Assembly (NCBI RefSeq): GCF_003207815.1
Contig: NZ_NKTX01000001.1
Coordinates: 1 to 64,000 of the forward strand
Source: Komagataeibacter oboediens
GTDB lineage: Bacteria > Pseudomonadota > Alphaproteobacteria > Acetobacterales > Acetobacteraceae
Direction of reading: 5' to 3'
DNA length: 64,000 nucleotides
Shown: piece after piece, positions 1 to 64,000 of the stretch
How positions within the stretch are numbered: position 1 is the stretch's first letter
Layout of the letters: every line of letters starts with the position of its first letter
Notes under the pieces: generated by a model
Seen by the model: only the letters and a program-made list of their open reading frames with translations
Database searches by the model: none
What the model was told of the DNA's origin: nothing
Translations under genes and position numbers: made by a program

Positions 1-193
1 CGCACCCGGCCGAGGCTATGTAGAGCATCGCGTTGACCACCTCGCGCATATCCGTCGTGCGAGGGCGACCGCCCCGTTTCGCAGGGGGCACAAATGGCAC
101 GATCAAAGCCCATTCCCCGTCCATCATATCCGATGGATATCGCAGTCCTTCCCGGCTATGTTCACGTCGGGCAATACCAGTCCATGTCACCAT
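1..193 (-). CDS. IS5-family transposase, N-terminal fragment (partial at window edge)
   Basis: The first 64 codons of a transposase read leftward from an ATG at 193, preceded by a purine-rich ribosome binding stretch (GAAGAGATGGAG). The translation begins MVTWTGIARREHSREG and continues RYPSDMMDGEW, then PPAKRGGRPRTTDMREVVNAM. This is the characteristic N-terminal region (DUF4096-like) of IS5-family DDE transposases common in acetic acid bacteria. The DDE catalytic core lies beyond the window. No frameshift or stop is seen in the visible part, so it may be intact. It was not found as a complete reading frame because it runs off the edge. Confidence 0.85.
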   Translation of the reverse strand, partial: MVTWTGIARREHSREGLRYPSDMMDGEWALIVPFVPPAKRGGRPRTTDMREVVNAMLYIASAGC

Positions 194-266
194 TCACTCC
201 ATCTCTTCGTAAAGACGGATGAATCACAACAGGCTGGTATTGTTCAAAAACTTTCGGATCAGGCTC
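1..266 (-). mobile_element. IS5-family insertion sequence, left part only (cut by window edge)
   Basis: The element enters from the window edge and reads leftward. Its transposase start lies at 193. Upstream of that, the complement of 247-266 starts GAGCCTGATCCGAAAG, which looks like the terminal inverted repeat of an IS1031-like IS5 element. The next three bases (267-269, TCA) fit the TNA-type target duplication of that group. The other end lies outside the window, so neither the second inverted repeat nor the duplication can be confirmed. The family call rests on the transposase; the exact boundary at 266 is inferred. Confidence 0.7.
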
Positions 267-1323
267 TCAGACAACAATCACAAAAAAAGTAGGCATGGGT
301 GTAAAGTTCCGGTCTGGTACAAATCACACACTTTCGACGGATGCTTATGGCCTGAATCGGATTTTGAAACATTTTTTTGATTAACTGACTGTAGTCAGGG
401 AACTTTTCTTACCCCCATACTTTATATGCATTGAATATGTTCTATTCGTTATGGGTAGGTTATATCTCTGAATGAATAGAAACACTTTGTTAAGGCAGGT
501 GTGAGTGAAGATAGGATCAATTCATAAATTGATCTTATTGATGCCAATTGTTTATTATTTTATCAGAATGTATTCTGAATGAATATCGCTATTCATTATA
601 TTTTTGAATATATACAGTGAAACAATAAATGGCGGAAAATTCTGCATGGAAAGAAAATCTGTAGTCCGCGGAAGTGGGTCATTTTTTTATTCTTCCTGCA
701 AGGAATTCTACAGAACATATTGAAATATAATTTGCAGAACGCTGATTTATTTTCATGTAATGTAAAAATATACATTCATGATATTATATGAATTAAGAAA
801 AATATTTATGTAGAATTATGAATTTTTAGATGTATCTTACATGGGTAATCAGAAATTAATTCCATTCAGGAAATGAACATGGAACCTGTATATTGATAGG
901 GATGTAATTGTAAATGTCTTGGATATCATGATGACAACGGGCTGCAATATATCGCAGTGTTTCATTGTAACAGGCATGCTGCCGGTGTAATGGCAATTCG
1001 TGCATGAATGCCAGCCAGACGGCATCCGGGATGTCATGCCCACACGGCACGCATTCCATGCACGATGTCGCTGCGCATTTCGTGTCAGATATGCCTGAAG
1101 AGCGGGTCGGTCATCTGCCATGTCTGTCACGAATGGAACCAAAACGGTGGACGCATTCAACCGGCCAGCATGCGATCTGACAGGGGCCGGCCTTGGCACT
1201 CGGATGGTTTCAGTTCCGGTGGCGCGTTCCATGCTGATGTGACCATGCAGGGCGGGCACCATCCTGCCGCGAAGGAACAGATCCTGCCGCAGATCTGATG
1301 GTCATGGGATTGGCAGGGATTTG
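267..1323. other. AT-rich intergenic block, then a non-coding-looking stretch; no supportable gene
   Basis: From about 290 to 900 the sequence is extremely AT-rich compared with the rest of the window and carries stops in all frames. It contains two perfect short hairpins: 515-534 (arms GATCAATT, loop CATA) and 578-597 (arms AATGAATA, loop TCGC). The string CTGAATGAATA occurs at about 468 and again at 575. From about 900 to 1320 base composition returns towards normal. Overlapping reading frames of 60-140 codons exist on both strands there, but none resembles a known family. A decayed gene is possible. The block separates the IS from the 3' end of the tRNA gene. Confidence 0.6.
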
Positions 1324-1625
1324 TGGTGTCCGCGGCGGGATTCGAACCCACGGCCCCAGGATTCGTACCACTTCGGCTTTCACCGCCGCCATAGGGATAT
1401 GGCGTTCGTGGTCTGGACTGTCCCTTCACCATAAACCGCATGCGGTTGACAGGTGCTGCCCATCCAGTCTCTACACCTTGCCGGAAAACCGGCCTTGGCT
1501 CGGGATTGGCACGGCATTTGCCAGAGCGTTCCCCGAATTTGAGCAGATCCGCCACGTGGTTTCCCGTCGTGACGCCCAATTGCAAACCAGGAATCCTGTG
1601 CTCTATCCGGCTGAGCTACGCGGAC
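1324..1625 (-). tRNA. tRNA-Arg(CCT), interrupted by a group I intron
   Basis: Exon 1 (1625-1589, 37 nt) holds the 5' acceptor strand GTCCGCG, a D-arm with GCTC/GAGC and the 5' half of the anticodon arm, ending ..CAGGA-TTCCT. Exon 2 (1363-1324, 40 nt) starts AA-TCCTG and holds the variable loop, a T-arm with TTCGAAT, the matching CGCGGAC strand, discriminator A and an encoded CCA. Joined, the anticodon loop reads TTCCTAA, giving anticodon CCT and a perfect 77-nt cloverleaf. The intron sits directly after the third anticodon base. Without splicing the gene would give no functional tRNA-Arg(CCT). Confidence 0.95.
1364..1588 (-). ncRNA. Group I self-splicing intron (IC3-like) in the tRNA-Arg anticodon loop
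   Basis: The 225-nt intron follows a U at the 5' splice site and ends in G, as group I introns do. On the minus strand it shows, in order: P2 arms CGTCACG/CGTGGCG closed by a GGGAAACC (GAAA) loop, TCAAATTCGG, CCGAGCCAAG, the P7-side block GGTGTAGAGACTGGA, then ATGGTGAAGG and CAGTCCAG, and a GTGAAAGCC loop near the 3' end. These blocks follow the order of the Azoarcus tRNA-Ile intron as I remember it, which supports subgroup IC3. P1 probably pairs exon CCT with intron GGG at positions 12-14. There is no homing endonuclease frame. Confidence 0.92.
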
Positions 1626-1635
1626 ACACCCGGAT

Positions 1636-1664
1636 TTTCTAACCGAGGCAGCCCACCCCGGCAA
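1636..1664 (-). promoter_or_regulatory. Candidate sigma70 promoter of tRNA-Arg(CCT)
   Basis: On the minus strand TTGCCG (1664-1659) and TAGAAA (1641-1636) are separated by 17 bp, placing a start about 4 nt before the mature tRNA 5' end at 1625. Each box matches four of six consensus bases. It lies in the 73-bp gap after the holA stop, so read-through from holA is also possible. Confidence 0.45.
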
Positions 1665-1698
1665 GATGTTTCACGAAGGGAAGGGGGAATATTTTCCC

Positions 1699-2718
1699 TT
1701 AATGCCGCCTGCGCATCTGTTGCGCCTGTGCGCATAGCCGGGCGATATGGCGCAGGCACAGCACGACATCGGGGCTGCCGGTCTGTTTGCATGCCAGTTC
1801 CAGTGCCTGCGTGTCTTCAGCCGCACGCAGCAGGGCGTTGGCGGACCATATCATCATGGCCTGACCGAAGCTGTCGGTGCGTTTGAAAAAAACGGGGGGG
1901 CGCAACTGCCGCATGGCGTCCGCCCGGCTTGCCCCGCCATCCACCGCAATCCGTGCCCGCCGCAGCCGGTGGATGTGTGACAGCAGCACGCGTGTCAGGG
2001 CGACCGGGCTGCTGCCATCGGTGGTCAGCGCCCGTTCCGCGGCCGCATCCGCCGCCCTGCGGTCACCCGCCATGGCGGCAAAGGCCGCGTCTTCCAGTGA
2101 TACGCCCGCCGCGTCACCAATGCACGCGCGCACGTCCTCCATTCCCAGCCTGCCGCCCGCACCGGCGAACAGGGCCAGTTTTTCAACTTCACTGCGTGTC
2201 GCCGCGCGGTCGGGGCCTGCACGCTCCACCATCCACCCCAGCGCATCAGGGTCGATCCCGACGTTCTGCGCCGATAGCATCTGCCGGATGGCGGCTTCCA
2301 GCGTCCGTCCTTCTTCAGGGTAACAGCCGATCACGCCGCACTGCCTGTCCTTTTCCGCAAAGGCGCGCAATTTCGAACGCGAGGCAAGGCCCGGCGCTTC
2401 CATAACTATCAGTGTATCGGATGACAGTCCCAGGCTGTGCTGCAATGGGGCAAGCAGGCTGTCACCCGCCTCGCGCAGCCAGACCACGCGCCGCCCCCCC
2501 GTCAGGGCAAGGGCGGTCGTTTCCTCCTCCAGCCGGTCATGGTCTTCGCGGCCCAGAATGGCGACCCGGAACGGATCCTGCAGGTCCGCGCAGACCGCTT
2601 TCGCCGCGGTTGTGGCCCGCTCACGAATCAGCCCCGCGTCATCCCCATGCAGGATAATGGCCCGCAGCGCACCCGGTGCCTGCAGGGTGGCATTGACGGC
2701 GCGGGCATCGATCTTCAC
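1699..2718 (-). CDS. holA: DNA polymerase III subunit delta
   Basis: A 339-residue protein of the usual HolA length, the clamp-loader subunit that opens the beta sliding clamp during replication. The N-terminus (MKIDARAVNATLQAP, then ALRAIILHGDDAGLIRERA) is the normal delta opening, and a C-terminal helical collar domain follows. The start ATG at 2718 overlaps the lptE stop in ATGA form, indicating translational coupling. It is the last gene of the DUF3576-leuS-lptE-holA run, an order common in alphaproteobacteria. The call rests on overall family resemblance and context; HolA has no short catalytic motif. Confidence 0.9.
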   Translation of the reverse strand: MKIDARAVNATLQAPGALRAIILHGDDAGLIRERATTAAKAVCADLQDPFRVAILGREDHDRLEEETTALALTGGRRVVWLREAGDSLLAPLQHSLGLSSDTLIVMEAPGLASRSKLRAFAEKDRQCGVIGCYPEEGRTLEAAIRQMLSAQNVGIDPDALGWMVERAGPDRAATRSEVEKLALFAGAGGRLGMEDVRACIGDAAGVSLEDAAFAAMAGDRRAADAAAERALTTDGSSPVALTRVLLSHIHRLRRARIAVDGGASRADAMRQLRPPVFFKRTDSFGQAMMIWSANALLRAAEDTQALELACKQTGSPDVVLCLRHIARLCAQAQQMRRRH

Positions 2719-3575
2719 TCGTTCGCGCCCCCGCCGCCTATGCTGATACCGGAGGAGGGGGATGTATCGACATCCGGGGCCATGGAGGTGCCCGAACCGC
2801 TCCGGTTGCCGCTGGTGGATTGCGGCGTGCTGTCCATGGGGGCGCTTTGGGTGGACAGGCTGCTGCCTTCGTTGTTTTCCTCGTTCAGCTGGGAATCGGT
2901 CCGGCCCGTCGCCAGTGCGGGCAGGCCATCGGCGCCCGGCTGCTGGGATGGCATCTGGTTATTGGGATTTACGATGCTGTTGGGATCGACATAGCGCGGC
3001 TGGTTCTGGTCCGCGACCGACCCGTCCACCGCAGGGCGGGCATGGGTGCGGAACCACGTCGCTACCTGCTGGGTGACCTGTTCGGCCATGTTCTTGGCGA
3101 CACGGGTGCGCACGGTTTCCAGGTTCAGCGTCAGGGCGAAATACTGTTCATATGTATTGTTCACCCCATCCACGACCGAGGCATCTCCCCCCGCCAGCAT
3201 GTGCGGGTTGTCCCCCAGCGTATAGAGCTGCCAGTGGGCGAAGGCGGTGGTCCGCGTGCGGCCACTGGTATTGTCCGCGTGGATGTCCACCGCTTCGTTC
3301 ATGATGTAGGTGCTGATGCGCAGTTCGTAACCGGTCGGGTCTTCCGGCCCCGCCCCGCCCAGATCCTGCTGCAGGAACTGGCGAAGCTGCTGGCCGTACC
3401 GTTCCTGGATGATCGGTACGTACACCTGTTTCAGTTCCGCCACCACATTGGTCACGGTGGGTTTGCCATCCGCGCCGATATGGGTTCCCGTCGTCTTGTA
3501 CATGGGCGAAAAGCCGCATCCTGCCACCATCAGCAGGATACCCAGCACGACAGGATGACGGACGGGATGCGCCAT
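2715..3575 (-). CDS. lptE: LPS-assembly lipoprotein LptE with a long C-terminal extension
   Basis: A 286-residue outer-membrane lipoprotein. The signal peptide (MAHPVRHPVVLGILLM) ends in a lipobox VAGC, so Cys20 is the likely lipidated residue. The next part (GFSPMYKTTG, VYVPIIQERYGQQLR, YELRISTYIMNEA) matches the alphaproteobacterial LptE domain that plugs the LptD channel for LPS export. The LptE domain normally ends near residue 170. Here about 115 further residues follow, rich in Asn, Gln, Pro, Ser and Gly (for example NPNNQMPSQQPG, SGNRSGSGTS). It begins 3 nt after the leuS stop and overlaps holA by 4 nt. Confidence 0.9.
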   Translation of the reverse strand: MAHPVRHPVVLGILLMVAGCGFSPMYKTTGTHIGADGKPTVTNVVAELKQVYVPIIQERYGQQLRQFLQQDLGGAGPEDPTGYELRISTYIMNEAVDIHADNTSGRTRTTAFAHWQLYTLGDNPHMLAGGDASVVDGVNNTYEQYFALTLNLETVRTRVAKNMAEQVTQQVATWFRTHARPAVDGSVADQNQPRYVDPNSIVNPNNQMPSQQPGADGLPALATGRTDSQLNEENNEGSSLSTQSAPMDSTPQSTSGNRSGSGTSMAPDVDTSPSSGISIGGGGANE

Positions 3576-3578
3576 GGG

Positions 3579-6212
3579 CTATTTCGCAACCACGAAGTTG
3601 ACGATCCGGCCCGGCACATGGATGCGCTTGACGATCCGCGCGCCATCCAGCAGGCGCGCCACGTTGGGTTCGGCTTCCGCCATGGCGATGACCCTGTCCG
3701 CGGGCATGTCCGGCGGCACGGCGATCGTGCCGCGCAGCTTGCCCATGATCTGGACGGCGATGGTCAGTTCGTTCGCCTTCAGCAGGTCCGCGATGGCGAC
3801 CGGCCACGTGCGGTCCACCACCGGCTGGCCGCCGGGTTCAAGCAGCGCCATCATCGTTTCCGCCTGATGCGGCACCATTGGCGCGCACAGCAGTGCCAGC
3901 GTGGTGGCCGCTTCACGCCGGGCGAACGCCATGCCGTCCTCGCCTGCCGTCTTTTCCGCATCTGCCATGGCGGAGGTCAGTTCATGCAGCCGCGCCACGG
4001 CCACGTTTACACTGAAGGTTTCCAGCGCGTCGGTCACCGCCGCGATGGTGCGGTGGGTGGTGCGGCGCAGGGCATCCGCGTTGCGCGATACACTGGCGGG
4101 ACACGCGGCACCCGCCGGGGTCTGTTCCGCCACCGTGCGGACAAGGCGGAACAGGCGCTGCAGGAAGCGCGATGCCGCGGCAACGCCGGATTCCGTCCAT
4201 TCCATGTCGCGTTCCGGCGGGCTGTCGGACAGTACGAACCACCGTGCCGTATCCGCGCCAAAGCGTTCGATGATGGCGACGGGTGCCACCGTGTTGCGCT
4301 TGGACTTGGACATCTTTTCCACGCGACCGATGGTGACGGGCGCACCATTGTCGCGGCGCACGGCCCCATCGGCCCTGCGATCGACCTCCTCGGGATACAG
4401 CCAGTTGCCGTCCGCGTCGCGGTAGCTTTCGTGGTTGACCATCCCCTGCGTGAACAGCCCGTTGAAGGGTTCGTCCACATGCAGGTGTCCTGTCTCATGC
4501 ATCGCGCGGGTGAAGAAGCGGGCATAGAGCAGATGCAGGATCGCATGTTCGATCCCGCCGATATACTGGTCCACCGGCAGCCAGCCATCAGCTGCGGCAG
4601 GCACGGTGGGCGTGGGCGCGTGCGGCGCGGTGAAGCGGGCGAAATACCACGAACTATCCACAAAGGTGTCGCAGGTATCGGTCTCGCGCACGGCGGCCTT
4701 GCCGCATTTGGGGCAGGCCACGTGCTTCCATGTCGGGTGGTGTTCCAGCGGATTGCCGGGGCGGTCAAAAGTCACGTCCTCGGGCAGCTTTACCGGCAGC
4801 TGGTCATCGGGCACGGGCTGCGCGCCGCAATCCGTGCAGTGGATGACGGGAATGGGGCAGCCCCAGTAACGCTGGCGCGAAATGCCCCAGTCACGCAGCC
4901 GCCAGTTGACCACACCCTGGCCGATTCCCATGCCTTCCAGCCGGGTGATCGCTTCCTTTTTTGCCGTCTCGGTATCCAGACCGTCCAGAAAGCCGGAATT
5001 GAACAGCGTGCCGTGGCCATCACATGCCCTGTCGGTCATGGTGAAGGTCGCGGCCTCGGCCCCCGGTGGCAGGATGACGGGGGTGACCGGCAGGTTGTAC
5101 TTGCGCGCGAAATCAAGGTCGCGCTGATCACCGCACGGGCAGCCGAATACCGCACCCGTCCCGTAATCCATCAGCACGAAATTCGCGATCCAGACCGGGA
5201 AGGATTTATCGGGCATGAAGGGGTGGCTGACGCGCAGCCCGGTGTCGAAACCGCGTTTTTCAGCGGTTTCGATTGCCTCTTCCGACGTGCCCAGACGCTG
5301 GCATTCGGCAATGAATTCCCCGGCCGCCGCGTTTTTGGCCGCGACCTTGGCCGCCAGCGGATGGTCGGCCGCAATGGCCAGGAAGGACATGCCGAACAGC
5401 GTGTCGGGACGGGTGGTGAAGACCTCGATCGAATCAAGGTCGATATCGAAACCCGTGGGCGGTTCATGCAGGGCGAAACGGACCCTTGCCCCTTCGGATC
5501 GGCCAATCCAGCGTTCCTGCATGGTGCGCACGCGTTCGGGCCAGCGCGGCAGGGTGGACAGGCCATCAAGCAGCTGCGGGGCGAATTTCGTGATTTTCAG
5601 GAACCACTGCGACAGCTTCTTCTGTTCGATCAGCGCGCCCGAACGCCAGCCCCGGCCATCGACCACCTGCTCGTTCGCCAGCACGGTGTTGTCCACGGGA
5701 TCCCAGTTGACCCAGCTTTCACGCCGTTCAACCAGGCCGCCCTTGAGCATGTCGAGGAACAGCTTCTGCTGCTTGCCATAATATTCCGGCAGGCAGGTCG
5801 CGATCTCACGGTCCCAGTTGAATGAAAAGCCCAGCCGTTTCAGCGTTGCGCGCATGGCGGCGATGTTGTCCATCGTCCACTTGCCCGGATGCACCCCGCG
5901 TTCGCGCGCGGCATTTTCCGCCGGCAGGCCAAAGGCGTCCCAGCCCATCGGGTGCAGCACGCTGAAGCCACGCGCACGCTTGTACCGCGCCACCACATCG
6001 CCCAGCGTGTAATTGCGCACATGGCCCATGTGCAGCTGTCCCGACGGATAGGGGAACATCTCCAGCACATAATATTTGGGCCGATCGGCAGGGGGGACAT
6101 CGGGGACATTGAAGATGCCCGACGAAGCCCAGCGTTCCTGCCACTGCGGCTCGGCCGTGTGGAAGTCATAGGCGGGGGTGGCGCTGTCCGGTGGGGTGCT
6201 GGTTTCGGTCAT
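3579..6212 (-). CDS. leuS: Leucyl-tRNA synthetase
   Basis: An 877-residue class Ia synthetase that charges tRNA-Leu. The ATP-binding HIGH signature is HMGH at residues 61-64 within [17 protein letters not shown]. The second signature is KMSKS at about residue 632. Between them lie the CP1 editing domain and a zinc-like cysteine cluster ([15 protein letters not shown]). The length is normal for bacterial LeuRS and no frame disruption is seen. The start ATG at 6212 places the N-terminus about 20 residues before the family core. It stands between the DUF3576 lipoprotein and lptE on the same strand. Confidence 0.97.
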
Positions 6213-6312
6213 CTTCTTCTGGTTCGGTATGCGGGGGCGGGGATACCCCGCCGGAAAGGTGCGGGCAGCACGGCCTGTGCCACCCGGTGGAAAGGAACGC
6301 CGGGGGCGGGGA

Positions 6313-6846
6313 TCAGCGCTGTCCGCTATCGGTCCGCAGCTGGCGTGCGCGGGTCAGGATACGCGCGGTGATGTCGGATACGGTATTGGCCGCAACGGGG
6401 GTATCGACCCACTGGTTGTCCTGGAACACCTGACGGAACACCGATACGCGTACCGCGTCCGAACGCAGGCTGCGCGACAGGATGAAACAGGTGATCTTGA
6501 ACCGCTCATCCTTGGTTGCGGGCGGTGTGTACCAGTCCGTCAGGATCACGCCCGCCACCGCATCGGCAGAGGCGAACGGCATGAAGGACAGCGTATCCAG
6601 CGCGCCGCGCCACAGGAAGGCATTGACCCCGTTGCTTTCCAGCGGGGTGGAACCGCCATTGGCGCCCCGGTCTTCCTTCAGCAGGCGGTTCTGGGGAATG
6701 GCCAGCCCGCTTTTGTCATGCTGCGGCGCACTGCCGCAGCCTGCCAGCAGGCTTATGGCCAGCAGCGCGGGCACGATCGCACGCGGCGGCAGGTGGCGGC
6801 CCGACGGGGCGGCAGAAGGGGCAGAACTGGGCGGACGAAGGGTCAT
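6313..6846 (-). CDS. DUF3576 domain lipoprotein
   Basis: About 177 residues. The preferred ATG is at 6846, because the translation from there (MTLRPPSS) leads into a hydrophobic stretch and the lipobox LLAGC; longer starts upstream would bury the signal peptide. The mature part ([48 protein letters not shown]) is the signature of DUF3576, an alphaproteobacterial envelope family of unknown function. It is regularly the gene before leuS in this group, as here (100 bp upstream). It is divergent from the GH3-like gene. The exact role is unknown. Confidence 0.88.
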
Positions 6847-7070
6847 GATGCCTCTATGGACGCCGGGGATGGCCCCCGCATGTGGTAATCCAGCCATGCG
6901 CCTGACCTGCCGGCCATGCCGGGCAGGGTGCGTTCTGGCCTGTCGCGTTGTCTGTTCTTCATATCCTGCCCCGCCTGTCCCGCCAAGTCGCACGGCCACT
7001 TTACCCTGCGTTGCGTGACAATCCCGGCCGGAGGTGCAAAAATGGCGTCACCTTTCAACAGCAATGGGAC

Positions 7071-9107
7071 ATGATGAGACACTCAGCCACATGGTACGTC
7101 GCCGCCCTGTGTACGGGCATCGTGTTTTTGCGGCTGTCGGTCCTGCCGGTCCATGCGGCCGGGGCGCTAGGTGGCAGCACGGGCACCGCGCATGCGGCGG
7201 ACATGGCCGCGCGCATGCAGCCCGATGAACAGCAGACGGTCGTTCAGGCCCGCCCCGCTGCCGGTCTGGGCACGACAGCAGAGGCAGGTGACCTGCTGGC
7301 ATGGCCGGGCGTTGCCCGTCTGGGCCTGCCGGTGCTGCGCATGCCGGATTTCGCCCATGCGGCCCAGCCTGCCGATGGCGCCCCCCATCCGCTGCTGCCA
7401 TGGCTGGCGCTGGCGGCGACATGGGATCCCGACCTTGCCCGCCGGGCGGGCAGCGCGCGGGCACGCTCCGAATGGCTGCATGGCCGTGCGGTGCTGCGGG
7501 TGGGGGGCGTTGACCTGCTGCCATCAGGCCGCCTGCAGGCGGGGGAGGATCAGGTTCTTGCCGGAAGCATGGCGGGCATGATCGGTGCGGGACTGCTGGC
7601 GGGACATATACTGCCGGTCTTCGGGTCAGTCGCGACGGAGGAACAGTCGCGCGCGGATGGTACCCTGCCCGACCGCACGACGCAGGTACCTGCAGCCCAG
7701 CTTGCATCCCAGAGCCTGCTGGGTGTCGCCATGGCGCTGGAAACGGCGCATGGGGGGGCCATACTGTGTGGCGGCATGGCGCCGTGCCAGACCGTAACCG
7801 GCCTTGGGGCCATAGTGCATGACGCCTGGCATTTTCCCGGCATGGTCATGGCGCGGCCCGGTGGCGCGGGCGAGATCCGGAATGCGGATATTGCACCCAC
7901 ACTGGCGGCCGTCGCGGCAAGCGTGGATATGGAACAGGTGGATACGGACGGCCATGACGTCTTTGGCGCAGCCCTGCGGCAGGCCGTGCGCGAGGGCAGC
8001 CTGAAACCCGCGCAGGTGCAGGCAATGGTGACGCATATCCTCGCCTCGTTCTACATGTCAGGCAGTCTTGACCATCCGCCCCCTTTCTCCAGCGCGCATA
8101 ATGGCGCGCCGCCCGCATCCCCTGACACGCTGGTGGCGGATGTGGAGGCACAGGGCGCGGTCCTGCTGCAGAATGAAAACAGGGTCGTACCCTTTGATCC
8201 CGCCCTTGGTCCTGTCCTGATGCTGGTCCATCCCGCGTTGCGCCCTGCGGCGGAAAAGCTGGCTGATGCGCTGCGGCATGCGGGGCTGAACGTGGCGCTG
8301 TCCGTTGCGACGGAGGGGGCGGGTGCGCCCGGCACCCTGCCACCTGCCGTATCGCAGGCCGCGCGCACGCTGGTGCTGAGTGCGGGCAATGATGACAACC
8401 AGATGATTTCAACCGTGGCGGAAATGGGTGGCCACGTTGTCGTGGTGCTGGCGTCGGACGACCCGGACCGGCAGATGCCCTGGCTGGATACGGTGGACAG
8501 CGTGGTGCAGGCATGGGCGTGGCGGGATGAATATGCCCAGCCACTGGCCGCCCTTCTGTCCGGGCAGCAGGATTTTTCCGGCCATCTGCCGGTTACGCTG
8601 ACGGGGGGCTTCTATCCGCCAGGTCTGGCGGATGCTGATTATCGCGCGTTCGCCCGCGCCCATGTCGTGCCGCTGTTTCCGTTTGGCTATGGCCTGTCAA
8701 CGCGGGGGCACCTGACCTTCAGCGATCTGCATGTCGTGCGCGATGGCAACCATGCGACGGCCAGTTTCTCCATCACCAATTCCGATGACACCCCGGTACG
8801 CGCGGTTCCGCAACTGTATGTGGAAATGCCCGATGATGTGCCGGGGGCTGCCCGTCGTCTGGCCGGATGGCGCAGCATCATGGTTGCGCCGGGACATACC
8901 GTGCGGCTGAGCGTGCCGGTCAGCCTGCGGCTGGTGGGACAATGGAACCCGGCGGGCGGCAACTGGAGCGTGGCGGCGGGGGATTATACCCTCTCGCTGG
9001 GCTTTTCTTCCGTCATGATGGTGCGGCATGCGACGCTGCACCTGCCCGCGCTGCATGTGCCCGGTGCGCTGGACAGCACGGCCGCGCCGGTTATGGCTTC
9101 GGAATAG
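7071..9107 (+). CDS. Secreted GH3-like protein lacking catalytic residues (probable pseudoenzyme)
   Basis: From ATG 7071 the protein has 678 residues and a signal peptide (MMRHSATWYVAALC, cleavage near VHAAGA). It keeps the shape of a GH3 beta-glucosidase: a degenerate barrel (RLGLPVLRMPDFAHAA, ALAATWDPDLARR), a second alpha/beta domain (AVLLQNENRVVPFD, LFPFGYGLS) and a C-terminal fibronectin III-like domain (ASFSITNSDDTPVRA). The nucleophile motif VMSDW is replaced by VMARP, with Arg262 where Asp should be. The KHF substrate motif is absent and the DPRWGR segment is missing. It probably has no glycosidase activity and may bind sugars. The frame is intact, so decay is not recent nonsense. Confidence 0.8.
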   Translation: MMRHSATWYVAALCTGIVFLRLSVLPVHAAGALGGSTGTAHAADMAARMQPDEQQTVVQARPAAGLGTTAEAGDLLAWPGVARLGLPVLRMPDFAHAAQPADGAPHPLLPWLALAATWDPDLARRAGSARARSEWLHGRAVLRVGGVDLLPSGRLQAGEDQVLAGSMAGMIGAGLLAGHILPVFGSVATEEQSRADGTLPDRTTQVPAAQLASQSLLGVAMALETAHGGAILCGGMAPCQTVTGLGAIVHDAWHFPGMVMARPGGAGEIRNADIAPTLAAVAASVDMEQVDTDGHDVFGAALRQAVREGSLKPAQVQAMVTHILASFYMSGSLDHPPPFSSAHNGAPPASPDTLVADVEAQGAVLLQNENRVVPFDPALGPVLMLVHPALRPAAEKLADALRHAGLNVALSVATEGAGAPGTLPPAVSQAARTLVLSAGNDDNQMISTVAEMGGHVVVVLASDDPDRQMPWLDTVDSVVQAWAWRDEYAQPLAALLSGQQDFSGHLPVTLTGGFYPPGLADADYRAFARAHVVPLFPFGYGLSTRGHLTFSDLHVVRDGNHATASFSITNSDDTPVRAVPQLYVEMPDDVPGAARRLAGWRSIMVAPGHTVRLSVPVSLRLVGQWNPAGGNWSVAAGDYTLSLGFSSVMMVRHATLHLPALHVPGALDSTAAPVMASE

Positions 9108-9120
9108 GGATAGTTATATT

Positions 9121-9185
9121 AAGGTGAAGAAAACTCCGGACGGGCATCGCCTTCCTGAAGAAAGGCGACATCCTAAAACTTTTAT
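9121..9185. repeat. Dispersed palindromic repeat, degenerate copy A
   Basis: Just after the GH3-like stop, the sequence reads GGTGAAGAAAACT, then ATCGCCTTcctgaAGAAAGGCGA, then ATCCTAAAACTTTT. It matches the repeat family seen at 13170, 34431 and 40899 but with more mismatches in the stem. It lies between convergent genes, where it could act as a weak bidirectional terminator. Confidence 0.6.
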
Positions 9186-9214
9186 ATTCCCCATTACGGC
9201 ATAATCGAACCCGT

Positions 9215-10306
9215 TTACTGTCCCGGGCGGATCACGCTGCAGGGCAGGCCCTGATTTTTCAGCGTGGAACAGGCCTGCGTGGCCGTCGCCTGTGACAGCC
9301 CGGCAAGGCGGGCGCGATAGATCACGCCCCCGGCGGGCTTGTTGACTGGAATGACCATGCTGCGCGCGCCCTGCAGGGCGGCAAAGTCCCCCTGCCGGGC
9401 CATGGTGGTGGCGAAGCGGGCCTGTCCTTCGGCGGTAAAGGCCCCGACCTGTACCATCCATGCCCCGTAACCGGCCCCGGCGCTGGCGGCAGGGGCGGCA
9501 GCCGTGCGGGCGTCGGTATGGCAGGTGGTGTTGGTTGGATCATACGCCAGACTGGCGTCCTGCACGCAGGCCGTGCGGTGCTGCACGGGGGCGGGCGGAT
9601 TGAGGGTGGCGTACTGGATATAGGTATGGTCGGCCTTGACCCCGGTGTTGCCCGGTCCCAGCGCGGGCGGGTTGGCGGCGACGCGCTGGCCGGAGGAGCC
9701 ATAGACCGCCAGCGGTCCGCTCAACGCGACCTCGTTGCCAAGATTGGGGGTGATGATACGCAGGTAGCGGACCGTCTGGCTGGGCAGGGGGCGACCATTT
9801 TCAAGGTAGTCGTTCAGCCGCTGCGTGCCCGCGTTATAGGCCGCAAGGAAGCCCGGCGCGCCATACAGCCCGTACAGGATGCGAATATAGGCCGTGCCCG
9901 CAAGAATGTTGTCATGCGGATTGTACGGGTCGGATCCAAGGTGGTTACGCCGCTGCATGTCGGCATAGGTCGGCGGCATGAGCTGCATGAGCCCGATCGC
10001 CCCGCTGGCCGAGCGCGTCAGGTGCCCGTCGATATATTCATGGCCGCCGGATTCCTTCTGGATCACGGCGCGAATCCATTCCTGCGGTACGGCGAACCGG
10101 GTGGAGGCATCGGCAATATAGGGCTGCCACGGGTCCGTGACCGGACCCGGCGCGCGGTATGCGGCCTTGCCTTCATAATAGCTGTTGTAATGCGACGTCT
10201 TTCCACCGCCGCCGCCCGAACTGGCGCAGGCGGCAAGGCCCAGCCCGGTCAGGACCAGAACACCAAGGCGCGTCATGCCCCGCAGGGAGGAAGGGGTCGG
10301 GGACAT
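9215..10306 (-). CDS. Lytic transglycosylase (SLT) lipoprotein with C-terminal SPOR domain
   Basis: About 363 residues from ATG 10306; a GTG at 10321 would overlap DUF1489 by 13 bp. The signal peptide ends in lipobox LAAC. Residues about 55-190 form a soluble lytic transglycosylase domain: the catalytic Glu is in VIQKESGGHE, followed by SASGAIGLMQLMPPTY and AGTAYIRILY. After a linker, the last 75 residues (YGAWMVQVGAFTAEGQARF to LKNQGLPCSVIRP) form a SPOR domain, which binds denuded septal glycan. The protein should cleave peptidoglycan at division sites. It follows DUF1489 and the nucleoside hydrolase on the same strand. Confidence 0.92.
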   Translation of the reverse strand: MSPTPSSLRGMTRLGVLVLTGLGLAACASSGGGGGKTSHYNSYYEGKAAYRAPGPVTDPWQPYIADASTRFAVPQEWIRAVIQKESGGHEYIDGHLTRSASGAIGLMQLMPPTYADMQRRNHLGSDPYNPHDNILAGTAYIRILYGLYGAPGFLAAYNAGTQRLNDYLENGRPLPSQTVRYLRIITPNLGNEVALSGPLAVYGSSGQRVAANPPALGPGNTGVKADHTYIQYATLNPPAPVQHRTACVQDASLAYDPTNTTCHTDARTAAAPAASAGAGYGAWMVQVGAFTAEGQARFATTMARQGDFAALQGARSMVIPVNKPAGGVIYRARLAGLSQATATQACSTLKNQGLPCSVIRPGQ

Positions 10307-10308
10307 GT

Positions 10309-10752
10309 TCAGATCAGGCACAGTTCCGCCAGTTCGTTACGGAGGGCTTCGGGCAGCACGTCGCCCATATGGCTGTTGGCCAGCAGGTCGGGCGGCGCAT
10401 CCTCGGGGCGGAGGTAGCGCCAGCCCTGGAACGGCCGCATGGCGCGTGGCTGGACCGGGATGATGTCGGGCGCCATGACCACCAGTGCGCATGGCGTGCC
10501 ATCTTCACGCGTGTCGGGCTGGATTGCGGTAATGCGCTGGCGGCACAGGATGCGCCCGCCAATGACACGATAGATCGAACCACCATCCAGTATGTCCGCA
10601 GCCCTGCGGGGGTACATGCGGGTACGGAACCACGGCATGCCGGTGGCGCTGGTGCCGTCCAGGTCATCAACCGGCGGCGTCTGGAGAGACTGGCGTGCGG
10701 CCAGATCCTCGATGGACTGGATGCCAACCGCCAGTTTGACCATGTGCAGCAT
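10309..10752 (-). CDS. DUF1489 family protein
   Basis: A 147-residue protein beginning MLHMVKLAVGIQSIEDL, the usual opening of DUF1489 proteins, an alphaproteobacterial family of unknown function. Further recognisable parts are TRMYPRRAADILDGGSIYRVI, RQRITAIQP and the C-terminal FQGWRYLRPEDAPPDL. No signal peptide or membrane segment is visible, so it is probably cytoplasmic. It lies 17 bp after the nucleoside hydrolase and 2 bp before the transglycosylase ATG, so the three are probably co-transcribed. No function can be assigned. Confidence 0.85.
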   Translation of the reverse strand: MLHMVKLAVGIQSIEDLAARQSLQTPPVDDLDGTSATGMPWFRTRMYPRRAADILDGGSIYRVIGGRILCRQRITAIQPDTREDGTPCALVVMAPDIIPVQPRAMRPFQGWRYLRPEDAPPDLLANSHMGDVLPEALRNELAELCLI

Positions 10753-10769
10753 GCTGCGTGTGTTCCCCG

Positions 10770-11900
10770 TCAGTGCTCCCGACCGGGCAGGTCGGTCTGT
10801 GCCTGCTGCGCGAAAATGTCGCGGAAGCGGTCGGCATCAATGCTGCGCACGATATGCACGGTGCGCATGGGGCTGTCATGCGGGGCCAGCGAATCGGGCA
10901 CGACAAAGACATGGCCATAATGCGGGCCACGGCTGGTATCGATATCCATGCGGGCGTCCACGGCCGATGTCACCAGCGTGGGATCAGCGGCGATGGCGGT
11001 CGTCATTTCATCCCACATGGGCAGCGGATCATAATATCTGCCAATGTAATCGGTCAGCGGTGTCTTCTTTGCCGTCAGCCGGGCCAGGTACTGCTTCGAC
11101 AGCATGAGATCATTCGAGACGCTGCCCACCACGGTCACCTTTTTCCACGGTGCGGTCAGCGTGATGTGGGCGGCTTCGGGATCAAAGATCATGTTAAAAT
11201 CGGAAGCGAAATCCGCATTCCCGGTAATGGACATCATGCTGGTGTCCAGCAGGCCCCCCATGAAAACAAGCTGCTTTGCCGTTTCGGCAAAGGTCGGGTC
11301 CTGACGGATCGCCAGCGCCAGGTTGGTCAGCGGTCCCGCCGCGACAATCGTGACCTCATGCGGGTGGGCATGGACCTGTTCGATCAGGAATTGCGCGGCA
11401 CTCTGCGCCACGGGGGACAGATGGGGTGCCCCTTCCTTCATGGCCGGAATGGCGGGCTGGATGTCCGTGGCGCTGTCGATCGAACCCGCCCCGCCCCAGG
11501 CGCCTTTCCATGGAATGATGCCGTACTGCTGTTCATGCAGCTTCATTTCGGCTCGCGTGTTGACCAGCGGATAGACCGCGCCATCGGCAACCGGCACGTC
11601 GGTGCGTCCCACGATTTCCAGCAGGCGGCGCAGGTGCGCGGATTCCGCGTTTTCCCACCCGTCGCCCGACACCACCGTAAAGCCCAGCACGCGGACATGC
11701 GGGTTGAACAGCAGCGGGATGGCCGAAAGCTGGTCCGACCCACCCGGGCCAAGGAAGTCGTTATCCTCGATTACAAGTTCCTGCCCGGCCGTAGCCGGGG
11801 CAGGGGCGGCGAGGGCCGATGTGGCCATCAGCGTGACAGCCGTAAGACAGGCCGCAAACCGGGCAGTCAGTGAAAGGGCGGATGAGAACACGCGATGCAC
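10770..11900 (-). CDS. Secreted nucleoside hydrolase (inosine-uridine preferring type)
   Basis: A 376-residue protein with a clear signal peptide (LTARFAACLTAVTLMATSALAA), so it acts outside the cytoplasm. The family cleaves the N-glycosidic bond of ribonucleosides. The conserved GNADFASDFNMIFDPEAA block and the MWDEMTTAIAADPTL block near the C-terminus are present. The N-terminal calcium motif, DTDxGxDD in classical members, reads EDNDFLGPGGSDQ, a variant spacing. It may salvage nucleosides in the periplasm. The start ATG at 11900 is 19 codons before the hydrophobic core ends. Substrate preference cannot be told. Confidence 0.88.
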   Translation of the reverse strand: MHRVFSSALSLTARFAACLTAVTLMATSALAAPAPATAGQELVIEDNDFLGPGGSDQLSAIPLLFNPHVRVLGFTVVSGDGWENAESAHLRRLLEIVGRTDVPVADGAVYPLVNTRAEMKLHEQQYGIIPWKGAWGGAGSIDSATDIQPAIPAMKEGAPHLSPVAQSAAQFLIEQVHAHPHEVTIVAAGPLTNLALAIRQDPTFAETAKQLVFMGGLLDTSMMSITGNADFASDFNMIFDPEAAHITLTAPWKKVTVVGSVSNDLMLSKQYLARLTAKKTPLTDYIGRYYDPLPMWDEMTTAIAADPTLVTSAVDARMDIDTSRGPHYGHVFVVPDSLAPHDSPMRTVHIVRSIDADRFRDIFAQQAQTDLPGREH

Positions 11901-11946
11901 TCCTTGGCCTTACGTATGGTGGGCCGCCATCGTATTGCCTAAATTC

Positions 11947-13119
11947 CTAAAGCACCAGCGCGGCCAGCAGGCTTTCCAGCCGCAGGCGGCCCGCGGCCGT
12001 GGCGCGCAGGGTCTGGCGGGCGGGATCAGCGACCAGATAGCCTTCCTCCACCGCGGCGGCCATGATGTCGGCGTCGGTTGCGTCGTGCACCGTCATGCCG
12101 GTGCGGCGGGCGAACCGCGTGGTGGAAATCCCTTCTGCCAGCCGCAGCCCCATCAGCAGCATTTCGCGCGCACGGTCGCGGTCATCCAGCCGTTCTTCCG
12201 CATGTGCGCCGGTGCCGGTGCGTTCCACCCGCTCTGCCCACGGTTCAGGTGCGCGGTGACGCCGGGTGGCGCAGGTCACGCCATTGCGGGTCAGCCGCCC
12301 ATGCGCGCCCGGGCCAATGCCCAGATAGTCGCCATACCGCCAGTAGGTCAGGTTATGGCGGCTTTCGGCACCGGGGCGGGCATAATTGGAGATTTCATAC
12401 CCAAGCAGCCCGTGGCGGCCCGCGACCTCGGCGGTCAGTTCATACAGGCGCGCGGCTTCGTCCCCATCAGGCAGGCGGAAGCGGCCCTGACGGTACAGGC
12501 TTTCGAATTTCGTACCGGGTTCGATGGTCAGCTGGTACAGCGACAGGTGGTCCGAGACCAGCGACAGCGCCGTCTCCAGCTCCGTCCGCCATGCCGCGGC
12601 GTCCTGTCCGGGGCGGGCATAGATCAGGTCGAATGAAATCCGGTCGAACAGGCTACGCGCCGTCTCCAGCGCTGCCATGGCCTGTGGCGCGTCATGTTCG
12701 CGCCCCAGAAAGCGCAGGGCTTCGGCATCAAGGCTCTGGACACCGACGGAAATGCGGTTGACGCCTGCGTCACGGAAGGCGCGCAGCCGGCCGGTTTCCA
12801 CGCTGGTGGGATTGGCCTCCAGCGTGATTTCGACATTATCCGTCAGGCCAAACAGCATGCGGGCATCATCAATCAGCCCGGCCACCGTTTCGGGTGCCAT
12901 GAGCGATGGCGTGCCGCCGCCAAAGAAAATGGAGCTTATGGTCGGTCGCTCGGCCCGGTCATCGCCCATGCGGGCGGCTTCGTGCGCCAGTTCGCGCCGC
13001 AGTGCCGCGCCGAAGCGGGCGCGGGGGATCTCATCACGCACATGGCTGTTGAAATCACAGTACGGGCATTTGGACAGGCAGAACGGCCAGTGCACGTACA
13101 GCGCCAGCGGTTCTTCCAC
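11947..13119 (-). CDS. hemW: Radical SAM haem chaperone HemW
   Basis: About 390 residues. The radical SAM cluster CxxxCxxC is in WPFCLSKCPYCDFN near the N-terminus. The HNxxYW haem-binding motif of true HemW (HNLTYWRYGDYLGIGPGAHG) is present, which argues for a haem chaperone rather than coproporphyrinogen dehydrogenase HemN. The frame extends to a TTG at 13167. I prefer the GTG at 13119, sixteen codons downstream, because it sits closer to the conserved ALYVHWPFC, but neither start has a good ribosome binding site. Its 3' end lies 46 bp before the hydrolase start. Confidence 0.9.
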   Translation of the reverse strand: MEEPLALYVHWPFCLSKCPYCDFNSHVRDEIPRARFGAALRRELAHEAARMGDDRAERPTISSIFFGGGTPSLMAPETVAGLIDDARMLFGLTDNVEITLEANPTSVETGRLRAFRDAGVNRISVGVQSLDAEALRFLGREHDAPQAMAALETARSLFDRISFDLIYARPGQDAAAWRTELETALSLVSDHLSLYQLTIEPGTKFESLYRQGRFRLPDGDEAARLYELTAEVAGRHGLLGYEISNYARPGAESRHNLTYWRYGDYLGIGPGAHGRLTRNGVTCATRRHRAPEPWAERVERTGTGAHAEERLDDRDRAREMLLMGLRLAEGISTTRFARRTGMTVHDATDADIMAAAVEEGYLVADPARQTLRATAAGRLRLESLLAALVL

Positions 13120-13171
13120 GCCTGATAAAGGGCTGTCTGAAAAGCCTGCCAACGAACCCCCTTGCAAACCG

Positions 13172-13250
13172 GAATGAAGTTTTTGGTGAAGCTTTTTTCA
13201 AAAAGAATGTCGCCTTTTTGAAAAAAGGCGACACCCGAAAGCTTCTGTTA
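13172..13250. repeat. Dispersed palindromic repeat, copy B
   Basis: Located between the kup stop and the hemW start. It has an outer arm GTTTTTGGTGAAGCTTTTTTCAA, then a perfect core hairpin TCGCCTTTTT(ga)AAAAAGGCGA at about 13210-13230, then CACCCGAAAGCTT. The same layout recurs at 21111, 34431 and 40899. It may terminate or attenuate transcription from kup into hemW, or stabilise mRNA ends. Confidence 0.8.
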
Positions 13251-13254
13251 TTTT

Positions 13255-15255
13255 TCAGATCGCCAGCCGCACGCCCAGCTCCACCACGCGGTCGGGCGGA
13301 ATGCGGAAGAATTCCGTCGCCGGGGTTGCGTTGCGCGCCATGAACAGGAACAGCGACATCCGCCACCGCGACAGCTTGGGAACGGACGAACGCACAAGCA
13401 GTTCACGGCTGGTGAAATACGATGCCTGAAGCGCATCGAAATCAAGGCCGCTGGCCTTCAGGTCCTCCAGCGCGCGGGGCAGGTTGGGCATTTCCATGAA
13501 GCCGTACCGCAGGATGATCCGGTAGATGTCGGGCGCCAGTTCCTGCAACGCCACGCGGTGGCCGTGATCGGCTTCGGGCTGGTCCAGCGTCTGCACGGTC
13601 ACGAACAGCACGTGGTCATGCAGTACCTTGTTGTGCTTGAGGTTATGCAGCAGGCAGGCGGGCACGAAATCGGGGTTCCCGGTCATGTACACCGCCGTGC
13701 CCGGCACGCGGATGATGCGCGACTGCGGCAGGCGGGCCAGGAACGAGTTCATGGGCATGCTGTCCTGCTTCTGCCGGTTCATGATCAGCTGACGACCCTT
13801 TTTCCACGTCGTCATCATAAGCGTCAGCACGATGCCCAGCAGCACCGGCACCCAGCCGCCCTGCGGGATCTTGAGCGCATTGGACGCGAAGAACGTGGCA
13901 TCAAGCAGGAAGAAGCCGCCGAAGGTTGCGATCGCGGCGGGCCGCGACCAGTGGTACAGCCTGCGGAACACCACCATCGCCAGGACGCAGGTGCACATGA
14001 ACGTGCCCGTCACCGCAATGCCGTAGGCGGAGGCCAGCGCGTCCGAACTGCGGAAGGCCAGCACCAGCAGCAGCGCGCCCACCATCAGGAAGCGGTTGAA
14101 TTCCGGCAGGTAGATCTGGCCTTCCTCCTCCGCATTCGTATGGGTCACGCGCATGCGTGGCAGGTAGCCCAGCTGGATGATCTGGCGGCACAGCGAAAAC
14201 CCGCCCGAAATGCCCGCCTGACTGGCAATGACGGTGGCGAAGGTGGACAGGATGATCATCGGCACCTGCAGCCAGTGCGGGCCAAGCAGGAAGAACGGAT
14301 TGGCCAGCGCCGCGGGGTCCGCGATGATCAGCGCACCCTGGCCCAGATAATTCAGCGCAAGGCAGGGCAGCACGCAGAACAGCCACGCATAGCGGATGGG
14401 CTGGCGACCGAAATGCCCCATGTCGGCATACAGCGCTTCCGCCCCCGTGACCGACAGCACGACCGAGCCCAGCGCAATGAACGACAGCCACCCGTGATAG
14501 ACGATGAACTGCACCGCATAGGTGGGCGATATGGCCAGCAGCACCGCCGGGTGATGCAGGATCTGCAGTCCGCCCAGTATGCCCAGCAGGCTGAACCACA
14601 CCAGCATGATCGGCCCGAACACGGTGCCCACCTTGCCCGTGCCGTAGCACTGGACCGAAAACAGCCCGATCAGGACCATGAGCGCAATGGGTATGACCAG
14701 GTCACGCGCGGCGGGGAAGCTGACTTCCAGCCCCTCCACTGCCGACAGCACGGAAATGGCGGGGGTGATCATGCCATCGCCAAAGAACAGGCAGGCCCCC
14801 CCGATGCCGACCATGCCCAGCGCGATGCGCAGCCGGTTGCTGGGGGCCACGCGCTGGGCCAGCGACATGAGCGAGATGATCCCGCCTTCCCCATTATGGT
14901 CGGCGCGCATGATCAGGATGACGTATTTGACCGTCACGATCAGCAGCAGCGACCAGATGATCAGGCTGAGAACGCCCAGTACCTCCCACGGGGCGATCCG
15001 GTGGTGCTGCGAGACGACCATGATGGTCGACCGAAGGGCGTAGATCGGGCTTGTGCCGATATCGCCAAACACCACGCCCAGCACACCCAGCAGGGCGGCA
15101 AAGCCTACGGGGTTTGCAGCATGTTCGTGCTGGTCCGCGCCATATTCGGTAATCTTGGGCGCGGTCGTGGCCTTGTCCGCGGCAGTGGCGGGATGACCTG
15201 CGCCATCCGGCGGCGTCGGGGATCCGGGGGCAGAAGGCCCCGTGGGTTGCGTCAT
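13255..15255 (-). CDS. kup: Low-affinity potassium uptake transporter Kup
   Basis: About 666 residues from ATG 15255 ([11 protein letters not shown]); an alternative ATG lies at 15276. After a hydrophilic Pro/Ala-rich N-terminus, the Kup core begins [23 protein letters not shown], followed by about twelve hydrophobic segments and a cytoplasmic C-terminal domain ([18 protein letters not shown]). The family imports K+ with protons at the inner membrane and matters at low pH, which suits an acid-producing bacterium. Length is normal for Kup. Repeat copy B follows its stop. Confidence 0.96.
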
Positions 15256-15381
15256 GTCGTGACGGCTCCGCGGCAATGAAGACAGAAAACCGGCATCACA
15301 TCGCGACCGGATAGTTTCACATTACCGCCTCGCCCCATGCGCAGCAAGGCCCGTCTCCGCTCAGGTGCCATTCAGGCGTGG

Positions 15382-16065
15382 TCAGGCATGGGCGGGGCGG
15401 GCACCGAAAATGGCGCTTCCCACCCGTACCAGCGTCGCGCCACAGGCAATCGCGCGTTCAAAATCGGCCGACATGCCCATGGACACGACCGGCAGCCCGT
15501 GCCGTGCCGCCATGTCCGACAGCAGCCGGAAATGCGGCGTCGGGTCCTGATCATGCGGCGGGATGCACATAAGGCCGCGCACCGCGTCGCCAAAGCGCGT
15601 GATGCTGGCGGTGATGAAGGTATCGGCGTCTTCCCGCCGCACGCCCGATTTCTGGGTTTCGTCGCCCGTGTTTACCTGCACCAGCAGGTGTGGCAGGCGG
15701 CCCGCCCTGTCACCCGCGCGCGCGATCGCGTCCGACAGGGACGGTCGGTCGAGGCTTTCGATCATGTCCGCGATCCGGACGGCCTCCAGCGCCTTGTTGG
15801 TCTGCAGGCCGCCGATGATGTGCAGCCGCAGGTCGGGCCAGCGTTCGCGCAGGGCAGGGAATTTGGCGGCGGCTTCCTGCACGCGGTTTTCACCGAATAT
15901 CCGCTGCCCCGCCTCGAGTGCCGCGATGACGCTGGACTGCGGATGGAACTTGGAAACGGCCACCAGGCCGATGGTGGACGGGGCGCGACCTGCCGCCTGC
16001 GCGCTGGTGGTGATGCGGGCGCGGATGCCCGTCAGCGCCTGTGCTATGGATGTGGATGTTGACAT
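15382..16065 (-). CDS. YggS/PLPBP family pyridoxal phosphate-binding protein
   Basis: A 227-residue fold-type III PLP protein. The PLP lysine is in GLVAVSKFHP, and other family blocks are IFGENRVQEAAAKF, LHIIGGLQTNK, LLVQVNTGDETQKSGV and LSMGMSADFERAIACGATLVRVG (as VVSMGMSADFERAI). The family maintains PLP and amino acid balance and has no known catalytic reaction. It is divergent from rsmB with only 70 bp between starts, so the two promoters must share that gap. Start ATG 16065 gives the usual length. Confidence 0.94.
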   Translation of the reverse strand: MSTSTSIAQALTGIRARITTSAQAAGRAPSTIGLVAVSKFHPQSSVIAALEAGQRIFGENRVQEAAAKFPALRERWPDLRLHIIGGLQTNKALEAVRIADMIESLDRPSLSDAIARAGDRAGRLPHLLVQVNTGDETQKSGVRREDADTFITASITRFGDAVRGLMCIPPHDQDPTPHFRLLSDMAARHGLPVVSMGMSADFERAIACGATLVRVGSAIFGARPAHA

Positions 16066-16135
16066 GGCTCTAGGCTTGGCCTGAATACCTCCCCGGTCAA
16101 GCCCCCGCGTATCGCAGTTTTCAGGTCAGGATTCC

Positions 16136-17470
16136 ATGAAGCCTTCCCCGTCCCCGTCGTCCCGCCCCACCGGCCGCCGCCCCAACGCAGGCCGCCCCGA
16201 CCGGCGCGGTGGCAAGGTCGCCCCGGATCCCACGCGCGACATCGCCTTCGATATCGTCGAAGGCGTGATCGTGCACCGCCGCATGCTTGATACGTCGCTG
16301 GGCCATTCGGCCGCCGCCCGCGCGGCCGAACCGCGCGACCGTGCCGCGGGCCACCGGCTGGCGGCCACCGTGCTGCGGCACATGGGCACCGCGAATGAGG
16401 TTCTGGCCCCGTTCCTGAAGCGTGAACCGCCCGAACCCGTTCGCGTGGTGCTGCTGATCGGGGTGGCGCAGCTCCTGTTCCTTGACACGCCGGCCCATGC
16501 CGCCGTGGCCACGTCCGTCGCCCTTGCGCGCAGGCGGGGGCTGGTGCCGTTCGCGGGGCTGGTCAACGCCGTGCTGCGTCGCGTTGCGGCTGGCGGGACG
16601 CAGGCGCTGGAGGGGCTGGACCAGGCGCGGCTGGATGTGCCGCCGTGGCTGTGGCAGTCGTGGGGGAAGCTGGCACGTCCCATCGCCCGCGCACTGGGTC
16701 ATGAACCGCCGCTGGACCTGAGCATCCGCCCCGGTGCCGAACCCCCGCCGGGCGGCGAGGTGATGCCCAATGGAAGCGTGCGCTTTGCCGCGGGGACGGT
16801 AAAGGTGGTGGACCTGCCCGGCTTTGCCGAAGGGACATTCTGGGTGCAGGACATGGCCGCAAGCCTGCCCGCGCGGCTGCTGGATGTGAAGGCGGGCGAA
16901 CGCGTGGCCGACCTGTGTGCGGCCCCCGGTGGCAAGACCGCCCAGCTTGCCTTTGCCGGGGCGGAGATATTCGCCATTGAACGCGAAGGCCGCCGGATCG
17001 AGCGGCTGCGCGCGAATCTGGCACGCCTGGGGCTGGATGCGGTGAAGGTCATCCATGCGGATGCGGCACAGTGGCGGCCTGATGCTCCGCTGGACGCGAT
17101 TCTGCTGGATGCGCCATGTTCGGCCACCGGCACCATCCGCCGACACCCCGACGCCATGTGGATCAAGCGCCCGCGTGACATCGCCACCATGACGGAAGGG
17201 CAGGACCGGCTGCTGGCCGCAAGTCGCGACATGCTGCGGCCGGGCGGGCGCGTGGTCTATGCCGTGTGTTCGCTGCAGCCCGAGGAAGGCGAGCAGCGTG
17301 CCCGCGCGGCCGAGGCGATGGGCCTGCTCCCCGATCCTTTCACGCCGGAGGAACTGGCCTTCCTGCCGCAGGCCCGCACGCCGGAGGGATGGCTGCGCAC
17401 CCATCCTGGCATGCTGGCGGATCATGGTGGCATGGATGGCTTCTTCGCCGCGCGTTTCCGTCGGGCCTGA
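16136..17470 (+). CDS. rsmB: 16S rRNA (cytosine-C5) methyltransferase, RsmB/NOL1 type
   Basis: A 444-residue protein. After a basic Pro-rich tail of about 30 residues, residues 35-170 form an NusB-like RNA-binding domain. The C-terminal half is a Rossmann methyltransferase with SAM motif VADLCAAPGGKTAQLAF, motif IV LLDAPCSATGTIRRHPDAMW and motif VI VVYAVCSLQPEEGE. The cysteines in the last two are the release and catalytic residues. It should methylate C967 of 16S rRNA. rpe follows 61 bp downstream on the same strand. Confidence 0.94.
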   Translation: MKPSPSPSSRPTGRRPNAGRPDRRGGKVAPDPTRDIAFDIVEGVIVHRRMLDTSLGHSAAARAAEPRDRAAGHRLAATVLRHMGTANEVLAPFLKREPPEPVRVVLLIGVAQLLFLDTPAHAAVATSVALARRRGLVPFAGLVNAVLRRVAAGGTQALEGLDQARLDVPPWLWQSWGKLARPIARALGHEPPLDLSIRPGAEPPPGGEVMPNGSVRFAAGTVKVVDLPGFAEGTFWVQDMAASLPARLLDVKAGERVADLCAAPGGKTAQLAFAGAEIFAIEREGRRIERLRANLARLGLDAVKVIHADAAQWRPDAPLDAILLDAPCSATGTIRRHPDAMWIKRPRDIATMTEGQDRLLAASRDMLRPGGRVVYAVCSLQPEEGEQRARAAEAMGLLPDPFTPEELAFLPQARTPEGWLRTHPGMLADHGGMDGFFAARFRRA

Positions 17471-17531
17471 CAGGGGCAGGGGGCATGAGGAAAGATTGGC
17501 GTTAGTCTTTGATTGCTGTTAAAAAACAGGC

Positions 17532-18209
17532 ATGGCTGCTCTCAAGACCCCCCTCATCGCGCCCAGCGTCCTGTCGGCTGATTTTTCCCGCATGGCGGAT
17601 GAAGTCGCCGCTGTCGAAAATGCTGGTGCGGACTGGCTGCATCTGGATGTCATGGATGGGCATTTCGTACCGAACCTGTCGATGGGGCCGCAACTGATCA
17701 AGGCGCTTCGCCCGAAGTCGAAGCTCCCGTTTGACGTGCACCTGATGATCGCGCCCGTCGATCCGTATATCGAAGCCTTTGCGAAGGCCGGGGCCGACCA
17801 TATCCACCTGCATGTGGAAGCCGGTCCCCATACCCACCGTTCGCTGCAGCACGTGCGCGACCATGGGGTGAAGCCCGGCATCGCCATCTGTCCCGCCACC
17901 CCGCCCGAAGCGGTGGGCGAAGTGCTGGATCTGGTGGACATGATCCTGGTCATGACGGTCAACCCCGGTTTTGGTGGCCAGAAATTCCTGACCAGCCAGC
18001 TGCGCAAGATCGAGACCCTGCGTCGCATGGCGGATGCGACGGGCCGTGACATCCGCATTGGCGTTGATGGCGGCATTACTGCGCAAACCGCGCCGCTGGC
18101 GGTTGCCGCGGGTGCTGATGTCCTGATTGCCGGGACATCCGTGTATGGGCAGGATGATTATGCCGCCGCCATCAGGAACCTACGGATCGGGACGCATACC
18201 CCGGCGTGA
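17532..18209 (+). CDS. rpe: Ribulose-phosphate 3-epimerase
   Basis: A 225-residue TIM barrel enzyme interconverting ribulose-5-phosphate and xylulose-5-phosphate in the pentose phosphate pathway, a major route in acetic acid bacteria. All signature blocks are present: APSVLSADFSRM, WLHLDVMDGHFVPNLSMGPQ, FDVHLMI, ILVMTVNPGFGGQKF and IGVDGGI. Metal-binding His and Asp residues lie in these blocks. It is followed 37 bp later by the heparinase-like gene and probably shares a transcript with it. Confidence 0.96.
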   Translation: MAALKTPLIAPSVLSADFSRMADEVAAVENAGADWLHLDVMDGHFVPNLSMGPQLIKALRPKSKLPFDVHLMIAPVDPYIEAFAKAGADHIHLHVEAGPHTHRSLQHVRDHGVKPGIAICPATPPEAVGEVLDLVDMILVMTVNPGFGGQKFLTSQLRKIETLRRMADATGRDIRIGVDGGITAQTAPLAVAAGADVLIAGTSVYGQDDYAAAIRNLRIGTHTPA

Positions 18210-18246
18210 GGGTATGCGTACCGCCATATCGGGGGGATAGGGCCCC

Positions 18247-19920
18247 ATGCCGCTGAAGCGTCTGGCGCGGGGTGCGCGCCTTTCATTCGCGCGGCTGCCG
18301 TTGCTGGGCGGGGGCAGGCGGCTGCCTGTCGCGCCTGTCCATAATGTGCGTGACCTGTGGCCGGGGGACCCGGCGGCGGGCGCGCAGCTTGCGCGTGGCA
18401 GCCTGACATGGGCGGGCTATACTCACCCCGTCGGGCCGGGGCAGTGGGATTCGCCCGAATTCGAACCCGGTTTCCGTGAGGGGCTGCTCAGCTTCCGCTG
18501 GCTGCGTGACCTGCGTGCGGTGGGCACGGACGCCGCGCGGCTGAAGGCGCGCGCGCTGGTTGATGACTGGCTGCACCATCCATCCCAGCACCCCATGGCG
18601 CTGGATTGCGGGGTGATTGGCGCCCGTGTCGCAGCGTGGCTGGGGCATTATGATTTCTTTGCCGCATCGGCCAGCGATTCCTTCCGCCAGCGCCTGATGG
18701 AGCGGATACTGGTGGAAGGGCGCACCATCGCTGCTCTCATGCCGCCTGAACAGCATGGCTGGCAGTCGCTTACAGCGCTCAAGGGGCTGCTGGCGGTAGC
18801 GGTGGCCATGCCTGAGTATACCGGTTTCCTGACCCGGTACCGCCGCTACATCGATAACGAGGTTGAAAGCCAGATCCTGCCTGATGGCTGGCATGTCGAA
18901 CGCAGCCCGGAGGTGCAGCTGCGTGCGCTGCGCGAACTGGCGGAAATGCGGGCCATGATGCAGGCGGTGCAGCATGCCCTGCCGCATTCGGTCGCCATCG
19001 CGCTGGACAAGATGAGCCCTGTGCTGCGGGCCATGCGACATGGGGACGGGGGGCTCGCGCTGTTCAATGGCAGCCATGAACGCAATGCGACGCTGATCGA
19101 GATGGTGCTGTCGCAGGCCACGCGCACCCGCGTTGTGGCCAATGCCATGCCCGATGGCGGTTTCATACGCATGCAGGCCGTGCGGTCGCTGCTGCTGGTG
19201 GATGTGGGGATTCCCGCCCCGCCCGAATATGACCGCAACGCGCATGCGGGGACGCTGTCATTCGAATTCTCCTGTGCGCGGCAGCGCCTGATCGTCAATT
19301 GCGGTGGCGGGGTCCTGCCCGCGTGGAAAGAGGCCCTGCGTCAGACTGCGGCCCATTCCGTCGTGGTGGTGGAGGACATGTCCTCGTCCGAATTCGGGGA
19401 AGATGGCACGGTGCGGCGCAGGCCAACCCATGTCAGTGTCGATCATGCCGTGGCCGAAGGCGCGCACTGGCTGAACCTGTCGCATGACGGCTACCACCCT
19501 TCGGCGGGGGTGACGTATTACCGCAGGCTGTACCTGGGCGGGGATGGCGAGATCCTGCGCGGGGAGGAAATGCTGGAAGGCGAGCGGGAACTGGCCTTCG
19601 TCCTGCGTCTGCACCTGCATCCGACGGTGACGGCGGTGGATGCGCAGGATGGTTCCATCCTGCTGGAAGCGGGGGAGCAGCACTGGCGGTTCCGGGCTGC
19701 GGGCGGTGAGGTCGCGATTGAGGAAAGCGTCTATTCCGGTGGCCAGGTGCCGCAGCCGACCCTGCAGCTGGTCGTGCGGGTCGATCCCGCAGCCCGGCAG
19801 AAGCAGGAAGACGGGGACACCCCGGATGCCCCGGCCATAGGTGGGGGTGCCCCGCTGGGCAAGGTTCGGCAGGTGGTGCGCTGGGCGCTGCGACGTGAGA
19901 AGCTGCTGCTTCTGGCATGA
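18247..19920 (+). CDS. Heparinase II/III-like protein
   Basis: A 557-residue protein with the two-domain layout of heparinase II/III proteins found beside glycosyltransferases in alphaproteobacteria. An N-terminal alpha/alpha toroid (WLHHPSQHPMALDCGVIGAR, LLAVAVAMPEYTGFLTRYR) is followed by a beta-rich C-terminal domain (THVSVDHAVAEGAHWLNLSHDGYHPSAG). The family includes polysaccharide lyases, but its members in such operons are uncharacterised. No clear signal peptide is visible. Its stop overlaps the next gene start (ATGA), so it is translationally coupled to the glycosyltransferase, suggesting a joint role in surface polysaccharide metabolism. Confidence 0.85.
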   Translation: MPLKRLARGARLSFARLPLLGGGRRLPVAPVHNVRDLWPGDPAAGAQLARGSLTWAGYTHPVGPGQWDSPEFEPGFREGLLSFRWLRDLRAVGTDAARLKARALVDDWLHHPSQHPMALDCGVIGARVAAWLGHYDFFAASASDSFRQRLMERILVEGRTIAALMPPEQHGWQSLTALKGLLAVAVAMPEYTGFLTRYRRYIDNEVESQILPDGWHVERSPEVQLRALRELAEMRAMMQAVQHALPHSVAIALDKMSPVLRAMRHGDGGLALFNGSHERNATLIEMVLSQATRTRVVANAMPDGGFIRMQAVRSLLLVDVGIPAPPEYDRNAHAGTLSFEFSCARQRLIVNCGGGVLPAWKEALRQTAAHSVVVVEDMSSSEFGEDGTVRRRPTHVSVDHAVAEGAHWLNLSHDGYHPSAGVTYYRRLYLGGDGEILRGEEMLEGERELAFVLRLHLHPTVTAVDAQDGSILLEAGEQHWRFRAAGGEVAIEESVYSGGQVPQPTLQLVVRVDPAARQKQEDGDTPDAPAIGGGAPLGKVRQVVRWALRREKLLLLA

Positions 19921-21047
19921 AGATCCTTGAAGTCACGAATGTCGATTTTTCGTTACGCCAGTTCCTGTTTCCCCTCATGCTGGCGCTTCGGGATGAAGGG
20001 CATGATGTGGTGGGAGCCTGTGCCGATGGTCCCCTGCTGAAGGAGGTGCGCGTGCGTGGGCTGCGGGTCGAGACCGTGCCCATGTCGCGCACCCTGTCCC
20101 CCCTTGCGCAATGGCGGGCATGGCGGGCGCTCGTGCGCCTGATCCGCGCGGAAAAGCCCGATATGGTCCATGCACACATGCCCATAAGCGGCCTGCTGGC
20201 GCGTTTCGCGGCATGGCAGTGCGGGGTGCCCTGCATTGCCTATACCTGCCATGGGTTCCTGTTCAACCAGCCGGGATCACGGCTGCGGCGTGCCGTAGCC
20301 CTTGTGCTGGAATGGCTGGCGGGACAGGTGACCGGCATCTACCTGACGGTCTCGCAAAAAGAGGCACATGACGCCCGCAGGCTGCGGATCAATCCCCGCG
20401 CCACGGCCATCGGCAACGGACGTGATCCGGCTATTTTCCACCCCATGCCCGAACAGCGTGCGGCGCTGCGCGCGCGGATGGGGGTGGGCGCGGGACAGGT
20501 TGTCATCCTTGCCGTCTCCCGCCTGGTGCGGGGCAAGGGCTATCCTGAACTGCTGGCGGCCATGCGCAGCCTGCCTGACAATGCGGTGTTATGGGTGGTG
20601 GGTGAACGTCTGCCCAGTGACCGGGGCGTGGATCTTGGCGCGTGTTTTGCCGCGGCACAGGCAGCCCTTGGCACGCGCATGGTCATGTTTGGATATCGTG
20701 CGGATGTCGCGCCGATCATGGCGGCTGCGGACATTTTTGCCCTGCCCAGCCATTTCGAGGGCCTGCCGATGAGCGTGATCGAGGCCATGCTGTGCGGCCT
20801 GCCCGTGGTGGCAAGTGATATTTCCGGCCCGTGCGAACAGGTGGTGGAGGGGGAGACCGGCCTGCTGGTGCCGCCGGGCGATGTCGCACGGCTGGCTACG
20901 GCGCTGGACCGGCTGGTGCGTGATGGTGTGCTGCGCCAGCGCATGGGGGAGGTGGGACGGATGCGCGCGCTGGTCCATTACACGCAGGCCGACATCATGG
21001 CGCGGACGGTTGCCCTGCTGACGGCAGGATGTCCTGCTGCCGCATAA
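19917..21047 (+). CDS. GT4-family glycosyltransferase
   Basis: A 376-residue GT-B enzyme. The N-terminal domain (DFSLRQFLFPLMLALRDEGHDV) is of the GT4 acceptor type. The C-terminal donor-binding domain has VSRLVRGKGYPELLAAM and the EX7E motif in FEGLPMSVIEAMLCGLPVVA. It most likely transfers a sugar from a nucleotide sugar to a lipid-linked or polysaccharide acceptor at the inner membrane. Coupling by ATGA overlap with the heparinase-like gene supports one pathway. Donor and acceptor cannot be told. Repeat copy C follows. Confidence 0.9.
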   Translation: MKILEVTNVDFSLRQFLFPLMLALRDEGHDVVGACADGPLLKEVRVRGLRVETVPMSRTLSPLAQWRAWRALVRLIRAEKPDMVHAHMPISGLLARFAAWQCGVPCIAYTCHGFLFNQPGSRLRRAVALVLEWLAGQVTGIYLTVSQKEAHDARRLRINPRATAIGNGRDPAIFHPMPEQRAALRARMGVGAGQVVILAVSRLVRGKGYPELLAAMRSLPDNAVLWVVGERLPSDRGVDLGACFAAAQAALGTRMVMFGYRADVAPIMAAADIFALPSHFEGLPMSVIEAMLCGLPVVASDISGPCEQVVEGETGLLVPPGDVARLATALDRLVRDGVLRQRMGEVGRMRALVHYTQADIMARTVALLTAGCPAAA

Positions 21048-21110
21048 GCAGGGGGCAGGAAGGTGGGTTCACAAAGACCGCCTGCGTCACGCCGCGTCAG
21101 TCATGAAGGC

Positions 21111-21185
21111 ATTTCTGGTCAGGCTTTTTCAGGAAACTTCAGGAGATGCCACCTTTTTGGAAAAAGGCGGCACCCAGAATTTTAT
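21111..21185. repeat. Dispersed palindromic repeat, copy C
   Basis: Lies between the convergent glycosyltransferase and the secreted hypothetical gene. It reads TTTCTGGTCAGGCTTTTTCA, AACTTCAGGAG, then a near-perfect hairpin GCCACCTTTTT(gg)AAAAAGGCGGC and CACCCAGAATTTTA. Orientation is the same as copies B and E. Placed between convergent stops, it is well placed to serve as a terminator for both genes. Confidence 0.75.
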
Positions 21186-21201
21186 TTTTATCAACAGGGG
21201 G

Positions 21202-21747
21202 TTAACGCCCCATTTCCTGCTGCTGGCTGTCGCTACCGTTCATGATCTGGATCAGTGCCTGTGTCTGCGCCGTATGTGACTTGAGCAGGCTGACATTGTC
21301 CGGGTTCAGCGGCGGCATGGACTTGCTGTCCTGCGGGGGGTGCTGCATGACGGCGGCGGTCATGCCAAAGGTGGTGATGCCCATGACGAATTCACGTGCC
21401 GTCATGTGACCCTGCTGCAGGATCGGCGCAAGCTGGGGCATGGCTTCGGTGCGCTTGATCGTATCTTCCAGCGACAGGTTCGGCGTTTCGGGGGGGGTGA
21501 TGCGCGAGTTGCGGATCTGTTCCATCACCGGCGTCATGCGCGTGAAGAAATCCTTGGGCAGCCTGTACTGCGCCACGGTTTCCATATCGTGCCTGATCGC
21601 GGCCTGCTGGGCGGCACTTGGGGCCTGCTGGGTCATCTGCTGTGTGGACTGCTGGGCCATGGCGGATGGCATGACGGCGGGCAGGCGGGTCAGGGCAAGG
21701 GCGCAGGTGGTGGCCAAAAGCGCCTTGCGCACGAAGGAAGAAGTCAT
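21202..21747 (-). CDS. Secreted hypothetical protein
   Basis: A 181-residue protein from ATG 21747 with a typical signal peptide (MTSSFVRKALLATTCALA, cleavage near SAMAQQ). The mature part starts with a Gln-rich tract and continues with helical sequence (YRLPKDFFTRMTPVMEQIRN, GHMTAREFVMGITTFGMTAA). I do not recognise a named domain. The ATG overlaps the M29 aminopeptidase stop as ATGA, so it is translationally coupled to that gene. Similar small periplasmic proteins occur in Acetobacteraceae, but no function can be assigned. Confidence 0.75.
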   Translation of the reverse strand: MTSSFVRKALLATTCALALTRLPAVMPSAMAQQSTQQMTQQAPSAAQQAAIRHDMETVAQYRLPKDFFTRMTPVMEQIRNSRITPPETPNLSLEDTIKRTEAMPQLAPILQQGHMTAREFVMGITTFGMTAAVMQHPPQDSKSMPPLNPDNVSLLKSHTAQTQALIQIMNGSDSQQQEMGR

Positions 21748-22991
21748 GGCTGGTTGCTCCATTCGCCCTGTCTCATCAGGGGTTCGCGGGTACCATCATG
21801 GTTGATGGCGTCCACGTCGATTTTGCTGGACCCGATCATCCAGTCAATATGGATAAAGCTGGTATTGGCCCCCTGCTGCGCCAGATGGGCTTCGGTCAGG
21901 CTGTCGGTATCCAGCATGCATTTGGCATAGGACTGGCCCAGCGCGATGTGGCTGGCGGCGTTTTCGTCAAACAGCGTGTTACGGAACAGGATGCCGCTTT
22001 GTGAAATGGGGGAGGACGCGGGCACCAGCGCCACTTCACCCAGCCTGCGTGCGCCATCATCGGTATCGAGTATGCGTTCCAGCACGTCCTGCCCGGTGCG
22101 GGCATGGGCTTCGACAATGCGGCCGTCTTCAAAACGCACGGCGATATCGTCAATCAGCGTGCCCTGATGGAACAGCGGCTTGGTCGCGCGTACCGTTCCG
22201 CTGACCTTGCGGGCATGCGGGGTGGTGAACACTTCCTCGGTCGGGATGTTGGGGTTGCAGGTGATCCCGTTGCCCGCGGGTTCCGCGCCCCCGGCCCATG
22301 CATGGCGATCGGCCAGCCCCACGGTCAGGTCGGTGTCCGGCCCGGTGAAATACAGGGCCGCGAAACGGCGTTCGTTCAGCCATGTCGCACGTTTGTGCAG
22401 GTGGGCGTTATGGGCTTTCCATTCGGCCACCGGGTCGTCCACCATCACGCGTGATGCCTGGAAAATGGCGTCCCACAACCGGCTGACCGCCGCATCCGCC
22501 GACAGGTCGGGAAACACCTGGGCCGCCCATGCGGGGGTGGCGAAGGCCACGATGTTCCAGTTGATGGCGAAGCGGGTGATCAGTTCCATGGCCGGACGCC
22601 CCGCGCGCGATGCCGCACGCCCCACGCGGGAGACGCGTTCGGCATTTTCATTGGCCAGCAGCACCGGGTTCCCACCCGTGATCGCCATGCGCGCCGCCCC
22701 CTTGCGGTAGGCGTTGGCCATGCCGTCCTGCAGCCAGTCGGCGGCAGTGTCCAGCGTATCATCGGCGGCATGGCGGAAGCGGGCCAGTGTCGCCACGTCA
22801 TCGGCATAGAACGGCGTCACCAGTGACGCCCCGGCCCGGTAGGCGTGTTCCGTGATGCGGCGGACCAGCGGCACGGCATCCAGTGGTGCCGTGATCAGAA
22901 GCTGCTGCCCGTGTGCGACATTCACGCCAACGCGGACGGCGACCTCAGCCAGACGGTCCAGAAGATGTTCATGCTGGGGTGAAAGAACCAT
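21744..22991 (-). CDS. M29-family metalloaminopeptidase
   Basis: A 415-residue protein of the AmpS/AmpT thermophilic aminopeptidase family (M29). Family blocks are NIPTEEVFTTPHARKVSGTV with metal-ligand Glu, ASHIALGQSYAKC, and HIDWMIGSSKIDVDAI near the C-terminus. It should remove N-terminal residues from peptides using two metal ions in the cytoplasm; no signal peptide is seen. It ends in an ATGA overlap with the small secreted protein. It is divergent from the Rieske gene with a 118-bp gap. Confidence 0.92.
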   Translation of the reverse strand: MVLSPQHEHLLDRLAEVAVRVGVNVAHGQQLLITAPLDAVPLVRRITEHAYRAGASLVTPFYADDVATLARFRHAADDTLDTAADWLQDGMANAYRKGAARMAITGGNPVLLANENAERVSRVGRAASRAGRPAMELITRFAINWNIVAFATPAWAAQVFPDLSADAAVSRLWDAIFQASRVMVDDPVAEWKAHNAHLHKRATWLNERRFAALYFTGPDTDLTVGLADRHAWAGGAEPAGNGITCNPNIPTEEVFTTPHARKVSGTVRATKPLFHQGTLIDDIAVRFEDGRIVEAHARTGQDVLERILDTDDGARRLGEVALVPASSPISQSGILFRNTLFDENAASHIALGQSYAKCMLDTDSLTEAHLAQQGANTSFIHIDWMIGSSKIDVDAINHDGTREPLMRQGEWSNQP

Positions 22992-23109
22992 GCGTCATCA
23001 TATCCTGTTAATGTTGGCCGGTGCGCCGCATGCCTGCGACAGGGCGCATGCACGATAGACGACGCACCCCATTCACGTAAGATGGTAACTGCGCAGCAGG
23101 GGGGAAGGC

Positions 23110-23457
23110 ATGGAGTCAATGAAACAGGCGTTACCGGGTTCCCGTCCCCTGTGCACGTTATCCGCCGCGCGTGAGGCGCCCCAGCGGGTCATGTGCGATG
23201 GCCGGGCGCTGGTGGTGTGGATGGTGGATGACGTGCTTCCCGCCGTGATCGATGACCGCTGCCCCCATGGCAATGCCCGCCTGTCCGCCGGTTACGTGCT
23301 GTATGGCCGCATTGTCTGTCCGCTACATATGTGGACCTTCGGTCCCGACGGGCGCGCGCAGGCCCCCGGTGGCCGGGTGGAGGCCGCAGGCCCGATGCCA
23401 CGTTCGTATGAATGCTGGATCAGCGGGGATCAGGTCTGGGCGCGGATTGCGGCGTAG
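23110..23457 (+). CDS. Rieske [2Fe-2S] domain protein
   Basis: A 115-residue stand-alone Rieske ferredoxin. The cluster ligands appear as CPHGNARLSAG (C-x-H) and CPLHMWTF (C-x-x-H), followed by the usual Gly/Pro turn (FGPDGRAQAPGG). Such small proteins pass electrons to oxygenases or similar enzymes, but no oxygenase lies next to it. An alternative start is the ATG at 23119 (MKQALPG). The 3' end overlaps the convergent DUF4186 gene by 38 bp. Confidence 0.88.
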   Translation: MESMKQALPGSRPLCTLSAAREAPQRVMCDGRALVVWMVDDVLPAVIDDRCPHGNARLSAGYVLYGRIVCPLHMWTFGPDGRAQAPGGRVEAAGPMPRSYECWISGDQVWARIAA

Positions 23458-23938
23458 CGGTCGCATCGCGCCGTATCCATTCCTGTATGACCGACAGGAT
23501 ATAGGCCTGCTGTGTTGCATCGAGTGGCTGGCCTGCAGGCATGGCGTGCCATTTGGCAACGCAGCCACGACAGCAGGTGCCCGTGGCATGCTGGGCGATG
23601 AAAACCGGGTGTCCCCGCCACGGGGTCTGCCGTCCGTCCTTTTCCGGGTGGGCGGGGGCGAGTCGGGTGGCGATGAAATCCGCCGCATGCGTCATGACTT
23701 CTGGCAGGCCCCGCGTGGCCAGGTACTCCCGTTCCTTTGCCCCAAGGTGGAAGCGCGCGCGGAAACGTGAATAGGCCAGCCGTTCCCACAGTTCCGGCGG
23801 CACGGCAGGCAGCGGTGGCAGGCTGGCGGGCGCGGCGCGTGGGGATTCGGATGCGGGGGTGGAGGCAGGCGCTGCTGGCGCGAACAGGTCGGGCTGCTGT
23901 GCCTGCGCCCTGTCACGGCCTGCCTGCCTGCGTGTCAT
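23420..23938 (-). CDS. DUF4186 family protein
   Basis: A 172-residue protein. The first 45 residues are a variable Ala/Pro/Gln-rich tail. The DUF4186 core follows: LAYSRFRARFHLGAKEREYL, THAADFIATRLAPAHPEKDG, then RGHPVFIAQHATGTCCRGC and VAKWHAMPAGQPLD. The paired cysteines and histidines in QHATGTCCRGCVAKWH suggest metal binding. Function is unknown for the family. It follows tyrS by only 11 bp and overlaps the Rieske gene tail-to-tail by 38 bp. Both frames keep clear family motifs, so both are real. Confidence 0.9.
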   Translation of the reverse strand: MTRRQAGRDRAQAQQPDLFAPAAPASTPASESPRAAPASLPPLPAVPPELWERLAYSRFRARFHLGAKEREYLATRGLPEVMTHAADFIATRLAPAHPEKDGRQTPWRGHPVFIAQHATGTCCRGCVAKWHAMPAGQPLDATQQAYILSVIQEWIRRDATATPQSAPRPDPR

Positions 23939-23949
23939 GGCCGTATCCT

Positions 23950-25197
23950 TCAGGCCGGCTGGACCAGGATATGGCGCTTGCGGCCCGATGACAGCTTGAG
24001 CGCGCCGTCAATCAGGTCCCTGTCGGATACGACCTGCGCCTCGTCCCGGATCACCACGTCATTCACCCGTGCGCCGCCGCCACGGATCAGGCGACGGGCC
24101 TCCCCGTTGCTTGCGGCAAGGCCGGCTTCCACAAACACGCGGAAGGCGGGCATGCCTTCGGCCAGCAGGGCGGCGGGCAGGGACACGGTGGGCAGGGCGG
24201 CGGCGGTGACGGCCCCTTCCTCGAACGTGCGGCGTGCGGCCTCGGCGGCTTCCTCGGCGGCGGCGCGGCCGTGGCACAGGGCCGTGGCCTCGGTGGCGAG
24301 GACCTTCTTCGCTTCATTGATTTCCGCGCCGCCAAGGGCCGCAAGACGGTCGCATTCCGCAATGGGCAGCTCGGTAAACAGCTTGAGGAAGCGGCCAACA
24401 TCCGCATCCTCCACATTGCGCCAGAACTGCCAGTATTCGAAAACCGGCAGCCGCTGCGCCGAAAGCCAGACGGCGCCCTGCGCCGTCTTGCCCATCTTCG
24501 CGCCGGAACTTGTGGTCAGCAATGGCGTTGTCAGGCCGAAGACCTGGGCGCCGTTCATCCTGCGGACAAGATCAATGCCCGAGACGATGTTGCCCCACTG
24601 GTCCGATCCCCCCATCTGCAGGGTCACGCCATGACGGCTGTTCAGTTCCCGGAAATCATAGGACTGGAGAATGGAGTAATTGAACTCCAGGAACGTCAGG
24701 CCCTGCTCACGTTCCAGCCGCGACCGCACCGAGTCGAAGGACAGCATGCGGTTGACGGAAAAATGGATGCCCACATCGCGCAGCAGGTCGATGTAGGACA
24801 GACGGTCCAGCCAGTCGGCATTGTTGGTCAGCAGCGGGTCGGCCGGCCCGGTGCCCAGCGGCAGGAACTGCCGCAGGCAGCCCTCCACCCCGCGCATGTT
24901 GGTGGCGATGGTTTCCGCCGTCATGAGCTTGCGCGCTTCCTCCCGGAAGGACGGATCGCCAATTTTCGCGGTGCCGCCACCCACCAGCGCCACGGCGCGG
25001 TGGCCATGGCGGTGCAGCAGGCGCAGCATCATGATCTGGATCAGGCTGCCCACGTGCAGGCTGTCCGCCGTGGGATCGAAACCGATATAGCCCCCCACCG
25101 GACCGGCCTGCATGGCCGCGTCAAGCGCGTCCATGTCGGTGCACTGGAAAATGAAGCCGCGTGCTTCGGCTTCCCGGAGGAATTCACTCTTGGGCAT
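23950..25197 (-). CDS. tyrS: Tyrosyl-tRNA synthetase
   Basis: A 415-residue class Ic synthetase from ATG 25197 ([15 protein letters not shown]); the frame stays open to an ATG at 25269, but the added residues do not resemble the family. The HIGH-type signature is [12 protein letters not shown], with tyrosine-site residues in [11 protein letters not shown] and [11 protein letters not shown]. The KMSKS-type loop reads [12 protein letters not shown]. The C-terminal S4 RNA-binding domain ([22 protein letters not shown]) is complete. It lies between the alpha/beta hydrolase and DUF4186 on one strand. Confidence 0.96.
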
Positions 25198-25315
25198 GAT
25201 CTGTTCCGCGCTGTGATAGGCATCGCTGGCCGGGCCGCCCCGGCGCGGACCAGCCTCTAGCATGTTCACGGCCCATCATGGAACAGCCGGGCCCGACCGG
25301 GGTGGGTTGGGGGGA

Positions 25316-25981
25316 TCAGTCGGCGGCCAGCGCCAGCGCCTTGCGGTTCATGACCGTGCTGACATGGTCTTCCAGCGCCTCGGCCACCTGGTCGGCATGG
25401 TTGGCGAAGACGTGGTCCGCGCCCTTGAATATGCGGTAGTCCACTGTCACGCCCTTCTGGGTGTTCAGCTTGTCCACCAGCTTGCGCACGGCGGGTTCGG
25501 GCACCAGTTCGTCATTCTCGCCCGCGATCATCAGCCCACCGCACGGGCAGGGGGCAAGAAAGCCGAAATCATAGTGGTTGGCCGGGGGCGCCACACTGAT
25601 CCAGCCCGTGATCTCGGGGCGGCGCATGAGCAGCTGCATGCCGACGAACGCACCGAACGAATAGCCCGCGATCCACAGGCCGCTGGCGTTCGGGTTGACC
25701 ATCTGCATCCAGTCAAGGGCGGCGGCGGCGTCCGAAATCTCGCCAATGCCGCCGTCATAGCGCCCCTGCGAGCGCCCGACCCCACGTGAATTGTAGCGCA
25801 TGACCGAGAAGCCCATTTTCTCGAACGCGCGGTACATCGCATAGGTGATGCGGTTGTTCATGGTTCCGCCATGCAGCGGGTGGGGATGGAGTACCAGCGC
25901 AAGCGGCGCGTTGGGCGCGCTTGAATGATGGTATCGACCTTCCAGACGGCCATCAGGGCCGGCAAACATGACCTCAGGCAT
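25316..25981 (-). CDS. Alpha/beta hydrolase of the short dienelactone hydrolase-like type
   Basis: A 221-residue cytoplasmic hydrolase. The oxyanion region is LVLHPHPLHGGTMNNR. The nucleophile Ser is in AGYSFGAFVGMQ, the acid Asp is in GENDELVPEP and the catalytic His is in GADHVFANHADQ, so the triad is complete. Proteins starting MPEVMFAGPDGRLEGRYH are conserved in alphaproteobacteria and usually annotated only as hydrolases. Substrate is unknown. It heads the leftward run with tyrS and is divergent from the cysteine desulfurase operon across a 575-bp gap. Confidence 0.9.
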   Translation of the reverse strand: MPEVMFAGPDGRLEGRYHHSSAPNAPLALVLHPHPLHGGTMNNRITYAMYRAFEKMGFSVMRYNSRGVGRSQGRYDGGIGEISDAAAALDWMQMVNPNASGLWIAGYSFGAFVGMQLLMRRPEITGWISVAPPANHYDFGFLAPCPCGGLMIAGENDELVPEPAVRKLVDKLNTQKGVTVDYRIFKGADHVFANHADQVAEALEDHVSTVMNRKALALAAD

Positions 25982-26556
25982 AGGTGTCCCGCATTTGCGT
26001 TTTCCCGCGCATTCCAGGCATTGCGGCAGGAAATGTTGCTGTTGCAGCCCGCCCGACCGGCGATGCCCCGTCAGGTCGGCAGGCAGAGAAAATGCTGTCT
26101 TTCGGTGTCAACTGTGCCGGAAGCTGGAATACACCGTGTATTCACCCGCTGGCGGTCACACGAAAAACAGAATTGATCCGGTCTGGTATGTCAGGCCGAA
26201 AGTATACCAACCCGCCTGATAATGGGCCTGTTGCCTACCGGACAAAAGTGCGTCTTCGGCAGGCGTGCCCTGCGCGGGGGGCAGATATGGTCATGCATCG
26301 TGTCCACCCGGCATGGGGATCAGGCTTTTTTCGGTGGCGGGCCGGGTGTGTCGTATCGGTTTGCTCTCCTTGCCATGCCCGGATGGCGGGCGGGCGACAT
26401 TGAGGCAGCGGTATGGAAATGGTGTGTGCACCAGCCATAACACGTTGCAATAAATATTATGTTGCGCTGCCTTATAGCGGTGTGGATTCACAAAATGCCA
26501 GATAAATCGTAATCCATGTCGCAAAACGACTTGGCGTAACCATATGGCTGGATAGC
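25982..26556. other. Divergent intergenic region; no gene seen
   Basis: This 575-bp gap separates the leftward hydrolase and the rightward cysteine desulfurase operon and must hold both promoters. The right end is AT-richer than its surroundings (26440-26530, including AATAAATATTATG), which is where a promoter for the desulfurase operon would be expected. I see no convincing consensus pair and no clear IscR-type site. Short frames of 60-140 codons on both strands lack family resemblance and normal codon bias. Confidence 0.5.
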
Positions 26557-27693
26557 ATGAACACCCGACGCGACAGTTTTAGCTACCTCGACGCGAATGC
26601 GTCCGAACCCGTCCGGCCCGAGGCTCTGGCCGCCATGGTTGCGGCGGCGGACGTAGTGGGGAATCCCGCATCCGTTCACCGTGCGGGGCGTGCCGCGCGT
26701 GCCGTTCTGGAAACCGCGCGCGAGGGGCTGGCCGCCCTGTTCGGGGTGATGGCGGAAAACTGTGTCCTGACATCGGGCGGGACAGAGGCGAACGTGCTGG
26801 CCATTACCGGTCAGGCCCATGGCAGGCGGGTGCTGGTGGGGGCCAGCGAACATGACGCGGTCAGGGCGGCGGCACGGGCGCAGGTGGTGCCCGTTGGTCG
26901 CGATGGTGTGCTGGATACCGGCGCGCTGGAACGCATGCTGGCAGCCGATGGCGGCACGCCAGCGCTGGTCTGTGTCATGCTGGCCAATAACGAAACCGGT
27001 GTCATCAATCCCGTACGCGACATTGCTGCGCTGTGCCATGCCCATGGTGCGCTGGTGCATGTGGATGCGGTGCAGGCAGCGGGTCGCATTCCCTTCACCA
27101 TGGATGGGCTGGGGGCGGACAGTATCGCCATTTCAGGCCATAAATTTGGCGGTCCGAAGGGGGCTGGTGCGCTGCTGCTGGCGGGTGCGCGGTTCCACGC
27201 CATCACCCCGCTGCTGGCAGGTGGGGGGCAGGAACAGGGTCGGCGTGGCGGCACGCCCGCGCTGCCCGCCATTGCCGGCATGACGGCTGCCGCCACGGTG
27301 GCGGTGGCGGATATGGCGCAGCAGGCCACCCGGCTGGCCGCATTGCGCGACCGGATCGAGGCGGCGGCGGTGGCGGCGGGTGCGCAGGTCTGCGGCGCGG
27401 ATGCCCCGCGCCTGGCCAATACGAGCAGCCTGCTGCTGTCCGGACGGCGGGCGCAGACGCAGCTGATCGCGCTGGACATGGCGGGGTGCTGCGTTTCGGC
27501 CGGGTCAGCCTGCTCATCGGGCAAGGTCACGCGTTCGCACGTGCTGGACGCCATGGGATTTGGGGAGGACGCGGGCTGCGCCATCCGTGTGTCCCTGCCA
27601 TGGTCGGTGACACAGGCGCAGGTCGATGGCTTCATAGCGGCCTACACGGCCATGGCCGGGCGCCTGCCCGCGGTGCAGGCAGGTGCGGCATGA
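26557..27693 (+). CDS. Cysteine desulfurase (NifS/IscS type), first of a tandem pair
   Basis: A 378-residue fold-type I PLP enzyme that removes sulfur from cysteine to form an enzyme persulfide. Key residues are present: the PLP-stacking His in GASEHDAVRAA, Asn in MLANNETGVINP, Asp in VHVDAVQAAGR, the PLP Lys in SGHKFGGPKGAGALLL and the catalytic Cys in SAGSACSSGKV. It is therefore probably active. The N-terminus (YLDANASEPVRPEAL) differs slightly from the usual YLDxxATTP. The second desulfurase overlaps its stop in ATGA form. Which scaffold or acceptor it serves cannot be told. Confidence 0.92.
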   Translation: MNTRRDSFSYLDANASEPVRPEALAAMVAAADVVGNPASVHRAGRAARAVLETAREGLAALFGVMAENCVLTSGGTEANVLAITGQAHGRRVLVGASEHDAVRAAARAQVVPVGRDGVLDTGALERMLAADGGTPALVCVMLANNETGVINPVRDIAALCHAHGALVHVDAVQAAGRIPFTMDGLGADSIAISGHKFGGPKGAGALLLAGARFHAITPLLAGGGQEQGRRGGTPALPAIAGMTAAATVAVADMAQQATRLAALRDRIEAAAVAAGAQVCGADAPRLANTSSLLLSGRRAQTQLIALDMAGCCVSAGSACSSGKVTRSHVLDAMGFGEDAGCAIRVSLPWSVTQAQVDGFIAAYTAMAGRLPAVQAGAA

Positions 27694-28871
27694 ATGCGTA
27701 TCCTGACCTGATCTACCTTGACTATCAGGCCACCACGCCATGCGATCCCCGCGTAATGGCGGAAATGATGCCGTGGTTTACCGAAAGCTTCGCCAATCCC
27801 CACAGCCTGGACCATGCGGCGGGGCGCGCGGCCCATGACGCGGTGGAACAGGCCCGGGCCGACGTTGCGGCGATACTGGGGGCAGACGCGCGTGAGATCG
27901 TGCTGACCTCCGGTGCGACGGAAGCCAACAACATCGCCATCAAGGGCGCGGTGCGTCACCTGCTGGAGCGTGGCGATCCGCGCAGGCGTGTCATCACGCT
28001 GGCGACCGAACATAAATGCGTGCTGGAATCGGTGCGTGACCTGGGCCGTGAGGGGTGCGAGCCGGTGATCCTGCCGGTCCGGCCAGACGGCACGCTGGAC
28101 CCGGCCGTGCTGGAGGAGGCGCTGCGTGTCCCGACGCTGCTGGTCAGCATCATGGCAGCCAATAACGAAACCGGGGTGATGCAAGATCTCGCGCACCTCG
28201 CCCCGCTGGTCCGCAAGGCGGGCGCCCTGCTGCACAGCGACCTGGCGCAGGCCGTGGGCAAGGTGGACGTGGACGTGCGGGCATGGGATCTCGACCTTGC
28301 ATCCGTGTCGGGGCACAAGCTGTATGGCCCCAAGGGGGTGGGCGCACTGTTCGTGCGCCGCAGGCCGCGCGTGCGGCTGGCTCCGCTGTTTTCAGGCGGC
28401 GGGCAGGAACGCGGTCTGCGGTCGGGTACGCTGCCTGCCCCGCTGGTGATCGGATTCGGGGCCGCGTGCCGGATCGCACGCAGCGAAGGGGCGGCGGAGC
28501 GCGCGCGGCTGGCGGGCCTGCGGGACCGGTTTCTGGCGGCGCTGCGGGCGGGATGTGAGGGCGTGCATGTCCATGGCAGCATGTCGGGACGGCTGGCGGG
28601 CAACCTCAACCTGCGCTTTGACGGGGTGCGGGCGCTGGACCTTCTGCGGGCTGCGCCGCAGCTGTGCCTGTCCACCGGGTCGGCCTGTTCCTCGGCCGAG
28701 GTGACGCCATCCTATGTGCTGACGGCCATGGGGCTGGACGGTGTTCAGGCCGCCGGAGGCTTGCGTCTGGCCGTCGGACGCTATACCTCAGCCGCCGATG
28801 TGGATCGCGCGGCGGCAATCATGTGTCAGGCTGTGGCACGGTGCCGCGCGACAGGCAGTTCTTCGCCATAG
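27690..28871 (+). CDS. iscS: Cysteine desulfurase IscS-like, second of a tandem pair
   Basis: From ATG 27690 the protein has 393 residues, and its start overlaps the previous stop (ATGA). The N-terminus [20 protein letters not shown] is classic IscS. PLP and catalytic residues are present: [41 protein letters not shown] and the sulfur-carrying Cys in [11 protein letters not shown]. It is closer to housekeeping IscS than the first copy. The ferredoxin gene follows 32 bp later and mnmA after that, so it probably feeds Fe-S assembly and tRNA thiolation. The iscS symbol is by resemblance. Confidence 0.92.
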
Positions 28872-28903
28872 ATCGGGCGAATGGTAGCAGGCAGGATGGA
28901 AAG

Positions 28904-29218
28904 ATGGCGCATATAGTATTCATCGAGCGTGACGGCACCCGCCGTGAAGTTGCGGCCCCGCTGGGCCTGTCAGTTCTGGAAATCGCCCACAAGAACGGGA
29001 TCGACCTGGAAGGCGCGTGCGAGGGCTCGCTGGCCTGCGCCACCTGCCACGTGGTGGTCGACCCCGAATGGGCGCCGAAGCTGACGCCACCGACCGAGGA
29101 CGAGGAAGACATGCTCGACCTTGCCTTCGGTCTGGAAAAAACGTCCCGTCTGGGCTGCCAGATCGTGATGACCGAGGCACTGGACGGTCTGGTGGTGCGT
29201 CTGCCGCGCACGTCCTGA
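28904..29218 (+). CDS. fdx: ISC-type [2Fe-2S] ferredoxin
   Basis: A 104-residue adrenodoxin-like ferredoxin from ATG 28904, with GGAAAG just upstream as ribosome binding site. Cluster cysteines are in [16 protein letters not shown] (C-x5-C-x2-C), with the fourth in [10 protein letters not shown]. The segment [12 protein letters not shown] is the acidic partner-binding helix of ISC ferredoxins. It donates electrons during Fe-S cluster assembly. Position directly behind two cysteine desulfurases fits that role. No iscU, iscA or hscAB is nearby. Confidence 0.93.
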
Positions 29219-29336
29219 CCGGCGCCTGTTATACACCGCGCGGAATGATACGCGCGCAACATGATGTTTGACGTGCGATGCCCGGGGGCGGATAGTCCTG
29301 CGGGCATTGCCTGTCATCGGGAAGTGGAACCAAGCC

Positions 29337-30446
29337 ATGCGCATTCTTGTGGCCATGTCCGGCGGGGTGGACAGTTCCGTCGTTGCCGCCCGTCTGGTGG
29401 ACGAGGGGCACGAGGTGATCGGCGCGACCCTCCAGCTCTATGACTCACGCGAGAGTACGAAAAAGGGCGCGTGCTGCGCGGGCCGTGACATTCATGACGC
29501 CCGTCGCGTGGCCGACAGGCTGGGCATTCCCCATTACGTCATCGATGCCGAACGCCGTTTCCATGACAGCGTGATCGGCACGTTCGCCGATGCGTATGCC
29601 GCGGGCGAAACCCCGGTGCCCTGCGTTGCGTGCAATCAGGGCGTGAAGTTTACCGACCTGCTGGGCATGGCCCGTGACCTTGGGGTGGACGCCATGGCGA
29701 CCGGCCATTACGTCCGCCGCGTGGATGGCCCGGATGGCGTGGAAATGCACCGCCCCGTGGATGCGGGGCGTGACCAGTCATGGTTTCTGTTCGCCACTAC
29801 GCGCGACCAGCTTGATTTCCTGCGCTTTCCGCTGGGCGACATGCCGGACAAGGCCGCCGTGCGGGCGGAAGCGGAACGTTTTGGCCTGGCGGTTGCGGGC
29901 AAGCCCGACAGTCAGGACCTGTGTTTCGTGACCGACGGCTCCTATGCCGGGCTGGTGGAAAAACTGCGGCCCGATGTGACGGGGGCGGGCGAAATCGTGG
30001 ACCGGTCCGGTCATGTGGTGGGCCAGCATGAAGGTGTGACCCGCTACACCGTGGGGCAGAGCAAACGGCTGGGCAATGCCGCGATGCAGCATGGCGAACG
30101 CCAGATGGTGGTCGGCATCGAACCAGCCAGCAAACGTGTGGTGATCGGCCCGCGCGCGCAGGCCGTGGCCCGTACGCTCATGCTGCGCAACATGAACTGG
30201 CTGGTGCCTCCGCCGGGGCCGGAGGGCCTGCGGTGTGCCGTGCAGATCCGTGCGCGTGAAGCCGCCCGGCCCGCCACGGTCTGGCAGGCCCCGGATAATG
30301 GCGCGCGGGTGGAACTGGATGAAGGTGCGGTGCCCGCACCGGGGCAGGCCTGCGTGATGTATGATGGCACGCGGGTGCTGGGCGGTGGCTTTATCCGCCG
30401 GGTGGACGCGGTTCAGGCCGGAAGCGAAGGAAAGGCGGCATCATGA
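29337..30446 (+). CDS. mnmA: tRNA-specific 2-thiouridylase MnmA
   Basis: A 369-residue enzyme that puts sulfur on U34 of tRNA-Lys, -Glu and -Gln. The start is ATG 29337 (MRILVAMSGGVDSSVVAARL), which opens directly with the PP-loop. The nucleophile Cys is in PCVACNQGVKFTDLL and the second catalytic Cys is in SQDLCFVTDG. The C-terminal beta-barrel is complete. MnmA needs sulfur relayed from a cysteine desulfurase, so its place behind two desulfurases is meaningful. The GST gene overlaps its stop (ATGA). Confidence 0.96.
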   Translation: MRILVAMSGGVDSSVVAARLVDEGHEVIGATLQLYDSRESTKKGACCAGRDIHDARRVADRLGIPHYVIDAERRFHDSVIGTFADAYAAGETPVPCVACNQGVKFTDLLGMARDLGVDAMATGHYVRRVDGPDGVEMHRPVDAGRDQSWFLFATTRDQLDFLRFPLGDMPDKAAVRAEAERFGLAVAGKPDSQDLCFVTDGSYAGLVEKLRPDVTGAGEIVDRSGHVVGQHEGVTRYTVGQSKRLGNAAMQHGERQMVVGIEPASKRVVIGPRAQAVARTLMLRNMNWLVPPPGPEGLRCAVQIRAREAARPATVWQAPDNGARVELDEGAVPAPGQACVMYDGTRVLGGGFIRRVDAVQAGSEGKAAS

Positions 30447-31111
30447 GTGACGGGATTCTGGTCATTGGCACGCGGCGGTATTCGTCATGGTCGCTGCGCG
30501 GGTGGCTGGCTGTGCGGCTGGCCGGGCTGGATGTGCGCGAACAGGTGATTCCGCTGGCGGATAATGGGGAAACGCCCGCCATCCGAACCATTTCGCCCAA
30601 TGGCAAGGTGCCTTATCTGGAACATAAGAACATCGCGGTGTGGGAAAGCATCGCCATATGCGAATACTGTGCCGAACAGGCCCCCGGCCTGTGGCCGCAG
30701 GATGCGCGGCAGCGGGCATACGCGCGCAGCATCTCGGCAGAAATGCATGCAGGATTCCGGGCAGTGCGGCAGGCCATGCCCATGAACCTCGGGCGGGACA
30801 GCCGCCCGCTCGCGGCGGGCACCACGCCGGATATTGATGCGGACATCGCCCGTATCGACGCCATCTGGACCGAAGCCCGGCTGGATTTCGGCAAGGGGGG
30901 CGCGTTCCTGTTCGGGGCGACATTCGGCATGGCGGACGCCATGTTCGCACCGATCGTCGCGCGTTTCCTGTCCTATGGCATCAACCCGTCACCGGAATCG
31001 CGGGCTTACATGATGGCCGTGCGCGCCCATCCGCTGGTTGATGACTGGTACCAGCAGGCCGCACAGGAACCCGCCGAATGGCGGCAGTCCCGTTTCGAGG
31101 ACATCGCCTGA
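30443..31111 (+). CDS. Glutathione S-transferase family protein
   Basis: A 222-residue GST. The N-terminal thioredoxin-like domain starts ILVIGTRRYSSWSLRGWLAV, with the GST cis-Pro and glutathione-binding block NGKVPYLEHKNIAVWESIAICEY. An all-helical C-terminal domain follows (FLFGATFGMADAMFAPIVARF). The SSWSLR motif puts a serine at the catalytic position, like the zeta/beta-type bacterial enzymes. It is coupled to mnmA by ATGA overlap, but no functional link between them is evident. Substrate unknown. Confidence 0.9.
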   Translation: MSDGILVIGTRRYSSWSLRGWLAVRLAGLDVREQVIPLADNGETPAIRTISPNGKVPYLEHKNIAVWESIAICEYCAEQAPGLWPQDARQRAYARSISAEMHAGFRAVRQAMPMNLGRDSRPLAAGTTPDIDADIARIDAIWTEARLDFGKGGAFLFGATFGMADAMFAPIVARFLSYGINPSPESRAYMMAVRAHPLVDDWYQQAAQEPAEWRQSRFEDIA

Positions 31112-31127
31112 GACCCCGCCCGTGATC

Positions 31128-32225
31128 ATGCCATGGCGCGTGGCCGTGGTCCTGCCCGCGCGTGAGGGGTTTTCCCCCGGTGCCGTGGGGGCGATCGGCC
31201 TTCAGGTTGCGGCTCTTGCAGGGCCACAGGATGTCATCATCGGGCCACCGCTGGCAGGACCGTCCCTGCTGCCGGGCCATGATTACCGCGCCGTGCAGCC
31301 CGGCCTGTGGCCACCGGGCAGGCGTAGCGTGCGGTACGCCGCCGCCGTGCTGCGCGCGGTGGCCGAAAGTGGCGCGGCGGTGGTGGAAGTCCACAACCGC
31401 CCCGATACCGCCCATTATATTGCCCGCCACCGCCCCGGACAGCGCGTGCTGCTGGTGCTGCATAACGACCCGCAGGGCATGCGGGATGCGGAAACCCCGG
31501 CCCAGCGGCGCAGTCTGCTGCGGCTTATGGACGTAGCCTGCGTGTCGGGCTGGTTGCGGCAGCGGTTCCTTGATGGCCTGCCCGATACCTGTGCGCGGCA
31601 TGTGGGGCTGTCGCCCAATGGCGTGGCGTTGCCAGCAGCTGTTCCCCCCATGGCGCAGCGTGCCCGCCGCGTGCTGTTTGCCGGGCGCATCGTTGCGGAC
31701 AAGGGGGCCGACCTGTTTGTCGCGGCCTGCGCACGGCTTGCGCAGATCCATCCCGACTGGAATTCCTGTATGATCGGCGCCGACCGCTTCCGGGCCGATG
31801 CGCCTGTGACCCCGTTCGTCTCCGACCTCCTGCCCAGCGCTGCGGCGGCGGGGGTGGAGATGGCCGGATACAGGCCACATGCACAGGTGCTGGCCGCCAT
31901 GGCGCAGGCATCCATCGTGGTCGTGCCCAGCCGCTGGCCCGAACCGTTCGGCATGACCGCGCTGGAAGCCATGGCCGCGGGTGCCGCCCTGATCGCGGCC
32001 CCCGCGGGCGGATTGCCGGAAGTGGTGGGCAATGGCGGCCTGCTGTGTGCACCCGATCCCGCGGCGGGGCTGGCACAGGCCATTGCCGGACTGATGGACG
32101 ACCTGCCCGCGCGTGATGCCCTTGCCGCGCGCGGGCGCGCACAGGCCGCGCGTTTCAGTATTGATCATGCCCGCGCCTGTCGCGCGGCAATGCGTGATGC
32201 AGCCCTGCACCGGGGCGGGGCCTGA
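31128..32225 (+). CDS. GT4-family glycosyltransferase
   Basis: A 365-residue GT-B protein. The preferred start is ATG 31128 (MPWRVAVVLPAREGFSPGAV); a GTG six bases earlier is possible. The donor domain holds RRVLFAGRIVADKGADLFVAA and the EX7E motif in WPEPFGMTALEAMAAGAALIAAP, followed by GGLPEVVGNGGLL. It resembles glycosyltransferases acting on LPS core or capsule. It lies 16 bp after the GST gene and is the third glycosyltransferase-type gene in the window. Sugar and acceptor unknown. Confidence 0.88.
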   Translation: MPWRVAVVLPAREGFSPGAVGAIGLQVAALAGPQDVIIGPPLAGPSLLPGHDYRAVQPGLWPPGRRSVRYAAAVLRAVAESGAAVVEVHNRPDTAHYIARHRPGQRVLLVLHNDPQGMRDAETPAQRRSLLRLMDVACVSGWLRQRFLDGLPDTCARHVGLSPNGVALPAAVPPMAQRARRVLFAGRIVADKGADLFVAACARLAQIHPDWNSCMIGADRFRADAPVTPFVSDLLPSAAAAGVEMAGYRPHAQVLAAMAQASIVVVPSRWPEPFGMTALEAMAAGAALIAAPAGGLPEVVGNGGLLCAPDPAAGLAQAIAGLMDDLPARDALAARGRAQAARFSIDHARACRAAMRDAALHRGGA

Positions 32226-32346
32226 CCGCCTTTTCCGTTTTTCTGTGCTGACGGGTATGGGACAGGTCGACCCATGGCCCTATATCTGGGCAGACAAGGC
32301 TTAACGCCACGTATGATGCAGGCAATTTGAAAAGACCGGAGGCCAT

Positions 32347-33348
32347 ATGTCCGATACCGTTCAGGCGTCGCCCGACGCCGCAGCCCAGAATGCCCTTGTA
32401 CCGGTGACGGTGCTGACGGGATTCCTCGGCGCGGGCAAGACGACGCTGCTCAACCATATCCTCACGGCGCAGCATGGCCGCAAATACGCGGTGGTGGTGA
32501 ATGAGTTCGGTGAACTCGGCGTGGACAACGACCTCGTGGTGGATGCCGACGAGGAAGTGTTCGAGATGAACAACGGCTGCATCTGCTGCACCGTGCGCGG
32601 CGACCTGATCCGCATCCTCGGCAACCTCATGAAACGCCGGGCGAAGTTTGACGGCATCATTGTCGAGACAACCGGCCTGGCTGATCCCGCCCCGGTCGCA
32701 CAGACCTTTTTTGTCGATGAGGACGTGCGTGGCAAGACCCGTCTGGATGCCGTGGTCACGGTGGTCGATGCCTATAATGTCATCCAGACGCTGGATGAAA
32801 GCCCCGAGGCAGTGAACCAGATCGCGTTTGCCGATGTCATCATCCTCAACAAGACCGACCTTGTGGATGAAGTCGCGCTGGCTACCATCGAATCGCGCAT
32901 CCGTTCCATCAACGCCGTGGCCCGCATCCACCGTGCGCAGCGTGGCGACGTGCCACTGTCCGATGTGCTGGATCAGGGCGGGTTCGACCTGCAGCGCGCG
33001 CTGGAACACGCGCCGCATTTCCTTGAGGACACCAGCCATTCCCACGAAGCGGACGTGACCTCCCTGTCCTATGAAGTGGAGGAACCGCTGGACGCGGCCA
33101 AGTTCCAGGCATGGATCGGCGCGGTGCTGCAGGAACAGGGTGCTGATATCCTGCGCGCCAAGGGGATCCTGAACTATGCTGGCGAAGACCAGCGCTTCGC
33201 CTTTCAGGCCGTGCACATGATGGCCGATGGCGGCTTCATCGGTCCGTGGAAGGAAGGCGAGCCGCGCGTTTCGCGCCTTGTCTTCATTGGTCGTAACCTC
33301 AACCGTCCGCAGCTTCGTCGCGGTTTTGAAAGCTGCCGTGCGAAATGA
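32347..33348 (+). CDS. COG0523 (CobW/ZNG1-like) GTP-binding metallochaperone
   Basis: A 333-residue P-loop GTPase. Walker A is TGFLGAGKTTLLNHIL, the metal-binding CxCC motif is NNGCICCTVRGDLI, the Walker B-like segment is IVETTGLADPAP and the guanine motif is ILNKTDLVDE. The C-terminal CobW_C domain (LRAKGILNYAGEDQRFAFQAVH) is complete. COG0523 proteins deliver metals, often zinc, to client enzymes. A strong ribosome binding site (CCGGAGGCC) precedes ATG 32347. No cobalamin genes are nearby, arguing against a CobW role. The WD40 gene overlaps its stop (ATGA). No Zur box was recognised upstream. Confidence 0.93.
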   Translation: MSDTVQASPDAAAQNALVPVTVLTGFLGAGKTTLLNHILTAQHGRKYAVVVNEFGELGVDNDLVVDADEEVFEMNNGCICCTVRGDLIRILGNLMKRRAKFDGIIVETTGLADPAPVAQTFFVDEDVRGKTRLDAVVTVVDAYNVIQTLDESPEAVNQIAFADVIILNKTDLVDEVALATIESRIRSINAVARIHRAQRGDVPLSDVLDQGGFDLQRALEHAPHFLEDTSHSHEADVTSLSYEVEEPLDAAKFQAWIGAVLQEQGADILRAKGILNYAGEDQRFAFQAVHMMADGGFIGPWKEGEPRVSRLVFIGRNLNRPQLRRGFESCRAK

Positions 33349-34409
33349 GCGATACCGTGAACGATACCATCCCGCCTACCGGCCTGCTTGAACGCCGTGG
33401 GGCCATGCGCCAGCTTGAAGGCCAGATCACCGGCTGCACCGTCTCACGCGACAGCCAGCAGGTGGCCTTCGTCACGGGTGAAGGCGACATCATGGTGGCG
33501 GACCGTACCGACTGGGGCCAGTCGGATGCATGGACCGTCACGACCGTGCATGACGGCACGATCCTTGCCATCGCGCCCGACGCCGGCCCCACCGGCTTCC
33601 TGACGGGTGGCGATGACAGCGCCCTGCGTCGCATTGCGGCCGATGGCAGCGTAAGTGACCTTGTGAAAGGCCGCCGCTGGATCGAACACGTCACGACATG
33701 GAGCAGCGGCAAAGGCGGCGTGATCGCCTTTGCATCGGGCAGGCAGGTCGAACTGCGCGATGCGGACGGGCAAACGACGCTGAAGGTGCTGGATCACCCG
33801 TCCACTGTCAGTGGCATCGTGTTTGACGCCAAGGGCAAGCGCATCGCGGCCTCGCACTACAATGGCGCGTCGATGTGGTTCGTGCAGGCGAAGGTGGATA
33901 CCGTGCGTCCCCTGGAATGGAAGGGCAGCCATATCGGCATCGCCATCCACCCGGCAGGCGAGGCACTGGTGACCTCCATGCAGGAATCGGAACTGCATGG
34001 CTGGCGTTTGGCGGACGGGCACAACATGCGCATGAGCGGGTATCCGTCCAAGGTGCAGTCCATGGCCTTTACCCGGAATGGCAAATGGCTGGTGACCAGC
34101 GGGGCGGACACCATCGTGATGTGGCCGTTCTTTGGCGGGGGGCCGATGGGCAAGCCCCCGGCGGAGGCCGGGGGGCTGCCGGGCGTGATGTGCACCCGCG
34201 TTGCCTGCCATCCCGTTCATGACATCGTGGCGGCAGGGTTTGCCGACGGGTCGGTGCTGATGGCCGATACCGGGGCACAGCGTATCCTGCCGGTATGCAT
34301 TGGGGGATCCGGTCCGGTGACGGCGCTGGAATTCAGTCCCGATGGCTGTTGCCTTGCCTTTGGTTCGGAAGATGGCCGCGCCTGCGTGGTGGATCTGAGC
34401 GCCAAATAA
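33345..34409 (+). CDS. WD40-repeat beta-propeller protein coupled to the COG0523 GTPase
   Basis: A 354-residue protein made of WD40-like blades. Repeating units include GCTVSRDSQQVAFVTGEGD, DGTILAIAPDAGPTGFLTGG, STVSGIVFDAKGKRIAASH, HIGIAIHPAGEALVTSM, KVQSMAFTRNGKWLVTSG and PVTALEFSPDGCCLAFGSED. Seven blades fit the length. No signal peptide is seen, so it should be a cytoplasmic interaction scaffold. The start overlaps the GTPase stop in ATGA form, so the two are probably made together and may interact. The client is unknown. Repeat copy D follows the stop. Confidence 0.9.
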   Translation: MSDTVNDTIPPTGLLERRGAMRQLEGQITGCTVSRDSQQVAFVTGEGDIMVADRTDWGQSDAWTVTTVHDGTILAIAPDAGPTGFLTGGDDSALRRIAADGSVSDLVKGRRWIEHVTTWSSGKGGVIAFASGRQVELRDADGQTTLKVLDHPSTVSGIVFDAKGKRIAASHYNGASMWFVQAKVDTVRPLEWKGSHIGIAIHPAGEALVTSMQESELHGWRLADGHNMRMSGYPSKVQSMAFTRNGKWLVTSGADTIVMWPFFGGGPMGKPPAEAGGLPGVMCTRVACHPVHDIVAAGFADGSVLMADTGAQRILPVCIGGSGPVTALEFSPDGCCLAFGSEDGRACVVDLSAK

Positions 34410-34430
34410 GCCGGATAATGAGTAAAGGAA

Positions 34431-34507
34431 GTTTTTGGGTGCCGCCTTTTTTCAAAAGGCGGCGTCTTCCAGAAGCTTTCTGAAGAATGCTTCGCCAAAA
34501 ACTTTTG
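34431..34507. repeat. Dispersed palindromic repeat, copy D (inverted orientation)
   Basis: Lies between the WD40 stop and the next glycosyltransferase. It reads GTTTTTGGGTGCCGCC, a hairpin GCCGCCTTTT(ttc)AAAAGGCGGC, then CTTCCAGAAGCTTTCTGAAG and CTTCGCCAAAAACTTTT. It is the reverse orientation of copies B and E: the hairpin comes first and the AAGCTT-containing outer arm second. The 3' end of the repeat reaches within 20 bp of the downstream start codon. Confidence 0.8.
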
Positions 34508-34525
34508 CATGAATTGCAGGACGTT

Positions 34526-35563
34526 ATGCGCGTACTTCATGTCATGGCGGCCCGTGGCAATGGTGGGGCCGAACTGTATTCCACCGATGTCATGCTCAGC
34601 CTGCATGACGCGGGTCTTGCGCAATGCGTGGTCATGCACTCCGAAGCTCCCCGCTGCATGGAACTGCAGCAGGCGGGCGTAGCAGTGGAAACGGCACCGC
34701 TGCGCCTGCCCCTGCGCCCATTGGTCCGTCACGCGCTGCGCCGCCTGATTGCACGCATGCAGCCCGACCTGATCCATTGCTGGCTGCGTCGTGCGGCGGA
34801 ACTTGTGCCCGCGCATACGGGTGTTCCCGTCATTGGCTGGTTTGGCAATTACAAGGACCTGCGTCCCTTCGCGCATTGCGACTGGTTTGTGGGCTGCACG
34901 CCGGACATGGCGCAGTCCATGCGCGAACGCGGCGCACCTGCGGACCGGGTGGCCTATGTCCCGACCTTTCCCTCTGTCACGCCCCAGCCGCCGGTTTCCC
35001 GCCGGTCGCTGGATACGCCGGATGACGCGCCGGTGCTGCTGGTGCTGTCGCGCCTGCATCCGGCCAAGGGACTGGAGACGCTGCTTGATGCGCTGGCCCT
35101 GCTGCCGCGCTGCCATGTGTGGCTGGCGGGGGAAGGGGAACTGAAAGCGGCCCTTATGGCACAGGCGGCGCGGCTGGGCCTTGCGCAACGCGTGCATTTC
35201 CTTGGCTGGCGGTCGGATCGGGGGGCGTTGATGGCGGCGGCGGACATATGTGTGCTGCCGTCGCGGTATGAACCCTTTGGTACCGTCATCCTCGATGCAT
35301 GGTCGGCGGATGTGCCGCTGGTCGCCTGTGCCACGGCAGGTCCCCGGGCGCATGTGCGCGATGGGGAAAATGGCATGCTGGTACCCATTGATGACGCGCC
35401 CGCGCTGGCCGCCGCCCTGCGGCGCGTGCTGGATGACCCGGCGCTGGCCGCGCGGATCGTTGCCGGAGGGCGGCGGGACTACGAAGCGCGTTTTACCCGT
35501 CAGGCGGTCACGGCACAGTGGCGTGCGCTGTATGACCGCGTGCTGTCAGCGCGCGGCGGGTAG
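34526..35563 (+). CDS. Glycosyltransferase (GT4 family)
   Basis: A 345-residue GT-B protein. The chosen start is ATG 34526 (MRVLHVMAARGNGGAELY), preceded by GCAGGA as ribosome binding site; the frame extends upstream into repeat copy D, which is not credible coding sequence. The donor domain has VLLVLSRLHPAKGLETLLDAL, WLAGEGELKAAL and the SRYEPFGTVILDAWSADVPL nucleotide-sugar block. Such proteins often act in LPS core synthesis. The 3' end overlaps the convergent clcA by 18 bp. Confidence 0.88.
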   Translation: MRVLHVMAARGNGGAELYSTDVMLSLHDAGLAQCVVMHSEAPRCMELQQAGVAVETAPLRLPLRPLVRHALRRLIARMQPDLIHCWLRRAAELVPAHTGVPVIGWFGNYKDLRPFAHCDWFVGCTPDMAQSMRERGAPADRVAYVPTFPSVTPQPPVSRRSLDTPDDAPVLLVLSRLHPAKGLETLLDALALLPRCHVWLAGEGELKAALMAQAARLGLAQRVHFLGWRSDRGALMAAADICVLPSRYEPFGTVILDAWSADVPLVACATAGPRAHVRDGENGMLVPIDDAPALAAALRRVLDDPALAARIVAGGRRDYEARFTRQAVTAQWRALYDRVLSARGG

Positions 35564-36946
35564 GGGCGGCGCGGCCGGCGGGCGTGGTGTCGCCACCGGG
35601 GTGCGGGGTGCGGTGGCCATGCCATCAAGGAACGCTTCGGCCAGTGCGGCATAAAGTGGCTGCGAACAGATCATGCGCGAGACGCCATAGGCCAGGAACG
35701 ACGTGGCCAGCAGCGCCAGCGTCACCTGCTGGTTGTCACACATTTCCATCACGATGACCGATGCGGTCAGCGGTGACTGCACCACGGCGGAAAAATAGGC
35801 CACCGTGCCCAACAGCACCACGGCGCCGGGCGTGGTATGCGGCAGGAACTGCGCGACCCACCCCCCGAACCCGGCCCCGATGGCCAGCGACGGCGCGAAC
35901 AGCCCCCCCGGAATGCCCGAACAGTAGGAAATGATGGTGGCGATGAATTTCAGGATGAAGAAAGACGCGGGATAATGCGTCTTGCCTTCAATGATTTCAT
36001 GCGCCTGTTCATAGCCGGTGCCATAGGTGATCCCGTCCGATGCGATGCCGATCACCGCCAGCAGCAGCCCACACGCGGCGGCGAAGGCAACCGGCCTGCC
36101 GCGCGCAAACCGCCCCAGCCCGCCGGGCAGGCCGCGCGTGGCCCGGATCAGGATGGCGGAAAAGACCCCGCCCCCGATCCCGCCAAGGATGCCGCAGGTC
36201 GGCACGGCGATCCAGCTTATGCCGATTGGCACCACGACATCCGTATGCCCGAAATAGCTGTAGTTCCCCACCAGGGCGATGGCCGTGACACCCGACAGGA
36301 TCACCCCCGTCAGCATGGTGCCGCTGGTGCGCTGTTCAAAGGAATGGCTGAGTTCCTCGATCGCGAACACGATACCGGCCAGCGGCGTGTTGAACGCAGC
36401 CGACACCCCCGACGCCCCACCGGCCAGGATCAGCCCGCGCCGCATGCTGACGGTGGACAGGTTCAGCCACCGTCCACAGGCATGCATGATGGCGGCACCT
36501 ATCTGCACGCTCGGCCCCTCACGCCCGATGGAGCCACCGGCCACCAGGCCCAGCGTGGTCAGCACGATCTTGCCCGCCGCCACCCGCAGCGACAGCAGCC
36601 GGTCGATGATGGCGAAATTCTCAAGGTGCAGCGTGGCGATGGTTTGCGGTATGCCGCTGCCCTGCGCGCCCCGGAACCATGTGCGCGTCAGCCACGTGGA
36701 CAGCGCCAGCCCCGCGGGCGTGAGCGCCAGCATGATCCATGGGCTGATGGCGATGATATGGTTGCGCAGCGTGGCCGCCGCATCCGCTGCCATGGCGAAA
36801 CCCACCGCAACCACCCCCACCACGACGGCGGCTGCCCAGCATGCCAGCTTGCGCCGCCACTGTTCGGTGGTGATGCGGGCGGAACGGCGCAGGTGGCGCA
36901 TATGCTTCCTGCGGATCTCAGTAAGGTCGGTTCGCATTACCGGCAA
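35546..36946 (-). CDS. ClC-family chloride channel/antiporter
   Basis: A 466-residue membrane protein with the three ClC selectivity sequences: GAQGSGIPQT, GGSIGREGPSVQIGAAI and CSGIPGGLFAPSLAIGAGFGG. The gating glutamate is present in GREGP, as in H+/Cl- antiporters. Multiple hydrophobic helices span the protein. A role in acid resistance is plausible for an acetic acid producer but is inferred. A short Ala/Pro tail ends the protein. No CBS domains follow. It is convergent with the glycosyltransferase and downstream of two CDF genes on the same strand. Confidence 0.93.
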   Translation of the reverse strand: MPVMRTDLTEIRRKHMRHLRRSARITTEQWRRKLACWAAAVVVGVVAVGFAMAADAAATLRNHIIAISPWIMLALTPAGLALSTWLTRTWFRGAQGSGIPQTIATLHLENFAIIDRLLSLRVAAGKIVLTTLGLVAGGSIGREGPSVQIGAAIMHACGRWLNLSTVSMRRGLILAGGASGVSAAFNTPLAGIVFAIEELSHSFEQRTSGTMLTGVILSGVTAIALVGNYSYFGHTDVVVPIGISWIAVPTCGILGGIGGGVFSAILIRATRGLPGGLGRFARGRPVAFAAACGLLLAVIGIASDGITYGTGYEQAHEIIEGKTHYPASFFILKFIATIISYCSGIPGGLFAPSLAIGAGFGGWVAQFLPHTTPGAVVLLGTVAYFSAVVQSPLTASVIVMEMCDNQQVTLALLATSFLAYGVSRMICSQPLYAALAEAFLDGMATAPRTPVATPRPPAAPPLPAAR

Positions 36947-37060
36947 TGTACTTTCAGCAACGGCACTGACATGTAAAACCGGGCCGGGACAGTCCGGTTG
37001 CGGGGCCAGGGCAGCATTTATCGCAGGTCAGCCGACCATCTGGCGAACGGCCGGAGGATC

Positions 37061-37963
37061 CTATGGCAGTACCAGCACGCCCGTATGCTTGGCCTTGCGT
37101 TCAGGTTCGACGTGGATGTGGATCAGCGCATCCCCCACACCCGCGCGCAGCCCGTCCTCGATCCGGTCGCAGATATGGTGGGCATCCTCTACGCTCATGG
37201 CGCCGGGCACGACAAGGTGGAATTCGATGAATGTCATGGCGCCCACGATACGCGCGCGGATGTCATGCGCCTCGATCGCGCCGGTGGCGGTATGGGAAAT
37301 GATGGAGCGGATTTCCCCCAGTGTCCGGGAATCCGGTGCTTCGTCCATAAGCCCGGCAATGGAGGTGCGCATCATGTCCCACCCCGTGCGCAGTACGTTC
37401 ACCGCGATCATGGCCGCCAGAAGCGGGTCCAGCCACAGCCACCCCGTCAGCGGGATCAGGACGAAGCCGCAGATAAGCACCGCCGATGTCCAGACATCGG
37501 ACAGCACATGGTGCCCGCTGGCCACAAGGGCGGGGGAATGGTGCGCCCGCCCCATGCGCATGAGAAACAGCCCCCAGCCGAGGTTGAGCAGCCCCGCCCC
37601 CCCATTGAGCGAAATGCCCAGCAGCGAATCCTCGGGCGGGTGCATGTGCATGAAGCCAACCCATGCCTCATGCGCGATGGTGAGGGCGGTGATGACCACC
37701 AGTACCCCCTCCGCCACGGCGGACAGGTATTCGGCCTTGTAATGGCCATAGGTATGGTTGTGGTCGGGCGGCAGGCTGGCCACCCGCAGCGCCCACAGGC
37801 CCGCCACGGCGGAAACCACGTTTATGATCGTCTCGATCGCGTCGGAATACAGCGCGATGCTGCCCGTAACCCGCCATGCCGCGTATTTCATGCCCAGCGC
37901 GATGATGCTGACCACGACGCTGCACCATGCCGCGCGTATCTTGGTGTTGGTATTGGAAAACAT
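37061..37963 (-). CDS. Cation diffusion facilitator metal transporter
   Basis: About 300 residues from ATG 37963 (MFSNTNTKIRAAW); a longer frame to 38026 would overlap the upstream CDF gene by 41 bp. Six hydrophobic helices are followed by a cytoplasmic domain (MRTSIAGLMDEAPDSRTLGE, GAMTFIEFHLVVPGAMSVEDAH). Metal-site residues are SDAIETIINVVSAV in helix 2 and GHHVLSDVWTSAV in helix 5. It exports divalent cations such as Zn2+, Fe2+ or Co2+ using the proton gradient. It sits directly behind another CDF, suggesting two exporters with different preferences. Confidence 0.9.
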   Translation of the reverse strand: MFSNTNTKIRAAWCSVVVSIIALGMKYAAWRVTGSIALYSDAIETIINVVSAVAGLWALRVASLPPDHNHTYGHYKAEYLSAVAEGVLVVITALTIAHEAWVGFMHMHPPEDSLLGISLNGGAGLLNLGWGLFLMRMGRAHHSPALVASGHHVLSDVWTSAVLICGFVLIPLTGWLWLDPLLAAMIAVNVLRTGWDMMRTSIAGLMDEAPDSRTLGEIRSIISHTATGAIEAHDIRARIVGAMTFIEFHLVVPGAMSVEDAHHICDRIEDGLRAGVGDALIHIHVEPERKAKHTGVLVLP

Positions 37964-37985
37964 ATCGGGCAGGGAACTCTGGAAC

Positions 37986-39071
37986 CTAGACTGTACGGGC
38001 GTCGGCAAGGACGCAGTGATCGGCATCGCTCAGCGTTTCGATCTGGAAGGTGGGGTGGACGATGCCAAAGCGTTCACGCAGTTCATGGGCCGCGCGGTTC
38101 AGCAGTCCATCGGGGGCATGCCCGTTTTCACTGGCGCTGCGCACCAGGTGGACCGTCAGCGCCGTTTCGGTGGTGCTGATCGGCCATATGTGCAGGTCAT
38201 GCAGGTCGCACACGCCGGGCAGCGTGCGCAGGAAGGCATCCACCTGTGCTGCGTTGATGCCACGGGGCACGCGGTCAAGCGCCATGTCCAGCGAATCCCG
38301 CAGCAGTGACCACGTCGCCACGATGATGGACAGCGACACCACAAGGCAGATGACCGGGTCGATTCGCAGCCATCCCGTCATCAGGATCAGGCCACCACCG
38401 GCCACTACCGCCAGCGACATGAGCGCATCCGACGCCATGTGCAGGAACGCGCCATGCAGGTTCAGGTCCGTCTTGCCCCCGCTGGCGAACAGCATGGCCG
38501 TCACCCCGTTGACCGCAATGCCGATGCCCGCCACCACCATTACGGCAACGCCGGCCACCGGGTGCGGGTGGATCAGCCGCAGCACGGCTTCCCACATGAT
38601 CCCGCCGGTCACGACCAGCAGGGCGACGGCATTGCCCAGCGCGGCCAGTATGGAAGAACGGCGCAGCCCGTACGTGAAATTGCGGCTGGGTGAACGCCGC
38701 GACAGGATTTCCGCCAGCCACGCGGCCCCCAGCGCCAGAACGTCCGACAGGTTGTGCCCCGCATCCGCCAGCAGCGACAGCGCATGGCTGCGCACGCCCC
38801 ATGCCGCTTCCCCGATGACGTAGACAAGGTTCAGGACGATCCCGATGGCGAAGGCCCGGCCATATGATGCGGGCGTGTGGACATGGTGGTGGCCAAACAG
38901 CCCCCCATGGTCATGCCCGCAGTCATGGTCCGCGTGATCATGGCTGTCATGGTCGTGGCCCGCATGATCGTCGTGGCCGTGGTCATCAAGACCATGATCA
39001 TGATTATGCTCATGGCGGTCATGATCGCCATGATTATGCTGGCACTCATCCATGGGGCCGCATCCATTCAT
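37986..39071 (-). CDS. His-rich cation diffusion facilitator, probable zinc exporter
   Basis: A 361-residue CDF protein (ZitB/CzcD type). The first 55 residues are packed with His and Asp (for example HDRHEHNHDHGLDDHGHDD, then HVH), a typical metal-capturing tail. Six membrane helices follow, with HxxxD metal sites in LLADAGHNLSDVLALG (helix 2) and HMASDALMSL (helix 5). The cytoplasmic C-terminal domain has VHLVRSASENGHAPDG. It should export Zn2+ or Co2+ across the inner membrane. The second CDF follows on the same strand. It is divergent from the FAD dehydrogenase. Confidence 0.92.
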   Translation of the reverse strand: MNGCGPMDECQHNHGDHDRHEHNHDHGLDDHGHDDHAGHDHDSHDHADHDCGHDHGGLFGHHHVHTPASYGRAFAIGIVLNLVYVIGEAAWGVRSHALSLLADAGHNLSDVLALGAAWLAEILSRRSPSRNFTYGLRRSSILAALGNAVALLVVTGGIMWEAVLRLIHPHPVAGVAVMVVAGIGIAVNGVTAMLFASGGKTDLNLHGAFLHMASDALMSLAVVAGGGLILMTGWLRIDPVICLVVSLSIIVATWSLLRDSLDMALDRVPRGINAAQVDAFLRTLPGVCDLHDLHIWPISTTETALTVHLVRSASENGHAPDGLLNRAAHELRERFGIVHPTFQIETLSDADHCVLADARTV

Positions 39072-39203
39072 CCGGGGGAACTGAAAATATGCCGCCTTCC
39101 TAGCAGAAGGTTACGGCACGTCACCAGCACTTAGCGCATTTTGTGCGTGAGACCACCGTGATATGGCATCGCCACGGCCCCATTGCCATGGAAACGCGAC
39201 CCG

Positions 39204-40889
39204 ATGATCCGACTGACCGAACTGCGCCTGCCAATCGACCATGATGCCACCGCCCTGACGAACGCGGTGGCCGACCGGCTGGGCGTGCCGGTTGCTGACG
39301 TCACGGATATACGCATATTCCGACGGGGGCATGACGCGCGTCGCCGCCACCGTATCGTTCTGGTCTATACGGTGGACTGCGCCGTGCGGGACGAAGCGCG
39401 CGTTCTGGCTGCGCATGACGGTGCGCGCGACATCATGGCAGCGCCGGATACGTCCTATCATTTCGTGGTTGATGACGGTCCCGCCATGGCGGGACGTGCG
39501 GATTTCGTGCGCCCGGTGGTGATTGGCGCCGGGCCATGCGGGCTGATGGCGGCACTGGTGCTGGCACAGATGGGACTGCGCCCGCTGGTGCTGGAACGTG
39601 GCAAGGTGGTGCGGGAACGCACGGTCGATACCTTCGCCCTGTGGCGCAAATCCATCCTGAACCCCGAAAGCAACGTGCAGTTTGGCGAAGGGGGGGCAGG
39701 CACCTTTTCGGATGGCAAGCTGTACAGCCAGGTCAGTGACCCGCGTCACTACGGGCGCAAGGTGCTGGCGGAATTCGTGCGCGCTGGCGCGCCGGAGGAA
39801 ATCCTCTACCTGTCCCGTCCCCATATCGGTACCTTCCGCCTTGTCTCGATGGTCGAGCATATCCGTGCGGAGATCGAGGCGCTTGGGGGCGAATACCGTT
39901 TTGGCGCGCATGTGACCGATTTCGTGGTGCATGATGATGGTGCGGGCGGCCGGCGCATCGCCGCCCTGCGGCTGGCGGACGGGGATGAAATTGCGGCACG
40001 CCACGTCGTGCTGGCCATCGGACACAGCGCGCGTGATACGTTTGGCTCCCTGCATGCCGCCGGGGTGGAGATGGTGGCCAAGCCGTTTTCGATTGGCGTG
40101 CGGATCGAACACCCGCAATCCATCATCAATACCGCCCGTTACGGGCAGCCCGATACCGTGCCGCTGCTGGGGGCCGCGGATTACAAGCTGGTACACCACG
40201 CTGCCAACGGACGCGCGGTCTATTCCTTCTGCATGTGCCCTGGCGGTACCGTTGTCGCGGCCACGTCGGAGGAGGGGCAGGTGGTGACCAATGGCATGAG
40301 CCAGTATTCCCGCGCCGAACGCAACGCCAATGCAGGCATTGTGGTGGGGGTGACGCCGGAACGCGATTATCCCGGTGGTCCGCTGGCGGGTATCGCCTTC
40401 CAGCGCGAATGGGAACGCCGCGCGTTCGAGGCCGGGGGCGGCGCCTATTTCGCCCCGGCCCAGACGGTGGGGGATTTTCTGGATGGCAGGCCATCCACCA
40501 CGCTGGGCGATGTCGTGCCGTCCTATAAACCCGGTGTCACGCCCACCGATCTTGCGCGCTGTCTGCCTGAATTTGCGGTGACCGCCATGCGCGAAGCCCT
40601 GCCTGCGTTTGAACGCAAGATAGCGGGCTTTTCCATGCGGGACGCCGTCATGACGGGGGTGGAGACGCGCACATCCTCCCCCCTGCGCATTCCGCGCGGG
40701 ATGGATGGGCAGGGCGTGAACGTGCGTGGCCTGTTCCCCGCGGGTGAGGGGGCAGGCTATGCCGGTGGCATCCTGTCGGCGGGGATTGACGGTATCCGCA
40801 TTGCCGAGGCCGTGGCGCTGTCACTGGCCGGTCGCCCGGTGGAAGTGGCCATGCAGCGCGGCATGACGCACGCGACCGATGCGCAGTAA
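39204..40889 (+). CDS. FAD-dependent dehydrogenase (COG2509 type)
   Basis: About 561 residues from ATG 39204 (MIRLTELRLPIDHDA); an ATG at 39183 is possible. A short N-terminal domain of about 90 residues (VADVTDIRIFRRGHDARRRH) precedes the Rossmann FAD site RPVVIGAGPCGLMAALVLAQ. Further blocks include SNVQFGEGGAGTFSDGKLYS and the C-terminal FAD contact FPAGEGAGYAGGILSAGIDG. The family is widespread but uncharacterised, likely an oxidoreductase. It stands alone: divergent from the CDF gene and followed by repeat copy E. Confidence 0.9.
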   Translation: MIRLTELRLPIDHDATALTNAVADRLGVPVADVTDIRIFRRGHDARRRHRIVLVYTVDCAVRDEARVLAAHDGARDIMAAPDTSYHFVVDDGPAMAGRADFVRPVVIGAGPCGLMAALVLAQMGLRPLVLERGKVVRERTVDTFALWRKSILNPESNVQFGEGGAGTFSDGKLYSQVSDPRHYGRKVLAEFVRAGAPEEILYLSRPHIGTFRLVSMVEHIRAEIEALGGEYRFGAHVTDFVVHDDGAGGRRIAALRLADGDEIAARHVVLAIGHSARDTFGSLHAAGVEMVAKPFSIGVRIEHPQSIINTARYGQPDTVPLLGAADYKLVHHAANGRAVYSFCMCPGGTVVAATSEEGQVVTNGMSQYSRAERNANAGIVVGVTPERDYPGGPLAGIAFQREWERRAFEAGGGAYFAPAQTVGDFLDGRPSTTLGDVVPSYKPGVTPTDLARCLPEFAVTAMREALPAFERKIAGFSMRDAVMTGVETRTSSPLRIPRGMDGQGVNVRGLFPAGEGAGYAGGILSAGIDGIRIAEAVALSLAGRPVEVAMQRGMTHATDAQ

Positions 40890-40898
40890 ATCATAGGA

Positions 40899-40980
40899 CG
40901 TTTTTGGTGAGGCTTTTTTCAAAAAAGCTTCGAGGAACACCGCCTTTTTGAAAAAAGGCGGTACCCAAAAACTTTTTCAT
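40899..40980. repeat. Dispersed palindromic repeat, copy E (best copy)
   Basis: Between the convergent FAD dehydrogenase and priA. It has the outer arm CGTTTTTGGTGAGGC, a small inner palindrome AAGCTTCGAGGAA, a core hairpin ACCGCCTTTTT(ga)AAAAAGGCGGT with a 10-11 bp stem, and the closing arm ACCCAAAAACTTTTT. The first and last arms (TTTTTGGT, ACCCAAAAA) are also nearly complementary, so the whole unit can fold as one long cruciform-like hairpin. The location between stops suits a bidirectional terminator. Confidence 0.85.
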
Positions 40981-40987
40981 CAAGCAA

Positions 40988-43237
40988 TTAAAGGAACGAG
41001 ACCGGATCGATATCCACGTCGATCCGCGCCCCGCGTTCGGGTTTCACGCGCGACAGCCATTCGCGCACGATCGGCTGCACCGCAATGTTGCGTCGCGCGC
41101 GCAATAGCAGGCGAATGCGGTGCCGCCCGCGCAGGATGGCCAGTGGCGCCGGCGCCGGGCCAAGCACCTGCACGCCATCAAGCCGTGGGGCGTTCTGGCC
41201 CAGCGCGCGCGCGGTCAGGTCCGCCGCGTCGGGTGTTTCGGCGCTGACGATCAGGGCCGCCAGCCTGCCAAAGGGGGGCCAGAAACCGGGGCGGCGCTGT
41301 TCGGCTTCCTGTTCCATGAAGCTGGCGAAATCGCCTGATACCAGCGCCTGCATGACCGGGTGGTCGGGCACGTAGCTTTGCAGCAGCACGCGGCCCGGCG
41401 CCTCGGCACGGCCCGCACGTCCTGCGACCTGATGCAGAAGCTGAACCGTGCGTTCGGACGCACGCAGGTCGCCACCGCCCAGGCCCAGGTCGGCATCCAC
41501 GATTCCCACCAGCGTCAGATGCGGGAAATGCCAGCCCTTGGCCACGATCTGCGTGCCGATCACAAGGTCGATTTCGCGCCGTGCTATGCGCTCGACCGCG
41601 GCGGCGGTGGCGGCGGGACCGTTCAGTGTATCGCTGGCCATGACCAGTATCCGCGCATCAGGGAAGGTGGCGCGGGCTTCTTCCGTTATCCGCTCCACGC
41701 CCGGCCCGATGGGGGTCAGACTGTCGGCATCGGCGCATTTGGGGCAGGTCTGCGGAATGGGTTCGTCATATCCGCAATGGTGGCAGGTCAGGATATGGCG
41801 CGCACGGTGTTCCACCAGCCACGCGGTACAGTTGGGGCACTGCATGCGGTGGCCACAGGTGCGGCACAGTGTCAGCGGCGCGTATCCGCGCCGGTTGAGG
41901 AACAGCATCGCCTGTTCGCCACGCCCGATCGCGTCGTTGATCGCCCCGGTCAGCACGGGCGACAGGAACAGCCCGCGTTCGGGCGGGTCCGCGCGCATGT
42001 CCAGCGTTTCCACGTCTGGCATGCTGGCGTTGCCGTGGCGTGCGCCCAGTTTCAGGTGCCGGTACCGGCCCGCGCCAACATTGGCCAGGCTTTCAAGGCT
42101 GGGCGTTGCGGAAACCAGCACCACGGGCGCACGGCTCATGCGCGCGCGGACTACCGCCATGTCGCGGGCGTGGTAGGTGACGCCGTCTTCCTGCTTGAAG
42201 GCGGTTTCGTGCTCCTCATCGACAATAATCAGGCCAAGCTGGTCAAACGGCAGGAACAGCGCCGAGCGCGCGCCCACCACGACCCGCGCCGTGCCATCGG
42301 CCACTGCCCGCCATGTCACCCGGCGCAGGCGTGACCCGAGGTCGGAATGCCACAGGGCGGGTTCCGTGCCAAAGCGGCGGGAAAACCGCCCCGTCCATTG
42401 GGCCGACAGGGCGATTTCCGGCAGCAGCACCAGCGCCTGCCGTCCCGCTGCGATACATGCGGCGATGGCCTCCATGTAAATCTCGGTCTTGCCCGACCCG
42501 GTCACGCCTTCCAGCAGGGTGATGGAAAAGCTGTCTTCCGCCACGCGGGCGCGCAGTTCGGTTGCGACCTCCGCCTGGTCACCTTCCAGAACGGGGAGAC
42601 AATGCGCGGGATCGGGACGGGCGAAAGGTGGCGGCGGGGCGATTTCAACCGCCCGCAGCGCGCCCGCCTGCGCCAGCCCCCGGATCACGGCAGCACCAGC
42701 ACCCGCGCGGCGGGCCAGTTCCGTTGTGGTCAGGGGCGTTCCTCCGGCGGCGGCATCCAGCACTTTCTGGCGCGCGGGTGTCATGCGCAGGTCCGCAGGC
42801 AGCGTCGGGGCCGCGGCCCATCCGGTGGCGGGACGTGGCAGCGGCGCCAGCGCATTGGCCCGCAACGCCATGGCCAGCACCATGCCCGGAGGGGAAAGGG
42901 TATAGGCCGCCACCCAGTCCACGAACTGCCGCAGTTGCGCGGGCAGTGGCGGCAGGTCCAGGCGGGCCGCCACGGGCTTGAGGCGCGATGTCGCCACCTC
43001 CTTCTGGGGGGTAGGGGTGAATTCGGGGGGCAGACAGGAGATTGCGTCCCATATCACCCCCGTTTCGGTGCGGCGGCCCAGTGGTACGGTCACGATGTCA
43101 CCGGGGCGGGCATCCGCCAGGCGCGGTGGCAGCAGGTAGTCCAGCGGCCCGGCAAAGGGCAGGGTCAGCATGACCCGCACGCGGCCATCGGCAGGGGCGG
43201 GCAGCAGGTCCGGTTGTGAAGGATTGCGATGCGGCAT
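40988..43237 (-). CDS. priA: Primosomal replication restart helicase PriA
   Basis: A 749-residue superfamily 2 helicase. The N-terminal 3'-DNA-binding domain starts VRVMLTLPFAGPLDYLLPP. Walker A is LLEGVTGSGKTEIYM and the DEAH-box is IIVDEEHETAFKQEDG. Helicase C-terminal motifs include VLVSATPSLES and GRGEQAMLFLNRRGYAP. The zinc-binding insert has CRTCGHRMQCPNC and CHHCGYDEPIPQTCPKC, giving eight cysteines for two zinc ions. It restarts stalled replication forks. Length is normal. Divergent from xerC with a 95-bp gap. Confidence 0.97.
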   Translation of the reverse strand: MPHRNPSQPDLLPAPADGRVRVMLTLPFAGPLDYLLPPRLADARPGDIVTVPLGRRTETGVIWDAISCLPPEFTPTPQKEVATSRLKPVAARLDLPPLPAQLRQFVDWVAAYTLSPPGMVLAMALRANALAPLPRPATGWAAAPTLPADLRMTPARQKVLDAAAGGTPLTTTELARRAGAGAAVIRGLAQAGALRAVEIAPPPPFARPDPAHCLPVLEGDQAEVATELRARVAEDSFSITLLEGVTGSGKTEIYMEAIAACIAAGRQALVLLPEIALSAQWTGRFSRRFGTEPALWHSDLGSRLRRVTWRAVADGTARVVVGARSALFLPFDQLGLIIVDEEHETAFKQEDGVTYHARDMAVVRARMSRAPVVLVSATPSLESLANVGAGRYRHLKLGARHGNASMPDVETLDMRADPPERGLFLSPVLTGAINDAIGRGEQAMLFLNRRGYAPLTLCRTCGHRMQCPNCTAWLVEHRARHILTCHHCGYDEPIPQTCPKCADADSLTPIGPGVERITEEARATFPDARILVMASDTLNGPAATAAAVERIARREIDLVIGTQIVAKGWHFPHLTLVGIVDADLGLGGGDLRASERTVQLLHQVAGRAGRAEAPGRVLLQSYVPDHPVMQALVSGDFASFMEQEAEQRRPGFWPPFGRLAALIVSAETPDAADLTARALGQNAPRLDGVQVLGPAPAPLAILRGRHRIRLLLRARRNIAVQPIVREWLSRVKPERGARIDVDIDPVSFL

Positions 43238-43332
43238 GTGTTTTTCTACCGTCGCCCGTCGCCCGTGTCTTGTCCATCATGGGCGCATGGCGCACACATC
43301 GTCATTAAGGCACGCGACAGCACGATGAAAGG

Positions 43333-44319
43333 GTGCGCGACATGATGGCAACCGGGGCGCGTGACGCCTTCCTGCACTGGATGGAGACCGAACGCAGGGC
43401 GTCCGCCCTGACGCTTACGGCCTATCGGGGGGATCTGGACCGGTTCCTTGCGTTCCTGACCAAGCATCTGGGGGCGGAGCCGGACATGGGGGCGCTGGCG
43501 GGTCTGTCGCTGACCGACCTGCGGGCATGGCTGGCCCATGAACATGCTGCAGCACTGGGTGGACGGCGTCCCACTACGCAGGACCGCGCTGCGCGAACGC
43601 GCGCGCGCCGGGTGTCGGCGCTGCGGTCCTTCTATCGCTATCTTGCACGCTATCATGGCGTCGACAATCCGGCGCCGGGGCTGCTGGCCACGCCGCGTAC
43701 GCGCCGCCCGCTGCCCCGCCCGCTGCCAAAGACGCAGGCGCTGGAGGTGCCCGAAGGGGTGTCGGACATTGCCCATACCCCCATGGCGCGGGTGCGCGAC
43801 GGGGCGCTGTTCATGCTGCTGTATGGGTGTGGCCTGCGCATTTCCGAAGCTCTGGCGCTGGATGTGCGCGACCTTGATCTGGCACGTACCCTTGGTGATG
43901 GCACAAAAGGTGATGGCGTGCTGCGCATACGCGGCAAGGGGGGGAAGGAACGCATGGTGCCGGTGCTGCCACAGGTCATGCAGGCCCTGTCGCGCTGGCG
44001 CAGCACACACCCGCTGCCACAGCCCGATGCGCCGTTATTCGTGGGGGTGCGCGGTGGCCGCCTGCAGGCGGGCATTGCCCAGCGCGCGATGCGGACATGG
44101 CGGCACATGGCGGGCCTGCCCGAACATGCAACGCCGCATGCGCTGCGCCATTCCTTTGCCACCCACCTGATGGAAGGCGGCGCGGACCTGCGTGTGATAC
44201 AGGACCTGCTGGGTCATGCCAGCCTGTCGACCACGCAGCGTTATACGCTGGCGGATGAAGCCCGGCTTATGGATGTGTGGACACGTGCCCACCCCCATGC
44301 CACCGATACTGCACGATGA
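43333..44319 (+). CDS. xerC: Tyrosine recombinase XerC
   Basis: About 328 residues. The SAM-like N-terminal core-binding domain (FLHWMETERRASALTLTAYRGDLDRF) is followed by the catalytic domain with all conserved residues: Arg in YGCGLRISEALALD, Lys in RGKGGKERMVPVL, His-x-x-Arg in HALRHSFATHLMEGG, His in LLGHASLSTTQ and the nucleophile Tyr in TTQRYTLAD. It resolves chromosome dimers at dif together with XerD. ATG 43342 is an alternative start nine bases downstream. An insert (DLARTLGDGTKGDGVLR) lengthens the catalytic domain slightly. The symbol over xerD rests on the family pattern and is likely, not certain. Confidence 0.9.
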   Translation: MRDMMATGARDAFLHWMETERRASALTLTAYRGDLDRFLAFLTKHLGAEPDMGALAGLSLTDLRAWLAHEHAAALGGRRPTTQDRAARTRARRVSALRSFYRYLARYHGVDNPAPGLLATPRTRRPLPRPLPKTQALEVPEGVSDIAHTPMARVRDGALFMLLYGCGLRISEALALDVRDLDLARTLGDGTKGDGVLRIRGKGGKERMVPVLPQVMQALSRWRSTHPLPQPDAPLFVGVRGGRLQAGIAQRAMRTWRHMAGLPEHATPHALRHSFATHLMEGGADLRVIQDLLGHASLSTTQRYTLADEARLMDVWTRAHPHATDTAR

Positions 44320-45287
<968 letters not shown>

Positions 45288-45288
<1 letters not shown>

Positions 45289-46250
45289 TGGCCGGGGTCC
45301 GCGCATGGCTTGCGGCATGTGGTGCTGCCGCCGTTACGGCCTGCTGGCTGGCGGGCGTGCCCGCCATGGCGGCACAGGGCACGGAGCTGAGGCTGTGCAA
45401 CCATGAACGCGTGGCGCAGGTGCCGCTGCGTGATGACGGGGGGTACCTGTCCATTGTCATCAGCATTGCCGGGCATGACCTGAGCGCGCTGGTGGATACC
45501 GGATCGGATGGCGGGCTGCTGACGCCGGACATGGTGGGCTACCTGCGCCTGCGGCTTGATCCCGACCACGAAACCGTCGTCCATGGCACTGGCGGGATTG
45601 CGCAGGCGACACCCAACGCCCTTGTGCCCGACCTGCGGGTGGGTGGGGTCGATTTCGGCGCGCGTTCGGTGCCGGTGGGTGAACTGCCGGGGCAGCCGAT
45701 GATCCACCCCCCCGTTGCCGGGCTGCTGGGGGGGGATATCCTGTCGCGGTTCGATCTGGACATGGATGTGCCCGGTGGCACGCTGACATTGTGGAACATC
45801 CAGCATGGCTCCATGGCCTGTGCCCCGCCACCGGCATGGGACGGGCCATATGAGACCCTGCCGCTGCGCAGGCAGGACAACCGTTTCCTGCTGGAAGTGA
45901 AGCTGGATGGCAGGCCGGTCACGGCGCTGCTCGACAGTGGCGCGCGCTCGCGCATTGTCTCGCCGGAGGTGGCGCACCGCGCGGGTGTCAGCCAGTCACA
46001 GCTGGACCGCGATCCCGGCGGCGTGACCGCAGGCGTGGACGGGCACAAGGACATCTATCACTGGCACCGTTTCGACAACCTGCAGGTCGGTCATGAGCTG
46101 GAGCGCAATGTTACGCTGACCGTGGCCCCCCTGCGCGAACATCTGGAAATGCTGCTGGGGTCGGACTGGTTCGCGTCCCACCGGGTGTGGATATCCTATG
46201 CCACGAACCAGGCATTTGTCCGTCCCGCGCCACGGCAGCCGACCAGATAA
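45288..46250 (+). CDS. Secreted retropepsin-like protein with two aspartyl-protease motifs
   Basis: A 320-residue protein with a signal peptide (ACGAAAVTACWLAGVPAMAA). Two pepsin/retropepsin-type segments are present: LSALVDTGSDGGLLTPDMVG at about residue 65 and VTALLDSGARSRIVSPEVAH at about residue 210. Each carries the D-T/S-G active-site signature. Eukaryote-like pepsins use two such Asp motifs in one chain, while bacterial relatives usually have one. It may be a monomeric periplasmic aspartyl protease, but neither substrate nor activity is known. It overlaps the pip stop by one base. Confidence 0.82.
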
Positions 46251-46260
46251 GGGAATCTCC

Positions 46261-46342
46261 GGCAACGCCAGAGGTGTCCGGGCCCCCCGTTTTTCATAAG
46301 GACGGCGTTGCCTGAAGCTTTCTGCAAACGCTTCACCGGTAA
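46261..46342. repeat. Hairpin plus degenerate dispersed repeat (copy F)
   Basis: Ten bases after the retropepsin-like stop, GGCAACGCC (46261-46269) and GGCGTTGCC (46304-46312) are perfect complements, with GTCC/GGAC pairing inside, so a long hairpin can form. Directly after it GAAGCTTTCTGCAAACGCTTCACCGG resembles the outer arm of repeat copy D. It probably terminates the xerC operon and the opposing small-protein gene. Confidence 0.5.
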
Positions 46343-46456
46343 CATCCCTGCATGATGGCAGGAGGCCGTTCGGGCTGGCTGTTCCGGCAGCTCCGGAAAA
46401 ATCAGGCCCGGCATGGACTGCCGGACCCTGCTGGCGTTGGGGTGAGCGGAGGAGGA

Positions 46457-46936
46457 TCAGCCCTTCAGCCGGGCGTTGCACACGCTGTAGTACCCGCCGC
46501 CACGCTGGATCCAGCGCAGGCCACCATTGGCGTTGGTGGCCTTGTTGGCGTTGTACTGGTCAAGGCAGGTGTGCAGGCGGGCCTTGCCGGCGGCTTCCTT
46601 GCTGTATTTGGGGGAAACGGCATCGGGCAGCGTGGCGTTGGTGGACACGGGGGCCGCAGCCGGGGCGGACGCCTTTGGTGCGGCCGGTGCGGCAACGGGG
46701 CTGGCGGCGGCAGGGGCTGCGGGTTCTGCGGCCCTGGTTTCGGGGGCGGCCACGTCACCGCACTGGGCGGTCTTGAAATCCTTGTAACTCTGGCCGTTCA
46801 GCGTGCCTGCGGTGCGGGCGGTGGTGAATTTCTGGTGGCACGACTTGGAGGTTTCGCGTGCATGCGCGGCACCTGTGGACAGCGCGAGCGCGAGTACGGA
46901 AGCAGTTGCGATCCCGAAGCGGAAGGATGTGGTCAT
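46457..46936 (-). CDS. Small secreted cysteine-containing hypothetical protein
   Basis: A 159-residue protein from ATG 46936 (MTTSFRFGIATASVLALALS) with a signal peptide cleaved near AAHAR. A first conserved part, SCHQKFTTARTAGTLNGQSY and DFKTAQCG, and a final part, LHTCLDQYNANKATNANGGLRW to YYSVCNARLKG, are joined by an Ala/Pro-rich linker of about 55 residues. The four cysteines could form disulfides in the periplasm. The KFxxARxxGTLxGQxYxDF pattern recurs in acetic acid bacterial proteins of unknown function. It lies 43 bp after the PII gene on the same strand. Confidence 0.8.
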   Translation of the reverse strand: MTTSFRFGIATASVLALALSTGAAHARETSKSCHQKFTTARTAGTLNGQSYKDFKTAQCGDVAAPETRAAEPAAPAAASPVAAPAAPKASAPAAAPVSTNATLPDAVSPKYSKEAAGKARLHTCLDQYNANKATNANGGLRWIQRGGGYYSVCNARLKG

Positions 46937-46979
46937 GGGGTTGGTCGGTCCTGAAATGACGGTTGTGAAAATATGCGGG

Positions 46980-48755
<1,776 letters not shown>

Positions 48756-48806
48756 AACGGGGACCGCGACGAATAACTGGGCCTCAGGGCCGGAACGGAT
48801 GGCTTA

Positions 48807-49670
48807 ATGTCTGAAAAGCAGCCTGCTGGCATTCCCATGGATACACGCACGCGTCCCGTCATGCCGCCAACGCTGGGGCATGTGGACCCGACCACGCTGT
48901 GGCAGGAAATCGTGAACGGCGCATGCGGGTGCAATGATCCGCTGGTCAAGGGACTGCTGGCCACCGGCATCCGCAACCATGCATCCTTCCGCTGTGCGCT
49001 GGCCGCCCTGATCGGACGCAAGCTGGGGGACCGTTCGGTGGCGGATGACGCGCTGGCCGAACTGGTGAGCGAGGTATTCGACGCTGATCCCGATATCGTC
49101 AGTGCGGCGGCGGCCGATCTGGTCGCCATCCGTGAACGTGACCCGGCCACGGCCAATTACGTGACGCCCTTCCTGTTCTTCAAGGGGTATCACGCGGTGC
49201 AGAGCTATCGCGTGGCGCACTGGCTGTGGCACAACAACCGCAGCTATCTGGCGCTGCATCTGCAAAGCCGGTGTTCCGAGCTGTTTGCCGTTGATATCCA
49301 TCCCGCGGCAAAGCTGGGGCGGCGTATCCTGCTGGATCACGGCACGGGCATCGTGATCGGGGAAACCTCGGTGCTGGAGGACGACGTCTCCCTGCTGCAG
49401 GGCGTAACCCTTGGCGGCACGGGCAAGAATGTGGGCGACCGTCACCCCAAGGTACGCCGTGGCGTGCTGATCGGGGCGGGGGCCAAGATCCTGGGTAATA
49501 TCGAAATTGGGGAAGGTGCGAAGGTGGGTGCCGGCTCCATCGTGCTGGAATCCGTGCCGCCCTACACCACCGTGGTGGGCAATCCCGCCCGGATCGTCGG
49601 CACGCGGCATTCCAGCCTGCCGGCCTTCACCATGGACCAGATGCTGCCGCCGATCGATTATATCATCTGA
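48807..49670 (+). CDS. cysE: Serine O-acetyltransferase
   Basis: A 287-residue enzyme making O-acetylserine, the first step of cysteine synthesis. An N-terminal helical domain (SVADDALAELVSEVFDADPD, YHAVQSYRVAHWLWHNNRSYLA) precedes the left-handed beta-helix of hexapeptide repeats: DIHPAAKLGRRILLDHGTG, IVIGETSVLEDDVSLLQGV, TLGGTGKNVGDRHPKV. The catalytic His residues are in DIHPAAK and LLDHGTGIVIGE. The stop shares one base with the YhiN-type gene start. ATG 48837 (MDTRTRPVMPP) is an alternative start. Confidence 0.95.
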   Translation: MSEKQPAGIPMDTRTRPVMPPTLGHVDPTTLWQEIVNGACGCNDPLVKGLLATGIRNHASFRCALAALIGRKLGDRSVADDALAELVSEVFDADPDIVSAAAADLVAIRERDPATANYVTPFLFFKGYHAVQSYRVAHWLWHNNRSYLALHLQSRCSELFAVDIHPAAKLGRRILLDHGTGIVIGETSVLEDDVSLLQGVTLGGTGKNVGDRHPKVRRGVLIGAGAKILGNIEIGEGAKVGAGSIVLESVPPYTTVVGNPARIVGTRHSSLPAFTMDQMLPPIDYII

Positions 49671-50926
49671 TGACCGAATTCGTTTTCAGGCCGCATGTCG
49701 CGGTGATCGGCGGTGGCCCCGCCGGGCTTGCCGCAGCCGAAGTCCTGTCCGCCCATGGTTGTGGTGTCAGCGTGGTGGAACAGATGCCCACCATGGGGCG
49801 CAAGCTGCTCATGGCCGGGCGGGGCGGGCTTAACCTGACCCATTCCGAACCGGCCGATGCCTTTGCCGCGCGCTATGGCGCCGCGCGTCCGATGATGGAG
49901 CGCGCCCTGCAGGCCTTTACCCCGCAGGACATGGTAAAATGGGCCGGGGAACTGGGACAGCCCTGCTTTACCGGCAGCAGCGGGCGCATTTTTCCCCGCG
50001 CCATGAAGGCGTCACCGCTGCTGCGGGCATGGCTGGCGCGGCTCGCGGCGCGTGGCGTGCGCCTGCTGACGCGCCACCGCTGGGACGGGTGGGACGCGGA
50101 TGGCAGGCTGCGGGTATCGGGTCCCGGTGGTCCGGTCTGCTGGCGCGTCAATGCAACGGTGCTGGCGTTGGGTGGGGCAAGCTGGGCGCGCCTTGGGTCG
50201 GATGGTGCATGGCGGGAGTGCCTGCTGGGCCTCAATGTCGATGTTTCGCCATTCGCGCCGGCCAATTGTGGTTTCGTGACCGGGTGGCGTGACGCGTTCA
50301 CCAGCCGCTTTGCGGGCACGCCGCTGCGGGGCATCGCGCTGACGCTGGATAAGGGGGATACGGTCCGTGGTGAGGCCGTGGTCACCGGTATGGGTATTGA
50401 AGGTGGCGCGGTCTATGCCCTGTCGGCTGCGATTCGTGACCGGATTGCACGCAATGGGCAGGCGCTGGTTCATATCGACCTGCGACCCGCGCTGGATGTG
50501 GCGGAAATCGCCACCCGGATTGCCCGCGTGCGCTCACGTGAAAGCCTGTCCAACACATTGCGCAAGGCGTTGCGGTTGCCGCCCGTGGCTGTCGCCCTGC
50601 TGCGCGAAGGGGAAGGCGGACCGCCAGCGCGTGATCCCGCAGCCCTCGCCCGCCTGGTCAAGGCGGTTCCGGTGATGCTGCGCGCGCCTGCGCCATTGGA
50701 CCGTGCCATTTCGGTGGCGGGGGGAATCGCATGGCCCGGGCTAAACGAACATTTCATGCTGCGCGCACTGCCCGGTGTTTTCGCCGCCGGTGAAATGCTG
50801 GACTGGGAAGCCCCGACCGGCGGTTACCTTCTGCAGGGCTGCATCGCGACCGGCCGCATGGCGGGGCAGGGTGCATGGGAATGGTTGCGTGACTCGCAGC
50901 GCGGGCGGTATCCGTCAGCGCCATGA
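49670..50926 (+). CDS. YhiN/HI0933-family flavoprotein
   Basis: A 418-residue FAD protein of the TIGR03862/HI0933 group. The FAD site is HVAVIGGGPAGLAAAEVLSAHG, followed by the family hallmark MPTMGRKLLMAGRGGLNLTHSE. Later blocks are FPRAMKASPLLRAWLARLAARG, ALGGASWARLGSDGAW and the C-terminal GVFAAGEMLDWEAPTGGYLLQG. The family is widespread but its reaction is not known to me. Its start overlaps cysE by one base and its end overlaps the HerA-like ATPase by four (ATGA), so the three are co-translated. Confidence 0.9.
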   Translation: MTEFVFRPHVAVIGGGPAGLAAAEVLSAHGCGVSVVEQMPTMGRKLLMAGRGGLNLTHSEPADAFAARYGAARPMMERALQAFTPQDMVKWAGELGQPCFTGSSGRIFPRAMKASPLLRAWLARLAARGVRLLTRHRWDGWDADGRLRVSGPGGPVCWRVNATVLALGGASWARLGSDGAWRECLLGLNVDVSPFAPANCGFVTGWRDAFTSRFAGTPLRGIALTLDKGDTVRGEAVVTGMGIEGGAVYALSAAIRDRIARNGQALVHIDLRPALDVAEIATRIARVRSRESLSNTLRKALRLPPVAVALLREGEGGPPARDPAALARLVKAVPVMLRAPAPLDRAISVAGGIAWPGLNEHFMLRALPGVFAAGEMLDWEAPTGGYLLQGCIATGRMAGQGAWEWLRDSQRGRYPSAP

Positions 50927-52422
50927 GTGTTGCGATCACGATAGGTGAACGGCGCGGGGCCACGGCAACCGATGCCCCCGTGACGATGGATCTGGCGGAA
51001 CTGCTGTCCACCCGCCTGCTGGTGCAGGGTAATTCCGGGTCGGGCAAGTCGCACCTGCTGCGCCGCCTGCTGGAACAGTCGGCGCGCATGGTGCAGCAGG
51101 CGATCATCGACCCCGAGGGCGATTTCGTCAGCATAGCTGAACGCTTCGGCCATCTGGTCATTGACGCTGCTGAACATACCGAAGCGGCGCTGCAGGCGGC
51201 GGGCGAGCGGATGCGCATGCACCGGGCATCCGTCGTACTGAACCTTGAGGGCGTAGATGCGGATGTGCAGATGCGCCGCGCTGCCGCTTTCCTTGGCGGC
51301 ATGTTCGAGGTGCCGCGCGATTACTGGTACCCCGTGCTGGTCGTGGTGGATGAAGCCCAGCTTTTTGCACCTGCGGCGGCGGGCGAGGTGTCGGATGAAG
51401 CGCGCCGTGCCTCGCTCGGCGCCATGACCAACCTCATGTGCCGTGGGCGCAAGCGCGGGCTGGCCGGGGTGATCGCGACCCAGCGCCTGGCCAAGCTGGC
51501 GAAAAACGTCGCGGCTGAAGCCTCGAACTTCCTCATGGGACGCACTTTCCTTGACATCGACATGATGCGGGCCGCCGACCTGCTGGGGATGGAGCGGCGG
51601 CAGGCGGAAAGTTTCCGCGATCTTGAACGTGGTTATTTTGTCGCCCTTGGCCCCGCCATATGCCGCAGGCCGCTGGCGGTGAAAATCGGCCCGGTGGAAA
51701 CCGAAAGCCGCTCGGCTGGTCCCACGCTCATGCCGTTCGAGCCGGTGCCTGCGGGCGAGGAAATTCGCGAACTGATCCTGACCCCCGTGCCTGAACGCGA
51801 GATCCCGGCCCGTCCACCGCGCAGTTTCAGCCCGCCCCCCGATATTCTGGCCCAGCTTGCTGCCCACGCCGAAACCGCAACCGTGGAGGCGGCGGAAGAC
51901 GAACCGGCCACCCCACCTGTGGATGCGGCAGCCCAGCGGCTGCGCTTTATCGAGATTCTGAGCGATATCCTGCGTGACGAGGATGCGGGCTTTCGTCCCG
52001 TGCATGTGCTGTATCAGGATTTCCTTGTCCGCTGCCGGATCGAGGGCATGGGGCGTGACGCGCTGGACATGCCGCGCTTTCGCCGCCTGCTGGCGGTGGC
52101 CAAGGCGGGCGTGGATGCGCAGACGGCGGGAAGCGGGCAGTGGCGGCAGGCCGAACTGATGGCTGGCGTGCTGCCCGATGACGTGCAGGGTATCTTCCTG
52201 CTGATTGCCCGTGCCGCCCTGCATGGCGAACCCTGTCCGTCTGACAGCCTGATCGCCCGTACCTACGGCACCCATTCGCTGGGACGCGCCCGGCGGCAAC
52301 TGGCGTATCTGGAGGAGCAGAACATGATTGTTTTGCGCAATGACGGGTTGGGCCGGCGCAGTGCCGCCATTATCGGTCCCGGCTGGGAAACCGCCCCGGC
52401 CATGCCGGATGGGAACGGGTAG
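50923..52422 (+). CDS. HerA-like (DUF87) ATP-binding protein with C-terminal winged-helix region
   Basis: A 499-residue FtsK/HerA-fold ATPase. Walker A is LLVQGNSGSGKSHLLRRLL, Walker B is VLVVVDEAQLFAPAAAGEV and a sensor-like block is GLAGVIATQRLAKLAKNVA. From about residue 270 a Pro/Glu linker leads to a C-terminal region (DSLIARTYGTHSLGRARRQL, LEEQNMIVLRN) that looks like a winged helix. No nurA nuclease, mre11 or rad50 is adjacent, so it is not a canonical end-resection HerA. It may be a DNA-associated motor. It is coupled to the YhiN-type flavoprotein by ATGA overlap. Confidence 0.85.
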   Translation: MSVAITIGERRGATATDAPVTMDLAELLSTRLLVQGNSGSGKSHLLRRLLEQSARMVQQAIIDPEGDFVSIAERFGHLVIDAAEHTEAALQAAGERMRMHRASVVLNLEGVDADVQMRRAAAFLGGMFEVPRDYWYPVLVVVDEAQLFAPAAAGEVSDEARRASLGAMTNLMCRGRKRGLAGVIATQRLAKLAKNVAAEASNFLMGRTFLDIDMMRAADLLGMERRQAESFRDLERGYFVALGPAICRRPLAVKIGPVETESRSAGPTLMPFEPVPAGEEIRELILTPVPEREIPARPPRSFSPPPDILAQLAAHAETATVEAAEDEPATPPVDAAAQRLRFIEILSDILRDEDAGFRPVHVLYQDFLVRCRIEGMGRDALDMPRFRRLLAVAKAGVDAQTAGSGQWRQAELMAGVLPDDVQGIFLLIARAALHGEPCPSDSLIARTYGTHSLGRARRQLAYLEEQNMIVLRNDGLGRRSAAIIGPGWETAPAMPDGNG

Positions 52423-52861
52423 GACGTTTTTCAAAACATCTGATTCAACAGAAAGGCTTTTGGTGAAGCTTGGTTCAAAAAGCTTCAGGAAGCCTCACTG
52501 TTTTGAAATTGGATGACACACGAAAACCATTTCCTATCAATGAACTGATTTTAGATATGCCCCGGTAGCATGGAATGGGACGAGACCACCCGCATGGCAG
52601 AATCCGCCATTGGCGAAAGAATGGTCCCGCTATTCTGTCAGTCGATTATTCACATGTAGGCTCGCTCGGACAATCCGTGCCTGTGACGTCAACGGTCATG
52701 GTGGAAGGCGATATAGGGATGCGGGCAGGATGGATTTCGAGCAATGCCATCGTCATTCACGACATGAGGCTATCCGGTTTTCCCGTAAGGACGTCTGGAT
52801 AATAAAAAACCCTGCCTTCGCGTGAAGGCAGGGTTTTCTGTTGTTGGCGAAGCAGATGGCC
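52421..52861. other. Intergenic region between convergent genes, with degenerate repeat copy G
   Basis: After the ATPase stop, 52421-52528 resembles the dispersed repeat: GACGTTTTTCAAAAC, GGCTTTTGGTGAAGCTT, GGTTCAAAAAGCTTCAGGAAG, then a disrupted second part. The core GCC-T5-A5-GGC hairpin is lost here. From 52530 to 52800 I see no gene; a 75-codon frame at 52575 on the plus strand lacks family resemblance. The rne terminator follows at 52806. Confidence 0.6.
52804..52837 (-). terminator. Rho-independent terminator of rne
   Basis: A perfect 14-bp stem AAAACCCTGCCTTC (52806-52819) / GAAGGCAGGGTTTT (52824-52837) with loop GCGT. On the minus strand the stem is followed by a run of T residues (complement of AAAAAA at 52804-52809). 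It lies 25 bp after the rne stop at 52862. This is the clearest intrinsic terminator in the window. Confidence 0.9.
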
Positions 52862-55807
52862 TCAGCGCTTCCACCATCCCGTGCGACGGTGGGTGGTCGG
52901 GGTCGCATCCACGTCGACCGGCGTAATGGCCGTGTCCGCCGGGGTGTCGGTGGCTTCCGCCGCCTCATCAGCCTTTTTGCGACGACGGCGGGTTGCCGTC
53001 GTGGTCGTGGCCGTCTTGCGGGTTGTGGTCCGCTTTTTCGGGGCGGGCTTTTCAGCCTTTTCCGCTTTGGCGTCCGCCGTTTTGGCCTCGGTCTCGACCG
53101 GGGGCGCATCGGCTGCTGCATCCGCTACGGGTTCAGCCTTCTTGCGGCGCGTGACACGACGGCGCTTGGGGGCTTCTTCCGTGGCAGGTGCGGCGGCTTC
53201 GGTCGTGGCGGGTGTTTCCACCGCCGGTTCCTCGGCCTTGTCCGCCGTCTTTGCCGCCGTGCGGGTGGTGCGGCGGCGTGTAGTGGCCGTCGTGCCCGTG
53301 CTGCGGCTGGCCGCACGCTTGCGCGCGGGCCTGGCGGGTGCGGCTTCCTCGGCTGCCGTCTCGTCTGCCGGTTTTGCCTTGGTTTCCTCTGCCGGTTCCT
53401 CGGTTACCGGTTCAGCAGCCTTGCGGCGGCTGGTCGTGCGGCGCGTGGTGGTCGTGCTGGCACGGCGGCGGCGCTTGGGCGCTTCTTCCGCAGCCGGTTC
53501 CGCAGGTGCGGGAGCAGCTTCGGGTTCGGCGGCTTCCGCTTCCACGGCCGGGACGGCAGGTTCGGCAACCGGGGCGGCCGTGGCCTCGGCGTCCTGTGTC
53601 ACGGGGGCGGCCCCGTTTTCGACCGGGGTGGTACGACGGCGCGTGCGGCGCGCCTTGGTGGTTTCTTCCTCGGCCACGGGGGCCGGGGCGGCTTCCTCCA
53701 CTTCGACCACGACCGGATCGGCTTCGACAACCACTTCGCTCGGTGCGGTTGTCTGTTCGATCACATCAAAGATGTCGATGATCGCATCGCCGTACGGATC
53801 GGCCGGGGTGGGGCCACGATAGACTTCGCGCGGCGCGGGTTCCGGTGCGGGCGTCGGCGCGACCGGAGCCGGTGCCTGTTCCGTAGCCGTATCCTCGGCT
53901 GCCTGCGTCTGTCCGGCCTGTGCTGCGGCACCACCACGACGGCGACGGCGACGGCGGCGACGGCGGTGGTCGGTACCCGACGCGATATCCTCATCCTCAT
54001 CCGTCGTGGCGACGGCGTCTGGCGTGGCATCGGCCGCGGGCGGCTCGGCCTGGATCTGGATTTCACGCACATGGCTGCTTTCGGCCGGGGCGTGTTCGAT
54101 CACCGGTGCGTCAAAGCGGGCCGTCTGCTGGCGTATGCGCTCGATCTTGCACTCCTGCGGCTGCAGGGCGGCATCGGGGGCGAAGGAAACCTGCATCTTG
54201 TGGCGGGTTTCGATTTCTGACAGCCAGTTGCGCTTGTGGTTGAGGATGTAGAAAGCGATTTCCGGCGCGACGCCAACGGAGATTTCCGCCGCCTTGCGCT
54301 GCATGCCCTCTTCTTCGATCGCGCGCAGCACGTGCAGTGCCGAGCTTTCGATCCCGCGCACGATGCCGGTGCCCTGACAGTGCGGGCAGGGCATGAAGGC
54401 GGATTCGGCAATGGAGGGACGCAGGCGCTGGCGCGACATTTCCAGCAGGCCGAAATGCGAGATCTGGCCAACCTGGATGCGCGCGCGGTCGGTGCGCAGG
54501 GCGTCCTTCAGCTTCCGCTCGACCATGCCGTTGTGCTTGCGGCTTTCCATGTCGATGAAGTCGATGACGATCAGCCCGGCCAGATCGCGCAGGCGCAGCT
54601 GGCGGGCGACTTCCTCGGCGGCTTCGAGGTTGGTGCGCAGTGCCGTTTCCTCGATATTGCGCTCCCGCGTGGCGCGGCCCGAGTTCACATCGATCGCGAC
54701 CAGTGCCTCGGTCTGGTTGATGACCAGATAGCCACCCGATTTCAGCTGCACGGACGGCGAGAGCATGGAATCCAGCAGCCCCTCCACCTTGTAGTGGGAG
54801 AACAGGGTCTGTTCATGGTCCTGCCACAGCTTCACCTTCTGCGCGTTCTGCGGCATGAGCATGCGCATGAATTCACGCGCGGATTTCCAGCCCGGCTCGC
54901 CATCGATCAGGATCTCGCTGACTTCGCGGGTGTAGATGTCGCGGATGGCGCGCTTGATCAGGCTGGCTTCTTCGTAGATCAGCGCAGGTGCGACCGATTC
55001 CAGCGTATGCTGGCGGATGTCGTCCCACAGGCGCAGCAGGTATTCGCAGTCGCGCATGATTTCGGCGCGCGGGCGCTGGGCGCCGGCGGTGCGCACGATC
55101 ATGGCCATGCCGCGCGGGATCTGCAGTTCGGTAATGATGTCACGCAGGCGACGGCGGTCGGCCACCGACGTGATCTTGCGCGAAACGCCCCCGCCACGCA
55201 GCGAGTTGGGCATCAGCACGCAGTAGCGGCCCGCCAGCGAGACGTATGTGGTCAGCGCCGCACCCTTGTTGCCGCGTTCTTCCTTGACCACCTGCACCAG
55301 CAGGATCTGGCGGCGGCGGATGACTTCCTGAATCTTATAGTTGCGCAGGAAGCGCGCGATGCGGCGCTGGGCCTGCGCTTCGTCGCCGGTATCGTTTTCG
55401 CCGCCTACGGTTTCGGGTTCGTCGCCGTCCTGATCAACCGGGGCGTCGGCCTCGTCCTCGGCGCGGGGGGCGTCGTCTTCCTCGTCATCGCGGGCGCGGC
55501 GTTCTTCTTCCGCGCGGCGTTCCTCTTCCTGCAGCGCCAGCAGCTTTTCGCGGTCGGCTACGGGGATCTGGTAATAGTCAGGGTGGATTTCACTGAAGGC
55601 AAGGAACCCGTGGCGGTTGCCGCCATAATCCACGAACGCAGCCTGAAGGCTGGGTTCCACGCGGATAACCTTGGCCAGATAGATGTTGCCCTTCAGCTGC
55701 TTTTTTGAAGCGGCTTCAACATCGTAATCTTCCAGGTGGTTACCATCCATCACGACCACGCGGGTTTCTTCCGCGTGGGTCGTGTCGATCAGCATGCGTT
55801 TGCTCAT
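52862..55807 (-). CDS. rne: Ribonuclease E
   Basis: A 981-residue endoribonuclease from ATG 55807 (MSKRMLIDTTHAEETRVVV). The S1 domain begins LKGNIYLAKVIRVEPSLQAAF and is split by a highly acidic insert of about 70 residues (EEDDAPRAEDEADAP). The catalytic Asp residues are in ALVAIDVNSGRATRER and GLIVIDFIDMESRKHN, and the zinc-link is PCPHCQGTGIVRG. The last 370 residues are low-complexity Ala/Glu/Pro/Thr with repeated basic blocks (RRRRRRRRGG, PKRRRRASTTTTRRTTSRR, KRRRVTRRKKAEP), probably the degradosome scaffold and RNA-binding region. It starts mRNA decay and rRNA processing. Confidence 0.95.
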   Translation of the reverse strand: MSKRMLIDTTHAEETRVVVMDGNHLEDYDVEAASKKQLKGNIYLAKVIRVEPSLQAAFVDYGGNRHGFLAFSEIHPDYYQIPVADREKLLALQEEERRAEEERRARDDEEDDAPRAEDEADAPVDQDGDEPETVGGENDTGDEAQAQRRIARFLRNYKIQEVIRRRQILLVQVVKEERGNKGAALTTYVSLAGRYCVLMPNSLRGGGVSRKITSVADRRRLRDIITELQIPRGMAMIVRTAGAQRPRAEIMRDCEYLLRLWDDIRQHTLESVAPALIYEEASLIKRAIRDIYTREVSEILIDGEPGWKSAREFMRMLMPQNAQKVKLWQDHEQTLFSHYKVEGLLDSMLSPSVQLKSGGYLVINQTEALVAIDVNSGRATRERNIEETALRTNLEAAEEVARQLRLRDLAGLIVIDFIDMESRKHNGMVERKLKDALRTDRARIQVGQISHFGLLEMSRQRLRPSIAESAFMPCPHCQGTGIVRGIESSALHVLRAIEEEGMQRKAAEISVGVAPEIAFYILNHKRNWLSEIETRHKMQVSFAPDAALQPQECKIERIRQQTARFDAPVIEHAPAESSHVREIQIQAEPPAADATPDAVATTDEDEDIASGTDHRRRRRRRRRRGGAAAQAGQTQAAEDTATEQAPAPVAPTPAPEPAPREVYRGPTPADPYGDAIIDIFDVIEQTTAPSEVVVEADPVVVEVEEAAPAPVAEEETTKARRTRRRTTPVENGAAPVTQDAEATAAPVAEPAVPAVEAEAAEPEAAPAPAEPAAEEAPKRRRRASTTTTRRTTSRRKAAEPVTEEPAEETKAKPADETAAEEAAPARPARKRAASRSTGTTATTRRRTTRTAAKTADKAEEPAVETPATTEAAAPATEEAPKRRRVTRRKKAEPVADAAADAPPVETEAKTADAKAEKAEKPAPKKRTTTRKTATTTTATRRRRKKADEAAEATDTPADTAITPVDVDATPTTHRRTGWWKR

Positions 55808-56467
55808 AAATAGGCGCACTCCGGTATGTCACGTTCCGGCATCCGGGCTGCGCGCGTCTTTTGTGGCGGCAGGGGGACGTAAGGGGAACGGACAGAAACA
55901 TGAAAAAACGGGCGACCGGACCCGGACGGAACACCACCGCGCGGCGCGCGGGCGGACAGGCCATGGCTGACATGCGGATGCGGCGCCGTGGCGCCGCCCG
56001 CGTTCGGGCATGGGGTCATCGCATGTGCGGCAAAAACCCGCGTGGTGTTCAATCCATCCTCGGTCATGGCTGGGGAGGGCGCGGCCCGGCCTTATTGCCG
56101 GGGCGGGACCTTCCGTATCGACGGGTATGCCATCCGGTTTCCTGTCGATGGGGAACACCGGCGCGGCAGCGTCAGGTCGTGCGCGGCATGTGCCCCCACG
56201 CCGTGGCGTGGCCGGAAAAAGCCGGTAAGCGTATGCCGCGCATGCATGATGCATGCCGGATGGAGAAAATCATGCCTTCTGGCATCCTGCCGTTTCGGAC
56301 ATGCCAGCAAGGCAGCCGGACTTGGCGTGGTCCATCACGGCTGGGAAGCATGGCGCAATGAATCCATTCCTGCAAGGGGGGCGTGCGTTTATCCCGCTGA
56401 CGCCCGGCCCGTACGGTGATAAGGGAAGCGGACGGACCCATAACTGTTTTTGACCGGAACAAGATGC
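55808..56467. other. Long divergent intergenic region between rne and the amidase
   Basis: About 660 bp separate the rne and amidase starts. Leftward it should include the rne promoter and a 5' leader, which in other bacteria mediates RNase E autoregulation. I could not pick out a reliable promoter pair or a conserved leader structure. The sequence contains several overlapping frames on both strands (up to about 185 codons), but none has family resemblance. No gene is called. Confidence 0.5.
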
Positions 56468-57427
56468 ATGCCGACAGGCCGGCCGGATGGAAATGATGCC
56501 CACCCCCGCGCGCCATGGCGCGATGACAGGCATACGCGCGTGCCCGACCTGACGCGGCGCATGCTGGTGGGTGGGCTGACGGGGCTGGTGCCGTCGGCAG
56601 CGCTGGCGCGGGTGACGGCGCATGCGCCCGTTCATGCCCATGTGCCCGCCGCAGCCGCCCGTCATGTCGCCCATCCGGCCCATGCGCCGCTGCACGCCCC
56701 CGCCATTGTGGGCCGCGCCGCGCCGCCAAAACCGCTGGTCATGCTGGATCCCGGCCATGGCGGCAAGGACCCCGGCGCGATCGGTATTTCCGGCACATAC
56801 GAAAAGCATGTGGCGGAAGCCGCGGCCAGCGAACTGCAGCGCCAGCTTGAAGCCAGCGGGCGGTACCGCGTCGCGATGACGCGCGCGGATGACCGTTTCA
56901 TCCCGCTGGAAGGACGGGTGGACATCGCCCACAGCCACAGGGCGTCGCTGTTCATATCCATGCATGCTGATGCCCTGACCAACCGCGCGGTGCGTGGGGC
57001 CAGTGTCTATACCCTGTCATCAAAGGCGTCGGACCGGCAGACGGCCATGCTGGCGCAGACGGAAAACAGCGCCGACCGCTATGGCGGCCCGCAGGTACAT
57101 GCGGATTCGCCCGAAGTGCAGGAAATCCTCGCCAGCCTCGTGACCGAGGAAACCCGTCACGGCGCCGCCCACATGGCCAGCAGCATTGTCACCGCCTTCC
57201 GCCCGCGTATCGGGCTGTTGCAGCATCCTTCGCGCCATGCCTCGTTCGTGGTGCTGAAATCGGCCGATATCCCCTCGGTCCTGGTGGAGATGGGGTTCAT
57301 GTCCAACCACATGGACGAAGCCGCCCTGCGCCAGGCCGCCCACCGCATGGTGGTGGCCGGAGCCATGGTGCAGGCGATCGACCGCTATTTCGCAACCGAT
57401 AGCATGGTGACGCATGCCACGGGCTGA
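56468..57427 (+). CDS. N-acetylmuramoyl-L-alanine amidase (AmiC-like, Amidase_3)
   Basis: About 319 residues from ATG 56468; a TTG at 56450 would add six. A twin-arginine-like signal (LTRRMLVGGLTGLVPSAALA) precedes a His/Ala/Pro-rich linker. The Amidase_3 zinc site is complete: His in VMLDPGHGGKDPGAIG, Glu in GTYEKHVAEAAA, His in LFISMHADALTNRAVRG and Glu in PSVLVEMGFMSNHMDE. It cleaves the amide bond between MurNAc and the peptide stem during cell separation. No AMIN domain is evident. Monocistronic by position; leuA follows after 309 bp. Confidence 0.92.
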   Translation: MPTGRPDGNDAHPRAPWRDDRHTRVPDLTRRMLVGGLTGLVPSAALARVTAHAPVHAHVPAAAARHVAHPAHAPLHAPAIVGRAAPPKPLVMLDPGHGGKDPGAIGISGTYEKHVAEAAASELQRQLEASGRYRVAMTRADDRFIPLEGRVDIAHSHRASLFISMHADALTNRAVRGASVYTLSSKASDRQTAMLAQTENSADRYGGPQVHADSPEVQEILASLVTEETRHGAAHMASSIVTAFRPRIGLLQHPSRHASFVVLKSADIPSVLVEMGFMSNHMDEAALRQAAHRMVVAGAMVQAIDRYFATDSMVTHATG

Positions 57428-57463
57428 CGCGGCGCGTGATGGGGAAAGCGGGCGCTTTTACGG

Positions 57464-57491
57464 TTGCAATCGGGGTTCGGGCCTGTATTGT
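57464..57491 (+). promoter_or_regulatory. Candidate promoter of the leuA leader transcript
   Basis: TTGCAA (57464-57469) and TATTGT (57486-57491) are 16 bp apart, a good sigma70-type pair. The expected start, 7-8 bases after the -10 box, falls at 57498-57499, exactly on the ATG of the leader peptide. The transcript would then be leaderless, as reported for trpL in Sinorhizobium meliloti. Confidence 0.55.
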
Positions 57492-57498
57492 GCGCGCC

Positions 57499-57609
57499 AT
57501 GGTAGCGATAGCGCACATTGCTGGGGCTGGAACGGGCGCACACGCGCACCTGTCCGCGCGCGCATGTGCTGGTGCCGGGCTTCTTCGTCTTCGACTTATC
57601 CGCCCCTGA
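57499..57609 (+). CDS. Candidate leuA leader peptide (36 residues, Leu-rich end)
   Basis: A short frame opening MVAIAHIAGAG and closing GLLRLRLIRP before TGA at 57607. Four of the last ten residues are Leu, all encoded by CTT (57580, 57583, 57589, 57595), a codon rare in this GC-rich genome where CTG dominates. A cluster of rare Leu codons just before the stop, followed by alternative GCCGGC hairpins and then leuA, is the pattern of a Leu attenuator. There is no ribosome binding site, which fits a leaderless start at the predicted transcription start. It is unproven. Confidence 0.5.
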   Translation: MVAIAHIAGAGTGAHAHLSARACAGAGLLRLRLIRP

Positions 57610-57736
57610 GCGATCAGGGCCGGCTGCGTGCCGGCGCGCCCAGGGGATCTGATCTCGCCGGTTCACGCCGGCCTGCGAACACGAATGACAGGGGCACGCA
57701 ACCGTACCGCCTCCCGTCCCACAAGAAGGTATTACC
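57610..57736 (+). promoter_or_regulatory. Candidate leuA attenuator stem-loops
   Basis: After the leader stop, four GCCGG(C) segments occur at about 57621-57675: GCCGGC-tgcgt-GCCGGC, then GCCGG-ttcac-GCCGGC. Because GCCGGC is its own complement, segments can pair 1:2 and 3:4, or 2:3 instead, as in classical attenuators. No clear U-run follows the 3:4 hairpin, so Rho or translation control is as likely as intrinsic termination. The leuA ribosome binding site AGAAGGT lies further downstream, just before 57737. Confidence 0.4.
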
Positions 57737-59311
57737 ATGAGCATCGACCATCCTTCCTTTGGCCGTATCGACCCCAATCGCGTCATCATCTTCGACACGA
57801 CCCTGCGTGACGGGGAGCAGTCGCCCGGTTTTTCCATGAACCTCACGGAAAAGCTGCGCATGGCCGAAGCGCTGGAGGAACTGGGCGTGGACGTGATGGA
57901 AGCGGGCTTTCCTGTCGCGTCGAAGGGGGATTTCGACAGCGTCTACCAGATCGCGCAGAAGGTGAAGGACACTGTCGTATGCGCGCTGGCGCGCAGCGGC
58001 GGCAGGAACGACATCGCCAGCGCGGGCGAGGCGATCCGGCCGGCGAAGCGCGGGCGTATCCACAACTTCATCTCCACCTCGCCGCTGCACATGAAGTACA
58101 AGCTGCGCATGGAGCCCGAAACGGTTCTGGAGGTGATCGAGGCCGGCAACCGCGCCGCCCGCCAGTTCACCGATGACGTGGAGTGGTCGGCCGAAGATGG
58201 CTCGCGCACCGATCCCGATTTCCTGTGCCGCTGTGTGGAAACCGCCATCCGCGCGGGTGCGACCACCATCAACATTCCCGACACCGTGGGCTATTCCACG
58301 CCCGAGGACATGGCCCGCATCTTTGCCGACCTGCGCGCCCGCGTGCCGGGTGCGGACGGGGTGATCTTCTCCACCCACAACCACAACGATCTGGGGCTGG
58401 GTGTTGCCAACACGGTCGCCGCGCTGAAGGCCGGGGCACGGCAGGTGGAATGCACCATCAACGGCATTGGCGAGCGCGCGGGCAACGCGGCGCTGGAGGA
58501 AATCATCATGGTGCTGCGCACGCGCCATGACGTGCTGCCGTTCACTACCGGCATCCATACCGAGCGCCTGCTGCGTACCTCGCGCATGCTGGCCACCATC
58601 ACCGGCTTTGACGTGCAGCCCAACAAGGCCATCGTGGGCCGCAACGCGTTTGCGCATGAAAGCGGCATCCATCAGGATGGCATCCTGAAAAACGCCGCGA
58701 CGTATGAGATCATGACGCCCGAAAGCGTGGGCTGGACCCGGTCGTCGCTGGTGCTGGGCAAGCATTCGGGGCGCGCGGCCTTCCGCGACAAGCTGAAGGC
58801 GATGGGCTACGACAATCTGGAAGAAGCTCAGTTCAACGAGGCTTTCAGCCGCTTCAAGGATCTGGCCGACCGCAAGAAAGTCATCTACGACGAAGATCTG
58901 GTGGCGCTGGTCGATGATGAAGTGCGTGATCACGCCCGCATCCGCTTTGTCTCGCTGGACGTGACCGCCGGATCCCGCCGTCCCGCCACGGCCGATCTGG
59001 TGCTGGAAGTCGATGGTGAGCGCAAGGAAGGCCATGCAGAAGGGCAGGGACCGGTTGACGCCGCGTTCAACGCGATCCGCGCCATTGTCGCCCATGACGC
59101 CACCCTGCAGCTGTATTCCGTTGGCGCCGTGACCGAAGGCAGTGACGCGCAGGCCCGCACCTCGGTCCGTCTGGAAGAGGGCGGCAAGCTGGTGGACGGG
59201 CAGGGGGCGGATGCCGATACGCTGGTTTCAGCCGTGCGCGCCTATGTCCATGCGCTGAACAAGCTGCTGGTCAAGCGTGATCGTGCGGAACCTGCAGCGC
59301 TGGATGCCTGA
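57737..59311 (+). CDS. leuA: 2-isopropylmalate synthase
   Basis: A 524-residue enzyme condensing acetyl-CoA and 2-ketoisovalerate, the first committed step of leucine synthesis. The DRE-TIM catalytic barrel opens IIFDTTLRDGEQSPGFSM. Metal and catalytic residues are in GVIFSTHNHNDLGLGVANTVA (HxH) and CTINGIGERAGNAALEEIIM. The C-terminal LeuA dimer domain, which binds leucine for feedback inhibition, is complete (VDAAFNAIRAIVAHDATLQLY). ATG 57737 has AAGAAGGT upstream. Transcription is probably governed by the Leu-rich leader at 57499. Confidence 0.97.
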   Translation: MSIDHPSFGRIDPNRVIIFDTTLRDGEQSPGFSMNLTEKLRMAEALEELGVDVMEAGFPVASKGDFDSVYQIAQKVKDTVVCALARSGGRNDIASAGEAIRPAKRGRIHNFISTSPLHMKYKLRMEPETVLEVIEAGNRAARQFTDDVEWSAEDGSRTDPDFLCRCVETAIRAGATTINIPDTVGYSTPEDMARIFADLRARVPGADGVIFSTHNHNDLGLGVANTVAALKAGARQVECTINGIGERAGNAALEEIIMVLRTRHDVLPFTTGIHTERLLRTSRMLATITGFDVQPNKAIVGRNAFAHESGIHQDGILKNAATYEIMTPESVGWTRSSLVLGKHSGRAAFRDKLKAMGYDNLEEAQFNEAFSRFKDLADRKKVIYDEDLVALVDDEVRDHARIRFVSLDVTAGSRRPATADLVLEVDGERKEGHAEGQGPVDAAFNAIRAIVAHDATLQLYSVGAVTEGSDAQARTSVRLEEGGKLVDGQGADADTLVSAVRAYVHALNKLLVKRDRAEPAALDA

Positions 59312-59336
59312 CCGCCTGCCGGGCCGCTTCTGGTAA

Positions 59337-59372
59337 AACACCCCGCCACGGGACAGTCCGTGGCGGGGTGTT
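59337..59372. terminator. Bidirectional terminator between leuA and the glycine-zipper lipoprotein
   Basis: A perfect 15-bp stem AACACCCCGCCACGG / CCGTGGCGGGGTGTT with a 6-nt loop (GACAGT) lies 25 bp after the leuA stop. The plus side is followed by CTGTTGT. On the minus strand the stem runs into TTTTACC. It sits between convergent stops and can serve both genes. Confidence 0.85.
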
Positions 59373-59400
59373 CTGTTGTACGGGGCCTGCTTCGCGCGGA

Positions 59401-59967
59401 TCAGTAGCCGTCATATCCTGCGGGATACGCGCCTTCCTGCGGATAGGCGCCCTGCTGGGGATAGCCTTCCTGCCCGTATCCGGTGGACTGGCCGTAATAC
59501 CCACCCTGCTGCTGTCCGTAATATCCGCCCTGCTGCCCGTAATAACCACCCTGCTGGGGATAGCTGGGCTGGGCATAGCCATAGCCGCCGCCCTGTTGCT
59601 GGGTGGGATAGGCTGCGCGCGGCGCGCCTGCGGCCTGCGGGCAGGACTGGGGGGGATAGCCCGGCGGCAGCACGCGCCCGTCGGGGCATATGGTGGACGG
59701 GGCTTCCGTGCGGGGGCGGCGCGGGGGTGTTGTCGCGGCCCCGATCGCAGCCCCGCCGGCGCCACCGGCCAGCGCGCCGATGGCCGCCCCGCGCCCGCCA
59801 CCGGCCAGGCCGCCGATCAGCGCACCGCCGCCTGCGCCCAGCAGGCCGCCGCCAATGGCGCGCTGGCCGGGATCGCGGGTGTCCTCGCACGCGCCAAGGC
59901 CAAGGCACAGCCCCGCGGCAAGGAGCGCCGTCGGGCGGATGGTCATGCGGGGAAATGTAATCTTCAT
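59401..59967 (-). CDS. Glycine-zipper lipoprotein with Tyr/Gly/Gln-rich repeat tail
   Basis: About 188 residues from ATG 59967 (MKITFPRMTIRPTALLAAG); ATG 59946 is possible. The lipobox is LGLGAC. A glycine-zipper region (AIGGGLLGAGGGALIGGLAG, then AAIGALAGGAGGAAIGA) resembles outer-membrane lipoproteins such as the SlyB and YMGG types. The last 75 residues repeat units like QQGGYYGQ and SYPQQ, ending YPAGYDGY. The repeats suggest an extended, sticky, Tyr-rich tail in the periplasm or at the surface. Function unknown. Confidence 0.8.
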   Translation of the reverse strand: MKITFPRMTIRPTALLAAGLCLGLGACEDTRDPGQRAIGGGLLGAGGGALIGGLAGGGRGAAIGALAGGAGGAAIGAATTPPRRPRTEAPSTICPDGRVLPPGYPPQSCPQAAGAPRAAYPTQQQGGGYGYAQPSYPQQGGYYGQQGGYYGQQQGGYYGQSTGYGQEGYPQQGAYPQEGAYPAGYDGY

Positions 59968-61317
<1,350 letters not shown>

Positions 61318-61461
61318 CGAACGGGACAAGTGCGCTGCCTGCTGCGGATGGAGGGCAGCGTGCTGATGGGGGAGACGCAGGACGATGCAGGTCCGGCGAT
61401 CAGGCAGTATTGGACGACCCGGCAGGCGTGACGTAACCGTTGCGCGTGGAAAGGTGGGCTG

Positions 61462-62376
61462 ATGCCTGTTTCCATCCAGTTCCGTCAGGCGCTTGGCAAG
61501 CTGGTGCTGCCTGCGTTGATCCTTGTGGCCTGCGGGGTGATCCTGCTGGGCAAGGCGGATCGACCGCTTATTGAAAAACTGCGCATGCAGACGGCGGACC
61601 TGCTGGCCCCGGCCTACGGGCTGGTGGCGTGGCCGCAGGCGAAGCTGCGCTGGCTGTCGGGCAACCTGCAGGACATCCGCAACCTTGAAGCCGAGAATAT
61701 CCGCCTGCGCGCCGAAAACGTGTCGCTGCGCCACTGGTATGACGTGGCGGCGGCGCTGGCAGATGAAAATGCCGCGCTGAAATCAAACCTGCACTGGATT
61801 CCTGATAATGCGCCCGCCTTTGTCACCGGGCGCGTGGTGCGTGATACCAGCGGGCTGTACGCGCGTGCCGTTCTGCTGGCGATCAATCCCGACACGGCAG
61901 TCCGCAAGGGCGGGATCGCGCTGGATGGATCGGGGCTGGTGGGCAGGGTTACCGAAGTGGGCAAGCGGTCGGTGCGGGTACTGCTGATTACCGATTCGTC
62001 CAGTCGCCTGCCGGTCACGCTGGAATCCAGCCACGCGGCAGCGATCATGGCGGGGGACAATACCGCCCTGCCGCGCATCATCTTCTATCCTCAGGACAAT
62101 GCCCCGATCGAGGGCGAGCGTGTCGTGACCAACGGGGAAATCGAAAGTCTGCCCGCCGGCCTGCCGGTGGGGCATGTGCATTACCTGCGCCCGGGACAGC
62201 CGGTTGTGGTGCCGGCCGCCGCGCTGGACCATGTCGATATCCTGCGGATATTCGATTACGAGGACAGCGTATCCCCGCCGGATGCGCCGGGGCGCGTGCC
62301 GCTGCCGTCCGTCGGGCGCACGCTGTCCCTGCCGTCACAGTTCCAGTCTCACCCTGATCAGGGGCTGCATGGATGA
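61462..62376 (+). CDS. mreC: Rod shape-determining protein MreC
   Basis: A 304-residue bitopic membrane protein. A single N-terminal membrane helix (LGKLVLPALILVACGVILLG) is followed by a coiled coil (NLEAENIRLRAENVSLRHWY, ALADENAALKS) and the beta-barrel domain (GLVGRVTEVGKRSVRVLLIT, VVTNGEIESLPAGLPVGHV). It lies in the periplasm and links MreB to PBP2. The Pro-rich last 35 residues are a variable tail. ATG 61462 follows GGTGGGC. The stop overlaps mreD (ATGA). Confidence 0.95.
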   Translation: MPVSIQFRQALGKLVLPALILVACGVILLGKADRPLIEKLRMQTADLLAPAYGLVAWPQAKLRWLSGNLQDIRNLEAENIRLRAENVSLRHWYDVAAALADENAALKSNLHWIPDNAPAFVTGRVVRDTSGLYARAVLLAINPDTAVRKGGIALDGSGLVGRVTEVGKRSVRVLLITDSSSRLPVTLESSHAAAIMAGDNTALPRIIFYPQDNAPIEGERVVTNGEIESLPAGLPVGHVHYLRPGQPVVVPAAALDHVDILRIFDYEDSVSPPDAPGRVPLPSVGRTLSLPSQFQSHPDQGLHG

Positions 62377-62939
62377 AAAACTTCACGCCGCCCCCCATCC
62401 GGCCCGGCATCCACCCGCGTTCGGGGCTGGGTTACCTGATCGACAACGGCGTGCGCAGCAGCATACCGTGCCTGTTCGTGTTTTTCGTGACGCTGGTGCT
62501 GTCGGCACCGCTGAACCTGCCGGGGCAGGTGGAACTGATGCCGGCCATCATCATGGCCACCATTTTCCTGTGGTCGGTCTTTGTTCCCGCCTTCATGCCG
62601 TCGCTTGCGGTGTTCGTGCTGGGAATATGGGCGGATATCCTCAGCTTCGGGCCTGCCGGGGTCATGCTGCTGATGATGCTGATCGTGCACGGGGTCGCGC
62701 TGTCGGGACGCTATACGCTGGCACGGGTCAATTTTTTTGTACTCTGGTTTGTGTTTGGCGTGGTGATGGTGGGCGTTACGGCGCTACAATGGGTGCTGTG
62801 TTCCGCACTGGCATTGCATATTGTGGAGTTTCTACCCTTTGTTTTCGAGACAGTCCTGGCCATCGGCAGTTTTCCTGTCCTGTATACAGGGTTTGTCTGG
62901 ACCTACCGTTTTGTCGTCAATAACGCGGATCCTTCCTGA
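62373..62939 (+). CDS. mreD: Rod shape-determining protein MreD
   Basis: A 188-residue integral membrane protein with about five hydrophobic helices (SIPCLFVFFVTLVLSAP, IMATIFLWSVFVPAFMP, SLAVFVLGIWADILSFGPAG, VMLLMMLIVHGVAL). The WADILSFGP segment, an acidic residue inside a helix, is typical of MreD. MreD is poorly conserved, so the call leans on topology and its place between mreC and mrdA. It is translationally coupled to mreC by ATGA overlap. mrdA begins 36 bp later. Confidence 0.92.
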   Translation: MKNFTPPPIRPGIHPRSGLGYLIDNGVRSSIPCLFVFFVTLVLSAPLNLPGQVELMPAIIMATIFLWSVFVPAFMPSLAVFVLGIWADILSFGPAGVMLLMMLIVHGVALSGRYTLARVNFFVLWFVFGVVMVGVTALQWVLCSALALHIVEFLPFVFETVLAIGSFPVLYTGFVWTYRFVVNNADPS

Positions 62940-62975
62940 AGCGGATGCGATAGTGCGCCCGTGCCGGATAAATGA

Positions 62976-64000
62976 ATGAAGTTTCGTAAGAAGAAATCCG
63001 GCAACCGGCTCATGTCCCGTCCCGAGGAAGGCAAGAATCCTTCCCGTGGCGTATTCACCCGCCGTGCCCTTTTGCTCATGGCAGCGCAGGGCGCGGTGCT
63101 GGGTGCATTGGGGGAACGTCTGTACGGGCTTCAGGTTCTCAATGGCAGTCATTATGCGAAGCTTGCGGAAAACAACCGCCTGAGCAAACGCTTCTTCGCG
63201 CCGCCGCGCGGGCGGATCACGGACCGGTTCGGCATTTCGGTTGCATCCAACCGCATCAACTGGCGCGCGCTGCTGCTGGCGGAAGAAACCACCGATATTC
63301 CCGGCACGCTGGAACGCTTTGCCCAGCTTGTGCCGCTGGAACCGCGTGACCTGACGCGTATCGAACACGAATTGCGTCACAAGCGGCGGTTCATCCCGAT
63401 CATGCTGCGTGATTTCCTGTCATGGGATGACATGGCGCGGCTGGAACTGAACATGCCCTCGCTGCCCGGCGTGCTGATCGACGTGGGCACCACGCGCGTC
63501 TATCCCTTTGGTCCGCTGCTGGCGCATGTGGTGGGATATGTCGCTCCGCCTGCGGAAAAGGACGTCGTGCATAATGCCGAGCTTGCGCTGCCGGGCATGC
63601 GTGTCGGTCGTTCAGGGATCGAGCAGACGCAGGACAGCAGCCTGCGCGGGCAGGTCGGCTCCGTCGAGATGGAGGTCAACGCCGTTGGCCGCGTCATGGC
63701 CGAACTCGACCGTGACGAGGGGCTGGCGGGTGACGAGATCGCGCTGACGATCGACAGCGGCCTGCAGCAGCAGGTGCTGGGCCGTATTGCCGACCAGTCG
63801 GCCAGTGCCGTGGTGATGGACTGCCGTAATGGTGAGGTGCTGGCCATGGTCAGCAACCCGTCCTTTGATCCCTCCCTGTTCGATAGTGGCGTAAGCCAGG
63901 CCCAGTGGATCGAATGGACCAACAACAGCCAGACCCCGCTGATCAACAAGGCGGTGTCGGGGCTGTATCCCCCCGGTTCCACCTTCAAGCCCGCCGTGGC
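62976..64000 (+). CDS. mrdA: Penicillin-binding protein 2, partial at window edge
   Basis: The first 341 codons of the elongation-specific transpeptidase read from ATG 62976 (MKFRKKKSGNRLMSRPEEG); the remainder lies outside the window. A membrane anchor (FTRRALLLMAAQGAVLGALG) is followed by the PBP dimerisation domain (GLQVLNGSHYAKLAENNRL, PPRGRITDRFGISVASN). At the end of the window the catalytic SxxK motif appears as YPPGSTFKPAVA, with Ser335 as nucleophile. It crosslinks peptidoglycan during rod elongation with RodA and MreBCD. The long N-terminal basic tail is a little unusual. Confidence 0.95.
   Translation, partial: MKFRKKKSGNRLMSRPEEGKNPSRGVFTRRALLLMAAQGAVLGALGERLYGLQVLNGSHYAKLAENNRLSKRFFAPPRGRITDRFGISVASNRINWRALLLAEETTDIPGTLERFAQLVPLEPRDLTRIEHELRHKRRFIPIMLRDFLSWDDMARLELNMPSLPGVLIDVGTTRVYPFGPLLAHVVGYVAPPAEKDVVHNAELALPGMRVGRSGIEQTQDSSLRGQVGSVEMEVNAVGRVMAELDRDEGLAGDEIALTIDSGLQQQVLGRIADQSASAVVMDCRNGEVLAMVSNPSFDPSLFDSGVSQAQWIEWTNNSQTPLINKAVSGLYPPGSTFKPAV

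Follow-up and report, generated by a model that had tools for sequence, protein, structure and literature searches.

A group I intron in the tRNA-Arg(CCU) gene of Komagataeibacter oboediens and related introns in other tRNA genes of the Acetobacteraceae

The split tRNA-Arg(CCT) gene and its surroundings

The window analyzed here, a stretch of 64,000 nucleotides from Komagataeibacter oboediens, carries on its minus strand (1625-1324) a tRNA-Arg(CCT) gene that consists of two halves and a 225-nt intron (Table 1). With introns allowed, ARAGORN reports a tRNA-Arg(CCT) of 77 bases with the notation 'ttcct-Intron-aatcc' and an intron length of 225, and when the two halves are fused in silico, the identical cloverleaf is recovered with the intron option switched off, its T stem containing one wobble. 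These boundaries place the insertion point directly after the third anticodon base, as is characteristic of the alphaproteobacterial tRNA-Arg(CCU) intron family. In full agreement with a first-pass annotation of the sequence, the 77-nt cloverleaf, the identity of the host tRNA and the insertion site are thus borne out, and the core motifs quoted there, i.e., GGTGTAGAGACTGGA, ATGGTGAAGG and CAGTCCAG as well as the GAAA loop in P2 and the terminal G, were all located in the sequence. The gene had also been predicted to be easily missed by standard annotation. Plain ARAGORN, run without introns, finds no tRNA across the 64-kb window and Rfam at its gathering thresholds yields no match in the window, so that default annotation would indeed miss the tRNA-Arg(CCT) gene.

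Upstream and on the same strand lie leuS (3579-6212, assigned by Pfam) and two open reading frames without Pfam match. The protein encoded at 2715-3575 is 98% identical to a protein from K. intermedius, and this reading frame was used to retrieve 17 loci from named species of Komagataeibacter and Novacetimonas and from Gluconacetobacter entanii. At the corresponding downstream place of all 17, ARAGORN finds a tRNA-Arg(CCT) gene with an intron of 225-235 nt. A homing endonuclease was considered and rejected: the two open reading frames overlapping the intron (94 and 114 amino acids) have no Pfam match and, when they were scanned together with four neighbors, leuS alone gave one, in line with the earlier statement that the intron carries no endonuclease. 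Scans for promoters and terminators revealed nothing, the matches being at or below shuffled expectation, and an early search with an ill-constructed sequence pattern was set aside together with its one match, which was equaled by one control match.

Table 1. Features of the split tRNA-Arg(CCT) gene (window positions and strand), and introns in other tRNAs (L numbers denote individual introns)
Feature	Position or introns	Strand	Remarks
5' exon of tRNA-Arg(CCT)	1589..1625	-	37 nt, anticodon CCT at its end; ARAGORN with introns
Group I intron	1364..1588	-	225 nt, final base G; ARAGORN, RF00028 match, covariation in 63 relatives
3' exon of tRNA-Arg(CCT)	1324..1363	-	40 nt, including encoded CCA; ARAGORN with introns
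AUU, possible P10 partner of 3' exon AAU	1578..1580	-	96.3% of cells pair, zero double changes
Guide GGG, pairs with exon CCU in P1, U-G at splice site	1575..1577	-	invariant in 63/63 rows; complementary in 91/91 Arg(CCT) introns
P2, GAAA loop 1563-1560	1551..1573	-	outer helix: both-side changes in 5/6 pairs
P3 (1546-1541 with 1461-1456), encloses P4-P6	1456..1546	-	both-side changes in 3/6 pairs, 100% of cells paired
P7 (1469-1465 with 1420-1416), pseudoknotted with P3	1416..1469	-	5 pairs invariant in 63/63 rows: consistent, covariation silent
P8 and extension	1427..1455	-	both-side changes: P8 3/4 pairs, extension 5/5
P9 region: outer helix and two hairpins, second with GAAA loop 1381-1378	1367..1412	-	both-side changes in 13/16 pairs
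Asn-GTT introns	L066, L067		Acetobacteraceae
Thr-GGT introns	L096, L104, L110, L151		Acetobacteraceae
Thr-TGT intron	L138		Acetobacteraceae
Arg-TCT introns	L100, L101, L106, L182		Acetobacteraceae
Leu-TAA introns	L086, L088, L107, L111, L122, L145, L172, L174, L178, L184, L185		Acetobacteraceae
Leu-CAA introns	L087, L109, L113, L177		Acetobacteraceae
Lys-TTT intron	L098		Acetobacteraceae
tRNA species in the proposed radiation	Arg-CCT, Arg-TCT, Leu-TAA, Leu-CAA, Thr-GGT, Thr-TGT, Asn-GTT, Lys-TTT, Lys-CTT		loop positions 33, 34, 35, 36

Group I identity and conserved fold of the intron

The Rfam model RF00028 matches the minus strand over 1594-1405, from its first to its last position, with 34.3 bits and an E-value of 8.1e-7 in 1 kb, which is significant by E-value though the score lies below the curated Rfam cut-off of 50. 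Lack of a significant model score, one of the refuting outcomes listed in the first-pass annotation, hence did not arise by this measure. A search of the whole draft genome (3.78 Mb in 278 contigs) returned a single match up to an E-value of 1 (E 7.2e-7).

For comparative analysis, an alignment was built from 63 Arg(CCT) introns whose mutual similarity is below 92% and whose length does not exceed 266 nt, with eight exon bases retained on each side. Counted on a P1-P9 structure that was written for the window's own row, a procedure that favors the structure of that row, standard pairs occupy 95.6% of the 4133 pair cells (shuffled mean 80.9), 41 of the 66 pairs undergo a double change at least once in the alignment (33.7 after shuffling) and 690 cells exhibit such changes (shuffled mean 213.7). 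Not one among 500 shuffles reached the observed value in any of these three measures, and pairing falls to 31-41% when partners are slid by one to three columns. The P3-P9 core, including the pseudoknot between P7 and P3, is conserved, with changes on both sides in P3, P8 and P9. P1, P6 and P7 are invariant across the alignment and hence outside the reach of covariation, while in P4 five of the six pairs are invariant and the remaining one is not formed in 11 rows.

Folding energy is not distinctive (z -1.16; 28 of 200 shuffles fold as well or better). The free fold of the window RNA contains P2, P5, P6, P8 and P9 largely or wholly and five of the six pairs of P4, and none of the six pairs of P3 or the five of P7. 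With an ordinary z and a free fold lacking these two helices, folding energy was dropped as evidence.

A U-G pair at the 5' splice site, a guide sequence and a terminal G, all typical of group I introns, were found as well. The count of 91 complementary guides was obtained from an intron-only alignment, comparing the columns under the window's GGG with the last three exon bases. Splice sites of the relatives had been searched with a preceding U and a final G required, a caveat that applies to this count, to the guides of other tRNAs and to the U-G pair alike. Taken together, the E-value of the RF00028 match and the pairing and covariation of P1-P9 in 63 relatives bear out the group I identity proposed in the first-pass annotation. 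Its size, its tRNA host and its GAAA loops would fit subgroup IC3, to which the intron may belong.

Occurrence of interrupted and intact tRNA-Arg(CCT) genes

The split gene is present in all 19 genomes of the genus that were searched, with 91-100% identity. Within the Acetobacteraceae, RF00028 matches occur in 119 of 397 genomes, and a pattern combining the 5' exon with the guide is found in 149 of the same 397 (reversed control: zero matches), including 92 of the 93 genomes in which RF00028 detects an Arg(CCT) intron. With strict filters, RF00028 missed two of 14 Komagataeibacter genomes. The curated RF00028 cut-off is passed in just 23 of the 397 genomes versus the 149 with the exon-plus-guide signature, and the default Rfam threshold thus hides most of this intron group.

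A second intact tRNA-Arg(CCT) gene, proposed earlier as the sign by which the interrupted copy could be recognized as dead, was not detected among the 46 intact tRNAs of the draft assembly, whose arginine anticodons are TCT, CCG and ACG only, and the assembly also lacks the 15-mer of the intact anticodon arm. Some tRNAs that must exist, e.g., Ile(GAT), are also missing from the assembly, so that the absence of a second CCT gene is not absolute. The codon AGG can be read by tRNA-Arg(UCU) via wobble and a tRNA-Arg(TCT) gene resides in this genome (L005); the interrupted gene might accordingly be dead, with an inactive intron in a tRNA that is no longer needed. We consider a dead gene very unlikely, however, since its exons give a full cloverleaf, compensatory changes show that selection acts on the fold within the family, the gene is retained with high identity in all 19 genomes of the genus, and the intact 15-mer is absent from every one of the 80 genomes tested out of the 93 with an Arg(CCT) intron. 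The exact intact arm occurs in at least 76 genomes and, among the matches listed, these overlap with the 149 pattern genomes in a single case. This genome (G368) contains the signature of an interrupted Arg(CCT) gene as well as an exact intact arm (G368:C23:663 and G368:C35:6222) and is possibly a mixed assembly.

Inheritance of the intron

The first-pass annotation had suggested that the intron was inherited vertically or mobilized by reverse splicing. In a phylogeny of 136 introns inferred by maximum likelihood, all 91 Arg(CCT) rows fall to the same side of a branch supported by 99/99, with the window's intron next to those of its own genus. This was the second of two trees and the kinder one: three long-branch rows had been left out and two rows added, and its bootstrap had not settled. 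The rows concerned are an AT-rich Leu(TAA) intron (L190) and two Asn introns, which in the first tree (137 rows) have an end branch of 4.99 and a branch of 4.15, respectively. In that tree L190 falls inside the Arg clade and the Arg label requires two changes.

Two Arg(CCT) introns from outside the Acetobacteraceae, L247 and L251, both belong to the Arg(CCT) clade. L247, which stems from another family of the class, is located beside an intron from the Acetobacteraceae (100/79), and this nested position suggests transfer between families. Its source genome (G446) encodes a tRNA-Arg(CCT) with a 224-nt intron and exons resembling those of Acetobacteraceae, and transfer of the whole gene is possible. 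Judging from this copy, horizontal transfer probably also occurs.

Regarding the window's own intron, the view that it was acquired recently, through horizontal transfer or reverse splicing instead of descent, could appeal to the nesting of L247 and to the title of Paquin et al. (1999), which mentions horizontal transmission. Such an acquisition is nevertheless highly improbable, as the intron is found in all 19 genomes of the genus that were searched, occupies the same neighborhood in 17 of 17 loci and groups with its own genus in both trees. Of the inheritance originally suggested, the vertical component is supported within the genus by the 19 genomes and the 17 loci, and further by the Arg clade of the second tree, and is to be supplemented by probable transfer.

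Related introns in other tRNAs

Including the window, 122 RF00028 matches from Acetobacteraceae were assigned to hosts: 93 reside in Arg(CCT), 11 in Leu(TAA), four each in Thr(GGT), Arg(TCT) and Leu(CAA), two in Asn(GTT) and one each in Thr(TGT) and Lys(TTT), with two left unassigned (L092, L097). Ten of 121 matches initially had no clean tRNA, and eight were placed by hand (L094, L109, L111, L174, L177, L185, L070, L105). Two of these, L070 and L105, are cut by a contig end and Ns, were placed by eye and were excluded from guide test and trees; L098 and L113 were re-read by hand. L097 is Leu-tRNA-like with an unusual loop. Three genomes contain two RF00028 matches each, i.e., G285 (L086, L100), G079 (L098, L099) and G024 (L096, L097), residing in different tRNAs where both are readable.

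In a search of the class, 31 of 385 alphaproteobacterial genomes matched RF00028. Of 30 matches from outside the Acetobacteraceae, 26 were examined and assigned to Leu(TAA) (15), Lys (4) and Thr(GGT) (2), or left unassigned (L187, L189, L191, L198, L210); several of these hosts were chosen by hand although ARAGORN scored another reading higher. L189 (G607) is a group I match of 73.8 bits with flanks that are not tRNA-like. A further search yielded matches in 12 of 298 genomes, comprising three Acetobacteraceae, the introns L247 and L251, the latter being the 27th outside-family match, and seven that did not appear intron-like in sequence.

The introns in other tRNAs are inserted after loop position 33, 34, 35 or 36, and their guides mostly fit the new exon. 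Complementarity was found in 44 of 48 such introns, compared to a mean of 31.0 and a highest value of 38 in 10,000 shufflings among these 48; hosts had been assigned by hand with guide matches in view for 29 of 139 introns, 28 of them among the 48. The four misses concern two Asn, one Leu and one Thr intron. In these the correct triplet adjoins or is near the columns, and misalignment is the likely explanation, though they are still counted as misses. For three Leu(CAA) introns (L109, L113, L177), the sole reading found with a seven-base loop places the 5' splice site after C34, which would give a C-G instead of a U-G pair.

That the insert is instead a spacer of another type, which proteins excise from the split tRNA or which stays in place, would accord with its RF00028 score below the curated cut-off and its ordinary folding energy, and is scarcely credible given that Arg(CCT) relatives in the Acetobacteraceae reach up to 71.6 bits (L068), above that cut-off, that P1-P9 are maintained in 63 rows and that the guide fits the exon in other tRNAs too.

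The group I intron in the window may represent one branch of a wider alphaproteobacterial radiation, with Acetobacteraceae foremost, that spans about nine tRNA species and in which the guide was re-tuned each time, a proposal in which our confidence is evenly divided. If it holds true, introns would repeatedly have switched their host tRNA, perhaps by reverse splicing and subsequent adjustment of the guide, and this recurrent process could be read from genomes. Among the literature matches listed, drawn from a coverage that leaves most subscription journals outside, we recognized no report of introns in alphaproteobacterial Asn, Thr, Lys or Leu tRNAs.

Proposed splicing and comparison with known introns

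Model boundaries, conserved fold, complementarity of guide and exon, and presence in all genomes of the genus that were searched are directly supported. The insert is almost certainly a small group I intron that lacks a reading frame for a mobility protein, interrupts the sole detected tRNA-Arg(CCU) gene and has been inherited mainly by descent; very probably, it removes itself from the transcript. The precursor would be transcribed as one piece, and the intron is predicted to fold into P1-P9 such that the GGG guide holds the exon end CCU with the U-G pair at the splice site. By analogy with known group I introns, an external guanosine would then cleave at the 5' splice site, the released exon would attack behind the terminal G of the intron, and joining of the halves would give a normal 77-nt tRNA reading AGG in this cell. 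For the main part, it would have descended from an ancestral Arg(CCU) intron of the Acetobacteraceae.

Taken alone, the gene amounts to an ordinary annotation fix for an AGG-reading tRNA that is invisible to plain ARAGORN and to the default threshold of Rfam. As a marker it is nonetheless of value: many acetic acid bacteria have retained the intron without an endonuclease, and other tRNAs of the family harbor its relatives, which makes it suitable material for asking how introns of this type pass from one tRNA to another and what maintains them. Their occurrence in several tRNAs is more interesting than the intron in the window itself, and further effort belongs there.

In Azoarcus, tRNA-Ile carries a small group I intron in its anticodon loop. 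The intron described here shares the small size and the anticodon loop location and differs in the tRNA and in the bacterial class, a likeness drawn from description. Structures of the Azoarcus tRNA-Ile intron are mentioned in PMC3984707. Group I introns are also reported in tRNA-Ile2 of Acidovorax and Burkholderia.

Among the closest counterparts is the alphaproteobacterial tRNA-Arg(CCU) family, which is named, with Agrobacterium, in the titles of Reinhold-Hurek and Shub (1992) and Paquin, Heinfling and Shub (1999), both cited in PMC7717549. It shares with the intron in the window the tRNA, the kind of intron and, according to PMC7717549, the flanking CCT, and is likened to it by description. 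The same publication states that BbgpI of Bartonella bacilliformis splices in vivo and in vitro, and splicing of this orthologous kind of intron supports splicing in K. oboediens. Like the gene studied here, BbgpI interrupts an unannotated tRNA-Arg(CCU), and tRNAscan-SE finds its host only after removal of the intron; its splicing was established by experiment (PMC7717549), whereas that of the intron in the window is predicted.

Within the Acetobacteraceae, footnote c to Table 1 of a publication from 2015 (PMC4596401) records one tRNA(Arg) as being interrupted by a 'sequence homologous to a group I intron' for at least five rows, namely Asaia bogorensis, Acetobacter pasteurianus, Gluconobacter oxydans, Gluconacetobacter diazotrophicus and Komagataeibacter medellinensis, the last name being deduced from reference number and abbreviations. 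These split genes share family and tRNA amino acid with the gene in the window, and in one case even the genus. In the part of that publication available, the record is a table footnote that gives no anticodon, structure or distribution. The observation made in the first-pass annotation is confirmed and its interpretation supported: the intron is an ordinary member of a long-described family that had already been noted in this genus.
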